A stretch of DNA of 64,000 nucleotides, from assembly GCF_001507535.1 (NCBI RefSeq), contig NZ_LQBN01000003.1, positions 310,001 through 374,000 of the forward strand, in the 5' to 3' direction. Below, piece after piece: positions 1-64,000 of the stretch (its first letter is position 1; every line of letters starts with the position of its first letter). Both the position numbers and the translations under genes were made by a program. This stretch comes from Thiomicrospira sp. WB1. Its GTDB lineage: Bacteria > Pseudomonadota > Gammaproteobacteria > Thiomicrospirales > Thiomicrospiraceae. A model generated the notes under the pieces. That model was not told the DNA's origin. It searched no databases and worked only from the letters and a program-made list of their open reading frames with translations.

Positions 1-896
1 TGGACATTTGTGATGGCAACATGCAGGAAGGCTCGTTCCGTGTGGATTCCAACGTATCCATCCATAAGCCGGGCACGCCATTTGGCACGCGCGCCGAGCT
101 GAAAAACATCAACTCGTTTCGGTTTATTGAGCAGGCGATTGAATTTGAGGTGGCCCGTCAGATCGAGATTCTCGAGTCAGGTGGTGAGGTCGTGCAGGAA
201 ACACGGCTTTATGACCCGGAGCGCAATGAAACGCGCTCCATGCGGGAAAAAGAAGAAGCCAACGATTACCGCTACTTTCCGTGCCCGGATCTGTTGCCGG
301 TTGTGATTGAGCAGGCGGACATTGAGCGCGAAGCCGAAGCCATGCCCGAGTTGCCGGATGCCAAGCGAGCGCGTTATCAGCAGAACTGGGGCTTGTCCGA
401 GGACGATGCCCAGGTGTTGACCGCCTCGCGTGCGATGTCGGACTACTTTGAAACCTTGGTGGATCTGACCGGTGAAGCCAAAAAAGCCGCCAACTGGCTC
501 ATGGGCGATTTGTCCAAGGCTCTGAATCAGGCAGGCTTGCGCATCGACCAATCACCGGTGACGGCTAAAATGTTGGCCGGGCTGATGGCGCGCGTGGATG
601 ATGGCACCATCTCCGGCAAAATGGCCAAACAGGTCTTCAGTGCCATGTGGGACGGTGAAGGCCATGCCGATGAGGTCATTGAGGCCAAGGGGCTGAAGCA
701 GATCACCGACGAAGGTGCGATCACCGAAATGGTGGACCAGGTGCTGGCCGATCACCCGGATCAGGTAGCGGCCTATCAAGGCGGACAGGAAAAAATGCTG
801 GGCTTCTTTGTGGGACAGGTGATGAAAGCCTCCAAGGGTCAGGCGAACCCGGCGCAGGTCAACGCTGTGCTGAAAGCACGTTTGGCGCAATCCTGA
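1..896 (+). CDS. gatB: Asp/Glu-tRNA(Asn/Gln) amidotransferase subunit B, C-terminal part
   Basis: The gene enters from the left edge; the first complete codon is at 3 and the stop is at 894-896. The visible 298 residues begin at the conserved [10 protein letters not shown] segment, followed by the [18 protein letters not shown] block typical of GatB, and end with the helical C-terminal tail domain that binds tRNA. GatB is the kinase and tRNA-binding subunit of GatCAB, which converts misacylated Glu-tRNA(Gln) or Asp-tRNA(Asn) to the amidated forms in the cytoplasm. The N-terminal half, and probably gatA and gatC, lie to the left. The frame is intact. A copy of the recurring 12-bp palindrome follows 24 bp after the stop. 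Confidence 0.97.
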
Positions 897-919
897 TGGC
901 AAGGTTTTCCCAACTTTTT

Positions 920-931
920 ACCAGGCCTGGT
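920..931. repeat. Recurring palindrome ACCAGGCCTGGT, copy 1
   Basis: Perfect 12-bp palindrome 24 bp after the gatB stop, flanked by a T run on the left and GAAAA on the right. No long T tract follows, so it is not an obvious complete terminator. It belongs to the family described in the findings. Confidence 0.85.
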
Positions 932-960
932 GAAAAGTCGGGATTTGCCTTCATTAAAAC

Positions 961-988
961 TTGAATCCCGATAAAAAATCTTTATATT
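961..988 (+). promoter_or_regulatory. Candidate sigma70 promoter of htpX
   Basis: TTGAAT (961-966), 16-bp spacer, TATATT (983-988), about 87 bp before the htpX ATG. The -35 region reads CTTGAAT, which resembles a sigma32 -35, and htpX is heat-inducible in other proteobacteria, but no matching CCCCAT-type -10 is seen. Recognised by eye only. Confidence 0.4.
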
Positions 989-1074
989 AAACTCAGTTGA
1001 GGCAGTGAAATGGGAGAGAGTTCCATTAGGCTGTCTGCTGACTTGAATCAACGTTACCCTGGAGGTTTCAACGC

Positions 1075-1971
1075 ATGAAACGCATTGGCTTGTTTCTTTT
1101 AACCAACATTGCCGTCCTGGCCGTGGCCATGATTACTCTCAACCTGTTGGGGGTCGGCAGCTACATGCAGGGCACCAGTCTGGATCTGGGCAATCTCTTT
1201 GCTTTTGCTCTGGTATTTGGTTTTGCCGGGTCGTTTGTGTCCCTGGCCATGTCCAAATGGATGGCCAAAATGGCGACCGGTGCCAAGGTCATTGAGGAGC
1301 CTCGCACTCAGGATGAGCGCTGGTTGCTGGAAACCGTGCACCGTCAGGCGCAAAAAGCCGGGATCAAAACCCCGGAAGTGGCGATTTATGATGCGCCGGA
1401 ACCGAATGCGTTTGCCACAGGTATGACCAAGAACAAGTCAATGGTGGCGGTGTCCACTGGCTTGATGCGCGCCATGACGCAAAACGAAGTCGAAGCGGTT
1501 CTGGGGCATGAGGTGGCGCACGTGGCCAACGGCGACATGGTGACCATGGCCTTGTTGCAGGGCGTGCTTAACACCTTCGTCATTTTCTTTGCCAAAATCG
1601 CGGCGTTTATCGTGGATCGCATGATTCTCAAAAACGAAGAAGGGGGGCACAGTCTGGCTTTCATCGTGGTCGACATTGTGGCCCAGATTCTGTTGGGCAT
1701 TCTGGCCAGCATCATCGCCATGTGGTTCTCGCGCTATCGCGAGTTTCATGCCGACAAAGGCGGGGCCTATCTGGCAGGCAAGGAAAACATGATCGCGGCG
1801 TTGCAGCGCCTGCAGAGCATGCAGCCAGGTCAGTTGCCGGATCAGATGGCCGCGTTTGGTATCTCGGCGGCGCCGTCAAGCTTTGGCGATCTGTTCCGCT
1901 CCCACCCGCCGCTGGAAGATCGCATCGCCGCCCTGCAGAATACGCCGCAGGAAAAGCTCAAAGTGGCGTAA
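1075..1971 (+). CDS. htpX: Membrane zinc metalloprotease HtpX
   Basis: 298 residues, the usual HtpX length. Two N-terminal membrane segments (about 5-26 and 38-58) precede the M48 peptidase domain. The zinc motif HEVAH is at residues 145-149, and two more membrane helices (about 160-180 and 193-213) follow, then the second zinc-ligand region around REFHADKGG. HtpX degrades damaged or misassembled inner-membrane proteins alongside FtsH. The ATG has a strong GGAGG ribosome-binding site. It appears monocistronic, with its own promoter-like sequence upstream and a strong hairpin terminator shared with convergent sufE downstream. Confidence 0.97.
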   Translation: MKRIGLFLLTNIAVLAVAMITLNLLGVGSYMQGTSLDLGNLFAFALVFGFAGSFVSLAMSKWMAKMATGAKVIEEPRTQDERWLLETVHRQAQKAGIKTPEVAIYDAPEPNAFATGMTKNKSMVAVSTGLMRAMTQNEVEAVLGHEVAHVANGDMVTMALLQGVLNTFVIFFAKIAAFIVDRMILKNEEGGHSLAFIVVDIVAQILLGILASIIAMWFSRYREFHADKGGAYLAGKENMIAALQRLQSMQPGQLPDQMAAFGISAAPSSFGDLFRSHPPLEDRIAALQNTPQEKLKVA

Positions 1972-1997
1972 GCCGCAAGAGGGTTTTTTAAGCGAAT

Positions 1998-2024
1998 AAA
2001 AAAGGGCCGAATGGCCCTTTTTTT
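1998..2024. terminator. Bidirectional rho-independent terminator between htpX and sufE
   Basis: A-tract, GGGCC, GAAT loop, GGCCC, T-tract. It works in both directions, serving the convergent htpX and sufE genes. Confidence 0.9.
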
Positions 2025-2052
2025 GTGTCGGTCATTGATTGAGCCGAAACGA

Positions 2053-2493
2053 TTAAGGGGTCGTGCGGCGGGCTTCGGCCTCGGCTTTGATGCGCTTGAT
2101 CATGTGATAAAGCCCGGTCGATCGATTGGGTGAGAGTTGCTGCAGCAGTCCGATCTCTCCCAGGAAGTCCAGCGGCGCGTTGACGATTTCTTCGGGCGTG
2201 CGGCCGTTATAGACCTTAAGCAAGAGGGCGATGAGACCGGAAACGATCGCGGCGTCGCTTTTGGCCTGCATGTAAAGACGCCCGTCTTTTTCCTCGATGG
2301 CTAGCCAGACTTGCGACTGGCAGCCATGAATGCGGTTGGCCTCGGTTTGAGTGTCTTCCGGCATCTTGGGCAGTGTTTTGCCCATGTCTATCAGGTACTT
2401 GTAGCGGTCCTTCCAGTTGTCAAAGTGAGTGAAACGTTTGACCAGGTCGGCCTGTACGGCTTCGATGGATTGTTCCGGTGGGGTAAGGTCCAT
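2053..2493 (-). CDS. sufE: SufE-family cysteine desulfuration protein
   Basis: 146 residues, standard SufE/CsdE length. The signature RIHGCQSQVWL holds the cysteine that accepts persulfide sulfur from a SufS/CsdA-type cysteine desulfurase for iron-sulfur cluster assembly in the cytoplasm. The N-terminal DLVKRFTHFDNWKDRYKYLIDMG block is typical of the family. No desulfurase gene is adjacent, so whether it partners SufS or CsdA cannot be told here. It is convergent with htpX and divergent from the hydrolase gene at 2651. Confidence 0.93.
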   Translation of the reverse strand: MDLTPPEQSIEAVQADLVKRFTHFDNWKDRYKYLIDMGKTLPKMPEDTQTEANRIHGCQSQVWLAIEEKDGRLYMQAKSDAAIVSGLIALLLKVYNGRTPEEIVNAPLDFLGEIGLLQQLSPNRSTGLYHMIKRIKAEAEARRTTP

Positions 2494-2650
2494 GGTCGCT
2501 CCCTTATTTTCAGAACACTCATTTTACCAAAGAGTCCGAGCCAAGGCAGCGCTTCCCAGATTTTTGTGCAGTCTTTGACTGTACAAGCGCGCGCGTTTGG
2601 CTATACTGTTGAACGTTTTATGACAGTCACATTTTTTACAGGAGAATGCT

Positions 2651-3655
2651 ATGCCTTCGCAAAGTCGTCGTCAGTTTTTACGCAACGCGCTGGGTTTGTC
2701 GGCCGGTCTGATCGGTGCTTCGGCGTTGAACCCGCTTTACGCCGAAGAATTGGCGGAGTTTAAAGGCCCCGCCGTCCCCGATGTGGAGGCTGTTCAGGCT
2801 TCCAAGCGGGTGTATTATGTGCCCGCGATGGGGCCGCACCCCACGCCGGACAATTATGCATTCTTTTCCAACCCCAACTTTATTGTGACTGAAAAAGGCG
2901 TGGTGGTGGTCGACACCGGCAGTTCGGTGCAAATCGGGGAAATGATTTTGCGCCAGATCAAAAAAGTCACCGACAAGCCGGTGATCAAGGTGATCAATAC
3001 GCATGAGCACGGCGACCACTGGTTGGGCAACCATGCTTTCGTTCAAGCCTATCCGGATGTGGAAATTTACGCTCACCCCAATTGCCGCAAGCGCCTAAAA
3101 AGCGGTCAGGATGAATTCTGGTTTAACTTCATGCAAACCAACAGTGATAATAAAATCACGGGCACGGTGATGACTCTGCCAGATCAGGAACTGACAGGCG
3201 GTGAAGTCTGGGAGTTGGGGGATACCACCTTGAAAATTCACTATTTCGGTAAAGTGCATACCGCGTCTGATCTGACGGTGGAAGTGGTGGAAGACAAAAC
3301 CATGGTCATGGGCGACACCGTGATGCGTCGGATTGCGAACATGGCGGATGGCTCCTTCCAGGGGACCATTGATGCTCTGAAGCAGGTCAAAGCCATGAAT
3401 CTGGAAACGTTTGTGCCCATGCACGGCGCGCACGATGACATTGGTCTGATTGAAGACGGTTTGAACTTTATGGAGCTGCTTTACATGCGAGTGGGTGAGT
3501 TGTACGACGAAGGCTTGTCTGATTATGAAATGAAGCCGATCATCATGGATGAGCCGTTTATGAAGGATGTGGCCAGCCAGTGGCCGGGCTATGAAGACAC
3601 CTTGGGCACCTTTATCAGTGTGGCCATGCAAGAGTATGAAATGAGCCTGTTCTGA
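2651..3655 (+). CDS. Tat-exported metallo-beta-lactamase-fold hydrolase
   Basis: 334 residues. The N-terminus has a twin-arginine signal (SRRQFLR, hydrophobic stretch, cleavage near LYAEE), so the folded enzyme is probably periplasmic. The MBL metal motif HEHGDH is present at about residues 118-123, with further ligands in the GKVHTASD, MGDT and MHGAHDD segments, so a dinuclear metal site looks complete. The substrate is not evident; the family includes hydrolases tied to quinoprotein and sulfur-oxidation systems as well as lactamase-like and glyoxalase-like enzymes. AGGAG precedes the ATG. It is a single-gene unit ended by an unusual palindrome-containing terminator. Confidence 0.88.
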   Translation: MPSQSRRQFLRNALGLSAGLIGASALNPLYAEELAEFKGPAVPDVEAVQASKRVYYVPAMGPHPTPDNYAFFSNPNFIVTEKGVVVVDTGSSVQIGEMILRQIKKVTDKPVIKVINTHEHGDHWLGNHAFVQAYPDVEIYAHPNCRKRLKSGQDEFWFNFMQTNSDNKITGTVMTLPDQELTGGEVWELGDTTLKIHYFGKVHTASDLTVEVVEDKTMVMGDTVMRRIANMADGSFQGTIDALKQVKAMNLETFVPMHGAHDDIGLIEDGLNFMELLYMRVGELYDEGLSDYEMKPIIMDEPFMKDVASQWPGYEDTLGTFISVAMQEYEMSLF

Positions 3656-3682
3656 TTCAGCGCGACTGTCTTGCCATTAAAC

Positions 3683-3721
3683 CCCCGTTTTCACCAGGCC
3701 TGGTGAAAACGGGGTTTTTTT
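3683..3721 (+). terminator. Rho-independent terminator built around the recurring palindrome
   Basis: The 12-bp palindrome forms the core of a 32-bp perfect inverted repeat whose outer arms are CCCCG and CGGGG. A run of seven T follows. It terminates the hydrolase gene on the plus strand and shows that at least one palindrome copy lies in a working hairpin. Confidence 0.9.
3693..3704. repeat. Recurring palindrome ACCAGGCCTGGT, copy 2
   Basis: Perfect copy, 38 bp after the hydrolase stop, embedded in the terminator at 3683-3721. Confidence 0.9.
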
Positions 3722-3773
3722 ATGTCGGGATTTAGCTGGGCGTTGCGTTCAGGTCTCTGAGTTCAGGGCGGCC

Positions 3774-4613
3774 TCAGGCGAGAAAGTCCAGCACTTTATC
3801 CAGTCCGCCGTAATTGAGGCTGACGTCGGCCTGTGCCTGCACGGCCGGTTTGGCATGGTAGGCAATGCTGAGCCCGGCGGCGTGCATCATTTTGAGGTCA
3901 TTGGCGCCATCACCGATGGCGATGGTCTGCCGGCAGTCGATTTGGTATTGTGCACAGAGCGATGTCAGAAACGTCGCTTTGGCCTCAGCGCCGACAATGG
4001 CCCCTTTGACCCGGCCGGTCAGGCGGTCATCCATCACTTCCAGCACATTGGCCTGGGTATGATCCAGTTTTAGCCGGTCTTTGAGGCGATCGGTGAAATA
4101 AGTGAAACCGCCGGACACCAGAGCGAACGCAATGTTCCGGGCCTTGAGGCCGTCAATCCAGGCTTCGGCACCGGGGTTGAGAAACAGCCGTTCCTGCATG
4201 ACTCGGTCGAGTGCTTGCGTTTCCAGTCCTTCCAGCAGGGCAACACGCTCCGTCAGCGACTCTTCGAATTTGAGTTCGCCGCGCATGGCCGCCTCAGTGA
4301 TGGCTGCCACCTGCGGCTTGATCCCCAGCATGTCGGCAATTTCATCCACGCACTCAATGCCGATCAGGGTGGAGTCCATATCGCTGATCAGAAGCCTGAC
4401 GGCCTGAGCATCAAAGCTCTCCGGGAGCAGGTTAAGATCCAGTTGCCATGCTTGTGACAGGCTGTGACAGGCATCAGTGAGCGCGTCCTTTGGCATTGTG
4501 CTGGTGAGGCGAAAATGGTTGGCCTGGGCCACTGGCGCGGTGCCAAAGGTGTCAGTCAGGCGTGACAGCTGAGCATCGGTAAGAGTCGGGGTATGAATGA
4601 CGATGGTAGACAT
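3774..4613 (-). CDS. serB: Phosphoserine phosphatase SerB
   Basis: 279 residues. An N-terminal region (about 1-65) resembles the small regulatory domain of proteobacterial SerB. The HAD-type phosphatase domain follows: DMDSTLIGIECVDEIAD carries the nucleophile aspartate, LVSGGFTYF is motif II, and GDGANDLKMM is motif IV. It catalyses the last step of L-serine synthesis, phosphoserine to serine. Three bases separate its start from the stop of the upstream RDD gene, so the two form one minus-strand operon. Confidence 0.96.
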   Translation of the reverse strand: MSTIVIHTPTLTDAQLSRLTDTFGTAPVAQANHFRLTSTMPKDALTDACHSLSQAWQLDLNLLPESFDAQAVRLLISDMDSTLIGIECVDEIADMLGIKPQVAAITEAAMRGELKFEESLTERVALLEGLETQALDRVMQERLFLNPGAEAWIDGLKARNIAFALVSGGFTYFTDRLKDRLKLDHTQANVLEVMDDRLTGRVKGAIVGAEAKATFLTSLCAQYQIDCRQTIAIGDGANDLKMMHAAGLSIAYHAKPAVQAQADVSLNYGGLDKVLDFLA

Positions 4614-4616
4614 GAA

Positions 4617-5030
4617 TCAGTTCTCGGGGTTGATGGCGCTAAGCGGTAAAATACGGGTGCCGCTGAGATGGTCCTGGAGGGTGCGTTTCATGGGCGTGAA
4701 CAGACCGATCCAGCCGATCCAGAACAACAGTATCCCGGCCAGAAAACGCAGGTTGGCCTGATAGCGTGGCATCAGGTAGTGATCATTGCGAACCAGTGCC
4801 AGACGCCAGACGCGCAACCCGGGCGTCTGGCCGTTCTGCGTCCAGAAATAGGTCAGGTAAAGATAGGTCAGGCCAATGAGATAGGCTTGAAAACCGACCA
4901 GTGCATAAGGGTTGCGCTGAAAGTCCTCGCCTTGCCAGATCACGAATGGGAGCGCGCCCGCCACCCAGATGGCACAAAGCAGCAACAGGTCATAGGCAAA
5001 CGCAAACAGGATCTTTATCGCCAGTGGCAT
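4617..5030 (-). CDS. RDD-family membrane protein
   Basis: 137 residues with three to four hydrophobic segments, including about 5-30, 43-63 and 93-112. The AYDLLLL segment near the N-terminus and NGQTPGLRVWRLALV in the middle match the RDD family. RDD proteins are small inner-membrane proteins of mostly unknown role; some have been linked to ion transport. It is the first gene of a two-gene unit with serB. A TATAAT lies on the minus strand at 5064-5069, but no good -35 is placed at the right distance. Confidence 0.85.
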   Translation of the reverse strand: MPLAIKILFAFAYDLLLLCAIWVAGALPFVIWQGEDFQRNPYALVGFQAYLIGLTYLYLTYFWTQNGQTPGLRVWRLALVRNDHYLMPRYQANLRFLAGILLFWIGWIGLFTPMKRTLQDHLSGTRILPLSAINPEN

Positions 5031-5145
5031 AATGCTAAACTATGGGTTGGTTTAAAACGCAATATTATACTGGTTTCAGGCTGGGGTGTGTCAGCGGTTC
5101 GTATCCTTGGCCCCGGAGTCTGCCAACACAACAGGGAGAAGCAGC

Positions 5146-5811
5146 ATGAATTTGCAGGATGCAGGGTTTAGTCATGCCTGGATGCTGGGCGGTGCGTTGC
5201 TTTATTTGGCGGCACTGGCCTGGAGTGTGCGCACGGCGCCCTGGTACAAAATTGAAGATCGGGAATCCCAGCACGTTTTTCTGGCCACTTCGGTGCTGTT
5301 ATTTTTCTTGTGGTCGGCCGCCGCATCCATCGGCAGCGGCCTGACGTTTCATTTTCTGATGAGCGCTTTGGTCACCATGATGTTTGGACCGCAGTTTGCG
5401 ATCATGGCCGCTTCCCTGGCGTTACTGGGCGTGACTCTGACGGGTGGGGCCGGTCTGCTGATGTTTGGGGTCAACGCTGTCCTGATGGGTGTAATACCGG
5501 TATTGCTGGTTTGGTGGATTGCGCGGCTGGCTTATCTGTACCTTGCACACAACTTTTTTGTGTTTGTGTTGCTCAATGGGTTTTTTGCAGCCGGACTCAG
5601 TGCGTTTGTCACTCTGATGTTGTCGGCGTCTGCCATGTGGTTGAGCGGGGCGCAAACACCGGAAAAGCTTGAGCAATCGTTTTTGCCGTTTATTCCGTTG
5701 ATGGTGATTCCGGAGGGATTTGTCAACGCCATGATCCTGGTGGCGCTGGTCATGATGAAGCCGCAATGGGTCAGCTGTTTCACGGATGAGCAGTACTTGA
5801 ACGGGAAATAA
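5146..5811 (+). CDS. CbiM-like energy-coupling-factor transporter permease
   Basis: 221 residues from the ATG at 5146, chosen because AGGGAG precedes it at good spacing. An in-frame start at 5086 would add 20 residues without a convincing ribosome-binding site. There are six or so hydrophobic helices, with FGVNAVLMGVIP in the middle and IPEGFVNAMIL near the end matching the CbiM-type substrate-binding membrane protein family. Such proteins take up cobalt, nickel or vitamin precursors with ATPase and transmembrane partners, but no partner genes are adjacent, so the substrate is unknown. It is divergent from the RDD-serB operon and convergent with the lipoprotein gene at 5927. Confidence 0.8.
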   Translation: MNLQDAGFSHAWMLGGALLYLAALAWSVRTAPWYKIEDRESQHVFLATSVLLFFLWSAAASIGSGLTFHFLMSALVTMMFGPQFAIMAASLALLGVTLTGGAGLLMFGVNAVLMGVIPVLLVWWIARLAYLYLAHNFFVFVLLNGFFAAGLSAFVTLMLSASAMWLSGAQTPEKLEQSFLPFIPLMVIPEGFVNAMILVALVMMKPQWVSCFTDEQYLNGK

Positions 5812-5880
5812 AAGGAAAAAGTGCGCCGGGTGATTTTTAGCGCATTCTAATCTCTATGCAGACTAGGTTGTTTGGGCACA

Positions 5881-5906
5881 AAAAAACCGGCCGAAGCCGG
5901 TTTTTC
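5881..5906. terminator. Bidirectional terminator between permease and lipoprotein genes
   Basis: AAAAACCGGC, CGAA loop, GCCGGTTTTT: a stable tetraloop hairpin with A and T tracts, serving both convergent genes. Confidence 0.92.
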
Positions 5907-5926
5907 AGTTCGTACGCCAGTGGTGT

Positions 5927-6259
5927 TTATTTCAACCAAGCTGGCTCAGTTGACGCATGAGCCTGAGTTTGACGTACTTCCGCACGGGCTGACTTCAGGG
6001 CTTCTTTGGCGTACTTCATTGCCGCTGCGTCGTCACCTTTTTTCTTGGCTTCTTCGGCTTTGGCCATATAGTGATCAACGTATGGCTTTTTCATTTTTTT
6101 CTGTTTCCACACATTGCCGTTTTCTTTGGCAATGGCGTGCTGTGCAGCCGCTTCTGCCATCACACCGTTATAGGTGGACAGATCGTTGGACTGCATGTTG
6201 GCACACGCACCCAGTGTCAGGGAAGCGGCAACGGCTGCGGCTGTGAATAATTTCTTCAT
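5927..6259 (-). CDS. Small lipoprotein resembling SoxXA-binding protein
   Basis: 110 residues from the ATG at 6257-6259, which has GGAGG six bases upstream on the minus strand; a start four codons earlier is possible but less well placed. It has a signal peptide with lipobox LGAC. The mature part is Ala/Lys/Glu-rich and helical, with paired motifs AEAAAQHAIAKENGNVW and AKAEEAKKKGDDAAAMKYA. This pattern resembles SAXB/SoxK proteins that associate with SoxXA in thiosulfate oxidation, and also general tetratricopeptide-like small lipoproteins. No sox gene is in the window, so the assignment rests on sequence look alone. Confidence 0.6.
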   Translation of the reverse strand: MKKLFTAAAVAASLTLGACANMQSNDLSTYNGVMAEAAAQHAIAKENGNVWKQKKMKKPYVDHYMAKAEEAKKKGDDAAAMKYAKEALKSARAEVRQTQAHASTEPAWLK

Positions 6260-6398
6260 TGAATCCTCCAAGATTTGAATAAGCTTATTTGTTTTCTCTT
6301 GCGAGACTTATTCTAAACATTACGAATTACGATTGAAAGTAAAAGCCGCCATCTGCGCGGTTTTTTACATTTATCGTATGGGTGTATAACTTATTAAG

Positions 6399-6427
6399 TT
6401 TACCCGGAGGCTGTCAATCTTTATAAT
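6399..6427 (+). promoter_or_regulatory. Candidate sigma70 promoter of guaB
   Basis: TTTACC, 17-bp spacer, TATAAT (6422-6427), the best -10 in the region. It implies a guaB leader of about 165 nt that includes the hairpin at 6523-6544. Confidence 0.5.
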
Positions 6428-6522
6428 GAACGCAATTTTCCAGACCAACGTCTTTATGGGAGCGGTCTTAAGCTTTTTTCATGCGGTAAGTCATTGAAAA
6501 AAGGTTTAAAAGTCGTGTGATG

Positions 6523-6544
6523 CTGTCAGGCCGGGGCCTGACAG
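6523..6544. promoter_or_regulatory. Perfect inverted repeat in guaB leader
   Basis: Ten-base arm CTGTCAGGCC, two G in the centre, then its exact reverse complement, 57 bp before the guaB ATG. No T tract follows. It could be a protein operator or an mRNA leader hairpin; its arms do not match the recurring 12-bp palindrome. Confidence 0.6.
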
Positions 6545-6577
6545 GCACAAGCTTAAAAAATACTGATTGACCCATAA

Positions 6578-8062
<1,485 letters not shown>

Positions 8063-8085
8063 TCATTGACGTGCCTGGTGTTTTG

Positions 8086-8097
8086 ACCAGGCCTGGT
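8086..8097. repeat. Recurring palindrome ACCAGGCCTGGT, copy 3
   Basis: Perfect copy 24 bp after the guaB stop. Flanks TTTTG and CAAAA extend it to a 22-bp perfect palindrome (8081-8102). Confidence 0.9.
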
Positions 8098-8113
8098 CAA
8101 AAATGACCCGGAG

Positions 8114-8147
8114 CGGGCGAACGGACTGACGTTCGCCCGTTTCATTT
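8114..8147 (+). terminator. Hairpin terminator between guaB and guaA
   Basis: Ten-bp stem CGGGCGAACG with a six-base loop, then TTTCATTTT. The interrupted T tract suggests partial termination, which would let some transcripts continue into guaA. Confidence 0.75.
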
Positions 8148-8192
8148 TGACGCTTACCGATTCATCCGTTTGATCACAAAGAGATTTATGCA

Positions 8193-9773
8193 ATGACCCA
8201 GCCCAATATCCACGAACATCGAATTTTAATTCTGGATTTCGGTTCCCAGTACACTCAGTTGATTGCCCGCCGTATCCGTGAAATCGGGGTCTACTGCGAG
8301 GTGGAACCCTGGGATACGGAGCTGGCCACCATCGAGCAGTTCGGGGCTCGCGGGGTCATTTTATCCGGCGGTCCGGAAACCGTGACTGGAGACGATGCGC
8401 CGATTGCCGCGCCCCAGATTTTTGACCTGGGTGTGCCGGTGCTGGGCATTTGTTATGGCATGCAGACCATGGCGGAACAGCTGGGTGGCAAAGTCATTCA
8501 TTCCAGTGAGCATGAATACGGCTATGCACAGGTGCGTGCTCGGGGTCATACCCAGTTGCTGGACAAGATCGAAGACCATGTGACGCCTGAGGGGCATGGC
8601 ATGCTGGATGTCTGGATGTCGCACGGCGACCGGGTGGATCGCATGCCTGAGGGCTTCAAGCTGATGGCTTCGACTGATAATTGCCCCATTGCCGGGATGG
8701 CGGATGAGCAAAAGCATTTTTACGGGATTCAGTTTCACCCGGAGGTGACGCACACACTACAGGGATCGCGTATTCTGGAGCGGTTTGTGGTCGACATATG
8801 CGGGTGTGAAAAACTTTGGACCACCGGTAACATCATTGATGACAGTGTGGCGCGTATTCGCGAAACCGTGGGCAAGGATAAAGTATTGCTGGGCTTGTCC
8901 GGTGGAGTCGACTCTTCGGTGGTGGCGGCCCTGTTGCACAAAGCGATCGGGGATCAATTGACCTGTGTGTTTGTGGATCACGGTCTGCTGCGCTATCAGG
9001 AAGGCGATCAGGTGATGTCGATGTTTGCCGACCACATGGGGATCAAAGTGATTCGTGTGGATGCGGTGGACGCGTTCATGGACAAGCTTGCAGGGGTAGA
9101 AGACCCAGAAGAAAAGCGCAAAATCATCGGCCACAGCTTCATTGAGCTGTTTGATGCCGAGGCTGCCAAATTAACCGAGGTGAACTGGTTGGCGCAAGGC
9201 ACGATTTACCCGGATGTGATCGAGTCGGCGGGTGCCAAGACCGGTAAGGCCAAAGTGATCAAGTCGCATCATAACGTTGGTGGTCTGCCCGACGACATGA
9301 AGCTGACCTTGCTTGAGCCGTTGCGCGAACTGTTTAAAGACGAGGTTCGCAAGCTGGGCGTCGCACTGGGGCTACCTTCGGACATGGTGTATCGTCACCC
9401 CTTCCCGGGACCGGGTCTGGGGGTACGGATTCTGGGCGAAGTCAAAAAAGAATACGCGGACATTTTGCGTTTGGCGGATCACATTTTTATCAGCGAGCTG
9501 CGCGAGGCTGGGCTGTACGATAAGACCTCTCAGGCGTTTGCCGTGTTTTTGCCGGTCAAGTCCGTCGGTGTGGTTGGGGATGCGCGGCGTTATGACTATG
9601 TGGTCGCTTTGCGTGCCGTGGAAACCGTGGACTTTATGACCGCACGCTGGGCGCATTTGCCTTATGACTTCCTGGAAAAAGTTTCCAACCGGATCATCAA
9701 TGAGATTCCGCGGATCACACGCGTGACTTATGACATCTCGAGTAAGCCGCCCGCCACCATTGAGTGGGAGTGA
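8193..9773 (+). CDS. guaA: GMP synthase (glutamine-hydrolysing)
   Basis: 526 residues. The class I glutamine amidotransferase domain at the N-terminus has nucleophile Cys87 in LGICYGMQ and the His/Glu pair in the [10 protein letters not shown] segment. The ATP pyrophosphatase domain has the PP-loop [14 protein letters not shown], and the dimerisation domain ends in the conserved KPPATIEWE. It converts XMP to GMP. The next gene, tadA, begins six bases after the stop, so the two are cotranscribed. Confidence 0.98.
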
Positions 9774-9779
9774 TGGGCT

Positions 9780-10262
9780 TTGAGTGACGTCCGGCCCGAT
9801 TGGGCCAGTGAGCACGACTGGCACTGGATGCAGCGTGCACTGAGCTTGGCTGAGCGTGCCGAACAGGAGGGTGAAGTGCCTGTTGGGGCGGTATTGGTTA
9901 ATGCCGAACAGGTCGAAGTCGCCTGTGGCTGGAATCAGGTCATTCAAAAACATGACCCCAGTGCCCACGCCGAAATCGTGGCGTTGCGCCAGGCTGGCAA
10001 GGCGTTGCAAAACTATCGCTTGCCCGGTCTGACGCTCTACGTCACACTCGAACCTTGCCCAATGTGTGCCACGGCGCTGGTGCATGCGCGCATCAATCGC
10101 TTGGTGATCGCCACCACCGATCCCCGAACCGGAGCAGCCGGCAGCGCCATGGATCTGGTCAATCACTCTGCACTGAATCATCGTATTCCGACTGACATCG
10201 GTCTTTGTCAGACCCAGGCGAGCAACCAGCTTAAATCGTTCTTCCGCGCCAGACGCGCTTAA
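9780..10262 (+). CDS. tadA: tRNA-specific adenosine deaminase TadA
   Basis: 160 residues. Zinc-dependent cytidine-deaminase fold with HAE (zinc ligand and proton-shuttle glutamate) and PCPMC (two zinc-binding cysteines). TadA deaminates A34 to inosine in tRNA(Arg)ACG. The start is a TTG at 9780, chosen because GGGAG lies about nine bases upstream; no in-frame ATG precedes the conserved part at a usable distance. The gene sits six bases after guaA. Confidence 0.93.
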   Translation: MSDVRPDWASEHDWHWMQRALSLAERAEQEGEVPVGAVLVNAEQVEVACGWNQVIQKHDPSAHAEIVALRQAGKALQNYRLPGLTLYVTLEPCPMCATALVHARINRLVIATTDPRTGAAGSAMDLVNHSALNHRIPTDIGLCQTQASNQLKSFFRARRA

Positions 10263-10280
10263 CGCTTCCTTTTTCTCATG

Positions 10281-10306
10281 ATGGGACGCTCTGAAAATCG
10301 TCCCAT
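10281..10306. other. Inverted repeat between tadA and cheD
   Basis: Arms ATGGGACG and CGTCCCAT around a ten-base loop, shortly after the tadA stop. No T tract follows in either direction, so termination is doubtful. The rest of the 192-bp gap shows no clear promoter. Confidence 0.45.
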
Positions 10307-10454
10307 GTGCCTGCCAAAATGCGTACAATGTCTGGAGAGTCTTTGATATGAGGCGACTCGATGGGTCGAAAAAATCTGACCTGTTCGCCTTGATATGCAT
10401 ACAAAAGACACGGCATTATTTTTCCAATTGCACTCAAAATAAAAACGACAATCT

Positions 10455-11033
10455 ATGCAAAAAAGTGTTGATCCGGCAGAAGGTTTGAATACCATCAAAA
10501 TTCTGCCCGGTGAGTTTTATGTCACGCGCGACGATGAACGCATTGAAACGGTACTGGGATCTTGTATTTCCGCCTGTGCTCGCGATCCGGTAACGGGCGT
10601 GGGAGGGATGAACCATTTTATGCTCCCGGTGGATAAAAACAGCACTGGAGCCTCCGAACTGTCCGGAGCCAATCGTTATGGCAACTATGCCATGGAAAAC
10701 CTGGTCAACGCTCTGTTACGCTCCGGTGCCCGTCGGGAACGACTGGAATTTAAGCTGTTCGGCGGTGGGCGAATCATGAATTCGGGCTCCAGTAACATCG
10801 GTTGGTACAATATTGGCTTTGCGTTTGATTACATCTACACCGAAGGGTTTAAAATCATCTCGCAGGACATTGGCGACATTTATCCGCGTAAGGTGCTTTA
10901 TTACCCCAATTCGGGACGGGTGCGGGTGCGCCGTTTGAATGCGATGCACAATCAATCACTGGTGGCGGAAGAAAGCCGCTACATCAACAACATCGGATCG
11001 AAACCCGTTGAGGGCGATGTCGAACTATTTTGA
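10455..11033 (+). CDS. cheD: Chemoreceptor glutamine deamidase CheD
   Basis: 192 residues. The CheD signature is present: the catalytic cysteine lies in LGSCISACA and the histidine in GGMNHFMLP. CheD deamidates glutamines on chemoreceptors, and in some species cooperates with the phosphatase CheC. It is the first gene of a cheD-cheA-CheZ-like operon. The last seven residues, EGDVELF, match the tails of the proteins at 13205 and 23013; this extension lies beyond the catalytic domain and looks like a docking motif. Confidence 0.95.
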   Translation: MQKSVDPAEGLNTIKILPGEFYVTRDDERIETVLGSCISACARDPVTGVGGMNHFMLPVDKNSTGASELSGANRYGNYAMENLVNALLRSGARRERLEFKLFGGGRIMNSGSSNIGWYNIGFAFDYIYTEGFKIISQDIGDIYPRKVLYYPNSGRVRVRRLNAMHNQSLVAEESRYINNIGSKPVEGDVELF

Positions 11034-11053
11034 GCGAGCTGAGGTAGCACATT

Positions 11054-13192
11054 ATGGACATGATGGAAACGTTTCGCCAAACCTATCTGGAAGAGAGCTT
11101 CGAGGGTCTGGACATTATGGAAACCGGGTTGCTGGACCTGCAACCGGGGCCACCGGACACTGAAAAGGTCAACGAAATTTTCCGTGCGGCTCACTCAATC
11201 AAGGGGGGGAGCGGCACCTTCGGGTTCAATGACATCATTGATTTCACCCATGTGCTGGAAACCCTGCTTGATGAAATGCGCGACGGTCGCCGCAATGTGA
11301 CTCAGGAAGCCACCGATGTGATGTTGCACGCAGTAGATATTCTGCGAGACATGATGACGGCCCTGCAAAATCACGAAGAGATCGATCACGACAAAGCCGG
11401 AGAAGTGCAGGCCCAGATGGAAAAACTCCTCAATGGCGGTGAGTCTGCACAACCTGCTGCCTCCGACGAGGGTGGGAGTTCGGACAATGCTCAGCCGGAG
11501 CAGCCCGCTCAAGGCGATTGGGAAATCGAAGTCATTCCGGAAACGACCCTGTTGCAAACCGGCAATGAGCCTATTCGCATCTTCCGTGAGCTGGAAACAC
11601 TGGGCGAACTCAGCGTGGAAGCCGATGACACTAGGTTGCCGGAGCTGGAGGCCTTTAACCCGGAAGAAGTGTATTTAAGCTGGCATCTGACGCTTTCAGG
11701 CGAAGGCATTAAAGAAGACGATGTGCGCGAGGTGTTTGAATGGATTGATGGCGACGGTGCTGAAATCAAGATTACGCCGCCACAGGCGCAAACAACAGAG
11801 CAGGCCCCGGCAGAATCTGCCGCATCAGTGGCCCAACCTGCCGCTGCACCGACGGCCGAAGAAAAGCCTAAGAGCGAAGCACCGGCGGCTGCGAAACCGG
11901 CAGCCAAGCCTGCCGCCAAAAAAGCGGGGGATAAGCCCACTCCTGCCAAGAAGCAGGAAGGCTCGATTCGAGTGGATCTGAGCAAAATCGATCAGTTGGT
12001 GAACCTGGTCGGGGAACTGGTGATTACCCAATCCATGCTCAGCCAGTTTGGTGAACAGGCAGAGCAGGTTGATCAGGATGTTCAGGAAAGTGAACAGGCC
12101 AGCACCAACCGTGAAGAGTGGGTGGATAAATTAAAAGAGGGGCTGACGCATCTGGAACGCCATACGCGGGATCTGCAGGAAAGTGTAATGAATATCCGCA
12201 TGTTGCCGGTCAGTTTTGCGTTTAACCGTATGCCTCGTATTGTGCACGACGTCAGTCAGAAACTGGGCAAAAAGATTGACCTGGTGATGGAAGGTGAGAA
12301 CACCGAGCTGGATAAAACCATGCTGGAGGCGCTTACTGATCCGCTGGTGCACATCGTTCGAAATTCCATCGACCACGGGGTGGAATCACCGGAAAAACGT
12401 CTGGAAAAAGGCAAGCCCGAAACCGGTATGGTGAAAATGGCAGCGTTTCACCAGGGTGGCAATATTTTGATTCAGATTACCGATGATGGCGCCGGGATCG
12501 ACGCTGACAGAGTACGTCAGAAAGCGATTGAGAAGGGGGTCATTTCCGAAGAAGACAAGTTGAGCGACCAGGAAGCTGTGGACTTGATCTTTAACGCTGG
12601 TTTCTCTACCGCGGAAGCGGTGTCAGACGTGTCCGGCCGTGGGGTCGGTATGGATGTGGTGCGTCGAAACATTCGTGGCCTCGGTGGCACCGTGGAAGTG
12701 CAGACTGAGCTGGGCAAAGGGTCGGTGTTCACCATCCGCTTACCGCTGACCCTGGCGATTCTGGATGGTCAGTTGGCCAAAGTCGGTTCCCAGAATTATG
12801 TGTTCCCCTTGATTTCGATTGTTGAATCGATTCAGGTGGACAAGTCGCTGGTCAAAGGCATCGGCGGGCAGACGGAACTCTACAAACTGCGGGATCAATA
12901 CATTCCGGTGATCCGATTGCATAAGCTGTTAGGGGTGGCCGATGCGCGCACTGACTTGGAAGAAGGGTTGTTGGTTGTGGTGGAAGACGGCGGTCGCCGG
13001 GCCGGTGTGTTTGTGGATGACTTGTTGGGGCAGCAACAGGTGGTGATTAAGAGCCTCGACCAAAACTTCATGAAAATTCAAAGCATCGCCGGGGCAACGA
13101 TTCTGGGCGATGGGACGGTTTCATTGATTCTGGATATTTCGGAGACATTGTCCTATCATAAGGGCGCTGGCAGCCACAGCAGTGCTGCATAA
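11054..13192 (+). CDS. cheA: Chemotaxis histidine kinase CheA
   Basis: 712 residues. Domains in order: an Hpt/P1 domain with the phosphorylated histidine in AAHSIKGGSGTFGF (about 45-60); a response-regulator-binding P2-like region at about 155-240 (FRELETLGELSVEAD); an Ala/Pro/Lys-rich linker at 250-300; the P3 dimerisation helices; the P4 ATPase (RNSIDHGVE N-box and DDGAGID and GRGVGMDVV G-boxes); and a CheW-like P5 domain at the end. It phosphorylates CheY and CheB in response to receptors. It follows cheD by 20 bp and precedes the CheZ-like gene by 12 bp. No cheW gene is in the window. Confidence 0.97.
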   Translation: MDMMETFRQTYLEESFEGLDIMETGLLDLQPGPPDTEKVNEIFRAAHSIKGGSGTFGFNDIIDFTHVLETLLDEMRDGRRNVTQEATDVMLHAVDILRDMMTALQNHEEIDHDKAGEVQAQMEKLLNGGESAQPAASDEGGSSDNAQPEQPAQGDWEIEVIPETTLLQTGNEPIRIFRELETLGELSVEADDTRLPELEAFNPEEVYLSWHLTLSGEGIKEDDVREVFEWIDGDGAEIKITPPQAQTTEQAPAESAASVAQPAAAPTAEEKPKSEAPAAAKPAAKPAAKKAGDKPTPAKKQEGSIRVDLSKIDQLVNLVGELVITQSMLSQFGEQAEQVDQDVQESEQASTNREEWVDKLKEGLTHLERHTRDLQESVMNIRMLPVSFAFNRMPRIVHDVSQKLGKKIDLVMEGENTELDKTMLEALTDPLVHIVRNSIDHGVESPEKRLEKGKPETGMVKMAAFHQGGNILIQITDDGAGIDADRVRQKAIEKGVISEEDKLSDQEAVDLIFNAGFSTAEAVSDVSGRGVGMDVVRRNIRGLGGTVEVQTELGKGSVFTIRLPLTLAILDGQLAKVGSQNYVFPLISIVESIQVDKSLVKGIGGQTELYKLRDQYIPVIRLHKLLGVADARTDLEEGLLVVVEDGGRRAGVFVDDLLGQQQVVIKSLDQNFMKIQSIAGATILGDGTVSLILDISETLSYHKGAGSHSSAA

Positions 13193-13204
13193 CCCGAGGA
13201 TATT

Positions 13205-13774
13205 ATGTCATTTGCTTTAGGCGCGAAAGAAGTTCAGGAAACCATTCTCATGCTCAATCTGTCGGTGGCACAGATTGAATTGTCAATCAATGAAGGCGAT
13301 CACTCCGTCAACACATTAATTGATTCGTTCACGTATATGTCGCAGCATTTGGAAGCGATTGAGCAATCGAGTCAGAAAATCGCTCATTTGTCTGACCAGG
13401 TAGATGGGATGGCTGAGCACAACGCTTCTTTGCTGTCTCAGACCTCCGAGTTGTCAGAAAAAATGCATCAGGCAATTATTGCCTTTCAGTTTTACGACAA
13501 GTTGTCTCAGCGACTCAATCACGTGTCGGTTGGTTTATCAGGCCTGGCAGAAATTGTTTCGCATGAAATGCACGCCAAGGATCAGGCGCAGTGGGAATCT
13601 TTCAGACAGGCGGTGCGCAAAGGCACCAGTATGCAGGAAGAGGAAGAGCTGTTTGAATTGATTTTTGATAAAAAATGCCCGGTTGATGAAGCCATTGAAA
13701 CCATGAAAGGACGCATGCGGGAACGCCTTAAACATCCGGTCGAGCCCGAGGAGGACCCGATTGAGTTGTTCTGA
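13205..13774 (+). CDS. CheZ-like helical chemotaxis protein, unassigned
   Basis: 189 residues, soluble and predicted mostly helical, with no signal peptide. I do not recognise a named family. The helix AFQFYDKLSQRL has Asp98 and Gln102 in the D-x-x-x-Q spacing used by E. coli CheZ (Asp143, Gln147) to hydrolyse CheY-P, and similar QFxDxxxQ helices occur in some receptor proteins. The C-terminus, EDPIELF, is an acidic-hydrophobic tail like those of CheD and the receptor at 23013, and recalls the CheY-binding tail of CheZ. It lies 12 bp after cheA with a GAGG ribosome-binding site and is almost certainly cotranscribed. Phosphatase function is inference. Confidence 0.75.
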   Translation: MSFALGAKEVQETILMLNLSVAQIELSINEGDHSVNTLIDSFTYMSQHLEAIEQSSQKIAHLSDQVDGMAEHNASLLSQTSELSEKMHQAIIAFQFYDKLSQRLNHVSVGLSGLAEIVSHEMHAKDQAQWESFRQAVRKGTSMQEEEELFELIFDKKCPVDEAIETMKGRMRERLKHPVEPEEDPIELF

Positions 13775-13813
13775 TGCGCCCCTTGTCCTTTGATGTTAAG
13801 GGGCAAACATCGC

Positions 13814-14692
13814 ATGAAATGGGGCGTTTGCCTACTCTGGCTCGCCTCGGTCGCCATGGCCGACCCACCTCCTAATCTCTTCCTGCTAGAAACCTACCCG
13901 CCAGAACGTTTGAAAGCCTTATCGCCAGACAAGCCCGTTGCTGACTTCGCCTTAACCGGCTGGTGGTTGAGTGAAAAATATGACGGCATGCGCGCCTATT
14001 GGGATGGTGAAAAGCTGTTGTCTCGCCAGGGAAATGTGATTCATGCGCCAGACTGGTTTACCGAACAATGGCCTTCTTTTGCGTTGGATGGTGAATTGTG
14101 GCTTGAAAGGCAGGCTTTTGCCGAAACCATGTCCATTGTGCGTCAGACTGAACCGGATGAACGTTGGCGGCAAGTGACCTTTCAGGTGTTTGACGTGCCA
14201 AATGCCCCCGGTGGTCTGACCCAGCGATTGGCGAGGCTGACACGTTTCCTGACGCAAGCACCTTCCATCTCTTCTCTTTCGGTGGTGAAACAAATCCAGC
14301 TGAAGGATTCAGCGCATTTTAAGCAACTGTTTTCCCGGCTACAGGAAAAAGGGGCTGAAGGCGCGGTGGTGCGCGCGCCGAACCAGTCTTATTTGTCCGG
14401 TCGTTCTGATCAGGCCTTAAAAGTAAAACTCCATCAGGAGGCCGAATGTCAGGTGCAAGGCTATCAGCCGGGAAGAGGGCGTCTTGAAGGGATGGTTGGA
14501 TCATTGCGGTGTGAACCGCATTCAGACAGTGGATTTGACAGTCGGTTTTCAGTGGGCAGTGGCTTAACCGATGCGCAACGGAAAACGCCTCCGAAAGTGG
14601 GGGCTTGGATCACCTTCAAGTATTATGGTCGAACGCGCCATGGGAAGCCGAGGTTCCCGGTGTTTATGCGTGTTCGCCCGGATTTTCCATGA
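13814..14692 (+). CDS. ligE: Periplasmic ATP-dependent DNA ligase LigE
   Basis: 292 residues from the ATG at 13814, chosen for AAGGGG at good spacing and a clean signal peptide; upstream TTG and ATG starts at 13790 and 13793 only lengthen the n-region. The signal peptide ends at AMA-D. The minimal ligase core follows: adenylation motif KYDG with Lys55, DGELWL (motif III), EGAVVR (motif IV), and the OB-fold ending in VGAWITFKYYG. Lig E enzymes are exported single-protein nick-sealing ligases often found in naturally competent proteobacteria. comEA lies 0.9 kb away, which fits a role on incoming or extracellular DNA. Confidence 0.9.
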   Translation: MKWGVCLLWLASVAMADPPPNLFLLETYPPERLKALSPDKPVADFALTGWWLSEKYDGMRAYWDGEKLLSRQGNVIHAPDWFTEQWPSFALDGELWLERQAFAETMSIVRQTEPDERWRQVTFQVFDVPNAPGGLTQRLARLTRFLTQAPSISSLSVVKQIQLKDSAHFKQLFSRLQEKGAEGAVVRAPNQSYLSGRSDQALKVKLHQEAECQVQGYQPGRGRLEGMVGSLRCEPHSDSGFDSRFSVGSGLTDAQRKTPPKVGAWITFKYYGRTRHGKPRFPVFMRVRPDFP

Positions 14693-14698
14693 GGCGGC

Positions 14699-15346
14699 TT
14701 AAAACTGGAACGTGTCTTCCGGTTCGGCGTTGATCAAGTAAGGCAGCACCGTTTCAAACAGTGGTTCACTGCTCCATTCGTTGTCGCTGACACGGGTAAT
14801 GATTTGTGTGGTCATGGCTGGTGCGTGACCGGTGGTGACGGCCAGGCGTCCTCCCAGTGCCAACTGCTGTTTGTAAGCATCGATCATTTTGGGCAGGGCG
14901 CCGGTAATAAAAATCACATCGTAGGTCTGTCCGTCATCCCAGCCATTGTGCGCATCGCCCTGTTCAAACTGTATGTTGTCGTAATCGCTTAGACGTGATT
15001 GGGCGGTGGCCTGTAAAGATGGGTAAATCTCGACAGTGGTGACCGTGTCGGTGCTTGCCGCCAGAAGGGCGGTGGTGAAGCCAGAGCCCGTCCCGATTTC
15101 CAGCGCTTTGTCATCGGCGCATGGGGTCAGGCCTTGCAGGATGCGTGCTTCGACGCGGGGAGGCAGCATGGTTTGACCTTCGCCGATGGGAAGCTCAAAG
15201 TCGCTATAGGCCAGTGCTTTTTGATCGTCGGCGACAAAATGGTGACGCGGAATCTCGCTGAAGAGTTCTAGAATGTGCGGGTCAAGCACGTCCCAGGGAC
15301 GGATTTGCTGTTCCACCATGTTAAATCGGGCCTGGTCAAAGTTCAT
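14699..15346 (-). CDS. pcm: Protein-L-isoaspartate O-methyltransferase family
   Basis: 215 residues. The N-terminal half has the Pcm-type VEQQIRPWDVLDP and the substrate-site block ALAYSDFELPIGEGQTMLPP. The SAM-binding motif is LEIGTGSGFTTALLA, followed by an acidic residue at VTTVEIY. Pcm repairs isoaspartyl damage in proteins. It is convergent with ligE, with only six bases between their stops. The 257 bp upstream hold a minus-strand TATAAT (15442-15447) with a poor -35. Confidence 0.9.
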   Translation of the reverse strand: MNFDQARFNMVEQQIRPWDVLDPHILELFSEIPRHHFVADDQKALAYSDFELPIGEGQTMLPPRVEARILQGLTPCADDKALEIGTGSGFTTALLAASTDTVTTVEIYPSLQATAQSRLSDYDNIQFEQGDAHNGWDDGQTYDVIFITGALPKMIDAYKQQLALGGRLAVTTGHAPAMTTQIITRVSDNEWSSEPLFETVLPYLINAEPEDTFQF

Positions 15347-15603
15347 GCTGGGTCCTCAAAATGTTTGTCTTCTACTGTGCAGCTCCTGAAATGTCATGAA
15401 CGGTGTCGGAATGAGTCATGACTTTCCAAAAACAGAGACGCATTATACTCAATCCGGGCGCAAATGGACATCCCTGTCCCTGCCCGCTTTTTTCTCTTTT
15501 TCTCTGAATCCAAGATAATTTTGAATGTGCATTTCCACTGTGTTACTGTCAGTTTTACGTAGCCAATTGGCTGCGGGTATCCAAAGACAGGAGTACAGAG
15601 CGT

Positions 15604-15858
15604 ATGTGGAAATCAATGATCACTTTTTTGTTTGCCAGCCTGGTATCCTTTTCAGTCTGGGCCGGTTCGGTGAATGTGAATGAGGCCTCCGCTTCGGAAT
15701 TGGCGCAGCTCAATGGCATCGGTAAGGTCAAGGCGGAGCGGATTGTGGCCTACCGTGAAGCCAATGGTGAGTTTGATGAAGCCCAGGATCTGCTCTCGGT
15801 CAAAGGCATCGGCACCAAAACGCTGGCGAAAAACCGAGACCGGATCGAGGTCGAATAA
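15604..15858 (+). CDS. comEA: ComEA-like helix-hairpin-helix DNA-uptake protein
   Basis: 84 residues: a signal peptide (cleavage near VWA-G) followed by a double helix-hairpin-helix DNA-binding domain, with hairpins LNGIGKVKAERIVAY and VKGIGTKTLAKN. ComEA binds incoming double-stranded DNA in the periplasm and ratchets it inward during transformation. It has its own short transcription unit; AGGAG lies about 11 bp before the ATG. With the exported ligase nearby it suggests natural competence, though no com or pil machinery is in the window. Confidence 0.92.
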   Translation: MWKSMITFLFASLVSFSVWAGSVNVNEASASELAQLNGIGKVKAERIVAYREANGEFDEAQDLLSVKGIGTKTLAKNRDRIEVE

Positions 15859-15890
15859 CCTTGCCCGCCTGTTGTTCTGACAGGCTTGTG

Positions 15891-16514
15891 TCATCGCTTG
15901 AACTGTTTAATGGTGGCGGTGACCACGCCCCACAAGGTGATCTCGTGGTTGTCTTTGACCGGGATGGGCGGATAGTTGCTGTTTTCGGGCACTAACCACA
16001 AACCTTCTTGCTCTATTTTCAGACGCTTGACGGTGACGTCTTCGTGAATCGACGCAATCACAATGTCGCCATCCTGCGGCGACAGCCCACGGTCGACGAC
16101 CAGTAAATCCCCGCGTTCAATGCCGGCGTCCTGCATGGAATCCCCTTCAACCGTCACCAGAAAGGTGGTTTGCGGCTCCCGTATCAGTTTCTGGTTCAGG
16201 TCAAGCCGGTTTTCGATGTAATCATCCGCCGGACTGGGAAAGCCAGCCGTGACTTTATGACTGTAGAGGGGAAGGGAGACGCTGGTGGCAAAGTCAGGGT
16301 GAGCGATCTGATGTCCAGCTCGGTTTAACGTCGTTGAAAAGTCGGCGTTGTCTGGCTGTTGGGTCGGTTGCGCCTGTTGCGTCAACCAATGCTTGATGAT
16401 GGCCACTTTGGAGGCAGGGACACGCATCACGCGGGTTGGTTCGCCATAGGGGCCACTGCCTTTTTTGCGACCGGCGCCGGGTCGGGCGCCGCCATGATTG
16501 GATGAGTTGGTCAT
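15891..16514 (-). CDS. umuD: DNA polymerase V protease subunit UmuD
   Basis: 207 residues, the long UmuD form. The N-terminal extension GGARPGAGRKKG...EPTRVMRVP (8-33) is followed by a linker and the self-cleaving S24 domain: cleavage site Ala90-Gly91 in VTAGFPSP, nucleophile Ser126 in EGDSMQDAG, and Lys163 in TVKRL. After RecA-stimulated cleavage it activates UmuC for translesion synthesis. Unusually, umuD and umuC are divergent here rather than a umuDC operon. It is convergent with comEA. Confidence 0.94.
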   Translation of the reverse strand: MTNSSNHGGARPGAGRKKGSGPYGEPTRVMRVPASKVAIIKHWLTQQAQPTQQPDNADFSTTLNRAGHQIAHPDFATSVSLPLYSHKVTAGFPSPADDYIENRLDLNQKLIREPQTTFLVTVEGDSMQDAGIERGDLLVVDRGLSPQDGDIVIASIHEDVTVKRLKIEQEGLWLVPENSNYPPIPVKDNHEITLWGVVTATIKQFKR

Positions 16515-16534
16515 TATCTGAGAACCTCTTGAAA

Positions 16535-16587
16535 TCTGTTACGTTTTTACGGTCAGTCTGGTAGAATTTATTAACGATTGTAACAGA
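16535..16587. promoter_or_regulatory. Inverted-repeat operator between divergent umuD and umuC
   Basis: TCTGTTAC (16535-16542) and its exact reverse complement GTAACAGA (16580-16587) flank the 92-bp divergent promoter region, one copy near each gene. Neither forms a complete CTGT-N8-ACAG LexA box, so the regulator is uncertain, but the placement suits joint control of both genes. Confidence 0.5.
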
Positions 16588-16606
16588 ATTCAAATAAAGA
16601 GGCGTC

Positions 16607-17956
16607 ATGGCCAGAATTGCGTTGGTGGATGGCAATAGTTTTTACGCTTCCTGCGAAGAGGCGTTTCAGCCCTGGTTGAAAAAACGGCCGGTGGTGGTGC
16701 TCTCGAACAACGATGGCTGCATTGTGGCAGCCAATGCGCGGGCCAAACAGCTGGATGCCTGGTTGGCACAGCAAAGCATCCAGTTGGGCCAGGGTGGTTT
16801 TAAAGCGGCGAGACCGACCAGCTTGATGTATCAGCCGTATTTCAAGGTGGCGCCCTACCTGAAAGAAATGGGCGCGGCCGTGTTCAGTTCCAACTACGAA
16901 TTGTATGCTGATATGAGCGCGCGCATGCACAGTCTGCTCGGCCAGTGCGCTCCGAGACAGGAAATTTATTCCATTGATGAGTGTTTTTTGGATTTGGCAG
17001 GGCTTGAAGTGGCGGACTGGACCGAGTATGGCCGGGGCATCCAATCCAGAATTGCTCAGGGCTTGGGGTTGCCGGTGGCGGTGGGCATTGCCGCGACCCA
17101 TACACTGGCGAAGCTGGCCAATCATCTGGCCAAGCGTACCCCTGCCTATGCTGGGGTATTGGATCTGGCTGCGCTGAGTGAGTCAGCCAAAGCGGCGATT
17201 TTTGCCACGGTGCCGGTGTCAAGTGTCTGGGGGATCGGGCAGCGGTTGACGCGGCGGCTGCATGCGATGGGGGTGGAGACGGTGCGTGACTTTATTCGTT
17301 GTGACCCGCGCCAGATTCGTCGTCGTTTTTCGGTGCGGGAAGAAAAAATTTTGCGGGAGTTGCGAGGGGAGTCCTGCTTGAGTGCGCTGGACCCGGACGG
17401 GCCCAACCAGCAGATACGGGTATCACGTTCGTTTGGGCAGCCGGTGACGCAGTGGGCGGCGTTGGCCGAGGCGATGAGCGCGTTTGCGCAACGGGCGGGC
17501 GAAAAACTGCGTCGCCAGAATGCGACCTGTCAGGCGGTTAATGTGATGTTGCGGACCAATCCGCATGCGCCGGATTTTTATCAGGCACAGGCTACGCAAC
17601 CGCTGGTGCAGCCGACGCAGGACACCCGTTGGCTGATCAAACAGGGCAAAGCACTTCTAGCGGGCTTGTGGCAGCCGGAACGGGCTTATCGCAAGGTACA
17701 GGTCACCTTGTCTCACATTCAGCAAGTCGGGCCGTGTCAGGTTGACTGTTGGGCATCCGACGTGGGCCCGGTCGCATCGGAAAATGCCTCGGTATTGATG
17801 GCGACCATGGATGAGTTGAATAAAAAAATGGGGCGCGGTGCGGTGCAGTTTGCCGCCGCAGGCATGCGGGAGTCACCACGTTCGTGGCAGATGCGTCGCT
17901 CACACTGCTCGCCCCGTTATACCACGCGTTGGGACGAACTCATGAAAGTGCACTGA
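16607..17956 (+). CDS. umuC: DNA polymerase V catalytic subunit UmuC
   Basis: 449 residues, the normal range for UmuC. Y-family polymerase motifs are intact: LVDGNSFYASCE at the N-terminus with the first metal aspartate, and YSIDECFLDL with the second pair. The helix-hairpin-helix region VWGIGQRLTRRLHAMG, the little-finger domain, and the UmuC-type C-terminus SPRYTTRWDELMKV follow. It performs error-prone bypass of lesions together with cleaved UmuD. It is divergent from umuD and convergent with the acetyltransferase gene. Confidence 0.96.
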   Translation: MARIALVDGNSFYASCEEAFQPWLKKRPVVVLSNNDGCIVAANARAKQLDAWLAQQSIQLGQGGFKAARPTSLMYQPYFKVAPYLKEMGAAVFSSNYELYADMSARMHSLLGQCAPRQEIYSIDECFLDLAGLEVADWTEYGRGIQSRIAQGLGLPVAVGIAATHTLAKLANHLAKRTPAYAGVLDLAALSESAKAAIFATVPVSSVWGIGQRLTRRLHAMGVETVRDFIRCDPRQIRRRFSVREEKILRELRGESCLSALDPDGPNQQIRVSRSFGQPVTQWAALAEAMSAFAQRAGEKLRRQNATCQAVNVMLRTNPHAPDFYQAQATQPLVQPTQDTRWLIKQGKALLAGLWQPERAYRKVQVTLSHIQQVGPCQVDCWASDVGPVASENASVLMATMDELNKKMGRGAVQFAAAGMRESPRSWQMRRSHCSPRYTTRWDELMKVH

Positions 17957-17978
17957 CGTCGCATGATTTGTCGGGCGA

Positions 17979-18437
17979 CTAGGGGGTGGGCAGGTTGTAC
18001 ACATACAGATGCCAGGGTTTGGCATGATCAACCGCCTGTTGCCAGCGTTTCTGCAACGGTGCCGGCAGCTTACTTTCATCGGCAGGGTGAAACCCGACGC
18101 TCTGATAGAGGCCTTGGTAGGGTGTGGGCACAAATGCCACCAGCTGGGTCAAAGAGGATTCAAAGCGTGATGTCTCTTGCATCACTTGGCACAGCAAGGC
18201 CTGTCCCAGCCCCTGGCGACGATGAGGGGGTGAGACGAACAGGCTGCGAAGCCAGAGAGAGTGTTCCATCCATTGTCCCCAAATGGCACCGGTATAGCCC
18301 GCGCTAGAGTGGTGAGTGCACCATAATGGCGCCTGACGCGGGGCGGTGGTTTGTCGATGGTGCTTGAGGAAATGATTGACTGCGCGGAAACGGGGACTGG
18401 CAGGGTCAATGCGATGAACCTGACGATCAGTTATCAT
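17979..18437 (-). CDS. GNAT-family N-acetyltransferase
   Basis: 152 residues from the ATG at 18435-18437, which overlaps the flhX stop by 11 bp and suggests translational coupling; a start 16 codons earlier is possible. The acetyl-CoA-binding motif LFVSPPHRRQGLGQALL and the later GLYQSVGFHPA segment mark the GNAT fold. The substrate is unknown. It is the last gene of the minus-strand run fliK-like, cheY, STAS, flhX. Confidence 0.85.
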   Translation of the reverse strand: MITDRQVHRIDPASPRFRAVNHFLKHHRQTTAPRQAPLWCTHHSSAGYTGAIWGQWMEHSLWLRSLFVSPPHRRQGLGQALLCQVMQETSRFESSLTQLVAFVPTPYQGLYQSVGFHPADESKLPAPLQKRWQQAVDHAKPWHLYVYNLPTP

Positions 18438-18720
18438 CGTTTCGGTCGGGTCTGGGCATGGGTTTGCCGGAAATCTGATAGGCAAAAATCAGAACCTGTA
18501 CCACCGCCTCGTAAAGCACTTCCGGGATTTCATCGTCCAGTTCGACCTGGGCCAGCAGCTCCACCAGGTAGGGGTCTTCTTGAATGGGAACATTGTGTTC
18601 CCGAGCCACAGCCAGGATCTGCTCGGCCAGATGGCCGCGGCCTTTTGCGGTGACTCTGGGGGCGCCTTCACCCTCATAATGCAGGGAGACGGCAAGCGGT
18701 TGTTGGGCGTCAGAAGGCAT
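18427..18720 (-). CDS. flhX: FlhB-like C-terminal-domain protein FlhX
   Basis: 97 residues with no membrane segments. The sequence matches the cytoplasmic tail of FlhB/EscU/YscU (AVSLHYEGEGAPRVTAKGRGHLAEQILAVAREH, then DPYLVELLAQVELDDEIPEVLYEAV). The NPTH autocleavage site of full FlhB is absent, as in stand-alone FlhX/YlqH proteins. FlhB tails set the substrate switch of the flagellar export gate with FliK, and a FliK-like gene lies 1 kb upstream in the same run, so this may be a FliK/FlhX pair parallel to the main fliK/flhB. Confidence 0.87.
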   Translation of the reverse strand: MPSDAQQPLAVSLHYEGEGAPRVTAKGRGHLAEQILAVAREHNVPIQEDPYLVELLAQVELDDEIPEVLYEAVVQVLIFAYQISGKPMPRPDRNDDN

Positions 18721-18726
18721 AAAATC

Positions 18727-18738
18727 ACCAGGCCTGGT
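18727..18738. repeat. Recurring palindrome ACCAGGCCTGGT, copy 4
   Basis: Perfect copy in the 42-bp gap between the STAS gene stop and flhX on the minus strand, 24 bp past the STAS stop, with T and A flanks. Confidence 0.88.
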
Positions 18739-18762
18739 GAAAAAGTAGGATGGGAAGTCGGG

Positions 18763-19044
18763 TTAGGCTGTTAGCTTCAGCTTCTCAGTCAGTCCCACCC
18801 GATCGGCAGCCTGAGTGATGGCATCGCCAGCATTGATCCATTCAATTTGTTTGCCGGCTGCCTGTAGCTGCTTGACCAGAACCAGTAACGACTGGAGGCC
18901 TGCCGTGTCAACCGACTCCACTTCCCCCGCGTCCAGCTTGAAAAGATCAGCGTCTGAATCGAGGGCCAGCTTAAGGCCACCAAAATGGGCTTCAATCTGG
19001 TGAATGGTCAGGCTCTCTGGCAGCGTCAGTGTGGTATCGGACAT
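18763..19044 (-). CDS. STAS-domain protein
   Basis: 93 residues forming a single STAS domain. VESVDTAGLQSLLVLVK corresponds to the site phosphorylated in anti-sigma antagonists, with Thr in place of the usual Ser. Stand-alone STAS proteins of this size occur in chemotaxis and Mla-type clusters. It follows cheY by 27 bp on the same strand, so a role tied to CheY or flagellar control is plausible but unproven. Confidence 0.85.
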   Translation of the reverse strand: MSDTTLTLPESLTIHQIEAHFGGLKLALDSDADLFKLDAGEVESVDTAGLQSLLVLVKQLQAAGKQIEWINAGDAITQAADRVGLTEKLKLTA

Positions 19045-19071
19045 GGCAGTCTCCTAGGCAGAAACGCGTTT

Positions 19072-19431
19072 TTACAGAACGCGATTAATCACGGACAGCA
19101 GTTTTTCCGGGCTGAAAGGTTTGACAATCCAGCCAGTGGCACCGGCTTCTTTGCCTTTGGTTTTCATGTCACCGGATGATTCGGTGGTCAGACACAGAAT
19201 GGGCGTGAATTTGTAATTGGGCAAGCCTCTGAGGGCCTGGATCAACTCGATGCCGTTCATATTCGGCATGTTAATGTCTGTCACCACCAGGTCAAAGCCT
19301 TCTTTTTGAGCAATGTCGAGGGCGACTTTACCATCCTCGGCTTCGGTCACATCGTGTCCGGCAGATTTCAGGGACATGCTAACCATCTGTCGCATGGACT
19401 TGGAATCATCAACGGCAAGAATTTTTGACAT
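19072..19431 (-). CDS. cheY: CheY-like single-domain response regulator
   Basis: 119 residues forming one receiver domain. The acidic pair is in AVDDSKSMRQ, the phosphorylation aspartate in LVVTDINMPNMNG, Thr in LTTESS and the conserved lysine in VKPFSP. It is probably the CheY phosphorylated by the CheA at 11054, although in this window it is on the opposite strand from cheA. The next genes downstream are STAS and flhX. Confidence 0.92.
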   Translation of the reverse strand: MSKILAVDDSKSMRQMVSMSLKSAGHDVTEAEDGKVALDIAQKEGFDLVVTDINMPNMNGIELIQALRGLPNYKFTPILCLTTESSGDMKTKGKEAGATGWIVKPFSPEKLLSVINRVL

Positions 19432-19742
19432 GATTTCTCTCTCAGTTTGAAACGTTTAACGCCATTATACATGAGGCCACCCGGAAAACACGACCCCTTT
19501 TTAGGGTTATTGGGATGACATTTTTGTCTCAGCCGGAACAGACGTTCCGCATTGGTTTAGGTAAAATGCGAATGCCTGTCGCACCCAAGCCTCGGAATGT
19601 TCCATTCCAGGCAGAACCTGCATGCAAAACCTGTGCCGAATCGACTTTTGGTGCCTTGCCAATCCATTTTCATCATTCAATTCTGCCAAGCCAGCGCAGG
19701 AACGGCGTAAGTCGAAGTGCAAATGAGCGTTACCACAAAGAA
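19432..19742. other. Gap between the fliK-like gene and cheY
   Basis: 311 bp on the path of the minus-strand run. It holds the doubtful small frame at 19507-19722 and the cheY leader. No hairpin terminator or convincing promoter was found. Confidence 0.4.
19507..19722 (-). CDS. Doubtful small open frame
   Basis: About 71 codons from a TTG; the frame stays open further upstream to the end of the fliK-like gene. The product has many His, Arg and Cys residues and no recognised motif. No ribosome-binding site is evident. It could be a real small gene, a decayed remnant, or chance. I do not assign a function. Confidence 0.2.
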   Translation of the reverse strand: MHFDLRRSCAGLAELNDENGLARHQKSIRHRFCMQVLPGMEHSEAWVRQAFAFYLNQCGTSVPAETKMSSQ

Positions 19743-20786
19743 TCAGATGTGAATGTCGATCAGAGCGACTTTCTTGGCAGTTTGGTCTGGAGAAGGTTCC
19801 TGGTGAGCGATAAACAGGTGGTTGAGTGGCAGACCCGCCTGTTGGAATTGGTTTCTGAGTTCAGGGAGCTGGGTCTCCAAGCTCTGCTTAAGAGCCGACG
19901 TGTCTGACCAGAGTCCGGCATTCAGTTGTTCGCGCTGATAAACGACTTTGGCTTTTAGACGTCCATTGGGAAGGGTCAGGTCGACCATCACCTCCCAGGA
20001 AGGGCTTGCAGCGCTCCCCTGACGCCGGATGTCGATTTCAATGGGATTGAGTCGTGATTCCGGGTGGAGGGGCAGCTCGATGTTGATGGTGTGTGGGTTC
20101 TGTGCGGCCTGGAGTTGTTGCAGGGTCAAGCGGTTCAGGGTTTGGTTGAGCGTCTTGCTGAGTTTTTCGGTTTCAGCGTTTTCATCCTTGAATCCCAGCA
20201 GCAATTGACTCAGCTGTAGAAGCTTGGCTTTGAAATCCGTGGCGACGGGAGGGCGGCCCTGTGCCAGCCGGTTTTCCAGAAAAAGGCCAGTGCCCTGAAG
20301 TTGCTGTTTGAGTTGTTGTGAGGTCAGCTGTGTGGAAGGGCGGAACAGTTGTTCAAACAGCTGTGTCAGCCCGGTCTGCACTACACTGGGTAAGGCGGGC
20401 GATTGCGCCAGTTGTACCAGTTGCTGCAAGCCTTGGTTCACCGGCATTTGATTCGGCAAAAGTTGCCGGTAAGCGGTCTGAGCCGCCATCTGTTGCGGCG
20501 GCTCTTTGGTGACCTGTGCCTGCAGCACCACAGTGGGGTGCGTCTGGGTGACCTTGACCTGAAGGGCGGTGCCGGCCTGAAGGGGCAGGTTGGTCTGGGC
20601 CACCATGGACTTGCCTGCCAGCGAGAAATGCACTTTCTGGCCTTCTACCCGGTCGATCTGAGCGGTGTAAAGTTTTCCGACAAGCAACTTGGTATTGGCC
20701 AGCTCCTGCAGGGCCTTACTGGCCTGCACCGTCAGTTGTGCGGAACCGGCGGATGCATTGGGCAGTGAGCTGGGTAATTGGGCCAT
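19743..20786 (-). CDS. FliK-like flagellar hook-length control protein
   Basis: 347 residues. The N-terminal two thirds are Gln-, Leu- and Thr-rich and low in complexity. The C-terminal part (about 235-345) looks like the Flg_hook domain, with INIELPLHPESRLNPIEIDI and NGRLKAKVVYQREQLNAGLW and LKQSLETQLPELRNQFQQAGL. FliK measures hook length and triggers the export switch through FlhB. Its pairing with flhX three genes downstream recalls Bacillus ylqG-ylqH. It is divergent from cheR. Confidence 0.8.
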   Translation of the reverse strand: MAQLPSSLPNASAGSAQLTVQASKALQELANTKLLVGKLYTAQIDRVEGQKVHFSLAGKSMVAQTNLPLQAGTALQVKVTQTHPTVVLQAQVTKEPPQQMAAQTAYRQLLPNQMPVNQGLQQLVQLAQSPALPSVVQTGLTQLFEQLFRPSTQLTSQQLKQQLQGTGLFLENRLAQGRPPVATDFKAKLLQLSQLLLGFKDENAETEKLSKTLNQTLNRLTLQQLQAAQNPHTINIELPLHPESRLNPIEIDIRRQGSAASPSWEVMVDLTLPNGRLKAKVVYQREQLNAGLWSDTSALKQSLETQLPELRNQFQQAGLPLNHLFIAHQEPSPDQTAKKVALIDIHI

Positions 20787-20914
20787 GGAACCTCACTGTT
20801 TAAGCGAAAATCTTATAGGGTTGAGATCATATTAAACTGCAAGTTCAAGGGAGAGCAACTATAATTGAAGGCATGATTCGAGGGCAGGTCCTCCACAGGC
20901 AGACGAGGTAATCA

Positions 20915-21742
20915 GTGAGCCAGAGAGAATTTGAGTTTACCGATAAAGATTTTCAGCGAGTGAAACAGCTGGTCTATGACTTTGCTGGCATTGATTTGAA
21001 TGAATCCAAACGCAACCTGGTCTACAACCGTTTGGCCAAACGTATCCGTTTTCTCGAACAGCAGTCGTTCAAGCAGTATTTGGATTTTGTCGAAGCGCAG
21101 GGTGAGGTGGAATTTGTTCAGCTGATCAATGCGATTACGACTAATTTGACGTTTTTCTTTCGCGAGAATCATCACTTTGAATACCTGGCGCAGGAAGTCA
21201 TCCCTCAGTTGTTGCAAACCAATCAGGCGTCCAAAAAAATCCGAATCTGGTCGGCGGGCTGTTCCACTGGAGAGGAACCCTATTCCCTTGCGATTACGCT
21301 CAAGGAGGCGGTGCCCGCCGGCTGGGACGCACGCGTGCTGGCGACCGATCTGGATACCAGTGTGGTCGAAACCGCTGAGCGAGGTGTCTACAAGATGGAT
21401 CGGTTGAAAGGCGTCTCTCAGGAGCGTATCAAACGCTGGTTTCTCAAAGGGAGCGGTCGCCACGAGGGGATGGTCAAGGTTAAGCCGGAATTGCAGAAAA
21501 TCATTGATTTCGGGCAGATCAACCTGATGAACGAGTGGCCCATTCGTGATCAGATTGACGTTATCTTCTGTCGCAATGTGGTGATTTATTTTGATAAGCC
21601 CACACAAAGTCGCCTGTTTGAGCGCTATGCGGATCTGTTGCCATCGCATGGTCATCTGTTCGTTGGGCACTCCGAATCCTTATACAAAGTCTCCGACCGC
21701 TTCAAATTGTTGGGGCAGACCATTTATCAGAAAATTCGTTAA
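20915..21742 (+). CDS. cheR: Chemoreceptor methyltransferase CheR
   Basis: 275 residues starting at a GTG preceded by GAGG. The N-terminal helical domain (REFEFTDKDFQRVKQLVYDFAGI) is followed by the SAM-binding domain with WSAGCSTGEEPYSLAI and DVIFCRNVVIYFD. It methylates receptor glutamates. A TATAAT at 20860-20865 may be the -10, but no clear -35 is seen. It heads a cheR-cheB-receptor run. Confidence 0.96.
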   Translation: MSQREFEFTDKDFQRVKQLVYDFAGIDLNESKRNLVYNRLAKRIRFLEQQSFKQYLDFVEAQGEVEFVQLINAITTNLTFFFRENHHFEYLAQEVIPQLLQTNQASKKIRIWSAGCSTGEEPYSLAITLKEAVPAGWDARVLATDLDTSVVETAERGVYKMDRLKGVSQERIKRWFLKGSGRHEGMVKVKPELQKIIDFGQINLMNEWPIRDQIDVIFCRNVVIYFDKPTQSRLFERYADLLPSHGHLFVGHSESLYKVSDRFKLLGQTIYQKIR

Positions 21743-21795
21743 AAAAGTTCAGAGTCCTATACGGGCGAACGCACACGCTTGAGGAGTCGTCGTTT

Positions 21796-22920
21796 ATGTC
21801 AAAAATTAAAGTGCTGGTGGTGGATGATTCCGCATTGGTGCGCCAGATGCTTCAGGAAATGCTCAATGCCGACCCAGGGATTGAGGTCGTGGGGACGGCG
21901 TCCGATCCCTATGATGCGCGAGACAAGGTCAAACAGTTGCACCCGGATGTGCTGACACTGGATGTGGAAATGCCGCGCATGGACGGCGTCACGTTTTTGA
22001 AGAATCTGATGCGTCTGCACCCCATGCCGGTGGTGATGGTGTCGACCCTGACGGAAAAAGGCGCCGACATCACGTTTGAAGCGCTGGAGCTTGGCGCCGT
22101 TGACTTTGTGAGCAAGCCCAAAATTGACCTGGCGCATACCTTCGAGGATTACGCCGAGGAAATTCGCCGCAAGGTTAAGACGGCGTCACGTGTCAGCAAA
22201 TATCAGCTTGAACGCCACTATGCGCGCTATGCCGCCAATAAAACCGAAAAGCCCAAAGTGCTGCCGCAACCGCGTTTGCAGGCGCCACAGAAATACGACA
22301 CCGACGCCATCGTTAAGCGTACCCACAGTCGGCATTTTTCCACCACTGAAAAAATCATTGCGCTGGGCGCCTCCACAGGAGGCACCGAGGCAATCAAGGA
22401 ATTGCTGATGCGCCTGCCGGCCAATACTCCGGCGATTGTGATCACCCAGCACATTCCAGCGGCGTTCAGTCAACCGTTTGCCGATCGCATGGACACGATT
22501 TCTGAAATGCGGGTGATGCAGGCCACAGACGGGCAGGCGATCCTGCCTGGGCACGTCTATATTGCGCCGGGCGGCCAGCACTTATTAGTCGAGCGCAGTG
22601 GGGCGCGCTATTTGTGTCGTCTGAACGATGGGCCGCCGGTCAATCGCCACAAACCATCGGTGGATGTGATGTTTCGAACCGTTGTGCAGAATGTGGGAAA
22701 AAATGCGGTAGGTGTGCTCTTGACGGGGATGGGGGCTGATGGCGCGCAAGGCCTGAAAGAATTGCAGGAAATCGGTGTGGCCACCATCGCTCAGGACGAA
22801 AAGACCTCCGTGGTTTGGGGGATGCCAGGCGAAGCGGTTCATTTGGGCGCGGCAGACCATGTCTTGCCTTTGGAGAAAATCCCGGAAAAGATTCTGGAAC
22901 TGGTTAAAAAAGCCGGATAA
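21796..22920 (+). CDS. cheB: Chemotaxis methylesterase/deamidase CheB
   Basis: 374 residues. A receiver domain (VVDDSALVRQML, phosphorylation aspartate in LTLDVEMPRMDG) is joined by a linker to the CheB catalytic domain, whose Ser is in GASTGGTEA, His in ITQHIPAAF and Asp in LTGMGADGA. It removes receptor methyl groups under control of CheA. GAGG lies upstream. It follows cheR by 53 bp. Confidence 0.97.
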   Translation: MSKIKVLVVDDSALVRQMLQEMLNADPGIEVVGTASDPYDARDKVKQLHPDVLTLDVEMPRMDGVTFLKNLMRLHPMPVVMVSTLTEKGADITFEALELGAVDFVSKPKIDLAHTFEDYAEEIRRKVKTASRVSKYQLERHYARYAANKTEKPKVLPQPRLQAPQKYDTDAIVKRTHSRHFSTTEKIIALGASTGGTEAIKELLMRLPANTPAIVITQHIPAAFSQPFADRMDTISEMRVMQATDGQAILPGHVYIAPGGQHLLVERSGARYLCRLNDGPPVNRHKPSVDVMFRTVVQNVGKNAVGVLLTGMGADGAQGLKELQEIGVATIAQDEKTSVVWGMPGEAVHLGAADHVLPLEKIPEKILELVKKAG

Positions 22921-22950
22921 CGCCGATACATAAGACAAAACTCAGTCAGG

Positions 22951-22966
22951 TGGCACGGAGCGTGCT
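22951..22966 (+). promoter_or_regulatory. Sigma54 promoter of the receptor gene
   Basis: TGGCAC, five bases, GTGCT: the -24 GG and -12 GC are correctly spaced, with one mismatch from TTGCT. It lies about 47 bp before the receptor ATG. A weaker sigma28-like GCCGATAC lies just upstream at 22922-22929. Confidence 0.75.
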
Positions 22967-23012
22967 TCTTGACGGGTAAGTCGAACGCTTCTGAATTAAG
23001 GACGGTTTTTCC

Positions 23013-24278
23013 ATGTTCAAAATCCTAAAACAATACTGGCTTCCATGGCTGCTGACGTTTGCGGCGGTGGTTCTGAATCTTGTGCATATTCCCTATATCG
23101 GCCTGATTTCGGTGTTGGCGGTATCGTTTGTGTGGACGCTGACCATCGCTCATGAAGCCCGTGTGGCGGCCACCATTTCGCGTGGAAAATCGCTCAAAGA
23201 TGCGGCGCAGACCAAGCCAGTTCCGGCGCGGGAAGTGGCGGCACAAGCCAAGCAATCTTCGAATTTTGACGCTGGGGTGATTGATGATTCGCTGCAGGTC
23301 ATCATGAACGACATCGATTCTGTGGTCGATGAAGAAGTGGAGGTGGTTCGAGGCGAACTTTTGCAGGTGAAGGACCTGGTAGCCGAAGCGATTGACACCT
23401 TGAACAACAGCTTTTCCGGTTTGCATGAACAAACCACCAAAGAATACAAGATGGTGGTCGGGATTTTGGACAATCTGGGTGGTACCGGTGAGGGCATGAG
23501 CATCCAGAAATTCTCGGAAGAAATCAAAGATGTTTTGACGTATCTGATCGGTTTGCTCAAAAAATCCAGTCAGCGAAGCAGCGATACCGTGGAAAAAATC
23601 GATGACATGGTGGATCAGATCGAATCGATCTTTATTCTGCTTGAGGACGTCAAAGGCATTGCCGACCAAACCAACCTTTTGGCGTTGAATGCTGCGATTG
23701 AAGCGGCTCGGGCTGGTGAAGCCGGACGCGGATTTGCGGTGGTGGCCGATGAAGTGCGCAAACTGTCGCTTAATTCCAACCAGCTCAATGCTCAAATCCG
23801 TGACAAGGCTGAGAAAGCGAAGCAAACGGTCGATCATGTGCGTCGTCTGGTAAGCGACACCGCAGAAAAGGATATGGAAGAGGCGCATACGTCACAGGAC
23901 AAGGTCACCGACCTGACTCAGGATCTCGAGTCCATGAATGAAGGCATCTCTGGCAAGCTGGGGGATGTGTCGGGGGTCATCTCCGAGATCGAGGTCAGTG
24001 TGTCCAACGCCATGCGCTCGCTTCAGTTTGAAGACATTGTGCGTCAGCTGGTGGAGCAGATTCTAAACCACCTGGAAAACTTGAGTGGCTTTTCACACCA
24101 GATTAATCAGTTTATCGAAGAGAACAAAAACAACCCGGTTCAATCGGTGGAAGAGCACAAAGCACGCCTGGAAGAATTTCGCCAGACCATTCATCAGGAG
24201 CGTGAAGAGATCGAATCCAAACGCATGCGTCGCGTGTCGTCGCAATCGATGGATGAAGGCGAAATTGATTTGTTTTAA
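23013..24278 (+). CDS. Methyl-accepting chemotaxis protein lacking a sensory domain
   Basis: 421 residues. Two adjacent membrane helices (about 8-26 and 28-46) form a hairpin with almost no periplasmic loop, so no ligand-binding domain is present. The signalling hairpin tip is [37 protein letters not shown] (about 215-251; tip core 217-245). A second helix, [13 protein letters not shown], has Asp341 and Gln345 in the CheZ-like D-x-x-x-Q spacing. The protein ends in EGEIDLF like CheD and the 189-residue protein. It may be a receptor scaffold that also acts on CheY. Expression is probably sigma54-dependent. Confidence 0.88.
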
Positions 24279-24288
24279 ATCGATGTTG

Positions 24289-24300
24289 ACCAGGCCTGGT
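24289..24300. repeat. Recurring palindrome ACCAGGCCTGGT, copy 5
   Basis: Perfect copy 11 bp after the receptor stop, extended by TTG and CAA flanks to an 18-bp palindrome. A separate terminator follows 34 bp later. Confidence 0.9.
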
Positions 24301-24333
24301 CAAAAACAGGTCCGGTTCACATGAGCAAGATAT

Positions 24334-24361
24334 AAAAAAAAGCGCCGTCAGGCGCTTTTTT
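24334..24361. terminator. Bidirectional terminator between receptor gene and ppa
   Basis: A-tract, GCGCC, GTCA loop, GGCGC, T-tract; it serves the convergent receptor and ppa genes. Confidence 0.92.
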
Positions 24362-24405
24362 GTTTTGGGCGTCTGTCACGCCCATTGGTAGAGATGTGGA
24401 ATCCG

Positions 24406-24936
24406 TTATTTCTGATTCTGATACTGCTTCACCCCATTTTCAATTTCCTGGCGTGCAGCATCCACGTCACCCCAGCCTTCGACCTTGACCCATTTGCCTG
24501 GCTCAATGTCTTTGTAATGGCTGAAGAACAGTTCCACCTGTTCTTTCAAAAGCGGAATGTCCTCAACCTTTTGAACGTCCTGGTAGATGGGCGTCAGTTT
24601 GTCGATGGGTACTGCGATCACTTTGGCGTCTTCGCCACCGTCGTCGGTCATGTGAAAAATGCCAATGGGGCGACAGCGAATCACCGATCCGATCATCAAT
24701 GGGTGGGGCGTGACCACCAGTACATCGACCGGATCACCGTCGTCGGACAGGGAGTCGTTGATGTAGCCGTAGTTGGCGGGGTATTGCATGGTTGCGCCTT
24801 GAAGACGATCCACCCAAACCAGGTCGGTGTCCTTATCGACTTCGTATTTGATCGGTGGGGCAAAGGCAGGGATTTCAATGATAACGTTGACGTCATTTGG
24901 AACGTCTTTGCCTGCAGGGACTGCGGAATAACCCAT
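24406..24936 (-). CDS. ppa: Inorganic pyrophosphatase
   Basis: 176 residues, family I. The metal-binding signature [10 protein letters not shown] is present, and the N-terminal DVNVIIEIP and PIKYEVDKD blocks match. It hydrolyses pyrophosphate from biosynthesis. It lies 99 bp downstream of fbp on the same strand, with a terminator between, so it is probably an independent unit. Confidence 0.97.
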
Positions 24937-24972
24937 GGTTTGTTTCCTTGTTTTGTTTGTGTAATCGGCAAT

Positions 24973-25009
24973 AAAAAACCCGCGCGGTCAGCGCACTGAG
25001 CCGGGCGGG
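24973..25009 (-). terminator. Terminator of fbp (minus strand)
   Basis: GC-rich stem CCCGC..CGG..CAG with TGCG loop and one bulge, followed on the minus strand by TTTTTT. It lies 27 bp past the fbp stop. Confidence 0.8.
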
Positions 25010-25035
25010 CGAGAAACGTACGAAAAACCGTGCGT

Positions 25036-26010
25036 TTAGGATTTGTGGTAGGCGACCACTTTGGCAACTTCGTTTTTCGAGCCCAGCACAACCGGCACGC
25101 GGTCGTGAATGTCTTTGGGTTCGACATCCATAATGTCCTGGCGACCGGTTGACGAGGCACCACCCGCCTGTTCAACGATCATGGACATGGGGTTGCCTTC
25201 GTACATCAGACGCAGTTTACCGGCCTTGGACGGATCACGGTTGTCGTAGGGATACATGAAAATACCGCCACGAACCAGGATACGATGCACTTCGGCCACC
25301 ATGGAGGCAACCCAACGCATGTTGTAGCGTTTGCCCAGAGGCCCTTCTTCGCCTTTGAGGCAGTCGTCAATGTACTGCTTCATTTCCGCTTCCCAGAAAC
25401 GCTGGTTGGACATGTTGATGGCAAACTCGGCGGTGTCTTCGGGAATCTGGATGTTGGATTTGGTCAGAACAAATTCACCCACATTGGTGTCAAGGGTAAA
25501 GAAGTTGACGCCATTGCCGGTGGTCATGACCAGCAGGGTGGATGGGCCGTACAGAACGTAACCGGCGGCTACCTGGTGGCGGCCATTTTGCATGAACGTT
25601 GACTGGTCATCGCCTTTACGGCCGTCGGCAGGCGCTTCCAGAATGGAGAAGATGGTGCCCACAGACAGGTTGACGTCGATGTTGGACGAGCCGTCCAGCG
25701 GATCGAACGTGACCAGGTATTTGCCGTCGTCGGCCCCGGCGATGGTGTAGTCTTCTTCTTCGGAACCGACACCGCGCACGTAAGGGTTGTTGATCAGAAT
25801 GTCCTTGAGCATGTCATTGGAGATGACGTCCAGTTTCTTTTGGGTTTCCCCTTGAACGTTCTGGTCTTCGGTGGCACCCAAAATCCCGGCAATTTCACCC
25901 TGTTTCAGCTGATAAGAAATGTCCTTACAGGCACGGATGACGTGGTCAATCACCAGTTCCAATTCGGCGGGCACTTTATCGCGCGCTAATACCTGATCCA
26001 ATCGGTTCAT
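25036..26010 (-). CDS. fbp: Class I fructose-1,6-bisphosphatase
   Basis: 324 residues. The metal-binding motif FDPLDGSSNID and the C-terminal GGIFMYPYD and LRLMYEGNPMSMIVEQAGG segments are conserved. It converts fructose-1,6-bisphosphate to fructose-6-phosphate in gluconeogenesis, and in an autotroph also serves the Calvin cycle. It is divergent from thiI, with a 174-bp shared control region where no convincing promoter was recognised. Confidence 0.97.
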   Translation of the reverse strand: MNRLDQVLARDKVPAELELVIDHVIRACKDISYQLKQGEIAGILGATEDQNVQGETQKKLDVISNDMLKDILINNPYVRGVGSEEEDYTIAGADDGKYLVTFDPLDGSSNIDVNLSVGTIFSILEAPADGRKGDDQSTFMQNGRHQVAAGYVLYGPSTLLVMTTGNGVNFFTLDTNVGEFVLTKSNIQIPEDTAEFAINMSNQRFWEAEMKQYIDDCLKGEEGPLGKRYNMRWVASMVAEVHRILVRGGIFMYPYDNRDPSKAGKLRLMYEGNPMSMIVEQAGGASSTGRQDIMDVEPKDIHDRVPVVLGSKNEVAKVVAYHKS

Positions 26011-26184
26011 AAGATTTTCTCTCTCTGGTTAAGTACGAAAAAATTGCGCTAAGGATACCAGTCGCCCTGTAAAAATTCAATTTTTGTTGGTCGGTTCGCA
26101 GTGGTTGTTGTCGCCGATTTATGCGTCTCCGGATCGATTGTGCGACAATACTGGGTTTTTGAGTGTGGCTGACAGGAGACGCGT

Positions 26185-27639
26185 GTGAAATACATTGTTC
26201 GGTTTTTTCCAGAGATTATGGTGAAGGGGCCCAGCGTGAAAAAACGCATGGTCAATCAGCTTTATCAGAATCTGCTGGCGTTGTTTGATCGTCATGGCCT
26301 GGCGGTGACGATCCGGCGTTTTCCGGACAAATTCGAGGTATTTTGCGACGAGGTGACTCAGTCCGGCGTGGAGCAGGTGCTGGCGGCCACACCCGGTGTG
26401 GATCAGTTCCTGCGAGTGGTGCAGTACACTCTGACGACCGATGAGCCGGAAGCTCTGATGCAGCAGGTTGCCGACAAGCTTGCCCCGCATGTTCTGGATC
26501 GGATTGAGGGCAAAACGTTTGCGGTGCGGGTCAAACGAACCGGGCATCATCGCTTCACCTCTTTCGAGCTGGAGCGTTTTCTGGGCGCGTTTCTGATTCG
26601 CGAAGGCGCACCTGCAGGCGTGCAGCTCAAGCAGCCGCAGGAAACCGTTGCCATGGAAATTCATGACCAATGTTTGAATGTGATTACCCGGCGCATCCCG
26701 GGCCTGGGTGGTTTTCCCATTGGCACACAGGGCGAGGTGCTCAGTTTGATGTCCGGCGGGTTTGATTCCACGGTGGCCAGTTTTCTGAGTATGAAACGGG
26801 GATTAAAAACCCATTTTGTCTTTTTTAATCTGGGCGGCCCTGCCCATGAAATCGGTGTCAAGCAGGTTGCGCTTTATCTGTGGGAGACCTTTGGCGCCTC
26901 CCATCGGGTTGAGTTTGTATCCGTACCGTTTGAGGGCGTGGTTGAGGGACTGTTTCAGTCGGTGCATCCAAGTTATCTGGGCATGATGCTCAAACGGTTG
27001 ATGCTTCAGGCGGCGGAGCGTATTGCCGATGAGCTGGGCGTGGAGGTATTGCTCAGTGGCGAGGCCATCGGTCAGGTTTCCAGTCAGACGCTCAAGAATC
27101 TGAACGTACTGGATCAGTCGGTCGAGGGGTTGATATTGCGCCCGTTGGCCACCATGGATAAGGCAGAGATCATTCAATGGGCGGATCGAATCGGCACGCG
27201 CCGTTTCGCCGAATCCATTCCCGAATATTGTGGCGTGATCTCGCAAAACCCAGTGATCAATGCTTCCCGCAAGCGCATTGAAAAGGAAGCGGCGGCGTTT
27301 GATGGTGCACTGTTGGAATCGGCGGTGAGGCGTCGTCGTCGGATTCACATTGACCAGGTGGTGGATGACGTCAATGCACAGACCCCGGTTGAGGTGGTGC
27401 ACACCATACCGGAAAAGGCGCTGGTGATCGACATTCGCGCGCCTCAGAAAGTGGCGCAGGCGCCTCTGGCCGAGGCGGATGTTGCGTTGCCTTTTTATGA
27501 GTTACAACACCGGTTTGATGACTTGCCCGAAGCAGAGACCTATTTGTTGTATTGTGATAAAGGGGTCATGAGTCAACTGCATGCCCAGTTGCTGAAGGAC
27601 GCCGGCCATTCAGCGGTCAAGGTCTATCGGCCAGTCTGA
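26185..27639 (+). CDS. thiI: tRNA 4-thiouridine synthase ThiI with rhodanese domain
   Basis: 484 residues. Domains: ferredoxin-like and THUMP (about 1-165), a PP-loop adenylation domain with LMSGGFDSTVASFL, and a C-terminal rhodanese domain ending in YLLYCDKGVMSQLHA with its persulfide cysteine. A second cysteine in EYCGVISQ is conserved. It thiolates U8 of tRNA and in many bacteria supplies sulfur to the thiamine thiazole. The GTG start has AGGAG upstream. It is convergent with the MltF-like gene, with six bases between their stops. Confidence 0.95.
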   Translation: MKYIVRFFPEIMVKGPSVKKRMVNQLYQNLLALFDRHGLAVTIRRFPDKFEVFCDEVTQSGVEQVLAATPGVDQFLRVVQYTLTTDEPEALMQQVADKLAPHVLDRIEGKTFAVRVKRTGHHRFTSFELERFLGAFLIREGAPAGVQLKQPQETVAMEIHDQCLNVITRRIPGLGGFPIGTQGEVLSLMSGGFDSTVASFLSMKRGLKTHFVFFNLGGPAHEIGVKQVALYLWETFGASHRVEFVSVPFEGVVEGLFQSVHPSYLGMMLKRLMLQAAERIADELGVEVLLSGEAIGQVSSQTLKNLNVLDQSVEGLILRPLATMDKAEIIQWADRIGTRRFAESIPEYCGVISQNPVINASRKRIEKEAAAFDGALLESAVRRRRRIHIDQVVDDVNAQTPVEVVHTIPEKALVIDIRAPQKVAQAPLAEADVALPFYELQHRFDDLPEAETYLLYCDKGVMSQLHAQLLKDAGHSAVKVYRPV

Positions 27640-27645
27640 CTCTCC

Positions 27646-29181
27646 TTAGTCTAGCGGTTTTTCGGATGCTTCCGTTGACGCCTGCTGTTTTTTGAGCGCT
27701 CGTTTTTCTGCTTCCAGGTTTTCTGAGTGAGTGAGAAATAATCGCATTTTCAGAATCTGGGTGACGTAGTTGACGGTTTCATGGCCGATCAGGTTTCTGG
27801 CCACGGTTTCGACGTGGTAAAACCAGCGATGCGGGGACAATCCCATCGCTTTGGCTCGACGTTGCAACTCCAGCACGCGCCTGGGCCCGGCGTTGTAGGC
27901 AGCAAGGGTAAAGTGCATCCGGTCTTTGTCGCTGTATTGACGGCTGGAAAAATAGCGATCCCGCAAAAAGGCCAGATAACGCACGCCGGCATGAACGTTG
28001 GTTTCCAGGTCATACACGTCGGGCAGCCGCACGTTGCGATCACGGGCGGTGCTGGGTTTGATCTGCATGATGCCCACGGCGCCGGCATGGCTGCGTTTGC
28101 TCTGGTCAAAACGCGACTCCTGATACGCCAGTGCCGCCAGCAAGCGCCAGTCAAAGCCATAAAACTCACCGTAATATTGAAAATAACTTTTCAGGCAGTT
28201 CACTTTTTTGAGCAGATCATGGGTCAGCGGCTGGCGCAGCCAGTAGGCATTTTCAAAGTATTTTCGGTAAACGCTGTTGCGCAGAAAGCGTCCGGGTTTG
28301 GCATGGCGCTGCACAAATCGATTGAGCGATGCTTTGAGCTTGGGTTTGTTTTTTTGGATGGCCCAGGCAATGTCGGCATTGTGATACAGGATCATGTCAC
28401 GGTCTACCCGAATGTCGGGCAGGACCTGCTGCCAGATGTTGGCGATGTGGCTGTCGGTGACCGTGTAATCGTATAAGCCTTCATTGACCATTTCCAGCAG
28501 ATCTTCCGCTTCGAGCAATGGGTGAGCCCGTTTGATTTCCATCGGTGTCAGCCCCATGCTGCCCAGGGTCTGATTGAACTGCTCCAGGTGAATAATGTAA
28601 CTGCTGTTGCTGACCACGATCACTTGCTTGCCAGAGAAGTCTTGGAGGGTTTCGATGGGCGGGGCGTCTTTGTGGGTCACCAGAATTTCCTGGATGTCGG
28701 TGATGTAGGGGGCGGCAAAGTCGACCAGATGGCGCCGCTCCGGGGTGATGGTCAGGCCGGAGGCGGCGATGTCGCCCAGCCCTTTTTGCAAACTGGGCAG
28801 GATTTCGCCAAAGGGAAGTGGGATAAAGCTCAAATGGGTCTGATAGCGCTGACGGCGTGGGCCCCGGTTTAAAAACGCTTCATACGCCTTGAGCAGGTCG
28901 TATTCCAGTCCGCGAAAGCCGCGTTCGGTCAAAAAGAAATTGGTTCGGGTGTGACTGACCAGCACCCGGATGATGCGTCGCTCTCGCAAAGCGGGCAGGT
29001 CCCCGCTGAAGGGCGTGAGGATCCGATTGGAGACAGACAGATCCGTCGCCTGCCCCGTCTTGCCGGGCCAGGCCGTCGTTGACATCCCCCAAAGGGCAAA
29101 CATTACCAGGCCTGGTAATAAACAGCATGTAAACAGGGTGCGCTGCCACGGCAGGCGCCCCTGATGATGAAATGGCTGCAT
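27646..29181 (-). CDS. MltF-like lytic transglycosylase with solute-binding domain
   Basis: 511 residues. An N-terminal signal or anchor segment (about 15-38) is followed by a family-3 solute-binding domain (about 65-310) and a lysozyme-like transglycosylase domain (about 325-470), with the catalytic glutamate in AALAYQESRFD and motifs GAVGIMQIKPST and TLAAYNAG. MltF enzymes cleave peptidoglycan glycan strands. The C-terminal KKQQASTEASEKP tail is extra. A perfect copy of the recurring palindrome lies inside the signal-peptide coding sequence (29105-29116). Confidence 0.9.
   Translation of the reverse strand: MQPFHHQGRLPWQRTLFTCCLLPGLVMFALWGMSTTAWPGKTGQATDLSVSNRILTPFSGDLPALRERRIIRVLVSHTRTNFFLTERGFRGLEYDLLKAYEAFLNRGPRRQRYQTHLSFIPLPFGEILPSLQKGLGDIAASGLTITPERRHLVDFAAPYITDIQEILVTHKDAPPIETLQDFSGKQVIVVSNSSYIIHLEQFNQTLGSMGLTPMEIKRAHPLLEAEDLLEMVNEGLYDYTVTDSHIANIWQQVLPDIRVDRDMILYHNADIAWAIQKNKPKLKASLNRFVQRHAKPGRFLRNSVYRKYFENAYWLRQPLTHDLLKKVNCLKSYFQYYGEFYGFDWRLLAALAYQESRFDQSKRSHAGAVGIMQIKPSTARDRNVRLPDVYDLETNVHAGVRYLAFLRDRYFSSRQYSDKDRMHFTLAAYNAGPRRVLELQRRAKAMGLSPHRWFYHVETVARNLIGHETVNYVTQILKMRLFLTHSENLEAEKRALKKQQASTEASEKPLD
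29105..29116. repeat. Recurring palindrome ACCAGGCCTGGT, copy 6 (inside a gene)
   Basis: Perfect copy, extended by ATT and AAT, within codons for the hydrophobic signal region of the MltF-like protein. It is one of only two perfect copies inside coding sequence. Confidence 0.8.
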
Positions 29182-29312
29182 TCAGGTCTCATCAAGTATA
29201 AGGAAACTCTCATTCTAAGGGGATCGCTCTGTGATTCAAGTCGGATGATGAGCTAAGAGGCGCTGACTGTCATCTGTCTGTCATGCAAACCCGGCACAAT
29301 CGTCGCATTGCT

Positions 29313-29413
29313 TGAAATCAGCTTGATGCGGTTGGGTGAAATCATGATAATGAAATCATTCAATTGAACGCGAGCGCTCCGCTGCGTGTGCGTCGCGATA
29401 AAGGATGAAATCA
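29313..29413 (+). promoter_or_regulatory. Four direct repeats of TGAAATCA upstream of the dihydrolipoyl-dehydrogenase-like gene
   Basis: TGAAATCA occurs at 29313-29320, 29337-29344, 29351-29358 and 29406-29413, all on the plus strand and the last touching the ATG at 29415. Clustered direct repeats suggest a regulator's binding array, but the spacings (24, 14 and 55 bp) are irregular, and the last copy overlaps the ribosome-binding region. Confidence 0.4.
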
Positions 29414-29414
29414 A

Positions 29415-30815
29415 ATGAGAAAAGTGAAATACATTATTTTGGGGGCCGGTTCGTCCGGCTTGACGGCGATGGGCCAGATTCGGCGTGAGACAGAAAATTT
29501 TGTCATGATCAACGGCGGTTACTTCGGTACCACTTGCGCGCGGGTCGGATGCATGCCTTCCAAAGCGCTGATTCATTGTGCCGAGCATTATCATTCGCGC
29601 AAGCACTTTTATGAGTTCGGGATTCAGGGCGCCGACCAGCTTAGCCTGGATGATGAGGCGGTCATGCGCCGGGTGCGTGCGTTTCGTGACCGTTTCACCA
29701 AAGGGGTTCAGTCCGGCTCAACCGACACGCTTAAGCCGGATCAGTTGATCAAGGGGTATGCGCGTTTTGTGGCCCCGGATACGGTCGAGGTCGATGGGGA
29801 ACGGATTCAGGGTGAACGCATTATTATTGCCACCGGTTCCCGCCCTGTGGTGCCTGAACCCTGGAAAGCCCTGGGTGATAAATTGCTGACCAGTGATGAA
29901 ATTTTTGAACTGGACCGCTTGCCCAAGCGTGTGGCCGTCATCGGGCTGGGAATCATCGGCTTGGAACTGGGGCAGGCCCTGTCAAGGCTTGGCGTGGATG
30001 TGTATGGGTTTGAGATGACCAACACCATGGCGGGCCTGTCATCGCCGTCCGCGTCAAAGGAACTGGTGAAAAATATTTCCAAGGAATTCCCTGTGTACCT
30101 GGGCGAACCGGCCGAGCTCGAAAGCACTGATAAAGGCGTCAAGGTCACGGTGTCGTCCGGTTCGTTTGAGGTGGACGCGGTTCTGGCTTCTCTGGGGCGC
30201 CGCCCGAATATCGACCAGATCGGCATCGAAAACCTGGGCGTTGAACTGGATAACCAGGGATTGCCGCCATTTGATTTACAGACCATGCAGGTGGCGGACT
30301 TGCCGGTGTTCATCGCCGGTGATGTCAATGCGTATCGCCCGATCCTGCATGAAGCCGGGCATGAGGGTAAGATTGCGGTGACCAATGCCCGTCATTACCC
30401 GCAGGTCGAGGCTTATAAACGTTTGACCCCGCTTGGCATTGCGTTTACCGACCCTCAGGTCGGCTTCTTTGGCCAATCCTACAGTGAGCTCGACCTGGAC
30501 CAGACTGAGGTGGTGGACTTTTATCTGGAGCGTAATAATGGTCGTGCCATCGTGATGGGCGAAGACAAGGGCGTGATTTCTCTGTATGCCGACAAGCAGA
30601 GCAAACGTCTGATTGGCGGTGAGCTGGTGATGCCGCACGCCGAGCACTTCACGCATCTTTTGACCTGGGCGGTCGAGCAGCAAATGGATGTGTTGAGCCT
30701 GGTCAAAATGCCTTATTATCACCCGGTGTTGGAAGAGGCGATTGAATCCGCACTAAATGAGTTGGCGAAAGTCCTTTATTCGCCCGAAGAGGTGGCGGCA
30801 CTACCGTCCGCTTAA
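29415..30815 (+). CDS. Dihydrolipoyl dehydrogenase-like pyridine nucleotide-disulfide oxidoreductase
   Basis: 466 residues. FAD-binding GAGSSGLTA lies near the N-terminus, and the redox disulfide is in GTTCARVGCMPSK. The NAD-binding GLGIIGLELG, a second FAD motif FIAGDVNAY, and the C-terminal catalytic HPVLEEA follow. All elements of a dihydrolipoyl dehydrogenase are present, but no 2-oxo-acid dehydrogenase or glycine-cleavage genes are nearby, so the natural disulfide substrate is uncertain. It appears to be a single-gene unit under the TGAAATCA repeats. Confidence 0.85.
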   Translation: MRKVKYIILGAGSSGLTAMGQIRRETENFVMINGGYFGTTCARVGCMPSKALIHCAEHYHSRKHFYEFGIQGADQLSLDDEAVMRRVRAFRDRFTKGVQSGSTDTLKPDQLIKGYARFVAPDTVEVDGERIQGERIIIATGSRPVVPEPWKALGDKLLTSDEIFELDRLPKRVAVIGLGIIGLELGQALSRLGVDVYGFEMTNTMAGLSSPSASKELVKNISKEFPVYLGEPAELESTDKGVKVTVSSGSFEVDAVLASLGRRPNIDQIGIENLGVELDNQGLPPFDLQTMQVADLPVFIAGDVNAYRPILHEAGHEGKIAVTNARHYPQVEAYKRLTPLGIAFTDPQVGFFGQSYSELDLDQTEVVDFYLERNNGRAIVMGEDKGVISLYADKQSKRLIGGELVMPHAEHFTHLLTWAVEQQMDVLSLVKMPYYHPVLEEAIESALNELAKVLYSPEEVAALPSA

Positions 30816-30882
30816 AAAAGGTCAACCAGGCATGCGAAGCGGTTCGCTAGGAGCTCGCTGGCAGGGGCTTGGTTGGACAATT

Positions 30883-30911
30883 TTGACACCCTTGTCGACT
30901 TACTGTATTGT
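30883..30911 (+). promoter_or_regulatory. Candidate sigma70 promoter of rnr
   Basis: TTGACA (30883-30888), 17-bp spacer, TATTGT (30906-30911), giving a leader of about 115 nt before the rnr GTG. Confidence 0.55.
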
Positions 30912-31033
30912 ATTCCCACTTAATTTAGGTCTGGATTGCATGAAACAGCGCATGCTGCCCATCGGCTCAGACCTTTCCTGTCAAGAACATCAATTTTGAT
31001 TTCCCAATTTTCAACCAAGAGCGTTTATTTCGA

Positions 31034-33421
31034 GTGACTGAAGCGACGACACACCAGCAAGACGATTCCAAAGCCAAACCGCAAGACCCGAATCTGGCGC
31101 AGGAAGCGCAAAAATACGACAATCCGATTCCCAGTCGTGATTACATTATCGAGCGATTGGAAGCGGTTAAGAAACCATTGCGCTTAAAACAAATTGCCGC
31201 TGAAATTGAGATTGACGAGGCGGATGAAGAACGAATGGAAGCGTTGTCGCGCCGACTCAAAGCAATGGTTCGCGACGGTCAGCTGTTGCGCAATCGACGG
31301 GGCGCCTTTGGTCTGCTTGAAAAAATGGATTTGGTGAAGGGGCGCGTCATTGGCCATCCAAATGGTTTTGGTTTCGTACACCCGGAAGACGGTGGTTCGG
31401 ACCTGTTTTTGGGTGAGCGTGAAATGCACAAGGTGTTTCATGGCGATTCTGTGATTGCTTCCGTGGTCGGAACCGATCGCAAAGGGCGCCGTGAAGGCAT
31501 GGTGGTGGAAGTCATTGAGCACACCAACCAAACCCTTTTGGGACGACTGCATTTTGAAGAGTCGCTTGCCTGGGTGCAGCCCAACAATAACAAAATTGCT
31601 CAGGATGTCTTTGTGCCCAATGACGGTCTGATGGATGCCAAAGAAGGCCAGATCGTTAAAGTGGAGCTGATTCATCAGCCCACCAAACGTGCCAGTGCGA
31701 TTGGCAAAATTGTGGAAGTGGTCGGTGATTATATGGCGCCGGGGATGGAAATTGACGCAGCGATTCATGCGCATAACATTCCTGATCAATTTCCGCAGGC
31801 GGTGCTGGATCAGTTGGCTGAGATTCCCGATGAGGTGCAGTCAACCGACTTTGAAGGGCGTAAGGATTTGCGCAACCTGCCGCTGGTCACCATCGATGGC
31901 GCCGATTCGCGCGACCTGGATGACGCCGTGTTCGCCAAGCGTCGCAAAAACGGCTGGCGATTGGTGGTGGCGATTGCAGACGTGTCACACTACGTCAAGC
32001 CGGGCACGCCTTTGGATCAGGAAGCTTATGAGCGCGGCAACTCGGTCTATTTTCCGCAGAAAGTGGTGCCGATGCTGCCAGAAAAACTGTCCAATGGTTT
32101 GTGTTCACTGAACCCGGCGGTGGATCGCTTGTGCATGGTGTGCGATATGGCGATTTCCGAGGAAGGCAAACTGGAGCGTACCCAGTTTTATGATGCGGTC
32201 ATGAACTCCAAGGCGCGCCTGACGTATGACGATGTGCATCAGATCATCACGGATCCCAAGGCTGAGGCTCGTGAGACCTTTGCTGGCGTGATCCCGCAGG
32301 TGGAAGACCTGCATACCCTGTTTGGCCTCATGCGCGAGGCGCGTGAGGCCCGTGGGGCGCTGGATTTCGATACCACCGAAACCAAAATGGTGTTTGATGA
32401 TCAGCGTAAAATCAAAGAGATTGTCCCGGTGCAGCGCACCGATGCACACAAGCTGATTGAAGAATGCATGCTGATGGCGAATGTGGCGACGGCACGTTAC
32501 CTTAAATGGCATAAAATGCCGATTCTATTCCGCGTGCATGAGCCGCCTTCGGAAGAACGCCTGGATAACCTTCGTACCTTCCTGGCTGACTTTGGCTTGA
32601 CACTGGAAGGTGGGGACGACCCCACGGCGGAAGACTATGCCAAAGTGGCCGAAGCCGTTGAAGGGAAACCGCATGAACATCTGGTGAACACCGTGATGCT
32701 GCGCAGTATGAATCAGGCCGTTTACCAACCGGATAACAAAGGCCATTTCGGACTGAACTATGAGCATTACGCGCATTTTACTTCACCGATTCGTCGTTAT
32801 CCGGATCTGCTGATTCATCGCGCGATCCGCTTTGTTCAGACCAAACAGCCCGTGTCTGAATTTGACTATAATCATGATGACATGGTTCGCATGGGTGAGC
32901 AGTGCTCCATGACTGAACGCCGGGCGGATGACGCCACGCGTGAAGCAGAAACCTTCCTCAAGTGTGAGTTTTTGTCGCACCGACTGGGCGAAGAATACGA
33001 AGGCGTGGTGGCCTCAGCCACCAATTTCGGTTTGTTTGTCGAGTTGCTGCCGTTGTACGTGGAAGGATTGGTTCATATTACCGAGCTGGGTGAGGACTAT
33101 TTCCATTATGATGCGTCGCGTCATTGTCTTAAGGGCGAGCGCACCGGCAAAGTTTACCGCATCGGTGACCGGGTCAAGGTGCAGGTTGCTCAGGTCAACC
33201 TGGACGATCGCAAAGTCGATTTACGCTTTTTGGCGTCTCTTGAAGATGCCTCCGAGGACGCCCGTGTGGTGTCGAAGTCAGAAGAAGAGGCCACAGAGTC
33301 AGACGCCGCTCAAACAGAGCAACAGGGTGACAAACCGGCCAAGCCACGCAAGCGACGGGGCGGTCGCGGTCGCCGCGGTGGACGAGGCGGGCGTAAAAAA
33401 CGTCCTTCACCGAAATCTTGA
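31034..33421 (+). CDS. rnr: Ribonuclease R
   Basis: 795 residues. Order: an N-terminal winged-helix (about 40-95, RLKQIAAEIEIDEADEERMEAL), two cold-shock domains, the RNB catalytic domain with the metal-binding block IDGADSRDLDDAVFAKR, an S1 domain (about 650-735), and a basic Arg/Gly-rich tail (KPRKRRGGRGRRGGRGG region). It degrades structured RNA 3' to 5' and helps mature or clear rRNA and tmRNA-tagged messages. It starts with GTG. rlmB follows by 101 bp after a palindrome copy, an order shared with many gammaproteobacteria. Confidence 0.96.
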   Translation: MTEATTHQQDDSKAKPQDPNLAQEAQKYDNPIPSRDYIIERLEAVKKPLRLKQIAAEIEIDEADEERMEALSRRLKAMVRDGQLLRNRRGAFGLLEKMDLVKGRVIGHPNGFGFVHPEDGGSDLFLGEREMHKVFHGDSVIASVVGTDRKGRREGMVVEVIEHTNQTLLGRLHFEESLAWVQPNNNKIAQDVFVPNDGLMDAKEGQIVKVELIHQPTKRASAIGKIVEVVGDYMAPGMEIDAAIHAHNIPDQFPQAVLDQLAEIPDEVQSTDFEGRKDLRNLPLVTIDGADSRDLDDAVFAKRRKNGWRLVVAIADVSHYVKPGTPLDQEAYERGNSVYFPQKVVPMLPEKLSNGLCSLNPAVDRLCMVCDMAISEEGKLERTQFYDAVMNSKARLTYDDVHQIITDPKAEARETFAGVIPQVEDLHTLFGLMREAREARGALDFDTTETKMVFDDQRKIKEIVPVQRTDAHKLIEECMLMANVATARYLKWHKMPILFRVHEPPSEERLDNLRTFLADFGLTLEGGDDPTAEDYAKVAEAVEGKPHEHLVNTVMLRSMNQAVYQPDNKGHFGLNYEHYAHFTSPIRRYPDLLIHRAIRFVQTKQPVSEFDYNHDDMVRMGEQCSMTERRADDATREAETFLKCEFLSHRLGEEYEGVVASATNFGLFVELLPLYVEGLVHITELGEDYFHYDASRHCLKGERTGKVYRIGDRVKVQVAQVNLDDRKVDLRFLASLEDASEDARVVSKSEEEATESDAAQTEQQGDKPAKPRKRRGGRGRRGGRGGRKKRPSPKS

Positions 33422-33448
33422 TTTAAGTTCTGGCCCGCTGCCGTTTTG

Positions 33449-33460
33449 ACCAGGCCTGGT
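33449..33460. repeat. Recurring palindrome ACCAGGCCTGGT, copy 7
   Basis: Perfect copy 27 bp after the rnr stop, with outer arms CCGTTTT and AAAACGG that extend the hairpin. There is no T tract immediately after. Confidence 0.9.
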
Positions 33461-33522
33461 TAAAACGGACCCGCCCCGGGTCGTTCCTTTTTGCAAACAT
33501 CAACAGATCTGGATGCCTGCCC

Positions 33523-34290
33523 ATGAGTACGCAACTGCTCTATGGATTGCACGCGGTTGAAACACTGCTCAAGCAATCTCCCCAATCGATTATACGTTTG
33601 AGCGTCCAACCTCAACCGAATGCCCGTTTAAAAAAATTATCGGCGCAGGCGAACGCCCTGGGGGTGCGCTGTGAGGAGCATGGCTTTAAACAACAGGTGG
33701 CGCGCTTGCCCAAAGACGCGGTTCATCAGGGCGTTGTGGCCGAAGTGGTTGCGAAAACACCCCTCAGTCCCAAGCAGTGGTTGGCCCAGTTGGAGGGGTT
33801 GATCGAACAAGGAAAGGCGCCTTTGGTTGTGTTTCTGGATGAAGTTCAGGATCCGCATAATCTGGGAGCGATTCTGCGTACGGCCGATGCGTGCGGCGTG
33901 ATGTCGGTTGTGATTCCCAAGCACCAGTCCGTCGGCCTGAATGCCACTGTGCGAAAGGTGGCAAGCGGTGCGGCTGAGAGCGTGGATTTGGTGGTGGTGC
34001 CGAATTTGGCCCGCGCCATCGGTGACGCGCAAAAGCGGGGTCTTTGGGTCACCGGTCTGGCCGGAGAAACCTCACAGACCCTTTATGATCAGAGCCTGAC
34101 CGGGCCGACGGGGCTGGTGATGGGCGCCGAGGGCAAAGGGTTGCGCAAAGGGGTGCGTGAGCAGTGTGATTTTCTCGCGGCCATTCCCATGGCGGGTGTG
34201 GTGGACAGTTTGAATGTGTCCGTCGCCACAGGCGTGGCACTGTACGAGGCCATTCGACAGCGCTGTATGAGTTCTTCCAGCACAACCTGA
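33523..34290 (+). CDS. rlmB: 23S rRNA (guanosine-2'-O-)-methyltransferase RlmB
   Basis: 255 residues. The N-terminal L30e-like RNA-binding domain (LYGLHAVETLLKQ) and a SPOUT methyltransferase domain with DEVQDPHNLGAILRTADA, MGAEGKGLRKGV and the knot-forming IPMAGVVDSLNVSVA are present. It methylates G2251 of 23S rRNA in E. coli. It is convergent with the PfkB-Rieske gene. No hairpin terminator was seen in the 38-bp gap. Confidence 0.96.
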   Translation: MSTQLLYGLHAVETLLKQSPQSIIRLSVQPQPNARLKKLSAQANALGVRCEEHGFKQQVARLPKDAVHQGVVAEVVAKTPLSPKQWLAQLEGLIEQGKAPLVVFLDEVQDPHNLGAILRTADACGVMSVVIPKHQSVGLNATVRKVASGAAESVDLVVVPNLARAIGDAQKRGLWVTGLAGETSQTLYDQSLTGPTGLVMGAEGKGLRKGVREQCDFLAAIPMAGVVDSLNVSVATGVALYEAIRQRCMSSSSTT

Positions 34291-34328
34291 GAGAGGCAGG
34301 GGGTGCCTTTGCTGTCTTTGTGCGACGC

Positions 34329-35537
34329 TCAGTCTGCTAAATAAATATCGCCATTGTCTTCGACACGAATCGCAACGGGTTGAAGAGCATCATTCAGGCA
34401 GGGGCCTTCGACACATTCCCCATTCTCGATCTTGAAAAAGGCATCGTGCACGGAGCATTTCATGGTTTTTTCAAACGGATTGACGTCCACCTTGTAGGCT
34501 TCGTTCAGCGGCACGTTCTGATGAGGGCAGTTGTTCTCATACGCTTTGACCTGACTGCCATCCGAAATCAGCAGCACAGAGTGCCCGAGCTTCGGGGCAG
34601 GCACAACCGTGACTTTTGCCTGGCTGATGCTGCGCTGGTTGGCCAGAGGTTTGGGTTTTTCAATCGGTGCCAGTAGATTATCCAGTCCTTGTTTCTGACA
34701 CTTGTGGGAGGCCAGATCGCTTGCTGCTTTGACCGATTCTGCCAAAGCATGTCCCTGTAGTAACGCATCAATCAGTCCGGCGTTGAAGGTGTCGCCCGCG
34801 CCAAGTGTGTCGATCACCTGGTCAATTTCTTTGGCTGGCTGATGGTGAACCGTCTGTTGCCCGGCACTTTTAAACCAGGCACCTTTTGTGCCCCAGGTAC
34901 AAATCAGATGTTGCGCGGTCAGCGAGGGGGCCAGTGCGCTCAGTAATGCCTCTCCGTCTTGGTAGCCTTTGGCGCGTGCATAGTGATGCGAGAAAATGAT
35001 GACATTGGCCAGTTCAAACACCGTCTCAATGCCTTCGCGCGGCTTTTCCACTTCCAGAGAAATGGGCTGCTGGTCAAGGAAGGTGCGGGCGATATTCAGC
35101 ATACCAGGCAAGTGAGACAGGTTGCGCCCTTCAAAATGCAACCAATCCCAGTTTTCGATTTCGATCTTGGCAAAAAAGTCAAAGCTCACTTCTGGCAAGT
35201 CGCGAAAATGGGTAATGGTGCGGCTGCCGGTTTCGCGGTTTCGAATGACGTAGGACGTCGGTGTTGCGCCCTGTAAAAACCGCTGGATGTGATCCGTGTT
35301 GATGCTTCGTGCTTCCAACCCCTGTTTGAGCTGTTTGGCTTCATGGTCTCCGCCGGTGGCAGTCACGAGCGTGGACGCATGCCCGAGTTGATTGAGCACA
35401 TAAAGACTGTTTGCCACATTGCCGCCGACGGAAAACGTTCGCCCTTGGGCGCGCATTTCCTCGTCTTCACGGGGGTAGTGGTCTGTGTCCAGAATGGTGT
35501 CGAGTACACAGTTGCCAATGCCGAGAATGTTTGCCAT
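34329..35537 (-). CDS. PfkB-family sugar kinase fused to a Rieske [2Fe-2S] domain
   Basis: 402 residues from the ATG at 35535-35537, chosen because AAGGA lies upstream and the protein then starts at the first PfkB strand (MANILGIGNCVLD). Residues 1-295 form a PfkB/ribokinase domain: FSVGGNVANS (35-44) is the sugar-binding block, DTLGAGDTFNAG (243-254) the anion-hole and catalytic aspartate. Residues 305-402 form a Rieske ferredoxin-like domain with ligands Cys337-x-His339 and Cys361-x-x-His364. No signal peptide is present, so it is cytoplasmic. The kinase part resembles ketohexokinase-type enzymes. The frame is continuous across the junction. Substrate and purpose of the redox domain are unknown. 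Confidence 0.88.
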   Translation of the reverse strand: MANILGIGNCVLDTILDTDHYPREDEEMRAQGRTFSVGGNVANSLYVLNQLGHASTLVTATGGDHEAKQLKQGLEARSINTDHIQRFLQGATPTSYVIRNRETGSRTITHFRDLPEVSFDFFAKIEIENWDWLHFEGRNLSHLPGMLNIARTFLDQQPISLEVEKPREGIETVFELANVIIFSHHYARAKGYQDGEALLSALAPSLTAQHLICTWGTKGAWFKSAGQQTVHHQPAKEIDQVIDTLGAGDTFNAGLIDALLQGHALAESVKAASDLASHKCQKQGLDNLLAPIEKPKPLANQRSISQAKVTVVPAPKLGHSVLLISDGSQVKAYENNCPHQNVPLNEAYKVDVNPFEKTMKCSVHDAFFKIENGECVEGPCLNDALQPVAIRVEDNGDIYLAD

Positions 35538-36080
35538 GTCAATCAATCCTTTCTGAAAGTGCCCTTGGGTTTGATAAGCGTGCCAATCAAGGCAAAGTAT
35601 TTTAGCACAGCCCTTGTTGTACCGGCTGGTCAGGGCGTAACCCCGCGGCGTGAATAAGTTAAAAAAATACTTGACAGGCAAAGATTGAAGATTAGATTTT
35701 TCTTCTCACTTGTTTTATTGGAGTATTAAGTAACATATTGAAAAATATATATTATTTCGTTTATTTTTCGTTTGAATGCCAGTGAGAGCGGTCAAATCAG
35801 TCATCCACAGAAGTTGTGGATAACTGTGTGAATGAACCGATTTTAAAGAGGCTAAATCCTTTAATATCGTTCGCCTTTAATAGATTGCCTAAATATTAAT
35901 CACATCTTATTTTTGTTGGCAGAAAGTTGAGTCAAAACTCGGAGTTGCCGAAAAAAACGACCGAGATAGTTAAAAAAAATTTATTCAAGCATTAGTTTTT
36001 CATGGGCAAAGCGATGGCCGGGGAAGCAAGAGGGTCTTCGCTTTTTGGTATCATAAGAGAACTGTTTTTGGAGACGTTTT
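35538..36080. other. Long AT-rich intergenic region upstream of fnr
   Basis: 543 bp between divergent genes. It contains a TTGACA (35671-35676) with a weak -10, T- and A-rich repeats such as TTTATTTTTCGTTT near 35760-35773, a pair of inverted DnaA-box-like sequences (35801-35823), and A tracts near 35970. No open frame in it looks like a gene. A small RNA or extra regulator sites are possible. Confidence 0.5.
35801..35823. promoter_or_regulatory. Inverted pair of DnaA-box-like sequences
   Basis: TCATCCACA (35801-35809) is one base from TTATCCACA. TGTGGATAA (35815-35823) is a perfect DnaA box on the minus strand. They are separated by five bases, next to AT-rich DNA. They may bind DnaA or may be chance. 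Confidence 0.4.
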
Positions 36081-36803
36081 ATGACTCGTCAGATGCCGAA
36101 TCACTCTGCAAGCTGTGCTCATTGCGCCCTTCAAGGCGTTTGTTTTGCTTCCAGTCTTTATGAATCGGACTTAAGCCAGTTGGAACCTGTGGTGGCGCAT
36201 CTGCCTTCTTTCATGAAAGGTGACACCGTCTTCACACAGGGTGAAAACTTTCACCATCTGTATGCGGTCAGGGCTGGCATGGTCAAAGTTTATGCTCGGA
36301 ATGACCGTTGCCAGGAAGTGATCCAGGGATTTTATTTGCCGGGCGATATCATCGGTCTCGAGGCTGTTGCCGGTGGTGAACATGTCTTCAACGCGGTGGC
36401 ACTGGATACAACCACCGTGTGTGCGTTGCCCTATGCACAACTCGATGATTTGCAAAAACGTGTGCCGGGTTTGATGAACCAGATGATCCGCCTGATGAGT
36501 CAGGAAATTCTTTCCGGGCGGGTGCATGCCGGCATGCTGACCCAGAAAACGGCCGAACAGCGTGTGGCGCAGTTTTTTTTGAGCATGTCCAGTAAGTACA
36601 AAGCTCGAGGGTATGAGCATTTGCAGTTCCGATTGAATATTCTGCATCGTGATTTGGCGAATTATCTGAATCTGACGCCTGAAACCGTGTCGCGCATTTT
36701 GGGTAAATTTCATCGCCAGGGATGGATGAGCTGGAAAAAACGAGAGGTCCACATCGCGGATATGAATCAGTTGTGTGCGTTTGTGGAAGCCCAAGCAGGA
36801 TGA
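36081..36803 (+). CDS. fnr: Anr/FNR-type oxygen-sensing Crp-family regulator
   Basis: 240 residues. The four cysteines expected to bind an oxygen-labile [4Fe-4S] cluster are present: Cys12, Cys15 and Cys21 in CAHCALQGVC, and Cys114 in TTVCALPY. The cyclic-nucleotide-like sensor domain is followed by a dimer helix and a helix-turn-helix, LANYLNLTPETVSRILGKF, with the ETVSR recognition residues of FNR. It controls the aerobic-anaerobic switch. GGAG lies before the ATG. No partner genes are coupled. Confidence 0.92.
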   Translation: MTRQMPNHSASCAHCALQGVCFASSLYESDLSQLEPVVAHLPSFMKGDTVFTQGENFHHLYAVRAGMVKVYARNDRCQEVIQGFYLPGDIIGLEAVAGGEHVFNAVALDTTTVCALPYAQLDDLQKRVPGLMNQMIRLMSQEILSGRVHAGMLTQKTAEQRVAQFFLSMSSKYKARGYEHLQFRLNILHRDLANYLNLTPETVSRILGKFHRQGWMSWKKREVHIADMNQLCAFVEAQAG

Positions 36804-36847
36804 ACCGGGCTCCGCTGACGAGGCCGTAAAAGCCCAAACTCACTGTC

Positions 36848-36876
36848 TTGACAATTGAAGAGACGAAAACTTTAAT
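36848..36876 (+). promoter_or_regulatory. Candidate sigma70 promoter of pal
   Basis: TTGACA (36848-36853), 17-bp spacer, TTTAAT (36871-36876), about 118 bp before the pal ATG. A TATAAA at 36892-36897 is an alternative -10 without a matched -35. Confidence 0.55.
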
Positions 36877-36993
36877 TCCCCGAATTTTTACTATAAAATT
36901 GTCGTATCCTTTATCAGAAGCGCCGTGCAGAGAGGTCCGGTTGCTGATGGTATGTAGATCCATCCTTTTATATAGAATAAGCGAGGACATGCA

Positions 36994-37518
36994 ATGACAG
37001 TTTCGGCACTGAAAAAATTATTTATGGTTGCCTTTATGGGCGCTTTTTTAACCGCTTGTAGCAGCACCCCAAAAACCGACGAAGCCGGTGATGCGGGCGC
37101 GACACAGACCGGTCAGGCTACCTCTGAGTCGGTTGATTCGGAAACCGCTGCACAAGAAGCAAAAGCAGCTCAGGCGGAAGCAGAAGCGACGCTGGAAGGG
37201 TTGCGTGTTCATTTTGATTTCGACAAGTCTGAAATCAAAAACGAGTATTTTGGTGTGATCAAGCGTCAGGCTGATTATCTGGATGCTAACAAAGACGCCA
37301 CGGTGACGGTTAAAGGCTATTGTGACGAGCGTGGTTCACGCGAGTACAACCTGGCGCTGGGTGAACGTCGTGCCAATGCGGTGAAGAATGCATTGATGGC
37401 CGAAGGTGTGAGTGCAACACGCATTAACATCATCAGCTATGGTGAAGAAAACCCAATTGATCCACGTTCGACCGAGGAAGCTTGGGCCAAAAACCGTCGT
37501 GCTGAATTTGCTTATTAA
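36994..37518 (+). CDS. pal: Peptidoglycan-associated lipoprotein Pal
   Basis: 174 residues. The signal peptide has lipobox LTAC, then a Thr/Ala/Glu-rich linker (about 26-65) and an OmpA-like peptidoglycan-binding domain with VHFDFDKSEI and YCDERGSREYNLALGERRANAVKNAL. Pal anchors the outer membrane to peptidoglycan within the Tol-Pal system. The usual tolB and cpoB (ybgF) neighbours are absent: fnr lies upstream and pepN downstream, so it appears to be a free-standing gene with its own promoter and terminator. Confidence 0.94.
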   Translation: MTVSALKKLFMVAFMGAFLTACSSTPKTDEAGDAGATQTGQATSESVDSETAAQEAKAAQAEAEATLEGLRVHFDFDKSEIKNEYFGVIKRQADYLDANKDATVTVKGYCDERGSREYNLALGERRANAVKNALMAEGVSATRINIISYGEENPIDPRSTEEAWAKNRRAEFAY

Positions 37519-37545
37519 GCATTGACTCATTCTTGAGCGATCATC

Positions 37546-37579
37546 AAAGCCTTTTGCCTGGCGGGCAAAAGGCTTTTTT
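37546..37579 (+). terminator. Rho-independent terminator of pal
   Basis: Thirteen-bp stem AAAGCCTTTTGCC with a five-base loop, then a T tract, 27 bp after the pal stop. Confidence 0.92.
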
Positions 37580-37671
37580 GTTTTCAGGTTGACCATGATC
37601 ATCGTACGGTACCGGTTGAAGAGCTCTGAGGGGCTCTGTGCCGGGATAGAATTATTAGATTTGAGGATTGC

Positions 37672-40290
37672 ATGACCCAGCCCACAGAACATTTCTTGAC
37701 GGATTATCGCCCCCTTTCATTTTCAGTTTCGACGGTGGATTTAACGTTTGAGCTGGCCCCGAATGCCACACGCGTGACCAATGTCATGCGATTTGATGAA
37801 GTGACGCTGGGTGAACCCATCCGCCTGCATGGAAACGGGATCACGTTAAAAGCGTTGTCTGTGAATGGTTCCCCCGCCAATGATGTGTCCTATCATGAAG
37901 ATGATGAGGGAATTCTGTTCACGCCAGAAAAGACAGCTTTTGAAATGACGGTGGTCACGGAAATTTCGCCTCAGACGAATACGGAACTGGAAGGGCTGTA
38001 TCGCAGTGGCGGTAACTATTGCACGCAGTGTGAGGCCGAGGGGTTTCGCCGAATCACATTCTTTCCCGATCGCCCTGATCTGCTCACGGTTTATACCACG
38101 CGGATCATCGCGCCTAAATCAGACAACCGCTATTTGCTCGCAAATGGGAATCTGGTCGAACAAGGCGAACTGGAAGATGGGCAGCATTATGCGGTCTGGC
38201 ATGACCCTTACCCCAAACCGAGTTACTTGTTCGCGTTGGTGGCCGGCAATCTTGAGCGGGTTCGCGACACCTTTATCACCCAAAGCGGGCGTACGATTAC
38301 GCTGGACCTGTTTGTGGAGCCACAAAACCTGAACCAGTGCGATCATGCGATGCAATCTCTGAAAGAAGCCATGGCATGGGATGAACGTCGTTTTGGACTT
38401 GAGTATGATCTGGATACCTACATGATCGTGGCGGTCGATGACTTCAACATGGGGGCGATGGAGAACAAGGGGTTGAATGTCTTTAACTCTAAATTCGTTC
38501 TGGCGCGACCCGAAACCGCGACGGATACCGATTATGAAGGCATTGAATCGGTGATCGCGCATGAGTATTTCCACAACTGGACTGGCAACCGGGTGACTTG
38601 CCGGGACTGGTTTCAGCTGACCCTGAAAGAGGGCTTAACCGTTTTCAGAGACCAGCTTTTCACGGCGGACATGCTTTCGCCCGCGATCAAACGTATTGAG
38701 GATGTCAAGCGCTTGCGCAGTCACCAGTTTGTGGAAGATGCCGGGCCGATGGCACACCCGATCCAGCCGCAGTCTTACATTGAAATGAACAACTTCTATA
38801 CGCTGACCGTGTATGAAAAGGGAGCCGAAGTGGTAAGGCTTTATCATACGCTGTTGGGTGAGGCCGGTTTTCAAAAAGGCATGCGCCTTTATTTTGAGCG
38901 ATTTGACGGTCAGGCGGTCACTGTCGAGGATTTTCGTCAAGCCATGGCCGATGCCAATGGAATGGATTTGTCTGCCATGCACGAATGGTATGTGCAGCCA
39001 GGCACCCCGCGCGTTCAGATGAGCAGTCACTATGATCAAGCCTCGCAGCAGTTGCGTTTGAGTTGGACCCAGCGCAATGATAAAAGTGATTCAGAGCGTC
39101 CACTGCCGATCCCGGTTGGGTTAAAGCTCTGGTATGAGAACGGTGAACCGGCGCCAATGAAGCCGACCGGCGACGCCTTGCTGGAGACGGAAAAGGGTCC
39201 GGTGTTTCTTCTTAAAGACACGCAGCAGACGTTGACCTTTGAAGGACTGTCAGCTCGTCCGGTTGTCTCTGCTTTGCGGGACTTTTCCGCGCCGGTCATT
39301 CTGGAAACCGACCACTCCGATCAGGAACGCAGCCAGTTGGCCCGATTCGATGACGATGCCTTCGTGCGCTGGGAGTCGGTTCAGGCGCTGGCATTAAAAA
39401 CAATTATCAAGGCGGTCAGGGCCGTTGAAGCCGGAGACTCGGTGTCCTTGGCCCCTGCCTTTGAACAAGCCATCTTGGATGTTCTGGATCAGGCTGATTT
39501 GGATCTGGGCCTGAAGGCGTTGGCGTTAACCCTGCCGGATCTGGATTATGTGTGCGAGCAGTTTGACCCCATTCCGGTTGATGCGGTCTGGCAAGCGTAT
39601 CGAGGGGTGGAGTTGTGCCTGGCGCAAACGTTTGAAACCGCATGGCGAGAACTTTATGAACGTTTGCACGATCGCGGTCCTTATGCATACGACGCCCGTG
39701 CGCTTGCTCAGCGTAAGCTTAAACAAGTGTGTCTGCACTACCTGTCCTGCTTGCCGGAAGGGCCAAAATTGGCGAAACGATTATTTGAGCAATCCATTCA
39801 CATGACCGATACGCTGGCTGCGTTGCAGGCTGTGAACCACGATTCGCTTAGAACAGAGCCGATGCAAGTGTTTTATCAACGTTGGCGCCATGAGCCATTG
39901 GTGCTGGACAAATGGTTTGCTTTGCAGGCAAAAAGCCGCCAGGGTGATGTGATTGAGCAGATACGTGCTCTGCTGGCTCATCCGGATTTCCATTACCAAA
40001 CGCCCAATCGGGTTCGAAGTGTTCTGGGGGTTTTTGCCCGGCAGAATTTTTATGGGTTCCACCAGAAAGACGGACAGGGGTATCAGCTATTGGGGGAACA
40101 GATTCACAAACTGGACAGCATCAACCCTCAAGTTGCTGCACGTTTGTGCGCGCCTTTGACCCAGTGGCGTCGCCTTGATTCGCCTCGCCAAGGTTTGATG
40201 CGTGAGGTTCTGGAAGCGTTGCTTTCTGAGTCAACCCTGTCTGCGGATGTTTATGAAATCGTCTCCAAGTCGCTTAAGAACGAGCGCTAA
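37672..40290 (+). CDS. pepN: Aminopeptidase N
   Basis: 872 residues, an M1 metallopeptidase of the E. coli PepN type. GAMEN, which binds the peptide N-terminus, is at residues 261-265; the zinc motif HEYFH is at 297-301, with the third ligand in the LKEGLTVFRD segment. A long helical C-terminal domain completes the fold. It removes N-terminal residues from peptides in the cytoplasm. It overlaps the start of the next gene by about 38 bp, so the two are coupled. Confidence 0.97.
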   Translation: MTQPTEHFLTDYRPLSFSVSTVDLTFELAPNATRVTNVMRFDEVTLGEPIRLHGNGITLKALSVNGSPANDVSYHEDDEGILFTPEKTAFEMTVVTEISPQTNTELEGLYRSGGNYCTQCEAEGFRRITFFPDRPDLLTVYTTRIIAPKSDNRYLLANGNLVEQGELEDGQHYAVWHDPYPKPSYLFALVAGNLERVRDTFITQSGRTITLDLFVEPQNLNQCDHAMQSLKEAMAWDERRFGLEYDLDTYMIVAVDDFNMGAMENKGLNVFNSKFVLARPETATDTDYEGIESVIAHEYFHNWTGNRVTCRDWFQLTLKEGLTVFRDQLFTADMLSPAIKRIEDVKRLRSHQFVEDAGPMAHPIQPQSYIEMNNFYTLTVYEKGAEVVRLYHTLLGEAGFQKGMRLYFERFDGQAVTVEDFRQAMADANGMDLSAMHEWYVQPGTPRVQMSSHYDQASQQLRLSWTQRNDKSDSERPLPIPVGLKLWYENGEPAPMKPTGDALLETEKGPVFLLKDTQQTLTFEGLSARPVVSALRDFSAPVILETDHSDQERSQLARFDDDAFVRWESVQALALKTIIKAVRAVEAGDSVSLAPAFEQAILDVLDQADLDLGLKALALTLPDLDYVCEQFDPIPVDAVWQAYRGVELCLAQTFETAWRELYERLHDRGPYAYDARALAQRKLKQVCLHYLSCLPEGPKLAKRLFEQSIHMTDTLAALQAVNHDSLRTEPMQVFYQRWRHEPLVLDKWFALQAKSRQGDVIEQIRALLAHPDFHYQTPNRVRSVLGVFARQNFYGFHQKDGQGYQLLGEQIHKLDSINPQVAARLCAPLTQWRRLDSPRQGLMREVLEALLSESTLSADVYEIVSKSLKNER

Positions 40291-41683
40291 GCGCACTGGA
40301 AAACGACTTCACTGGTGCCATGTCTCTGCCTTGGTCATGAGCCTGTGTCTGGGGGCCGCGTTTTTACCGGTGGGCGCCCAGTCGGTTGAATCTCAATCGC
40401 CTGCCAGCCTGCAAGAGCTGGACGCGGAAATTGCTCTGCTTAAAGCACAACTGGCTCTGGAAGAAAAGGATGTTGGACCGATGCGGGCCGCTCTGGATGC
40501 ATTCAGACAGGTCGCTCGGAGCACTCAGTTGCCAGTAACATTGACCCAGCGCTATCGCCGTCTGCGCCAACAGTTTGAGCAATTAAGCCGTGACCCGTCT
40601 CAATCCGCTCGCGTGCCCTCAGCCTCTTTTGTATATGATCCGGCGCGAATGCTTCTGTTGTTGCCAGTGAGTGGTGAGCTGGGGCCAGCTGGGCAGGCGA
40701 TTTATGACGGCATCCTTTCGGCGCGCTCCCGTTATGGCATAAATGGAACACTGGAACTGGTTGATACGGCTGTGTTCGAGCGACCGGAGCAATTGGCAGA
40801 CTGGCTATCGCTTCGACAACCCACGCTGATCATCGGTCCGTTGCAGTCTTCGCTGGTGGCGCAGGCTCTGGATTGGAATCGTCAGGTGCCCATGCTGGCT
40901 TTGAATGAGCCGGAACCCGGCGCGCGCTCTGTGCCCGGCCACGTTCAGACATTAAGTTTGGGGTTAAACAAGCTTCAATCGCTCCGGTTTCTGACGCAGC
41001 ATTTCGGGGTGAGTCAGCCTTTGATCTGGTGGCAGAACACCCCCGATAACCGCACGCTGAAAGACCAATTTGACCAGGCCTGGTTAAGTTGGCAGCAATC
41101 GCCAGCCCAGGACACTCACGCCATTCGTCTGCATCAGCAATGGTTCGAGCCCGGTCGCCGTCATCGTCTGGCCCAGGCGCTGAATGTCCGCCAATCGCAG
41201 GGAAGGGCAGGCTGGTTGTCTCGCACCCTTGAGCGTGAACTGTCTTTCGAACCCCGTGCGCGCCAGGACCTTGATACGCTGGTGACCGTTGGCGAGCTCT
41301 CACAGGCCATTCAGGTCTCCCCATTGCTGGCTTACTATGGCCGACCGGATGTGCAGCATTTTTGGCTGCCTGCGCCATTGCCGACTGTGTCAGAATTTCG
41401 ACAAACCCTCCCCGACTGGCAGGCCACCTCGGCCATTCTGCCAGCATTTTTTGCACGTTCTGTGCGTTCAAACCGCCATGATGGGCTGTCTTCCGCGCAA
41501 GTTGGCACCTTTTATGCTTTGGGTGAAACCGTGATAACGGTTCTTGAAAAGGGCTTTGCGCAAAACCAGCTTCAGATTGAAACACCGCTGGGAACAGTGG
41601 AGCGAAACCAAAACGGTCAATTCGCATTTCAATCCAAGGCGTTTTGGTTGGACAAAGGCGTTTTTGACGCGTTTCGGCCCTAA
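40253..41683 (+). CDS. LpoA-like penicillin-binding-protein activator
   Basis: 476 residues from the ATG at 40253, which overlaps the end of pepN; starts at 40247 and 40337 are alternatives. A Sec-type leader with a long basic n-region ends near GAQS and has no lipobox, unlike true lipoprotein LpoA. A helical region (about 50-110) is followed by a periplasmic-binding fold: MLLLLPVSGELGPAGQAIYDGIL, TLIIGPLQSSLVAQAL and VPMLALNEPE match the LpoA C-terminal domain that stimulates PBP1a. A palindrome copy lies inside the gene at 41073. The next gene starts 47 bp later. Confidence 0.8.
   Translation: MKSSPSRLRTSAKRTGKRLHWCHVSALVMSLCLGAAFLPVGAQSVESQSPASLQELDAEIALLKAQLALEEKDVGPMRAALDAFRQVARSTQLPVTLTQRYRRLRQQFEQLSRDPSQSARVPSASFVYDPARMLLLLPVSGELGPAGQAIYDGILSARSRYGINGTLELVDTAVFERPEQLADWLSLRQPTLIIGPLQSSLVAQALDWNRQVPMLALNEPEPGARSVPGHVQTLSLGLNKLQSLRFLTQHFGVSQPLIWWQNTPDNRTLKDQFDQAWLSWQQSPAQDTHAIRLHQQWFEPGRRHRLAQALNVRQSQGRAGWLSRTLERELSFEPRARQDLDTLVTVGELSQAIQVSPLLAYYGRPDVQHFWLPAPLPTVSEFRQTLPDWQATSAILPAFFARSVRSNRHDGLSSAQVGTFYALGETVITVLEKGFAQNQLQIETPLGTVERNQNGQFAFQSKAFWLDKGVFDAFRP
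41073..41084. repeat. Recurring palindrome ACCAGGCCTGGT, copy 8 (inside a gene)
   Basis: Perfect copy within the LpoA-like coding sequence, where its codons spell DQAWL. It may be selected or coincidental. Confidence 0.7.
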
Positions 41684-41730
41684 ATTTTTTAAGAACCGCC
41701 TGATTCAAAGATGAACCCAAGGACAGGCGT

Positions 41731-42918
<1,188 letters not shown>

Positions 42919-42936
42919 CAGGCCTTGGGAGGCTGT

Positions 42937-43290
42937 ATGCAAGCATTCAAATCCATTTCAATTACCAGTGTGTTGGCGCTGGCGTTGCAGGGGTGTTCGT
43001 TGACGCCGCCTGAACCAAACGTGTTATTGCCCGCCGCTGCCGTGGTTGGGGCCTACAAATTGTATGAACACAATCAGAAAACAACCTATTACCAGCCCGA
43101 CTACTATCAAACCAGTCAACTGGCCAAGTCGGCGGATGCCAGCGTTGAGTATCGGGTTGAGGAACTGCGTTGTCAGAAATACCCCAGTGCGTGTGATACA
43201 AGTCGTGCTGAGCAAGTCTTTCAGGAATCCGGGCAGCGCCTGGCTTCCGACAAAGACGTGAATGATCTGTTTGAAACACTGAGTTTTTAG
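42937..43290 (+). CDS. Small lipoprotein of unknown function near flgP
   Basis: 117 residues from the ATG at 42937, with GGGAGG four bases upstream; a TTG twelve bases earlier is less likely. The signal peptide has lipobox LQGC. The mature part has a Tyr-rich segment (EHNQKTTYYQPDYYQTSQ), two cysteines (ELRCQKYPSACD) that may form a disulfide, and ends DVNDLFETLSF. That tail looks like the E. coli CheZ C-terminal CheY-binding helix, but a lipoprotein would be on the wrong side of the membrane for this. It lies between the acidic membrane protein and flgP. Confidence 0.75.
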   Translation: MQAFKSISITSVLALALQGCSLTPPEPNVLLPAAAVVGAYKLYEHNQKTTYYQPDYYQTSQLAKSADASVEYRVEELRCQKYPSACDTSRAEQVFQESGQRLASDKDVNDLFETLSF

Positions 43291-43314
43291 AGAGACACTG
43301 ACAGGAGAAACGTC

Positions 43315-43959
43315 ATGACTATGAAACACCCCTTTCTGATGGCCACAACATTGGCGTGTGGACTTGCATTGGCTGGTTGTAGCCAGAAGCCGGTTCAACC
43401 CGCCCCAACACAACCTTCTGCCCAGACGGTTCAGCAGCAAGTGAATGCTGCGGTGGAAGCGCGCATGAAGGCGTTTGAGGCCGAGCAAAAAGCCAAAGCC
43501 GAATCGGTGCAGACACTTTATCAGGTTCCCAAAAGTGCAGTGGAGCCGGAACTGATCAAAGTGACCGGTGTGGGGTACGGTGCGGAAAGTACCTATGAAG
43601 GATTTACGGATGGGCAACGTCGTCTGATGGCGATTCGTTCCGCCAAACTGGATGCGTATCGTTCACTGGCTGAGCAGCTCAATGGGATCAAAATCGACTC
43701 CAATACAACCATTGCAACGCTGACCGCTCGTAATGACAGCTTTCGTGCACGTGTGAATTCCATGGTGCGAGGCGCTCGAGTGGTGAGTGTCACCCCAATG
43801 GCGGATCAAAACTATGAAACGGTGTTGGAAGTGTATATTGACCGAAGCTTCTTTGAAAAAGCATTTGTTTATAGCCACAACGAAGAAAAGCTGACCATGA
43901 CCACTGAAGAGTTGTGTCATCAGATTAACTGCCATTCGTTAAGCAGTAAAAAACGCTGA
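43315..43959 (+). CDS. flgP: FlgP-like outer-membrane flagellar lipoprotein
   Basis: 214 residues. The lipobox is LAGC. After a Gln/Ala-rich coiled coil (about 30-65), the LPP20-type domain contains TGVGYGAEST, GQRRLMAIRSAKLDAYRSLAEQLNG and MVRGARVVSVTPM. FlgP forms a disk or basal ring around sheathed or polar flagella in Vibrio and Campylobacter. Neighbouring flgT fits a Vibrio-like motor with an H ring. Confidence 0.88.
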   Translation: MTMKHPFLMATTLACGLALAGCSQKPVQPAPTQPSAQTVQQQVNAAVEARMKAFEAEQKAKAESVQTLYQVPKSAVEPELIKVTGVGYGAESTYEGFTDGQRRLMAIRSAKLDAYRSLAEQLNGIKIDSNTTIATLTARNDSFRARVNSMVRGARVVSVTPMADQNYETVLEVYIDRSFFEKAFVYSHNEEKLTMTTEELCHQINCHSLSSKKR

Positions 43960-44000
43960 GCGTTTCCAGGGCTTTAAATTGAGAGGCCTAAGGGGAGACT

Positions 44001-44297
44001 ATGAAAAAGAAAACACTGGTGGTCGCCATTGTCGCAGCTATGTTCGGTTTTCAGAGCATTGCTCAGGCGGCAAGCATCAGCACGCGGGTGCGCATTTTGG
44101 AAAGCAAAGTGCAAAAGCATGCGCAGCTGATGGAACGACACCAAAAACAAAATCAGCAGTATCAGCAGCAGATGCAGCGCGGCTTAAGTGAAATGCGCGC
44201 GCTTAAACAGGAAATACAGGCAAAACTGGAGAAGTCGGAGGACCCCAGGCAGCGCTTACAACGGGGCAACGCGCCTTTGCGTTATACCTATCCTTAA
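44001..44297 (+). CDS. Small periplasmic coiled-coil protein
   Basis: 98 residues. A signal peptide (cleavage near AQAAS) is followed by a single long helix rich in Gln, Lys and Glu (about 30-78), then a short Arg/Pro tail. No family was recognised. GGGAG precedes the ATG. It follows flgP by 41 bp, so it is probably a motor-accessory protein of the same operon. Confidence 0.7.
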   Translation: MKKKTLVVAIVAAMFGFQSIAQAASISTRVRILESKVQKHAQLMERHQKQNQQYQQQMQRGLSEMRALKQEIQAKLEKSEDPRQRLQRGNAPLRYTYP

Positions 44298-44338
44298 TGG
44301 GGGCGATCTGCTTTGCTTTATATTCCACCAAACCAAAC

Positions 44339-44367
44339 AAAAAAGCGCTCAATTGAGCGCTTTTTTT
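44339..44367. terminator. Bidirectional terminator between coiled-coil gene and PilZ-like gene
   Basis: Near-perfect palindrome AAAAAGCGCTCAA/TTGAGCGCTTTTT with A and T tracts; it ends the flgP operon and the minus-strand PilZ-like gene. Confidence 0.92.
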
Positions 44368-44414
44368 GCACACTGGGACGATTCGCATAGGTGGTCAGGC
44401 TACGTTTCCTTGGG

Positions 44415-45011
44415 TTAGCCTTGATGACCATGAACACCGGTTGAACTATCCTTGTGGGCGTACTCAATTTCTTTGCTCTGAATAAAGTAAACCAGTTTGC
44501 GTCGGTCTTCCTCGGTCAGATTCAGATACTCCAGCGCAATGGTTTTGCTGCTGGGGTCATTGGTATCCGGGATGATCTTGACAATTTTGGCGCGCACCAG
44601 GATCGGGGACTCATCGGCCAAAGGCTGCAACAGCAGATCGACAAAATCAGTCTGTTCCACGTCTTCCTGCACTTTGAACGCCATGCCGCCGGCGCTTAAA
44701 TTCACCAGACGCTGAGGAATGGCAGCGACCAGTTGTTTCTGGTCAATGGTTTGCAGCATGAAATTGATTTTGTTATTGAGAGCGCTCAATGCTGTGGCGA
44801 CCAGACCGCTCTTTTGCCCGATTTCACCGATGACGTCCTGGATCTGCTGTTCCAGTTCTCCGAAATCTTCCAAAAAGTATTTTTCAATGTAGTTGGCATC
44901 GGGCTGATGCGGGATCGGGTTTTTTTCAGCGGCCTCGGCCGTGATGATGCGGTAGCTGCAGGGCAGCATCACATCGATGCGATAAAATGATCGGCTGTTA
45001 CGTGAACTCAT
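44415..45011 (-). CDS. PilZ-like c-di-GMP effector
   Basis: 198 residues. The first part has RSFYRIDVMLPCSYRI and the second has VNLSAGGMAF, which resemble the R-x-x-x-R and D/N-x-S-x-x-G signatures of PilZ domains. The first motif is imperfect here (no RxxxR pair is clear), so c-di-GMP binding may be weakened or atypical. A helical insert lies between (about 40-100). It could modulate flagellar function. A palindrome copy lies in the gap to flgN. Confidence 0.7.
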   Translation of the reverse strand: MSSRNSRSFYRIDVMLPCSYRIITAEAAEKNPIPHQPDANYIEKYFLEDFGELEQQIQDVIGEIGQKSGLVATALSALNNKINFMLQTIDQKQLVAAIPQRLVNLSAGGMAFKVQEDVEQTDFVDLLLQPLADESPILVRAKIVKIIPDTNDPSSKTIALEYLNLTEEDRRKLVYFIQSKEIEYAHKDSSTGVHGHQG

Positions 45012-45113
45012 GCGCGTCTCTCTGATTATCCGAATGGTTTCATTATGACCGAATCACTAGCAATCACCAAGCCAAATCTTTGACACTCAGTGTGCATGGG
45101 AAGGTGAAAAATG

Positions 45114-45125
45114 ACCAGGCCTGGT
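45114..45125. repeat. Recurring palindrome ACCAGGCCTGGT, copy 9
   Basis: Perfect copy, six bases after the flgN stop on the minus strand, flanked by A and T runs. Confidence 0.9.
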
Positions 45126-45131
45126 AAAAAA

Positions 45132-45632
45132 TCAGGCTTTGCCCAAAGAGTTGTTGCCTTGCGAATAAGCCGATTTTTTCCCTTTGGGATCGTATGTCTG
45201 TGAGGATCCGGGTTGGCCGACCAGGGCCGAGATCAGTCCACTGTTGAGATTGTTCAGGGCCTGGATGGTCATGCCATTGCTAAGGTTCAATTGATGACAA
45301 GCTTCAGCCAGCTGATTCGCTTTAGTTAACTTATTTTGTAGAACCTCTGGCAGAGATTGAAAGGAATCTGATTGAATCAGTGAGTCAAGACTTTGATCCT
45401 GGTCTGGGCTGAGGAGCTGGCAAAGGGCGTGATGCGCCGGTTCGAGTTCGTCAAGTACCTGCGCTTTTTGTTGAGCAATGGACGTCAATGCGTCCGGATC
45501 ATTGGATTTTAACAGGTCCGCTTCCTGCTGAAGCAGTTGTTGAAAGGCCTCCAGTTGCGCGTGCAGGGTTGTGAGCGAGCCGGTCAAAGTCTGCTTTTCC
45601 TGGGCGCTGAACTGTTTGGCCTTGTCTGGCAT
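45132..45632 (-). CDS. flgN: Flagellar export chaperone FlgN
   Basis: 166 residues, soluble and helical (LTTLHAQLEAFQQLLQQEADLLKSNDPDALTSIAQQKAQVLDELE), typical of FlgN, which escorts FlgK and FlgL to the export gate. It lies 38 bp after flgM on the minus strand, in the flgA-flgM-flgN order found in many gammaproteobacteria. Confidence 0.88.
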   Translation of the reverse strand: MPDKAKQFSAQEKQTLTGSLTTLHAQLEAFQQLLQQEADLLKSNDPDALTSIAQQKAQVLDELEPAHHALCQLLSPDQDQSLDSLIQSDSFQSLPEVLQNKLTKANQLAEACHQLNLSNGMTIQALNNLNSGLISALVGQPGSSQTYDPKGKKSAYSQGNNSLGKA

Positions 45633-45670
45633 GGGGTGTCACCTGTTTAAAGGAAAACGATGCCCTGTTT

Positions 45671-45979
45671 TTAACGTGGGCTCAACATGTACTCGGTTTC
45701 CATGAGCTTGCTGGCAACCTGGTCGGCATCCACCTGGTAACGGCCTTCCTGAATGGCTGCTTTCAATTGCGCAATACGCTCACTGTTGTCCACTTCGGAC
45801 GCCTGAACTTTGGTTTCCAGTTCTTTGACCTGAGTGGAAACGCCAGTCAGCGTGACTTTGTCTGACGCTGATGTTGAAGCGTTGGACGTTGTGCCGCCCG
45901 CGTTCTGTCGCTGTGCGTTCGACTGGTTGTCCAATCGATTGTTGTTTAATACATTCTGGTTGAGACTTTTGATGTCCAT
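45671..45979 (-). CDS. flgM: Anti-sigma28 factor FlgM
   Basis: 102 residues. A disordered Asn/Gln/Ser-rich N-terminal half is followed by the sigma28-binding helices (VDNSERIAQLKAAIQEGRYQVDADQVASKLMETE). FlgM holds FliA inactive until it is exported through the finished hook. It is preceded by a textbook sigma28 promoter (46035-46060), giving the expected autoregulatory loop. Confidence 0.93.
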   Translation of the reverse strand: MDIKSLNQNVLNNNRLDNQSNAQRQNAGGTTSNASTSASDKVTLTGVSTQVKELETKVQASEVDNSERIAQLKAAIQEGRYQVDADQVASKLMETEYMLSPR

Positions 45980-46034
45980 GACCGACTCCTAATGTTTCTG
46001 CTATTTTAAGCCTTTGGATCGAACTCTACAATTT

Positions 46035-46060
46035 TTATCGGCCGTTATCGGTAAACTTTA
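46035..46060 (-). promoter_or_regulatory. Sigma28 (FliA) promoter of flgM-flgN
   Basis: On the minus strand TAAAGTTT (whole consensus), then GCCGATAA, with 14 bases between TAAA and GCCGATAA, one fewer than the usual 15. It lies 56 bp before the flgM ATG. Confidence 0.85.
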
Positions 46061-46109
46061 CCTGATTTTTCGACTTTTTTAAGGCCTGCAAATGAGGACG
46101 ATTTAGGGC

Positions 46110-46868
46110 TTAAGGCACTTTAACTGTGTTGGGAGCAATTACTATGCCTTTTATCACGGTATCCGAGGATAAGTTGCGTACCGGGACCTGTTGATTGAGC
46201 GTGGCGCTTTTCAATGCCATCCCGGCTGACTCCACCCGGATGTTGCCGATTTCGGTCACAATGTTGACAGGCTGGTCTTCAAACACCAGATAGGGCGGCT
46301 GGAGCTGGCGGGCAGTCAAGGTCGAGTTGGGACCGATGGCGCGCTTGGCACGCATGCCCACCACCGTCTCCAGGTCAATGATGGTGTCGCGTCGAACCCG
46401 GTTGTAAGGGATGTAATCAATTTTGACGTCCTGCTCACGGATCACGGCTTGTTTTAGAATGGCCCGGGTGGTTTTGACCACGGGTAACTTTCCGGTGATT
46501 TGTGCGGTGACATAAAATTGCCACTGTGGCGACTCGCACCGGACTTCGTAGGTTTTACGGCCCGCTTTTTTTTCTGGGCGTCGGTCGCGAATGGTGATCT
46601 CACTCTGGCATCGATCCAGTTTTAAACGGCTGGAGACTTCGCTGATGTCAATTTTGGCCTGATGCAAATGTCCATCCAGTTTGGTTTCGATGTCGGAACG
46701 GATGGCCTGATAAATGCGGGAAAAGTCCTGAACGGCTTGCGAATTGTCTGAGTTGGCAAAGGCTTTGCTAGAGGGCAGGGCAGTAACGATTCCCAGACAG
46801 ATCCAACCTGTCAGTATCAGGAAAAGAGACCATCGACGGGTCGTGAGTCGGGAACCAAGACGCAACAT
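46110..46868 (-). CDS. flgA: Flagellar P-ring assembly chaperone FlgA
   Basis: 252 residues. A signal peptide (about 1-39, AFAN) precedes the SAF-type domain with AILKQAVIREQDVKIDYIP, VVGMRAKRAIGPNSTLTARQLQPP and the C-terminal IRVESAGMALKSATLNQQVPVRN. It assists FlgI assembly in the periplasm. It is divergent from cheV, as in Vibrio. An inverted repeat with GGAGACA arms lies in the shared region. Confidence 0.94.
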   Translation of the reverse strand: MLRLGSRLTTRRWSLFLILTGWICLGIVTALPSSKAFANSDNSQAVQDFSRIYQAIRSDIETKLDGHLHQAKIDISEVSSRLKLDRCQSEITIRDRRPEKKAGRKTYEVRCESPQWQFYVTAQITGKLPVVKTTRAILKQAVIREQDVKIDYIPYNRVRRDTIIDLETVVGMRAKRAIGPNSTLTARQLQPPYLVFEDQPVNIVTEIGNIRVESAGMALKSATLNQQVPVRNLSSDTVIKGIVIAPNTVKVP

Positions 46869-46892
46869 GCGTGTCCTTTTGAATGGGCAAGC

Positions 46893-46916
46893 GGAGACAC
46901 AAGCGTTTTTGTCTCC
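46893..46916. promoter_or_regulatory. Inverted repeat between flgA and cheV
   Basis: GGAGACA (46893-46899) and TGTCTCC (46910-46916) with a ten-base loop in the 120-bp divergent region. It is possibly an operator or an mRNA hairpin near the flgA start. Confidence 0.4.
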
Positions 46917-46988
46917 TCGGATTTGCGTTATATTATCGAACTATCAGAATGATTCCAACTCCGTCAAGGCGGACCGGGACTGAAAAAG

Positions 46989-47975
46989 GTGGCTTCCATG
47001 TCAAGTTTTTTGAAAGGCGTTGATCAACGAACCTCATTGGCGGGTATGAACCGCATGGAACTGTTGTTGTTCAAGATTCACGGCAATCAACTGTTCGGCA
47101 TTAATGTGTTTAAGGTCAGAGAGGTGATTCGCACGCCTGAGATTTCGCCTGTGCCCAAGTCCGACCATCGTGTGGTGGGCGTGTCCGACATCCGTGGCCA
47201 GACCATGCCGATGATTGATTTGGCCAAGTCTTTGGATTTGCCGCCGGTCCCGGAAGACAAATACAGCGATTCTTTAACCATCGTGACCGAGTTCAACTCC
47301 TCGGTACAGGGATTTCTGGTTGAAGACGTGGATCGCATTGTGCATTTGCGCTGGGAAGACATTCTTCCGCCGCCGGACTCCCTCCAGAATGTGAATTATC
47401 TGACCGGCATTACCCGCGCTCAGGACCAGATTGTGGAAATCGTGGACGTGGAAAAAGTCCTGGCCGAGGTGTCGGGGCATCAGGAAGAAATGTCAGAAGA
47501 GTTTCTGCATCAGAATCAGGGCAAAACTGAAGGCGAAAATTTCTTTGTGCTGGCAGCGGATGATTCGGTGGTGGCGCGTAACCAGGTGAAAACGACCCTC
47601 GAAAAACTGGGCATCAGCAGTAAAATCGTCACCAACGGGCGTCTGGCGCTGGATTTTTTGAAGAAATGGGCCGACGACGCCGACAAAGACATCGCGCCGC
47701 CAGTCTCGGAGCGGATCTTAATGGTGATTTCCGACATCGAAATGCCGGAAATGGACGGTTATACCCTCACCACCAATATTCGCAAAGACCCACGTTTGGC
47801 TGATTTGTATGTCATCCTGAGCTCGTCGCTCAGTGGCGGCTTTAACGAGTCTCTGACAGAGAAGGTCGGCGCCAACAAATTCATGTCCAAATGGCACCCG
47901 GAAGAGCTTGCCCAAACCATTATTGACCGCATTGAAGTCGTGAAAGCACATCGACAGGAAGAGGCCGCCTCCTGA
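46989..47975 (+). CDS. cheV: Chemotaxis coupling protein CheV
   Basis: 328 residues: a CheW-like domain (about 20-170, LLLFKIHGNQLFGINVFKVREVI) joined to a receiver domain (about 180-320) with the acidic pair in AADDSVVAR and the phosphorylation aspartate in VISDIEMPEMDG. It couples receptors to CheA with adjustable gain, and may stand in for CheW. Its TGA overlaps the ATG of flgT (TGATG), so they are translationally coupled. Confidence 0.94.
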   Translation: MASMSSFLKGVDQRTSLAGMNRMELLLFKIHGNQLFGINVFKVREVIRTPEISPVPKSDHRVVGVSDIRGQTMPMIDLAKSLDLPPVPEDKYSDSLTIVTEFNSSVQGFLVEDVDRIVHLRWEDILPPPDSLQNVNYLTGITRAQDQIVEIVDVEKVLAEVSGHQEEMSEEFLHQNQGKTEGENFFVLAADDSVVARNQVKTTLEKLGISSKIVTNGRLALDFLKKWADDADKDIAPPVSERILMVISDIEMPEMDGYTLTTNIRKDPRLADLYVILSSSLSGGFNESLTEKVGANKFMSKWHPEELAQTIIDRIEVVKAHRQEEAAS

Positions 47976-49234
47976 TGAAACGATGGGGTCGTCTGGCGCA
48001 GGCCGTGTGTCTGGCACTGGGACTGATTGCCTCCATAGGGGCTCAGGCAAAATGCGTGGTGGTCACAGGCGTGGCCACACTCGATGGCAAACCGGAAGCC
48101 TTTGCCCGTCAAATGGCGATTCGTGATGCGCTGAAACAAGCCACCATGATGTCGAATGTCAAAATTTCTTCCAATCAACGGGTAGAAAATTACCAACTCA
48201 AATACGACCGCACGCGTTTCAGCTCTCAGTCTAAGGTCAAGGACTATTTGATTGTGGAAGAGGGCGTGGAACCGCCACGCTTTGACGATCTGTTCGACCA
48301 GGACGGCAACGAAATCCGCGACCCCAAAGAGCTGGAAAAGTTAAAACTGTATCAGGTCAAAATGGAAGTCTGTCTGACCGAAGACCCTCAGGCCTGCAGC
48401 AAAACCCCTGGCAATCATCTTCAGGCCAAACTGGCGGTCGCACCGGTGGTGACCACCGACGAATACGAAGCCCGCGACATCCGACGCCTTTTGCCCGGCT
48501 ATCAGCAGGAGATTGTGCGGCGTTTGCGCGAAGCCGGTTATCAGAACCTGGAGCAGCTGGACATGGCCGCTCCCATTGATACACGGGGGGTGGTGCGTCC
48601 CAATCTTGACCGTGAGCGCATTGAAGCCATTCGGGAACGCACCGGCGCTCAATATGTGATGCTCACCGTCATACGTTCCTTGTCACGAGGCAATAACGAC
48701 CCTGGTATCTGGAACGACATCAAGCGTGAATACAACCTGGAAGTCAAACCCAACACCCGTTTTATTGAAGTGGAAACCTACCTGGTAGATCTGGTGGCGC
48801 GCAAGCAGGTATGGCAAAAGCGTCATGGTTTCAACATTGAAGGCGATGTCACGGTTGGGCGTGACAAGCCGTTTGGTACCAGCGCGTTTTTCAATACCGA
48901 CACAGGGATGGTGTTTCACCGTCTTTTGCATGAACAGGTTCAGGATGTGTACCATGAAGTCAAGTGCAAGCCTTTGACTTCACGCATTATTGACATTCGG
49001 GATGACCAGTATGTGTTGTTCCTATCTTCGGAATCCGGAGCTCAGCCCGGCGATCAGCTTTCGGTTTATCGCCTGGTCGGCCGGCCCATCCGCTATCAGG
49101 GCATTGAACTGGGTACCGATACCCAGCCAGCCGGTTTCATCGAAATCCAGCGCATTCAGTCCCGCTTTGCCATCGCCAAGCTGGTGAGCGAAGAAGAGCG
49201 CATTCAAATCGGTGACCTGGTCAAGAGTTGGTAA
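47975..49234 (+). CDS. flgT: Flagellar H-ring protein FlgT
   Basis: 419 residues. A signal peptide ends near GAQAK; the N-terminal domain, KPEAFARQMAIRDALKQATMMSNVKISSNQ, is the FlgT-type fold. A middle part resembles TolB N-terminal domains (RRLREAGYQNLEQ, IRERTGAQYVMLTVI) and a C-terminal beta-rich domain carries SESGAQPGDQLSVYRL. FlgT builds the H ring that holds MotX and stator parts in sodium-driven Vibrio motors. Placement between cheV and flgB, rather than near flgP, differs from Vibrio. Confidence 0.87.
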   Translation: MKRWGRLAQAVCLALGLIASIGAQAKCVVVTGVATLDGKPEAFARQMAIRDALKQATMMSNVKISSNQRVENYQLKYDRTRFSSQSKVKDYLIVEEGVEPPRFDDLFDQDGNEIRDPKELEKLKLYQVKMEVCLTEDPQACSKTPGNHLQAKLAVAPVVTTDEYEARDIRRLLPGYQQEIVRRLREAGYQNLEQLDMAAPIDTRGVVRPNLDRERIEAIRERTGAQYVMLTVIRSLSRGNNDPGIWNDIKREYNLEVKPNTRFIEVETYLVDLVARKQVWQKRHGFNIEGDVTVGRDKPFGTSAFFNTDTGMVFHRLLHEQVQDVYHEVKCKPLTSRIIDIRDDQYVLFLSSESGAQPGDQLSVYRLVGRPIRYQGIELGTDTQPAGFIEIQRIQSRFAIAKLVSEEERIQIGDLVKSW

Positions 49235-49273
49235 TCTTGACGGTTTTTTGACACAGGCCGGGATGCGTTTTTG

Positions 49274-49285
49274 ACCAGGCCTGCT
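49274..49285. repeat. Recurring palindrome, degenerate copy 10
   Basis: ACCAGGCCTGCT: one mismatch from the 12-bp core. It lies 39 bp after the flgT stop. Confidence 0.6.
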
Positions 49286-49363
49286 CTCCTCCCTCTCTCT
49301 TTGACATCGGATTTGTTTCTTTCTACTGTGCGCACCCTGCTTCGGGCAAAAGTTGCCTGTTTT

Positions 49364-49397
49364 GGCGGCGGCGCTGCATTTTTTGCCGCTTTTTTTT
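49364..49397 (+). terminator. Probable terminator of cheV-flgT
   Basis: GCGGC and GCCGC arms around a long loop, followed by eight T. The large loop lowers certainty. Confidence 0.5.
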
Positions 49398-49407
49398 AAA
49401 AAAATGC

Positions 49408-49434
49408 TAAAGAAATTGATCAACCGGCCGATAG
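49408..49434 (+). promoter_or_regulatory. Sigma28 promoter upstream of flgB
   Basis: TAAA, 15 bases, GCCGATAG on the plus strand: exact spacing and a one-base difference from GCCGATAA. It lies about 145 bp before flgB. Confidence 0.8.
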
Positions 49435-49474
49435 CGGTCGCTTTTGCAAAGCTTTAGTTTTTCTTTCGTCTTTT

Positions 49475-49490
49475 TGGCACCGTCGTTGCT
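49475..49490 (+). promoter_or_regulatory. Sigma54 promoter of flgBCDE
   Basis: TGGCAC, five bases, TTGCT: a perfect -24/-12 consensus, 89 bp before the flgB ATG. It implies control by a FlrC-type enhancer-binding protein. Confidence 0.92.
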
Positions 49491-49579
49491 TAGTGTCTTT
49501 ACAAAATAATAATAAATCGTTGCAGCAGGTTTGAAAAAAGCCTCAGCTGTCATTCACCAGAAAAACAAAGGACACGATC

Positions 49580-49984
49580 ATGGACTCAATCTTTGGTGTT
49601 CACGAACAGGCGCTCAATGTCCGCACGGCCCGACAGAAGCTGTTGGCAAACAACCTGGCCAACCAGGATACGCCCAACTTCAAGGCGCGTGACATCGATT
49701 GGCGGGCGCAAATGAAGCAGGCGTCAGACGAGCTGAGCATGAAGCCCAGTGGCAAGCCGGATATGCAGCGGACCCACAGTAGTCATATTGCCGGGTTTGC
49801 GGAGATGACCACCGACAGTTTTGTTAAATACCGTCAACCGACGCAACCGGCGCTGGATGGCAACACGGTGGAAGCCCACATCGAAAAAGCGCAGTTTATG
49901 GAAAACTCCATGCAGTATCAGGCCACACTGGAGTTTATCAACAGCAAGATCAAAGGCATCAAAGGTGCCTTGGGCAGCCAATAA
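49580..49984 (+). CDS. flgB: Flagellar rod protein FlgB
   Basis: 134 residues. The conserved N-terminal ALNVRTARQKLLANNLANQDTPNFKARDIDW and the helical C-terminus ENSMQYQATLEFINSKIKGIK mark FlgB. It is the proximal-rod protein of the basal body, exported by the type III gate. It is first in the flgBCDE operon, with flgC 11 bp downstream. Confidence 0.96.
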   Translation: MDSIFGVHEQALNVRTARQKLLANNLANQDTPNFKARDIDWRAQMKQASDELSMKPSGKPDMQRTHSSHIAGFAEMTTDSFVKYRQPTQPALDGNTVEAHIEKAQFMENSMQYQATLEFINSKIKGIKGALGSQ

Positions 49985-49995
49985 GGAGGTAGTCC

Positions 49996-50406
49996 ATGTC
50001 AATGTTTCCAACGCTTGATATTTCCGCCAGTGGGATGCATGCCCAGACGGTGCGTTTGAACACCGTGGCCTCCAACATGGCCAATGTCGACAGCATCAGC
50101 TCCAATGCCGAAGAAACCTATCGCGGCAAGCAGCCGGTGTTTGAGACGATTCTGGATGATCAGACCGGCGAACCCAAAGGGGGCGTACGGGTGAAAGACA
50201 TCGTCGAAAACGAAGCGCCGCTGAAAATGGAATACAACCCCAATCATCCGATGGCGAACGACGAGGGCTATATTTTTCGCCCTAACGTCAATGTGGTGGA
50301 AGAAATGGCCAACATGATGAGCGCCCAGCGCAGTTATGAAACCAATATCGAGGTGCTCAACACCTCAAAACAGCTGATTCTTCGTACGATTCAGCTTGGG
50401 AAATAG
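49996..50406 (+). CDS. flgC: Flagellar rod protein FlgC
   Basis: 136 residues. The N-terminal LDISASGMHAQTVRLNTVASNMANVDS and the C-terminal VNVVEEMANMMSAQRSYETNIEVLNTSKQLILRTIQLGK are the paired rod/hook signature. GGAGG lies before the ATG. flgD follows by 10 bp. Confidence 0.97.
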   Translation: MSMFPTLDISASGMHAQTVRLNTVASNMANVDSISSNAEETYRGKQPVFETILDDQTGEPKGGVRVKDIVENEAPLKMEYNPNHPMANDEGYIFRPNVNVVEEMANMMSAQRSYETNIEVLNTSKQLILRTIQLGK

Positions 50407-50416
50407 GAGGTGACAC

Positions 50417-51103
50417 ATGGCACAACTTCCCATTAGCAGTGAGCAGAACACGGATTATGTCAAAGCGATGCAACAGGCAACCAATGCCAATCGCAATGCG
50501 CCGGACAAAGAACTGGGACAAGCCGATTTCCTGCGCTTGCTGACCACGCAGCTGCAGAATCAGGATCCGAATAAACCCATGGATCCAACCAACTTTGTCA
50601 CGGACCTGACCCAGATGAGTCAGCTCGAAGCGACCAATAAAATGAACAGCTCTATGCAGGCGATGACCGCCGGGTTCCAAAGCATGCAGGTGATGCAATC
50701 GGCCGCCTTGATTGGCAAGAATGTTCAGGCCGAAGGCGACCAGATGTCGCATGAAGAAGGGCAGGTTTCTCAGATTCGTATGGAGCTGGATCAACCGCTT
50801 GAGGACGTTACCATCGTGATCACCGACAAAAACGGCCCGGTGCGTGAACTGTTCCAGGATGACTTGAATGCGGGTGAAAAAATAGTGGACTGGGATGGTA
50901 AAGACAGCTCAGGCAATCCGATGCCCAGCGGCGAATACACTTTGACTGTGTATGGTTCGGACGAAGAAGGCGAATTGCAATCCATTGACACCATCGTGCC
51001 TTCTCAAGTGCGTTCCATATCATTAAGTGATGAGGGCACGATGAAAGCCACGCTGGCCACAGGTGAGCGGGTTGACCTGAACAAAATTCGTGAAATCAGT
51101 TAA
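50417..51103 (+). CDS. flgD: Hook-capping protein FlgD
   Basis: 228 residues. The N-terminal signature LGQADFLRLLTTQLQNQDPNKPMD is needed for export and capping; a beta-rich FlgD Ig-like and tudor-type region follows (DWDGKDSSGNPMPSGEYTLTVYG). It caps the growing hook and is discarded. GGAGG lies before the ATG. Confidence 0.96.
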   Translation: MAQLPISSEQNTDYVKAMQQATNANRNAPDKELGQADFLRLLTTQLQNQDPNKPMDPTNFVTDLTQMSQLEATNKMNSSMQAMTAGFQSMQVMQSAALIGKNVQAEGDQMSHEEGQVSQIRMELDQPLEDVTIVITDKNGPVRELFQDDLNAGEKIVDWDGKDSSGNPMPSGEYTLTVYGSDEEGELQSIDTIVPSQVRSISLSDEGTMKATLATGERVDLNKIREIS

Positions 51104-51175
51104 TTAATCCAAACAAACATAAAAAGACAAACGTTTAATGCTCAGATATGAGCGGCTAAACACAAGGAGACAATC

Positions 51176-53071
51176 ATGGGCTCAGCATACGATTTAACAG
51201 CCGTTAGTGGGATCAACGCCGCATCCAAAGGCTTGGGGGTGATTTCCAACAACCTCGCCAACGCCCAAACCGTGGGGTTTAAAAGCTCACGAGCGGAATT
51301 TTCCGATATGTTCTATGGTGCGCAGAACTCACCCGGTAACGGTGTGCGTGTGGAAAGCATTACCCAGGATTTTACCAACGGGACCATTAATGACACCGGC
51401 CGCGATCTGGATATGGGCATCGACGGCGAAGGGTTCTTTGTGCTGGAAGATAAAACCGGTCGTTTTGATAATGTCTTTACCCGAAATGGTTCTTTTAAAC
51501 TGGACAAAGAGGGCTATTTGACCTCTCAGAACGGTAATAAGGTCCAGGGGTATCTGTTGAACGAAGAGCTTTCAACCGAGACCAATCCGGTGTTTTACAC
51601 CACACTGGATTCGATTGATATGGATGAGTTGAACAAGCGCCCTCGACCCACCGATGAAATGACGTTTGACATCAATCTGGACGGTCAGGAAAACCCTAAC
51701 TTTGACCCTGACGGGGACGATGTGCAGCAGGTGATCAATGATGTGACTCGTGACTCGGGGGATGCCCTATACAACTTTCTGGTGACGCCTGCCTCTCAGG
51801 GTGGTTTTTCCGGTGTGGCGCTGACCAATGCGGAAGCGCGCTCGACGGTCAATGCCCAGTTATCCGGGTTTGATCTTGGATCGGTGATCAATGGTACGGG
51901 ATCGATTGGTTCCGCCATTCAGGCAGCGAGCCAGGCCATTGATGCACTGGGTAATGGTTTGACCAACGGCGCGGGGTCTGCCAGTCTGGGGTCTGCCATT
52001 GCCGGCTCCACCGCCGGACGCTGGGGGGCCAAGATACTGAACTCCGGTTACAGCTCCATGATTAACAACGTCAATAATATGTTGAAATTGACCAACCCGG
52101 AGCAAAATGGTGAATACGGTGGCTTCCCAGATTTTACTACCAACAAAATCATCCATGATACGTTGGGCGGGGAGCATCGTGTTACGACGAATTTCTACAA
52201 GCGAGATGTGGTCGAGGCCAGCTCAGCGTCCAATGACTTGAACGAAAAATACACGTCATGGATGGTCCAGTACACCATTGAAGATTTTAACCAAGAAACC
52301 GGAGAGTGGGAGACCAGTGGTCACCGCGTTGACGATGCCGGTAACCCCACAGACGATGCCGGGCAAATCTTTGAAATGCGCTTTGATACCAACGGGGACT
52401 TGATCGACATGCGTCAGCCCACCACGGCGGCACCCGATTTGGATAACCCTGTCTACAGTAAAACCATTTTGAATGATACAACGGTGATTGGTCCGGGTGA
52501 AGCATTGCAAAGCGCCACCAACGTGACCCCAGGCTGGGTTAGCATTGGTCGATCCAGTCCGATTGAGTTTGTGATCGACGCGCCATTGACTGGGGCTCAG
52601 GACCCACTTGGTTCAGAAAACGTTCAGCAGCGTATTGCGTTGGATGCCGATTTTACGGAGATGACTCAGTTCGCTGGGGATTATAATCTGAGGGGGGTGA
52701 CTCAGAATGGTTACAACGTCGGTGACCTCGTTGGGGTGACCACCAGTTTGGACGGTGTGATTGAGGCACGTTATTCCAATGGGCGCTCGGTGCCGATTGC
52801 ACAGTTGGCTCTGGCAAACTTCAATGATAAAAACGCCATGGAAAAACTGGGCGGTCAGACCTATGCCGAAACCTTCAGCTCTGGTGCTGTTCAGTTAGGC
52901 ACGCCGCAGAATAATGGCTTTGGTACGGTCAATGCCGGGACCTTGGAGTATTCCAACGTTGATACCGCCGGGGAACTGGTCAATATGATCCAGACACAGC
53001 GCACCTATCAGGCCAGTGCTCAGGTGATTCAGACGTCACAGACATTGACACAGACTATCCTGCAGCTCTAA
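51176..53071 (+). CDS. flgE: Flagellar hook protein FlgE
   Basis: 631 residues, well above the roughly 400 of E. coli; the extra length is in the central surface domain (about 140-480). The N-terminus SGINAASKGLGVISNNLANAQTVGFKSSRAEF and C-terminus YSNVDTAGELVNMIQTQRTYQASAQVIQTSQTLTQTILQL are the standard D0/D1 parts. A loop D-P-D-G-D-D (177-182) looks like a calcium-binding motif. It is the last gene of the flgBCDE unit, with a strong terminator 27 bp later. Confidence 0.96.
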   Translation: MGSAYDLTAVSGINAASKGLGVISNNLANAQTVGFKSSRAEFSDMFYGAQNSPGNGVRVESITQDFTNGTINDTGRDLDMGIDGEGFFVLEDKTGRFDNVFTRNGSFKLDKEGYLTSQNGNKVQGYLLNEELSTETNPVFYTTLDSIDMDELNKRPRPTDEMTFDINLDGQENPNFDPDGDDVQQVINDVTRDSGDALYNFLVTPASQGGFSGVALTNAEARSTVNAQLSGFDLGSVINGTGSIGSAIQAASQAIDALGNGLTNGAGSASLGSAIAGSTAGRWGAKILNSGYSSMINNVNNMLKLTNPEQNGEYGGFPDFTTNKIIHDTLGGEHRVTTNFYKRDVVEASSASNDLNEKYTSWMVQYTIEDFNQETGEWETSGHRVDDAGNPTDDAGQIFEMRFDTNGDLIDMRQPTTAAPDLDNPVYSKTILNDTTVIGPGEALQSATNVTPGWVSIGRSSPIEFVIDAPLTGAQDPLGSENVQQRIALDADFTEMTQFAGDYNLRGVTQNGYNVGDLVGVTTSLDGVIEARYSNGRSVPIAQLALANFNDKNAMEKLGGQTYAETFSSGAVQLGTPQNNGFGTVNAGTLEYSNVDTAGELVNMIQTQRTYQASAQVIQTSQTLTQTILQL

Positions 53072-53098
53072 GTAAGAAACTCTGGACGGTCAATGAAT

Positions 53099-53130
53099 GA
53101 AGCCGGTTTGTTTTCAAACCGGCTTTTTTT
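53099..53130 (+). terminator. Terminator of flgBCDE
   Basis: AGCCGGTTTG, TTTT loop, CAAACCGGCT, then six more T. Confidence 0.95.
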
Positions 53131-53152
53131 GTTTGCACGCCCGCTAATGATG

Positions 53153-53178
53153 TTATCGGCCATTTTTTTTAGGCTTTA
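53153..53178 (-). promoter_or_regulatory. Sigma28-like promoter facing antisense into flgE
   Basis: On the minus strand TAAA, 14 bases, GCCGATAA: the same element and spacing as the flgM promoter. Transcription would run back through flgE. Confidence 0.5.
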
Positions 53179-53198
53179 GCATAAATTTTTTCTACTTT

Positions 53199-53214
53199 TG
53201 GCACGGGAGGTGCT
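53199..53214 (+). promoter_or_regulatory. Sigma54 promoter of flgFGH
   Basis: TGGCAC, five bases, GTGCT; one mismatch from TTGCT, identical in form to the receptor-gene promoter at 22951. It lies 177 bp before the flgF ATG. Confidence 0.75.
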
Positions 53215-53390
53215 AAGTAACTGTTGAGCGAGTGATTGAAGCAACAAAGTTTTGACACTGGCTCAGCAATGAACGCTAAAACACAAGGGAACTTGACACA
53301 CGCAATATATAAATATACGTGTCATTATCAGACTGGCAGGTTTCATTTCTTGTCAGTCTCTTTTTCGAATTTTTAGACCGGAGATCAGGT

Positions 53391-54131
53391 ATGGATCGGA
53401 TGTTATATGTGTCGATGAGTGGGGCCAAAGAAGCCATGCTTTCTCAGGCCAATAACTCCAATAATCTGGCCAATGCGAACACGGATGGGTTTAAAAAAGA
53501 TTTTAACCAGTTCCGTGCACAGCATATGGATGGCCCGGGTTGGCACACCCGTACCTATTCTCTGGACGAGCGTCCGGCCACCGATTTTACACCGGGGCCG
53601 GTCAAAGTCACTGGGCGAGATCTGGATCTCATGACCAAGGAAAACGGGTTTATGGCGATCCAGGCCCCCGATGGCACCGAAGCATTGACGCGATCGGCGT
53701 CGATGCAGGTGACACCGGCAGGCGATCTGGTGGATGTCAAAGGCAATCCGATTCTAAATGAAGGCGGAGCGCCGATTAACATCCCACCCCATAAATCATT
53801 GCACATCGGTGATGATGGGGCCATTTCGTTTATTCCAGCGGACGCCCCCAATAATTTGCCGGTTCTGTTGGATCAGGTTCGTCTGGTGCAACCGGATGTC
53901 CAGCAATTGCGAAAAGGCGAAGATGGTTTCGTTCGTTATCAGGGTGAAGAGGGGCTGGATCAGGCACCGATTCGAGTGGTCAGCGGCGCACTGGAGGGCA
54001 GCAATGTCAACACGGTGGAAGCCCTGACCAATATGATCGAACTCTCACGTAAATATGAGATGCAGGTCAAGATGATGAGCACTGCCAAAACGCACAGTGA
54101 ACGCTCAGACAGCATTGTGAAGCTGTCCTAA
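53391..54131 (+). CDS. flgF: Flagellar rod protein FlgF
   Basis: 246 residues from the ATG at 53391, where the rod signature MDRMLYVSMSGAKEAMLSQANNSNNLANANTDGFKKDF begins. An upstream in-frame start at 53319 would add 24 residues unlike FlgF. The C-terminus SNVNTVEALTNMIELSRKYEMQVKMMSTA is typical. flgG follows by 26 bp. Confidence 0.95.
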   Translation: MDRMLYVSMSGAKEAMLSQANNSNNLANANTDGFKKDFNQFRAQHMDGPGWHTRTYSLDERPATDFTPGPVKVTGRDLDLMTKENGFMAIQAPDGTEALTRSASMQVTPAGDLVDVKGNPILNEGGAPINIPPHKSLHIGDDGAISFIPADAPNNLPVLLDQVRLVQPDVQQLRKGEDGFVRYQGEEGLDQAPIRVVSGALEGSNVNTVEALTNMIELSRKYEMQVKMMSTAKTHSERSDSIVKLS

Positions 54132-54157
54132 TCGTGTATTAAGACCAGGAGACTGAC

Positions 54158-54949
54158 ATGAACAGAGCCCTTTACGTTGCAAAGACTGGTTTGGAAGCCC
54201 AGGATTTTCGTCTGGCGACCATTTCCAACAACCTGTCCAACGCCAACACGTATGGTTACAAAACCGGGCGGGCGGAATTTGATGATCTGATGTACCAGAA
54301 TGTCCGTCAGCCAGGCGCTTCGGCGACGGAGAACGAAGACAACACCTTGCCATCCGGTCTGCAGGTCGGGACCGGTGTGAAAGCCGTGGGCGTGCAGAAG
54401 CTGCATACGCAGGGCAACGCCATGGTGACGGATAACCAGTTGGATGTGATGATTGAAGGGCGTGGCTTTTTCCAGGTATTGGACCAGGATGGCAACCTTC
54501 GCTATACCCGCGACGGCTCATTTGAAATGAACCAGAACGGCGATCTGGTCACCTCTTCCGGTTACCTGGTGGAACCGAACATCAACATCCCGCTTAACTC
54601 GACCGAAATCTTCATTGCTTCGGACGGCACGGTGTCTTACAAAGAACCAGGCAACCCTCAGCCGGTCAACGCCGGGCAGCTCGAGCTGGCAACGTTTGTC
54701 AATCAGTCCGGGTTGGAAGCACTGGGGCAGAATTTCTATGCCGAAACCTTGGCCAGTGGGCCACCGAATGTCAAACCGCCGGAAACGGAAGAAGCGGGCA
54801 GTCTGCTGCAGGGAGCGCTGGAATCCTCCAACGTCAATACCGTGGATGAGCTGATCGGCATGATCGAGGCGCAACGAACCTATGAAATGAATTCCAAGGC
54901 CATCAGTGCGGCCGATGGCATGATGCAGTACCTCAACAATAACGTATAA
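54158..54949 (+). CDS. flgG: Flagellar distal rod protein FlgG
   Basis: 263 residues. It has the FlgG signature ALYVAKTGLEAQDFRLATISNNLSNANTYGYKTGRAEF and C-terminal ESSNVNTVDELIGMIEAQRTYEMNSKAISAADGMMQYLNNNV, and the usual FlgG length. It forms the distal rod joined to the hook. CAGGAG lies before the ATG. Confidence 0.97.
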   Translation: MNRALYVAKTGLEAQDFRLATISNNLSNANTYGYKTGRAEFDDLMYQNVRQPGASATENEDNTLPSGLQVGTGVKAVGVQKLHTQGNAMVTDNQLDVMIEGRGFFQVLDQDGNLRYTRDGSFEMNQNGDLVTSSGYLVEPNINIPLNSTEIFIASDGTVSYKEPGNPQPVNAGQLELATFVNQSGLEALGQNFYAETLASGPPNVKPPETEEAGSLLQGALESSNVNTVDELIGMIEAQRTYEMNSKAISAADGMMQYLNNNV

Positions 54950-54992
54950 AAATAAAAAAATACTTTCCGACTGAACACAGGGAGAAAGAACG

Positions 54993-55718
54993 ATGACCAG
55001 AAAACACTTGATTCAGAAAATGGCTTTAGTCGCCGCAACCGGTTGGTTCATGGCTGGATGTTCTTCCACACCGGAACGATTGGAAAAATTCAGTTATGAG
55101 CCGAGCTTTCCGGTGAACACCGCGCAGCAGGAAGGGCCTCAGAATGGATCTTTGTATCAAACTGCTAACAGCATGTCACTGTTCAACGATGCGCGAGCCC
55201 ACCGGATTGGTGACATCATTACCATTAACCTTGATGAAAGTTTTGACGCGCAGAAAAAAGATCAAGCGCAGTATGACAAAACTAATCAACAGGACTTTGG
55301 TATCACAACGCCGGTGAATATTTTCGGTCAGGCACTGACCTCGCCGATCACGGCGCCTTTTGCTGCGGGCAACCCAACGGGCATTGGCATCGGGTACGGT
55401 TCTAATGGCAGCTTCAGTGGTAATGCAAACGTCAAACAAAACTCTGACTTGACCGGCTCCATTGCGGTGACCGTTGTAGAAGTGTCACCCAATGGCAACC
55501 TGGTGGTACGGGGTGAAAAATGGATCACAGTGCACGATGGCAGTGAAGTCATTCGCTTCGCAGGCATCATTCGTCCGCAGGACATTAGCCCTGAGAACAC
55601 GGTGGCTTCCAACAAGGTGGCGGATGCGCGCGTGATTTATAAAGATGTGGGCATGTCGGGTGATACCAACCGTCCAGGCGTCGTCACCAAAGGACTCAAC
55701 AAATACTGGCCTTTCTAA
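54993..55718 (+). CDS. flgH: Flagellar L-ring lipoprotein FlgH
   Basis: 241 residues. The lipobox MAGC is followed by SSTPERLEKFSYEPSFP. Conserved blocks NSMSLFNDARAHRIGDIITINLDE and GNLVVRGEKWITVHDGSEVIRFAGIIRPQDISPENTVASNKVADARV mark FlgH. It is the L-ring in the outer membrane, last gene of the flgFGH group. Confidence 0.96.
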   Translation: MTRKHLIQKMALVAATGWFMAGCSSTPERLEKFSYEPSFPVNTAQQEGPQNGSLYQTANSMSLFNDARAHRIGDIITINLDESFDAQKKDQAQYDKTNQQDFGITTPVNIFGQALTSPITAPFAAGNPTGIGIGYGSNGSFSGNANVKQNSDLTGSIAVTVVEVSPNGNLVVRGEKWITVHDGSEVIRFAGIIRPQDISPENTVASNKVADARVIYKDVGMSGDTNRPGVVTKGLNKYWPF

Positions 55719-55748
55719 AAGAAGGCGCAACATAGAATTTACGGTTTT

Positions 55749-55792
55749 ACCGGCCTGTTTTTCACTCTCTCCTTTTTGCAGGTCGGTTTTTT
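55749..55792 (+). terminator. Probable terminator of flgFGH
   Basis: ACCGGCCTG arm and CAGGTCGGT arm (one G-U pair) with a 21-base loop, followed by a T run. Confidence 0.6.
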
Positions 55793-55827
55793 CTTTCCAA
55801 GGTGCTCTGTCTTAGGGCCCTTATTTC

Positions 55828-55839
55828 ACCAGGCCTGGT
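55828..55839. repeat. Recurring palindrome ACCAGGCCTGGT, copy 11
   Basis: Perfect copy, 109 bp after the flgH stop, with C and G extending it to 14 bp and T and A flanks beyond. Confidence 0.9.
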
Positions 55840-55902
55840 GAAAACATAGTTTTTTTCTGGTCTTTGGGGGCAATTTTTGCCCCATTTTTTTGCCACCCAT
55901 TC

Positions 55903-55929
55903 TTATCGTCCATTCGGATAAGAACTTTA
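55903..55929 (-). promoter_or_regulatory. Sigma28-like motif facing antisense into flgH
   Basis: On the minus strand TAAAGTTC, then GACGATAA, with 15 bases between TAAA and GACGATAA; one mismatch from GCCGATAA. Confidence 0.4.
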
Positions 55930-55956
55930 CCTTTTTTGCAAAAAAAATAGCCTGAC

Positions 55957-55972
55957 TGGCATAAGCTGTGCT
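55957..55972 (+). promoter_or_regulatory. Sigma54 promoter of flgIJ
   Basis: TGGCAT, five bases, GTGCT: GG and GC correctly spaced, two mismatches from consensus. It lies 55 bp before the flgI ATG. Confidence 0.6.
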
Positions 55973-56026
55973 TTGGTATTTTGGCATAACAATAATATTG
56001 ACGGCGTTTTCATAAAGGGGAACTCC

Positions 56027-57121
56027 ATGCTTACCAGAAAAACACTTTTTATTACCCTGCTGCTCTGGCTGCCTTTGAGTGCCGCGGCCGAACGCATCAA
56101 GGACGTCGCCAGTGTGGCGGGGGTGCGTGATAACCAGCTGATCGGTTATGGGCTGGTGGTCGGCCTGAATGGGACCGGTGACAAAACCAGTTACACCACC
56201 CAGAGTTTGAAAAGCATGCTCAACAAATTCGGCATCAATCTGCCGCCTGGCACTAATCCGGAATCCAAAAACATTGCCGCCGTGGCGGTTAATGCCAATC
56301 TGCCGGCGTTTGCCAAGCCAGGTCAAAAAATTGACGTCACTGTTTCCTCGCTTGGCAACGCCAAAAGTCTGCGAGGCGGGACGCTTTTGATGACGCCCCT
56401 GAAAGGGCTGGACGGCAAAGCCTATGCGGTCGCACAGGGTAACCTGATCGTTGGTGGGTTGGATGCCTCCGGCGCGGACGGTTCCAAAATTACCATCAAT
56501 GTGCCCAGTGTCGGGCGCGTGCCCGGTGGTGCGACGGTCGAGCGAACGGTCAGCAGTGGCTTTGATCTGGGCAATACCATCACGCTGAATTTGAATCGAG
56601 CCGACTTTACGACGGCCACCAATGTGGTAAAGGCTGTGAATGAAGCTTTGGGCGAAGGCACGGCCTTCGCTCTGGATGGGGAGTCGATTGAAGTGCGGGC
56701 ACCGCGGGTGCCGGATCAGCGCGTTTCGTTTTTGTCAGTGCTGGAAAACATCGAGGTGCAACCGGGGCAGGAAGCGGCCAAGGTCATCATCAATTCGCGC
56801 ACCGGCACCGTGGTCATCGGTTCTAATGTTCAGGTATCGGCCGCAGCGGTGAGCCATGGTAATCTGGTAGTCAAGGTGGATGAAAACACGGATGTGAACC
56901 AACCCAACGCCTTTGGTGGCGGCCAGACCGCTCAAAACCCCAACAGCAATGTGGCGGTGCAGGAAGGCGAGGGCCGCATGTTCAAATTTCCACAGGGCGT
57001 GACGCTTGACGACATCGTGCAGGCGGTGAATAAAGTGGGCGCCGCCCCCGGTGATCTGGTGGCGATCCTGGAAGCGTTAAAGCAATCCGGCGCGCTGAAA
57101 GCCGAACTGATGGTCATTTAA
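56027..57121 (+). CDS. flgI: Flagellar P-ring protein FlgI
   Basis: 364 residues from the ATG at 56027, which begins a clean signal peptide ([15 protein letters not shown]); an in-frame start at 55973 would fall inside the promoter. Conserved [29 protein letters not shown] and the C-terminal [37 protein letters not shown] mark FlgI. flgJ follows by 12 bp. Confidence 0.96.
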
Positions 57122-57133
57122 CTGGAGCGAGTC

Positions 57134-57610
57134 ATGAGTGTATTCGAATCGCAAAAAATGGACATGGCCCCGCAGGCGCACAAACAGATTTATGGCAACA
57201 GTGGCGGTTTTCAGGAACTGAGAAACCAGGCGAGGGACGACCAGCAGGCAGCTTTGCGCCCGGTAGCCGAACAGTTCGAGTCCATGTTTCTGGCGCAGAT
57301 TCTAAAGCAGTCGCGTCAAGTCAGTTTTGATGATAAATTTATGGATGGGGAAAACGCCGATTTTTACAAAGACTGGTATGACCAGCAATTGGCGCAGGAC
57401 CTGGGTTCTAAAGGATCGCTCGGGCTGGCCGATAAAATAGTCGAAGAGCTCTCGCCAAAACTGGCATCCCTGTCACCGGAAGCGCTGAATGAGCATAAGG
57501 CCGCTAAAGAGGCCTACATTGCTCAACAGACCCAGGTGAGCGAGCCGGCGAAAAAGAACTCGGTAGCGACCACCGAACAACAACTGCAGATGCGGGCCCT
57601 AGCTCAGTGA
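57134..57610 (+). CDS. flgJ: Rod-cap protein FlgJ, single-domain form
   Basis: 158 residues. It holds the rod-binding domain (AEQFESMFLAQILKQSRQVSFDDKFMDGENADFYKDWYDQQLAQDLGSKGSLGLADKIVEEL), but lacks the C-terminal glucosaminidase domain of enteric FlgJ (313 residues). The peptidoglycan opening must be done by another enzyme; the MltC-like gene after flgL is a candidate. Confidence 0.93.
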   Translation: MSVFESQKMDMAPQAHKQIYGNSGGFQELRNQARDDQQAALRPVAEQFESMFLAQILKQSRQVSFDDKFMDGENADFYKDWYDQQLAQDLGSKGSLGLADKIVEELSPKLASLSPEALNEHKAAKEAYIAQQTQVSEPAKKNSVATTEQQLQMRALAQ

Positions 57611-57684
57611 TTAAGATGAGACAGGGTAAAACAAACGGTCGCGCTGAATTGGCTGAGACCATTTGACCAGAAAAGGACACGATT

Positions 57685-59691
57685 ATGGCTGACATGTTAA
57701 CCATCGGCTCCAACGCTTCCAATGCGTTCAAGCGCGCGATCGAGGTCACGAGCCACAACGTCAGTAACATGGGCACGGAAGGCTACAACCGTCAGCGTGC
57801 CGAATTTTCCAGTAACACCCCTGCGATGACTGGCGGCGGCTTTTTGGGCGCTGGTGTGAGGGTGTCGACCATTGAGCGCGTCTATGCTTCCTACATCCAG
57901 GACCAACTGGTGAACACCAACACCATGAAAGAGCGCTATACCGAGCAGTTGAATTTGTCCCAGCAAATCGAAGGGATCGTGGCCGGTAACGATGAAGGCG
58001 TTCAAAAATCCATGCAGACGTTGTTTGACAACTTTCAGAACCTGTCGAACAACACCACCAACCCGACCAGTCGCCGTCAAGTGATTGAATCGGTGGGTAA
58101 CATGGAGTCCATGCTTTCGAATTTGAGTAATGTGCTCAAAGAAAGTGAAAAACAAGTCAACAATCAGATTGAAGACCTGTCGACAGAAATCAACAACCGC
58201 TTGCTTAAAATCAACGAGTTGAATAAACAGATTTCCGGCGCGGTCAAGGTCGGTGTGCAGGCGCCAAATGACTTGCTGGATCAACGTGACCAGGCCATCA
58301 AAGAACTCAGTGGTTACATGGATATCAAAACGTTTCGTCAACAGGACGGTCGCATTGATATCCACACCGGTGACGGACGTTACCCCTTGATCAGTGACAA
58401 TACCCTGACCACAGTGAGCACCAAAAAAAGCGATTTCACCGATGACAATCGCACCGAGGTGTTTTTAAGACTGGGTAACCGGGATGTGAACATCAGTGAC
58501 TCGGTCATGGGCGGACAACTGGGCGGTGTGCTGGATTTTCGTCGCAACATGCTGGATGGTGCCATGAATGACTTGGGCATGACCTTGAATGGTCTGGTGG
58601 CTTCGTCAAACTGGCAGCATTACCAGGGCTATGATCTCAACGGTAACGTTGGTCGGGAAATTTTTTCCGAATTGGAAGCCAACGTCATGGCCGATCGTGA
58701 CAATGTGCGCGACGGTTCTGCCATCCGCGTCAGTTTTAACCCGCTCGACTCCACGGTCGCGGCCAAGCCGCCCTATGACCCGGTCGAGCCTGGCACCTAC
58801 GCCGAAAAAAACGGGCAGTTGCAGACCGCGTTCGATGCCATTGGTCAGTTCAAGGCACAGAATTATGAAATTCGTGTGGTCGAGGGTCAGTATGAATTTT
58901 TTGCTCAGCCTTCGGGCGAACAAATCACGCCCACCGTCGATCCGGGCAATCCTGATATTTTTCAGATCGATGGGTTGCAGTTTGATTTGAGCGGGCACAC
59001 CAAAATCGACGGTGATCGTTTTCTGGTAAAACCTCACCGTGACATCTTGGATCAGTTGGAGCAAAAAATTACCAATTCCGAAGATTTGGCCACACGAGGC
59101 CAGTCGGCGATTCCTTCGTTCCCGGATCTCAAAGATCGGCTTGGGGTGACCACCAATGATCTGGATAACACTGATCCGGCCAATACCATCAATGGGGTGA
59201 CCTTGCGCGATCGATTTGACCAGTTGTTTGGCAATACGCCTACCAGCCGTTTTGATGCGGTGGACACCAGCGGTGATGGCATCATTACGCGTGCTGAATA
59301 CGAGGACGCTGTGACGGGGATTGATCAGCTTGCGGTTCCCAAGCCAGCCGGCGAAGGGGACAATACCAATATCGCTAACATGGCCAGCTTCCAGTCCAAG
59401 AAATTATTGTTCAGTGATGAATCGGGCGAGGCCACTGAATCCTTGCTTGGTGGTTATTCTGCCATGTCTGCCAACGTGGGCATGTATGTTCGAGGCACTG
59501 AAATTCAGATGACGGCGCAAGAAAATACATACGACCAGATTGAGAAACGACGGGAATCCATGTCGGGGGTGAATTTGGACGAAGAGGCGGCCAATCTGAT
59601 GAAATACCAGCAAGCTTATCAGGCTTCGGCGCAAATTATTCAAACGTCGCAGACCTTGTTCCAGTCGTTGCTTGGCGCCGTTCGGCTTTAA
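57685..59691 (+). CDS. flgK: Hook-filament junction protein FlgK with EF-hand-like loop
   Basis: 668 residues, longer than the 547 of Salmonella. N-terminal D0/D1 (ASNAFKRAIEVTSHNVSNMGTEGYNRQRAEF) and C-terminal GVNLDEEAANLMKYQQAYQASAQIIQTSQTLFQSLLGAVRL are standard. In the variable domain, residues 527-538 read DTSGDGIITRAE, a full match to the EF-hand calcium-loop pattern (D-x-S-x-D-G-x-I-x-x-x-E). It is the first hook-associated protein, cotranscribed with flgL. No sigma28 or sigma54 element was found in the 74-bp gap after flgJ. Confidence 0.96.
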   Translation: MADMLTIGSNASNAFKRAIEVTSHNVSNMGTEGYNRQRAEFSSNTPAMTGGGFLGAGVRVSTIERVYASYIQDQLVNTNTMKERYTEQLNLSQQIEGIVAGNDEGVQKSMQTLFDNFQNLSNNTTNPTSRRQVIESVGNMESMLSNLSNVLKESEKQVNNQIEDLSTEINNRLLKINELNKQISGAVKVGVQAPNDLLDQRDQAIKELSGYMDIKTFRQQDGRIDIHTGDGRYPLISDNTLTTVSTKKSDFTDDNRTEVFLRLGNRDVNISDSVMGGQLGGVLDFRRNMLDGAMNDLGMTLNGLVASSNWQHYQGYDLNGNVGREIFSELEANVMADRDNVRDGSAIRVSFNPLDSTVAAKPPYDPVEPGTYAEKNGQLQTAFDAIGQFKAQNYEIRVVEGQYEFFAQPSGEQITPTVDPGNPDIFQIDGLQFDLSGHTKIDGDRFLVKPHRDILDQLEQKITNSEDLATRGQSAIPSFPDLKDRLGVTTNDLDNTDPANTINGVTLRDRFDQLFGNTPTSRFDAVDTSGDGIITRAEYEDAVTGIDQLAVPKPAGEGDNTNIANMASFQSKKLLFSDESGEATESLLGGYSAMSANVGMYVRGTEIQMTAQENTYDQIEKRRESMSGVNLDEEAANLMKYQQAYQASAQIIQTSQTLFQSLLGAVRL

Positions 59692-59706
59692 TGGAGGTTA
59701 GTTCCA

Positions 59707-60759
59707 ATGCGAGTTTCAACCGATTTATTTAATTCCCAAGGCTACAATTCCATTGCCGACCATCAAGAAGCGATCATGAAGCTTCAGCAGCAGTTGAGTT
59801 CGGGCAAACGCATCACCAAACCCAGTGATGATCCGGTGGCCACGACGCAGGTGCATTCGCTGAAAACGTCCATGGAGACCATCAAACAGTTCGAGCGCAA
59901 CGGTGAATTTGCCAAATCTCAGCTGACCTTGGAAGAAACGCAGATCAAAACCACGGTTGAGTTGACCCAGCGTGCCCGCGACCTGGCGATCCAGATGTCG
60001 AACGGGACTTATAATGCCGCCGACAAACGATCCACGGCCGCTGAAATCACCCAGATTATTGAGCACATGCGCAACCTCATGAATTCGACCAACTCAGAAG
60101 ACGAGCTCTTGTTTGCGGGTAACCAAGTGAATGCAGAGAGCGCCTTCGTCGAAGACCCGAACACGGCAGGCTATTACTCTTACATCGGTAGCCCTCGCAG
60201 TAACGGTCAGGTGGATTCAGCCGGTAACCCGGTATACAACGAAGAGGCCAATTTCGGTTCGCGCTTCGTGCAGATTTCGTTTGATGATGACAACACGCTT
60301 AACCCGAATGACCGTGGAGATGCCAGTCGTGTGCGTGTCACCGATAATGGCGGACGGGTATTCAACGTGGGCGCGGGCAGTTTGGCCGTTGACACGGATG
60401 GCGATGGTGTGAACGATGCGCAGGTAGACAACAACATCCTGAATGTGATGGTCAAGTTTCGTGACAACCTGCTCAATCACAACAATAATTTCGATGCCGA
60501 AATCGATGACATGACCGATGGTATCAAGCAAATGACTGAGCACATGGCGTCGATCGGTGGTCGTCAAAACCGGATTGAAGCACAATACGAAGCCGGTCAG
60601 ATTTTTTCCATGTCTTTGGAAGAGCGTCGCATGAACCTGGAAGACATGGACATCGTCAAAGGGATTACCGACCTGACCACACGTCAAAATGCTTTGCAAA
60701 TGGCACAACAGATTTTTTCCCGCACGCAAAATATGTCGTTATTCCAGTATTTGAATTAA
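59707..60759 (+). CDS. flgL: Hook-filament junction protein FlgL
   Basis: 350 residues. The N-terminus LQQQLSSGKRITKPSDDPVATTQVHSLK and C-terminus TDLTTRQNALQMAQQIFSRTQNMSLFQYLN are typical of flagellin-like FlgL. Residues 229-237 read DTDGDGVND, a D-x-D-x-D-G calcium-binding-like loop. GGAGG lies before the ATG. It is the last structural gene of this flagellar block. Confidence 0.96.
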   Translation: MRVSTDLFNSQGYNSIADHQEAIMKLQQQLSSGKRITKPSDDPVATTQVHSLKTSMETIKQFERNGEFAKSQLTLEETQIKTTVELTQRARDLAIQMSNGTYNAADKRSTAAEITQIIEHMRNLMNSTNSEDELLFAGNQVNAESAFVEDPNTAGYYSYIGSPRSNGQVDSAGNPVYNEEANFGSRFVQISFDDDNTLNPNDRGDASRVRVTDNGGRVFNVGAGSLAVDTDGDGVNDAQVDNNILNVMVKFRDNLLNHNNNFDAEIDDMTDGIKQMTEHMASIGGRQNRIEAQYEAGQIFSMSLEERRMNLEDMDIVKGITDLTTRQNALQMAQQIFSRTQNMSLFQYLN

Positions 60760-60844
60760 ATCACTCGCAGCACACCGGTGAGTGGTTGGCCTGGATTCTG
60801 CTTTGGAACCCTCCAAGGTTGGTTTTTTGACAGGAATCGCGTGC

Positions 60845-62131
60845 ATGACCAGATTGGCATATCACAGTTTGTTGGCGTTTGGCCTGCTTATGCTGTTTGT
60901 GGGCGGGGCGGCTTCATCACTTCCCAAGGCGATGAGCACCCTGTTTGCGTCATCGGGGCATGAAGACAGTCTTTACCCCGATCGAGCCGTTGTGCATGCC
61001 CAGCTGTCCATTGACGCACCGCGAACCCCCATTGCGCCAAGAGCCGTTGTAGACGACCCCAACACATCGGCCAGTATGCCGACGACTAAAGCGGAGCGTT
61101 TGAGTGATCGTACCAGCCCGCCTGAAACAGCAAACTCGGCCGACCTCAATTCTGTAAGCACCACGTCCGCTGTGAATAAGCAGAGGCCGTCAACCCAAAC
61201 GACCGACCCTCATGTTTCTAAGTCAACACAAGAGCCACGTTCAACGCCTTCGAACATGGCCTCACCTGTGTTGATTGAATACCAGGATGAGCTGGTTCTG
61301 GAATTCCCTAAATCGCTGGCGACCAACCAGCATCTGAAGCGGGCGCTCAGTCGTCTGTTTCTTTCGCCGCGTCGCCTGACCGATCGCGCGCTTTTGCGCA
61401 ATGAGCGTTTGGACCTGACACAACGTCCTTATTATTTTCGTCGAATTCTCGATCACCGCGGCCAGGCCATTCGCTATCCGGCACAGGCTTATGCCTATGC
61501 CGAACAGCTGCTCAAACAGAATGCCAAGACCGTCACCGACGCCGAAGGACAGTTTTTACTTTTGAGCATCCCGTTGACGGATTATGGTCTCAGTGAGCAG
61601 GCCAAAAGTTACCAGGCCTGGGTCGAGGAGTACGCACGGCAGTTCAAGGTGCCTGCTTCGCTGGTGTATGCGGTGATGGAAACCGAAAGCAGCTTTAACC
61701 CTTTGGCCGTCAGCCGTTCCAATGCCATTGGGCTGATGCAGATCAAGCCGGGGGCGGCGGGCCGCGACGTGTATCAGTACATCGATGCCAGAACGGGCCA
61801 GCCCACGCTCAAGGAATTGTTTGATTCCAAAAATAACATCCGCATGGGAACGGCTTACCTGGGGCTGCTCAAACACGATTACCTCGGGGGCATAGAGGAC
61901 GAAAAAATCAAACAAATGGTAACGATTTCTTCTTATAATGGCGGCATGCGGACGGTATTGGGCTTGTTCGGAGACACGCCGAAACAGGCCATTGAACAAC
62001 TGAATCGACTGAGCCCGCAACGGGTGTATCGAACCTTGCGTTATCAGCACCAGTCGGATGAAACCCGCCGCTATCTGGACAAGGTTCTGCAGGCCGAAGT
62101 GCGTTATCGGGACCTACTGCAGACGGCTTAA
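60845..62131 (+). CDS. MltC-like lytic transglycosylase
   Basis: 428 residues from the ATG at 60845, where a signal peptide begins (SLLAFGLLMLFVGGAASSLPKA, no lipobox). A Ser/Thr/Pro-rich linker (about 45-130) precedes an MltC-type N-terminal domain and a lysozyme-like domain with the catalytic glutamate in VYAVMETESSFNP, then AIGLMQIKP, MVTISSYNGG and the MltC tail RVYRTLRYQHQSDETRRYLDKV. It cleaves peptidoglycan and, given its place after flgL and the single-domain FlgJ, may open the wall for the rod. A near-copy of the palindrome lies inside (61611-61622). Confidence 0.88.
   Translation: MTRLAYHSLLAFGLLMLFVGGAASSLPKAMSTLFASSGHEDSLYPDRAVVHAQLSIDAPRTPIAPRAVVDDPNTSASMPTTKAERLSDRTSPPETANSADLNSVSTTSAVNKQRPSTQTTDPHVSKSTQEPRSTPSNMASPVLIEYQDELVLEFPKSLATNQHLKRALSRLFLSPRRLTDRALLRNERLDLTQRPYYFRRILDHRGQAIRYPAQAYAYAEQLLKQNAKTVTDAEGQFLLLSIPLTDYGLSEQAKSYQAWVEEYARQFKVPASLVYAVMETESSFNPLAVSRSNAIGLMQIKPGAAGRDVYQYIDARTGQPTLKELFDSKNNIRMGTAYLGLLKHDYLGGIEDEKIKQMVTISSYNGGMRTVLGLFGDTPKQAIEQLNRLSPQRVYRTLRYQHQSDETRRYLDKVLQAEVRYRDLLQTA
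61611..61622. repeat. Recurring palindrome, near-copy 12 (inside a gene)
   Basis: ACCAGGCCTGGG, last base differing, in codons for YQAW of the MltC-like gene. It is probably coincidental codon usage. Confidence 0.4.
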
Positions 62132-62160
62132 ATTCAATCAAGACAGGAGTCCGTGACCCC

Positions 62161-63177
62161 ATGACATCAGGTGCGCTGACAGCCCAACACTGGCAAGGCC
62201 GCAATGTATTGGTGACCGGTGCGGACGGCTTTATCGGCTCCCACCTGGTGGAAGCCCTGGTTGACGCAGGGGCCAATGTCCGGGCGCTGGTGCTGTACAA
62301 CTCCTTTAACAGCTGGGGGTGGCTGGATCACAGTGATGCCGCGGCGCATATTGACGTGGTCAGCGGAGATGTCCGTGACCCGTTTTTGTGTCAAAACATC
62401 TGCCAAAACATCGACACCGTGTTTCATCTGGCGGCCCTGATTGCGATTCCATATTCCTATATCGCGCCCAACTCTTACGTGGAAACCAACGTTAATGGGA
62501 CGCTGAATATGGTTCAGGCGGCAAAAGATCAAGGCGTACGCCGTTTTATGCATACGTCGACGTCCGAGACGTATGGCACAGCGCAACGGGTGCCGATTGA
62601 TGAAGCGCATCCCATGCAGCCTCAGTCGCCCTACAGTGCCAGCAAAATCGGGGCGGACGCCATGGCGATGTCGTATTACCATGCGTTTGGTTTTCCGGTC
62701 ACCATTGCTCGGCCATTCAATACCTATGGGCCGCGTCAATCCGCACGGGCCGTGATTCCCACAATCATCAGCCAAATTGCCAGCGGCATGACACACATTC
62801 AACTGGGCGACACCTCTCCGACCCGTGATTTCAATTACGTCAGTGATACCTGCCAAGGGATGATGGCGCTGATGGGCACCGACCGGACCATCGGCGAGAG
62901 CGTCAACATCAGCAGTAACTTTGAGGTGTCCATTCAGGACACGTTGAACACGATTAAGCGTCTGATGAAATCGAACGTTGAATTTGTGCAAGACCCGCAA
63001 CGACTGAGGCCCAAGGACTCGGAAGTGTTTCGGCTGTGGGGTGATAACCAAAAGCTGATTGAGCTGACCGGGTATCAACCGCAAACGTCCCTGGAAGCCG
63101 GGCTTCAGCAAACCATCGACTGGTTCACGCAGCCCGACAATCTCGCACGCTACAAAGCGGAGCAGTACAATGTCTGA
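62161..63177 (+). CDS. legB: LegB-like NAD-dependent sugar-nucleotide 4,6-dehydratase
   Basis: 338 residues, extended SDR fold. The Rossmann motif is VTGADGFIGSHL; the catalytic region has HTSTSETYG and the SDR tyrosine-lysine in PYSASKIGADAMAMSYY; NTYGPRQSARAVIPTII follows. It resembles LegB, which acts on UDP-GlcNAc or GDP-GlcNAc in legionaminic-type nonulosonic acid synthesis. The pairing with legC, whose ATG overlaps its stop, supports this over other 4,6-dehydratases. Confidence 0.85.
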   Translation: MTSGALTAQHWQGRNVLVTGADGFIGSHLVEALVDAGANVRALVLYNSFNSWGWLDHSDAAAHIDVVSGDVRDPFLCQNICQNIDTVFHLAALIAIPYSYIAPNSYVETNVNGTLNMVQAAKDQGVRRFMHTSTSETYGTAQRVPIDEAHPMQPQSPYSASKIGADAMAMSYYHAFGFPVTIARPFNTYGPRQSARAVIPTIISQIASGMTHIQLGDTSPTRDFNYVSDTCQGMMALMGTDRTIGESVNISSNFEVSIQDTLNTIKRLMKSNVEFVQDPQRLRPKDSEVFRLWGDNQKLIELTGYQPQTSLEAGLQQTIDWFTQPDNLARYKAEQYNV

Positions 63178-64000
63178 TCGAGTGGATTGGGACCGACTGC
63201 AGGCATTGATCCGTGCGCATTATCGCCAGCCCGAAGGGCTGATTCCTCTCCACGCCCCTTGCTTTGATCAACTGGAAAAAGCCAGGGTAAGCGCCACCAT
63301 CGACTCCACCTTTGTGTCGTCGGTGGGCCCGGATGTCACCGAATTTGAACGTCAGGTTGCCGAGTATACCGGTGTCGAGCATGCGGTGGCCGTGGTCAAT
63401 GGCACCATGGGGTTGTATCTGGCGTTAAAAGTGGTTGGGATTGAACCGGGGGATCTGGTCGTGACCCAATCGCTTACTTTTGTGGCCACGCCCAATGCCA
63501 TCACCATGCATCAGTCTGAACCGGTGTTTGTGGACGTCGAGCGCGACACGCTTGGCATGTGCCCCCAGAGTCTGGAACAGTTTTTGACAACTCAGACCCA
63601 TCTTGAGGACGGCTGCTGTGTGCACACCGAAAGCGGTCGCAGGGTGCGTGCCTGTGTGCCCATGCATACGCTGGGTTTCCCCGTCAGGGTGGATGCACTC
63701 AAAACCCTCTGTGAACGCCATCATCTGGCATTGGTCGAGGACGCGGCCGAAAGTCTTGGCAGTTTTTATCAGGGCCAGCATACGGGCACGCTGGGAGACG
63801 TGGGCGTTATCAGCTTCAATGGCAATAAAATCCTGACCACCGGGGGTGGTGGCATGCTGCTGACTCATGATGCCGATCTAGCTGCGCGAGCGCGCCATTT
63901 GAGCACGACGGCCAAAGTTCCTCATGCCTGGCGTTTTGATCATGACGAGCACGCATACAATTTGCGCATGCCGAATTTGAATGCAGCCCTGGGTGTGGCG
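63170..64000 (+). CDS. legC: LegC-like PLP-dependent sugar aminotransferase, N-terminal part
   Basis: The first 277 codons run off the right edge. The ATG overlaps the legB stop by eight bases. DegT/DnrJ/EryC1 fold: VNGTMGLYLALKVVGI, the aspartate of VEDAAESLGSFYQG, and the PLP lysine in SFNGNKILTTGGGG. The segment AWRFDHDEHAYNLRMPNLNAALG matches LegC-type aminotransferases that add the amino group to the 4-keto sugar made by LegB. With legB it points to a flagellin-glycosylation or surface-sugar locus to the right. Confidence 0.88.
   Translation, partial: MSDRVDWDRLQALIRAHYRQPEGLIPLHAPCFDQLEKARVSATIDSTFVSSVGPDVTEFERQVAEYTGVEHAVAVVNGTMGLYLALKVVGIEPGDLVVTQSLTFVATPNAITMHQSEPVFVDVERDTLGMCPQSLEQFLTTQTHLEDGCCVHTESGRRVRACVPMHTLGFPVRVDALKTLCERHHLALVEDAAESLGSFYQGQHTGTLGDVGVISFNGNKILTTGGGGMLLTHDADLAARARHLSTTAKVPHAWRFDHDEHAYNLRMPNLNAALGVA

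Follow-up and report, generated by a model that had tools for sequence, protein, structure and literature searches.

A single gene of the sulfur bacterium Thiomicrospira sp. WB1 encodes a PfkB-type sugar kinase and a Rieske-type ferredoxin in one continuous frame, and this arrangement was confirmed as a genuine fusion rather than a chance or assembly join. Judged from its sequence and predicted fold, the kinase half is a relative of ketohexokinase (KHK). The pairing of the two parts is real and conserved, this gene representing, in fused form, two genes found side by side in many other families. The gene lies within a window of 64,000 nucleotides, which is the whole stretch of DNA that was analysed (contig NZ_LQBN01000003.1, positions 310,001 to 374,000 of the forward strand). 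The following features were assigned, with positions counted from the first base of the window.

34329 to 35537, minus strand: fused gene, 402 amino acids plus stop, ketohexokinase-like PfkB kinase plus Rieske-type ferredoxin (open reading frame, Pfam, relatives, structure model)
34674 to 35537, minus strand: ketohexokinase-like kinase domain, residues 1-288 (Pfam PfkB, fold match to human KHK, fructose-site residues)
34791 to 34802, minus strand: GAGD with the putative catalytic-base aspartate D249, residues 246-249 (D249 in 91 of 91 kinases of the tree set)
34602 to 34673, minus strand: linker, residues 289-312 (sequence-variable, predicted ordered; mean pLDDT 91-95 in the ten-residue blocks of 281-320)
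34332 to 34601, minus strand: Rieske [2Fe-2S] domain, residues 313-402 (Pfam Rieske, alignment A1)
34521 to 34529, minus strand: predicted first cluster-ligand motif CPH, residues 337-339 (C, P and H in 62 of 62 rows)
34446 to 34457, minus strand: predicted second cluster-ligand motif CSVH, residues 361-364 (C361 and H364 in 62 of 62 rows)
34398 to 34415, minus strand: extra invariant cysteine pair C375 and C380, C-x2-GPC (62 of 62 fused or kinase-paired rows)
36081 to 36803, plus strand: Fnr-like regulator gene, divergent neighbour, given as context (NCBIfam Fnr subfamily, 199 bits, below the cut-off of 228)
33523 to 34290, plus strand: rlmB, convergent neighbour, given as context (TIGR00186, 230 bits, above cut-off)

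The fused gene, carried by a genome of 2.28 Mb, begins with an ATG at 35537 and ends with a stop codon at 34329-34331, giving 402 codons with no internal stop. A longer form starting from a TTG at 35681 is possible. Alignments with the full-length named relatives begin at residue 1, which corresponds to the ATG, and an AGGA is located nine bases 5' of this codon. The initial annotation had described two complete domains, PfkB and Rieske, in one continuous frame, leaving the strand unstated. The frame was borne out on the minus strand, both domains scored above their Pfam cut-offs (PfkB, 134.3 bits against 25.8, residues 2-287; Rieske, 40.7 bits against 20.3, residues 314-383), and the GAGD, CPH and CSVH motifs fell exactly at the residues it had given.

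The closest named relative of the fusion in the collection was found in Hydrogenovibrio halophilus, with 79% identity over residues 1-401. Since a search of 62 own-family genomes (G000-G061) found both domains in a single open frame in 60 of them, the fusion is not an assembly accident, and the objection that orthologs might always be two genes fails within the family. The two exceptions were G045, in which the match stops at residue 369, and G054, in which it is split into two pieces. A frameshift, a missed stop or an assembly join was ruled out by the open frame, its recurrence in these 60 genomes, the kept synteny and the dN/dS values. In comparison with H. halophilus, the dN/dS of the kinase was 0.083, that of the linker 0.195 and that of the Rieske domain 0.030, values that are rough because synonymous sites are near saturation. 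Purifying selection appears to act on both halves, kinase and Rieske. Among 37 family members, the invariant positions amounted to 71 of 288 in the kinase, 0 of 24 in the linker and 33 of 90 in the Rieske domain. The structure of the fusion, predicted from 83 aligned sequences, reached a mean pLDDT of 96.3 and a pTM of 0.89.

These features bear on the idea that the kinase is gated by redox state, so that the state of the [2Fe-2S] cluster or of C375/C380 would switch it and sugar phosphorylation would follow the redox state of the cell. We regard this as possible though doubtful. The retention of both halves in one frame, the invariant extra cysteine pair and a Rieske dN/dS below that of the kinase speak for it, and the high-confidence model with its ordered linker would also fit such a tightly coupled, regulatory arrangement, without showing gating. 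The unconserved sequence of the linker argues against it.

The nearest solved proteins to the kinase half by sequence were mammalian ketohexokinases (best E 1e-45). The fusion model matched the fold of human KHK with a Z of 40.7 over 288 residues at 34% identity, ahead of the sulfofructose kinase YihV (PDB 7agk; Z 34.6), the putative ribokinase 2rbc (34.3) and human ribokinase (33.0). YihV shares the PfkB fold with the fusion but is farther from it than KHK, with 25% identity. In the alignment, residues D13, N40, N43, R138, K165 and D249 of the kinase half corresponded to D15, N42, N45, R141, K174 and D258 of KHK. In published mutational work on human KHK-A, alanine at D15, N42 or N45 abolishes activity, R141 and K174 mutants are less active, and D258 is regarded as the general base (PMC11332825). 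All 91 kinases used for the tree, be they fused to a Rieske domain, next to a Rieske gene or on their own, have equivalents of D15, N42, R141, K174 and D258; that of N45 is present in 90 of them, L143 having a threonine instead. Because the KHK-type fructose-site residues are kept throughout this set, an ATP-dependent ketose-1-kinase would be the best-supported activity of the kinase half. Human KHK (PDB 6ul7, 2hqq and 3nbv) thus has in common with the fusion the kinase fold and the six fructose-site residues, whereas its solved chains have one domain and align with residues 1-289 only.

The kinase half being a ketohexokinase relative, its candidate substrates narrow to ketoses. Of the fructose, ribose or adenosine named at the outset, a fructose-type ketose therefore stands, and ribose and adenosine fall away, KHK being nearest both by sequence and by fold. 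Identity as a ribokinase, an adenosine kinase or a 1-phosphofructokinase was also rejected, as the NCBIfam matches listed (25 of 31) were below their cut-offs and KHK was nearest.

Three PfkB proteins are encoded in the genome of Thiomicrospira sp. WB1, namely the fusion, HldE (NF008454, 683 bits, above cut-off) and the kinase of a sucrose cluster. The cluster is located outside the window (G000:C1, L221:2551-8613) and comprises a sucrose-phosphate synthase (TIGR02472, 662 bits, cut-off 576), a sucrose-phosphatase-like protein (PF05116), the PfkB kinase and an alpha-amylase-family GH13 enzyme. Going by sucrose clusters of a similar kind, free fructose is a plausible metabolite in this organism. 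The sucrose-cluster kinase (L221:5638-6570) and the fusion are both PfkB proteins with a common DT-GAGD segment, but the former has no Rieske match and its only significant local match to the fusion covers 46 residues. Its fructokinase match reached 84 bits against a cut-off of 450. On this analysis, the fusion would not be the sole candidate fructose kinase of Thiomicrospira sp. WB1.

In the Rieske half, the C-P-H and C-x2-H ligands and the C-x2-G-P-C cysteines were invariant among 35 fused or kinase-paired copies (alignment A1), and the C-x2-GPC motif was retained in 38 of 39 Rieske family members (at least 80 bits) located away from the kinase, the exception being cut by a contig end. Going by Rieske folds in general, C375 and C380 presumably sit in the loop near the cluster. 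As read from its motifs, the Rieske half probably binds a [2Fe-2S] cluster. That it has lost the cluster and is purely structural is hardly credible, as nothing beyond the absence of a known partner favours such a role, and the four ligands kept in all 62 rows and the low dN/dS contradict it.

The matches listed in fold searches with the whole fusion model were kinases, covering residues 1-293, and the nearest solved relatives of the Rieske half by profile were oxygenase ferredoxins (E 2e-6 at best). These include the ferredoxins of carbazole dioxygenase (3gce), toluene monooxygenase (1vm9) and biphenyl dioxygenase (1fqt), which have the same C-x-H and C-x2-H motifs in a small domain. However, the similarity is weak, and 3gce, the best-matching solved Rieske protein, has a cysteine at the second extra position (the C380 equivalent) and none at the first (C375). 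Such relatives would suit a Rieske domain acting as ferredoxin to an oxygenase by which the kinase substrate is made or removed, a reading that we consider very unlikely. The genome contains two Rieske domains above cut-off, the fusion and a bc1 subunit (TIGR01416, 236 bits), so this search found no Rieske oxygenase partner, and neither an electron donor nor an acceptor was identified for the fusion. Furthermore, inspection by eye of the recurrent neighbours described below revealed no Rieske oxygenase. In two other loci (L166:5162-6579 and L168:4848-6284), a gene of the Rieske family was located directly 3' of a gene named by eye as MtnA-like, with no kinase in the stretch; MtnA is methylthioribose-1-phosphate isomerase.

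The distribution of the two parts was determined across 369 evenly sampled genomes of the class, with the kinase counted at E 2.1e-38 or better and the Rieske family at 96 bits or more; another 21 genomes with Rieske matches at 56-90 bits, none of which has the kinase, were left out of the count. The kinase was found in 102 genomes and the Rieske family in 121, with both in 59, the kinase only in 43, the Rieske family only in 62 and neither in 205, although some absences may reflect gaps in draft genomes. The two were fused or adjacent in 38 of the 59 genomes with both, comprising four of the four own-family genomes and 34 of the 98 others with the kinase, and the latter 34 span 23 family codes. 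Among 299 genomes sampled evenly across the phylum, two gave a match at E 1e-25 or better, namely the own genome and another of the same class. In the plasmid collection, none of the 70 matched records covered 80% of the query at one place, and identities were 24-29% among the 15 listed.

Of 80 kinase loci read outside the family, five were fused, 26 had an adjacent Rieske gene, 47 were without a Rieske neighbour and two were undecidable at a contig end. Three further adjacent pairs (G109, G413 and G214) were recognised from coordinates alone, by which the 15 other unread genomes were unlinked. In 25 of the 26 adjacent pairs, which fall among loci L079-L157, the Rieske gene lies downstream on the same strand, its match starting 20-110 bp past the end of the kinase match; in L156 the order is reversed, with the Rieske gene just upstream. 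These pairs belong to the same protein families as the fusion and keep all the ligands, but are two genes rather than one. The fused form outside the family was found in G206 (a Halothiobacillus MAG, record L016, whose contig begins inside the fused gene), in G421, G328 and G218 of one family, and in G115. Seven kinase loci without a Rieske neighbour (L087, L089, L119, L134, L140, L142 and L144) carry a ThiO-like FAD oxidoreductase gene 3' of the kinase, and six of these also carry a Fur-like regulator gene there, both named by eye; this is a different setting from that of the Rieske-linked kinases.

Across the 369 genomes, co-occurrence had an odds ratio of 4.5 (p 6e-10) with the linked genomes included, and after removal of the 38 linked genomes the proportions were 21 of 64 against 62 of 267, with an odds ratio of 1.6 (p 0.15), both values being uncorrected for kinship and draft gaps. 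Without the linked genomes, co-occurrence is thus not above background, which indicates that neither part generally needs the other and that the signal resides in adjacency and fusion. Likewise, each part is apparently capable of working by itself, as the Rieske family is missing from 43 of the 102 genomes that have the kinase, and the kinase from 62 of the 121 that have the Rieske family.

A co-occurrence at background level is also what would be expected if unrelated neighbouring genes had simply lost a stop codon and been retained as a harmless fusion. Fusion appears to be easy, because in L079, L080 and L081 the kinase and Rieske genes share a frame and are separated by a single stop. Nevertheless, adjacency or fusion recurs in 23 family codes other than the own one, and a quick tree of the kinases requires three switches between fused and unfused, two of them forced by strongly supported branches, with either direction of change fitting. 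The SnoaL_3 and BASS genes considered next also join the kinase and the Rieske gene in varied combinations. An accidental fusion is therefore unlikely.

A SnoaL_3 family (PF13474) was found in 70 of the 369 class genomes at E 1e-20 or better. It was located within 1.5 kb of a Rieske gene without the kinase in 16 genomes, of kinase plus Rieske in seven and of a kinase without Rieske in three, amounting to 25 linked genomes in total as G122 counts in two classes; no copy was linked in the other 45. Linked SnoaL_3 genes were divergent everywhere but in G080 and G347. No SnoaL_3 match was found in the four own-family genomes of the class sample, Thiomicrospira sp. WB1 included. One of the 16 genomes, G103, has a Rieske match of 86 bits (G103:C30:3556-3810) with three in-frame TGA codons beside a SnoaL_3 gene without stops, and this match is either a decaying copy or a case of a reassigned codon. 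In the SnoaL_3 alignment A2 of 13 rows (L177:7027-7452), the invariant residues include E14, C41, H87, E91, H121 and H122, which could, as a guess from the sequence, hold a metal. The SnoaL_3 model was nearest to 3gwr, titled putative CaMKII association domain.

A BASS transporter gene (PF01758 in the two examples scanned) adjoins a kinase-Rieske pair, a lone kinase, a Rieske gene or a SnoaL_3 gene in 14 loci (L078, L085, L101, L108, L120, L132, L137, L138, L145, L160, L163, L182, L183 and L200), and a gamma-glutamyltranspeptidase gene (PF01019 in the three scanned) adjoins SnoaL_3 or the kinase in L085, L130, L167, L180-L183 and L200. Joint comparison of the kinase, Rieske and SnoaL_3 loci, by which alone the order was recognised, suggests an ancestral arrangement of pyrE, xth, an AmpG-like MFS gene, gamma-glutamyltranspeptidase and SnoaL_3, then divergently the kinase, Rieske and BASS genes, which was lost differently in different lineages. 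No single compared locus has the full order from pyrE to BASS. The labels pyrE, xth and AmpG were assigned by eye, the Pfam match of the AmpG-like gene being MFS_1. These counts are not rates, because the Rieske-only and SnoaL_3 loci were hand-picked from longer lists, and part of the BASS and AmpG-like matches are smeared, their profiles having been derived from stop-to-stop frames; spurious clusters from shadow frames in GC-rich loci were set aside by eye. The kinase-Rieske pair thus appears to be part of an older neighbourhood. That the kinase sits in a fixed operon outside the family was rejected, as no neighbour beyond Rieske was prominent in 82 clustered loci. A small DUF6763 protein (PF20549, one example scanned) was encoded within 5 kb of the kinase, Rieske or SnoaL_3 gene at L184:6530-6841 and in 20 other loci.

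Within the own family, the neighbourhood is a different one. In the 15 named family loci (L002-L015 and L018), the fused gene is flanked on one side by Fnr-like, pal and pepN genes in all 15 and on the other side by rlmB and rnr in 14, the exception being L004. The neighbouring fnr had been called suggestive of oxygen or redox sensing, a view that did not hold: as pal and pepN on one side and rlmB and rnr on the other are likewise kept, its position beside the fusion reflects general synteny. Elsewhere, the Fnr of the window was matched at E 1e-10 or better in only two of 81 loci (L142 and L144), at 25-26% identity and about 2.7 kb from the kinase. Fnr was accordingly rejected as a functional partner. 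A gap of 543 bases (35538-36080) separates the divergent fusion and Fnr-like genes, and its promoter-like matches on the plus strand (35671-35698 and 35738-35767) were about as many as in shuffled sequences. The gating idea is weakened by this family-specific adjacency and by the 43 genomes in which the kinase lacks this Rieske family while its active-site residues are the same; the 62 genomes with the Rieske family and no kinase likewise count against it. A more elaborate proposal is that the protein is a redox-gated ketohexokinase, its activity governed by the tethered Rieske cluster with support from the invariant C-x2-GPC cysteines, and that it derives from a so far undescribed module of gammaproteobacteria (gamma-glutamyltranspeptidase, SnoaL_3, ketohexokinase, Rieske ferredoxin and BASS) that would couple the use of ketoses or organic solutes to redox state, and this we put forward only tentatively, as improbable in its entirety.

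The most likely explanation, ranked above redox gating, a neutral fusion and an oxygenase ferredoxin, is that the protein is a fused operon pair in which an autonomous ketose-1-kinase is tethered to a Rieske redox module of the same pathway; we give this reading an even chance of being right. Two neighbouring operon genes would have become permanently joined as one protein by fusion. The kinase domain alone would phosphorylate fructose, or a ketose like it, at the C1 hydroxyl with ATP. The Rieske domain would hold a [2Fe-2S] cluster and, within the small pathway shared with the kinase, either carry single electrons or respond to redox state, and the fusion would keep it beside a kinase that has no need of it for its chemistry. 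In this scheme we infer the kinase activity and its substrate, cluster binding, the shared pathway and a direction of fusion rather than fission. The adjacency of the two genes may partly be a leftover of the ancestral gene order, and this was counted against the explanation.

The initial annotation was aware of no characterised protein with this architecture, and our search of the open-licence literature agreed, returning no description of a PfkB protein, ketohexokinase or other sugar kinase combined with a Rieske domain (PF00294 plus PF00355). To our knowledge, no direct link of a Rieske cluster to sugar phosphorylation has been described, and if the two halves work together, the fusion would provide such a link between an iron-sulfur cluster and sugar phosphorylation. 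Even without gating, the kinase, Rieske, SnoaL_3, BASS and gamma-glutamyltranspeptidase genes appear to form a recurring set whose parts are common to many gammaproteobacteria. The fusion firmly ties two members of this set, and offers a simple single-protein object for probing in the laboratory the role of a widespread orphan Rieske ferredoxin.
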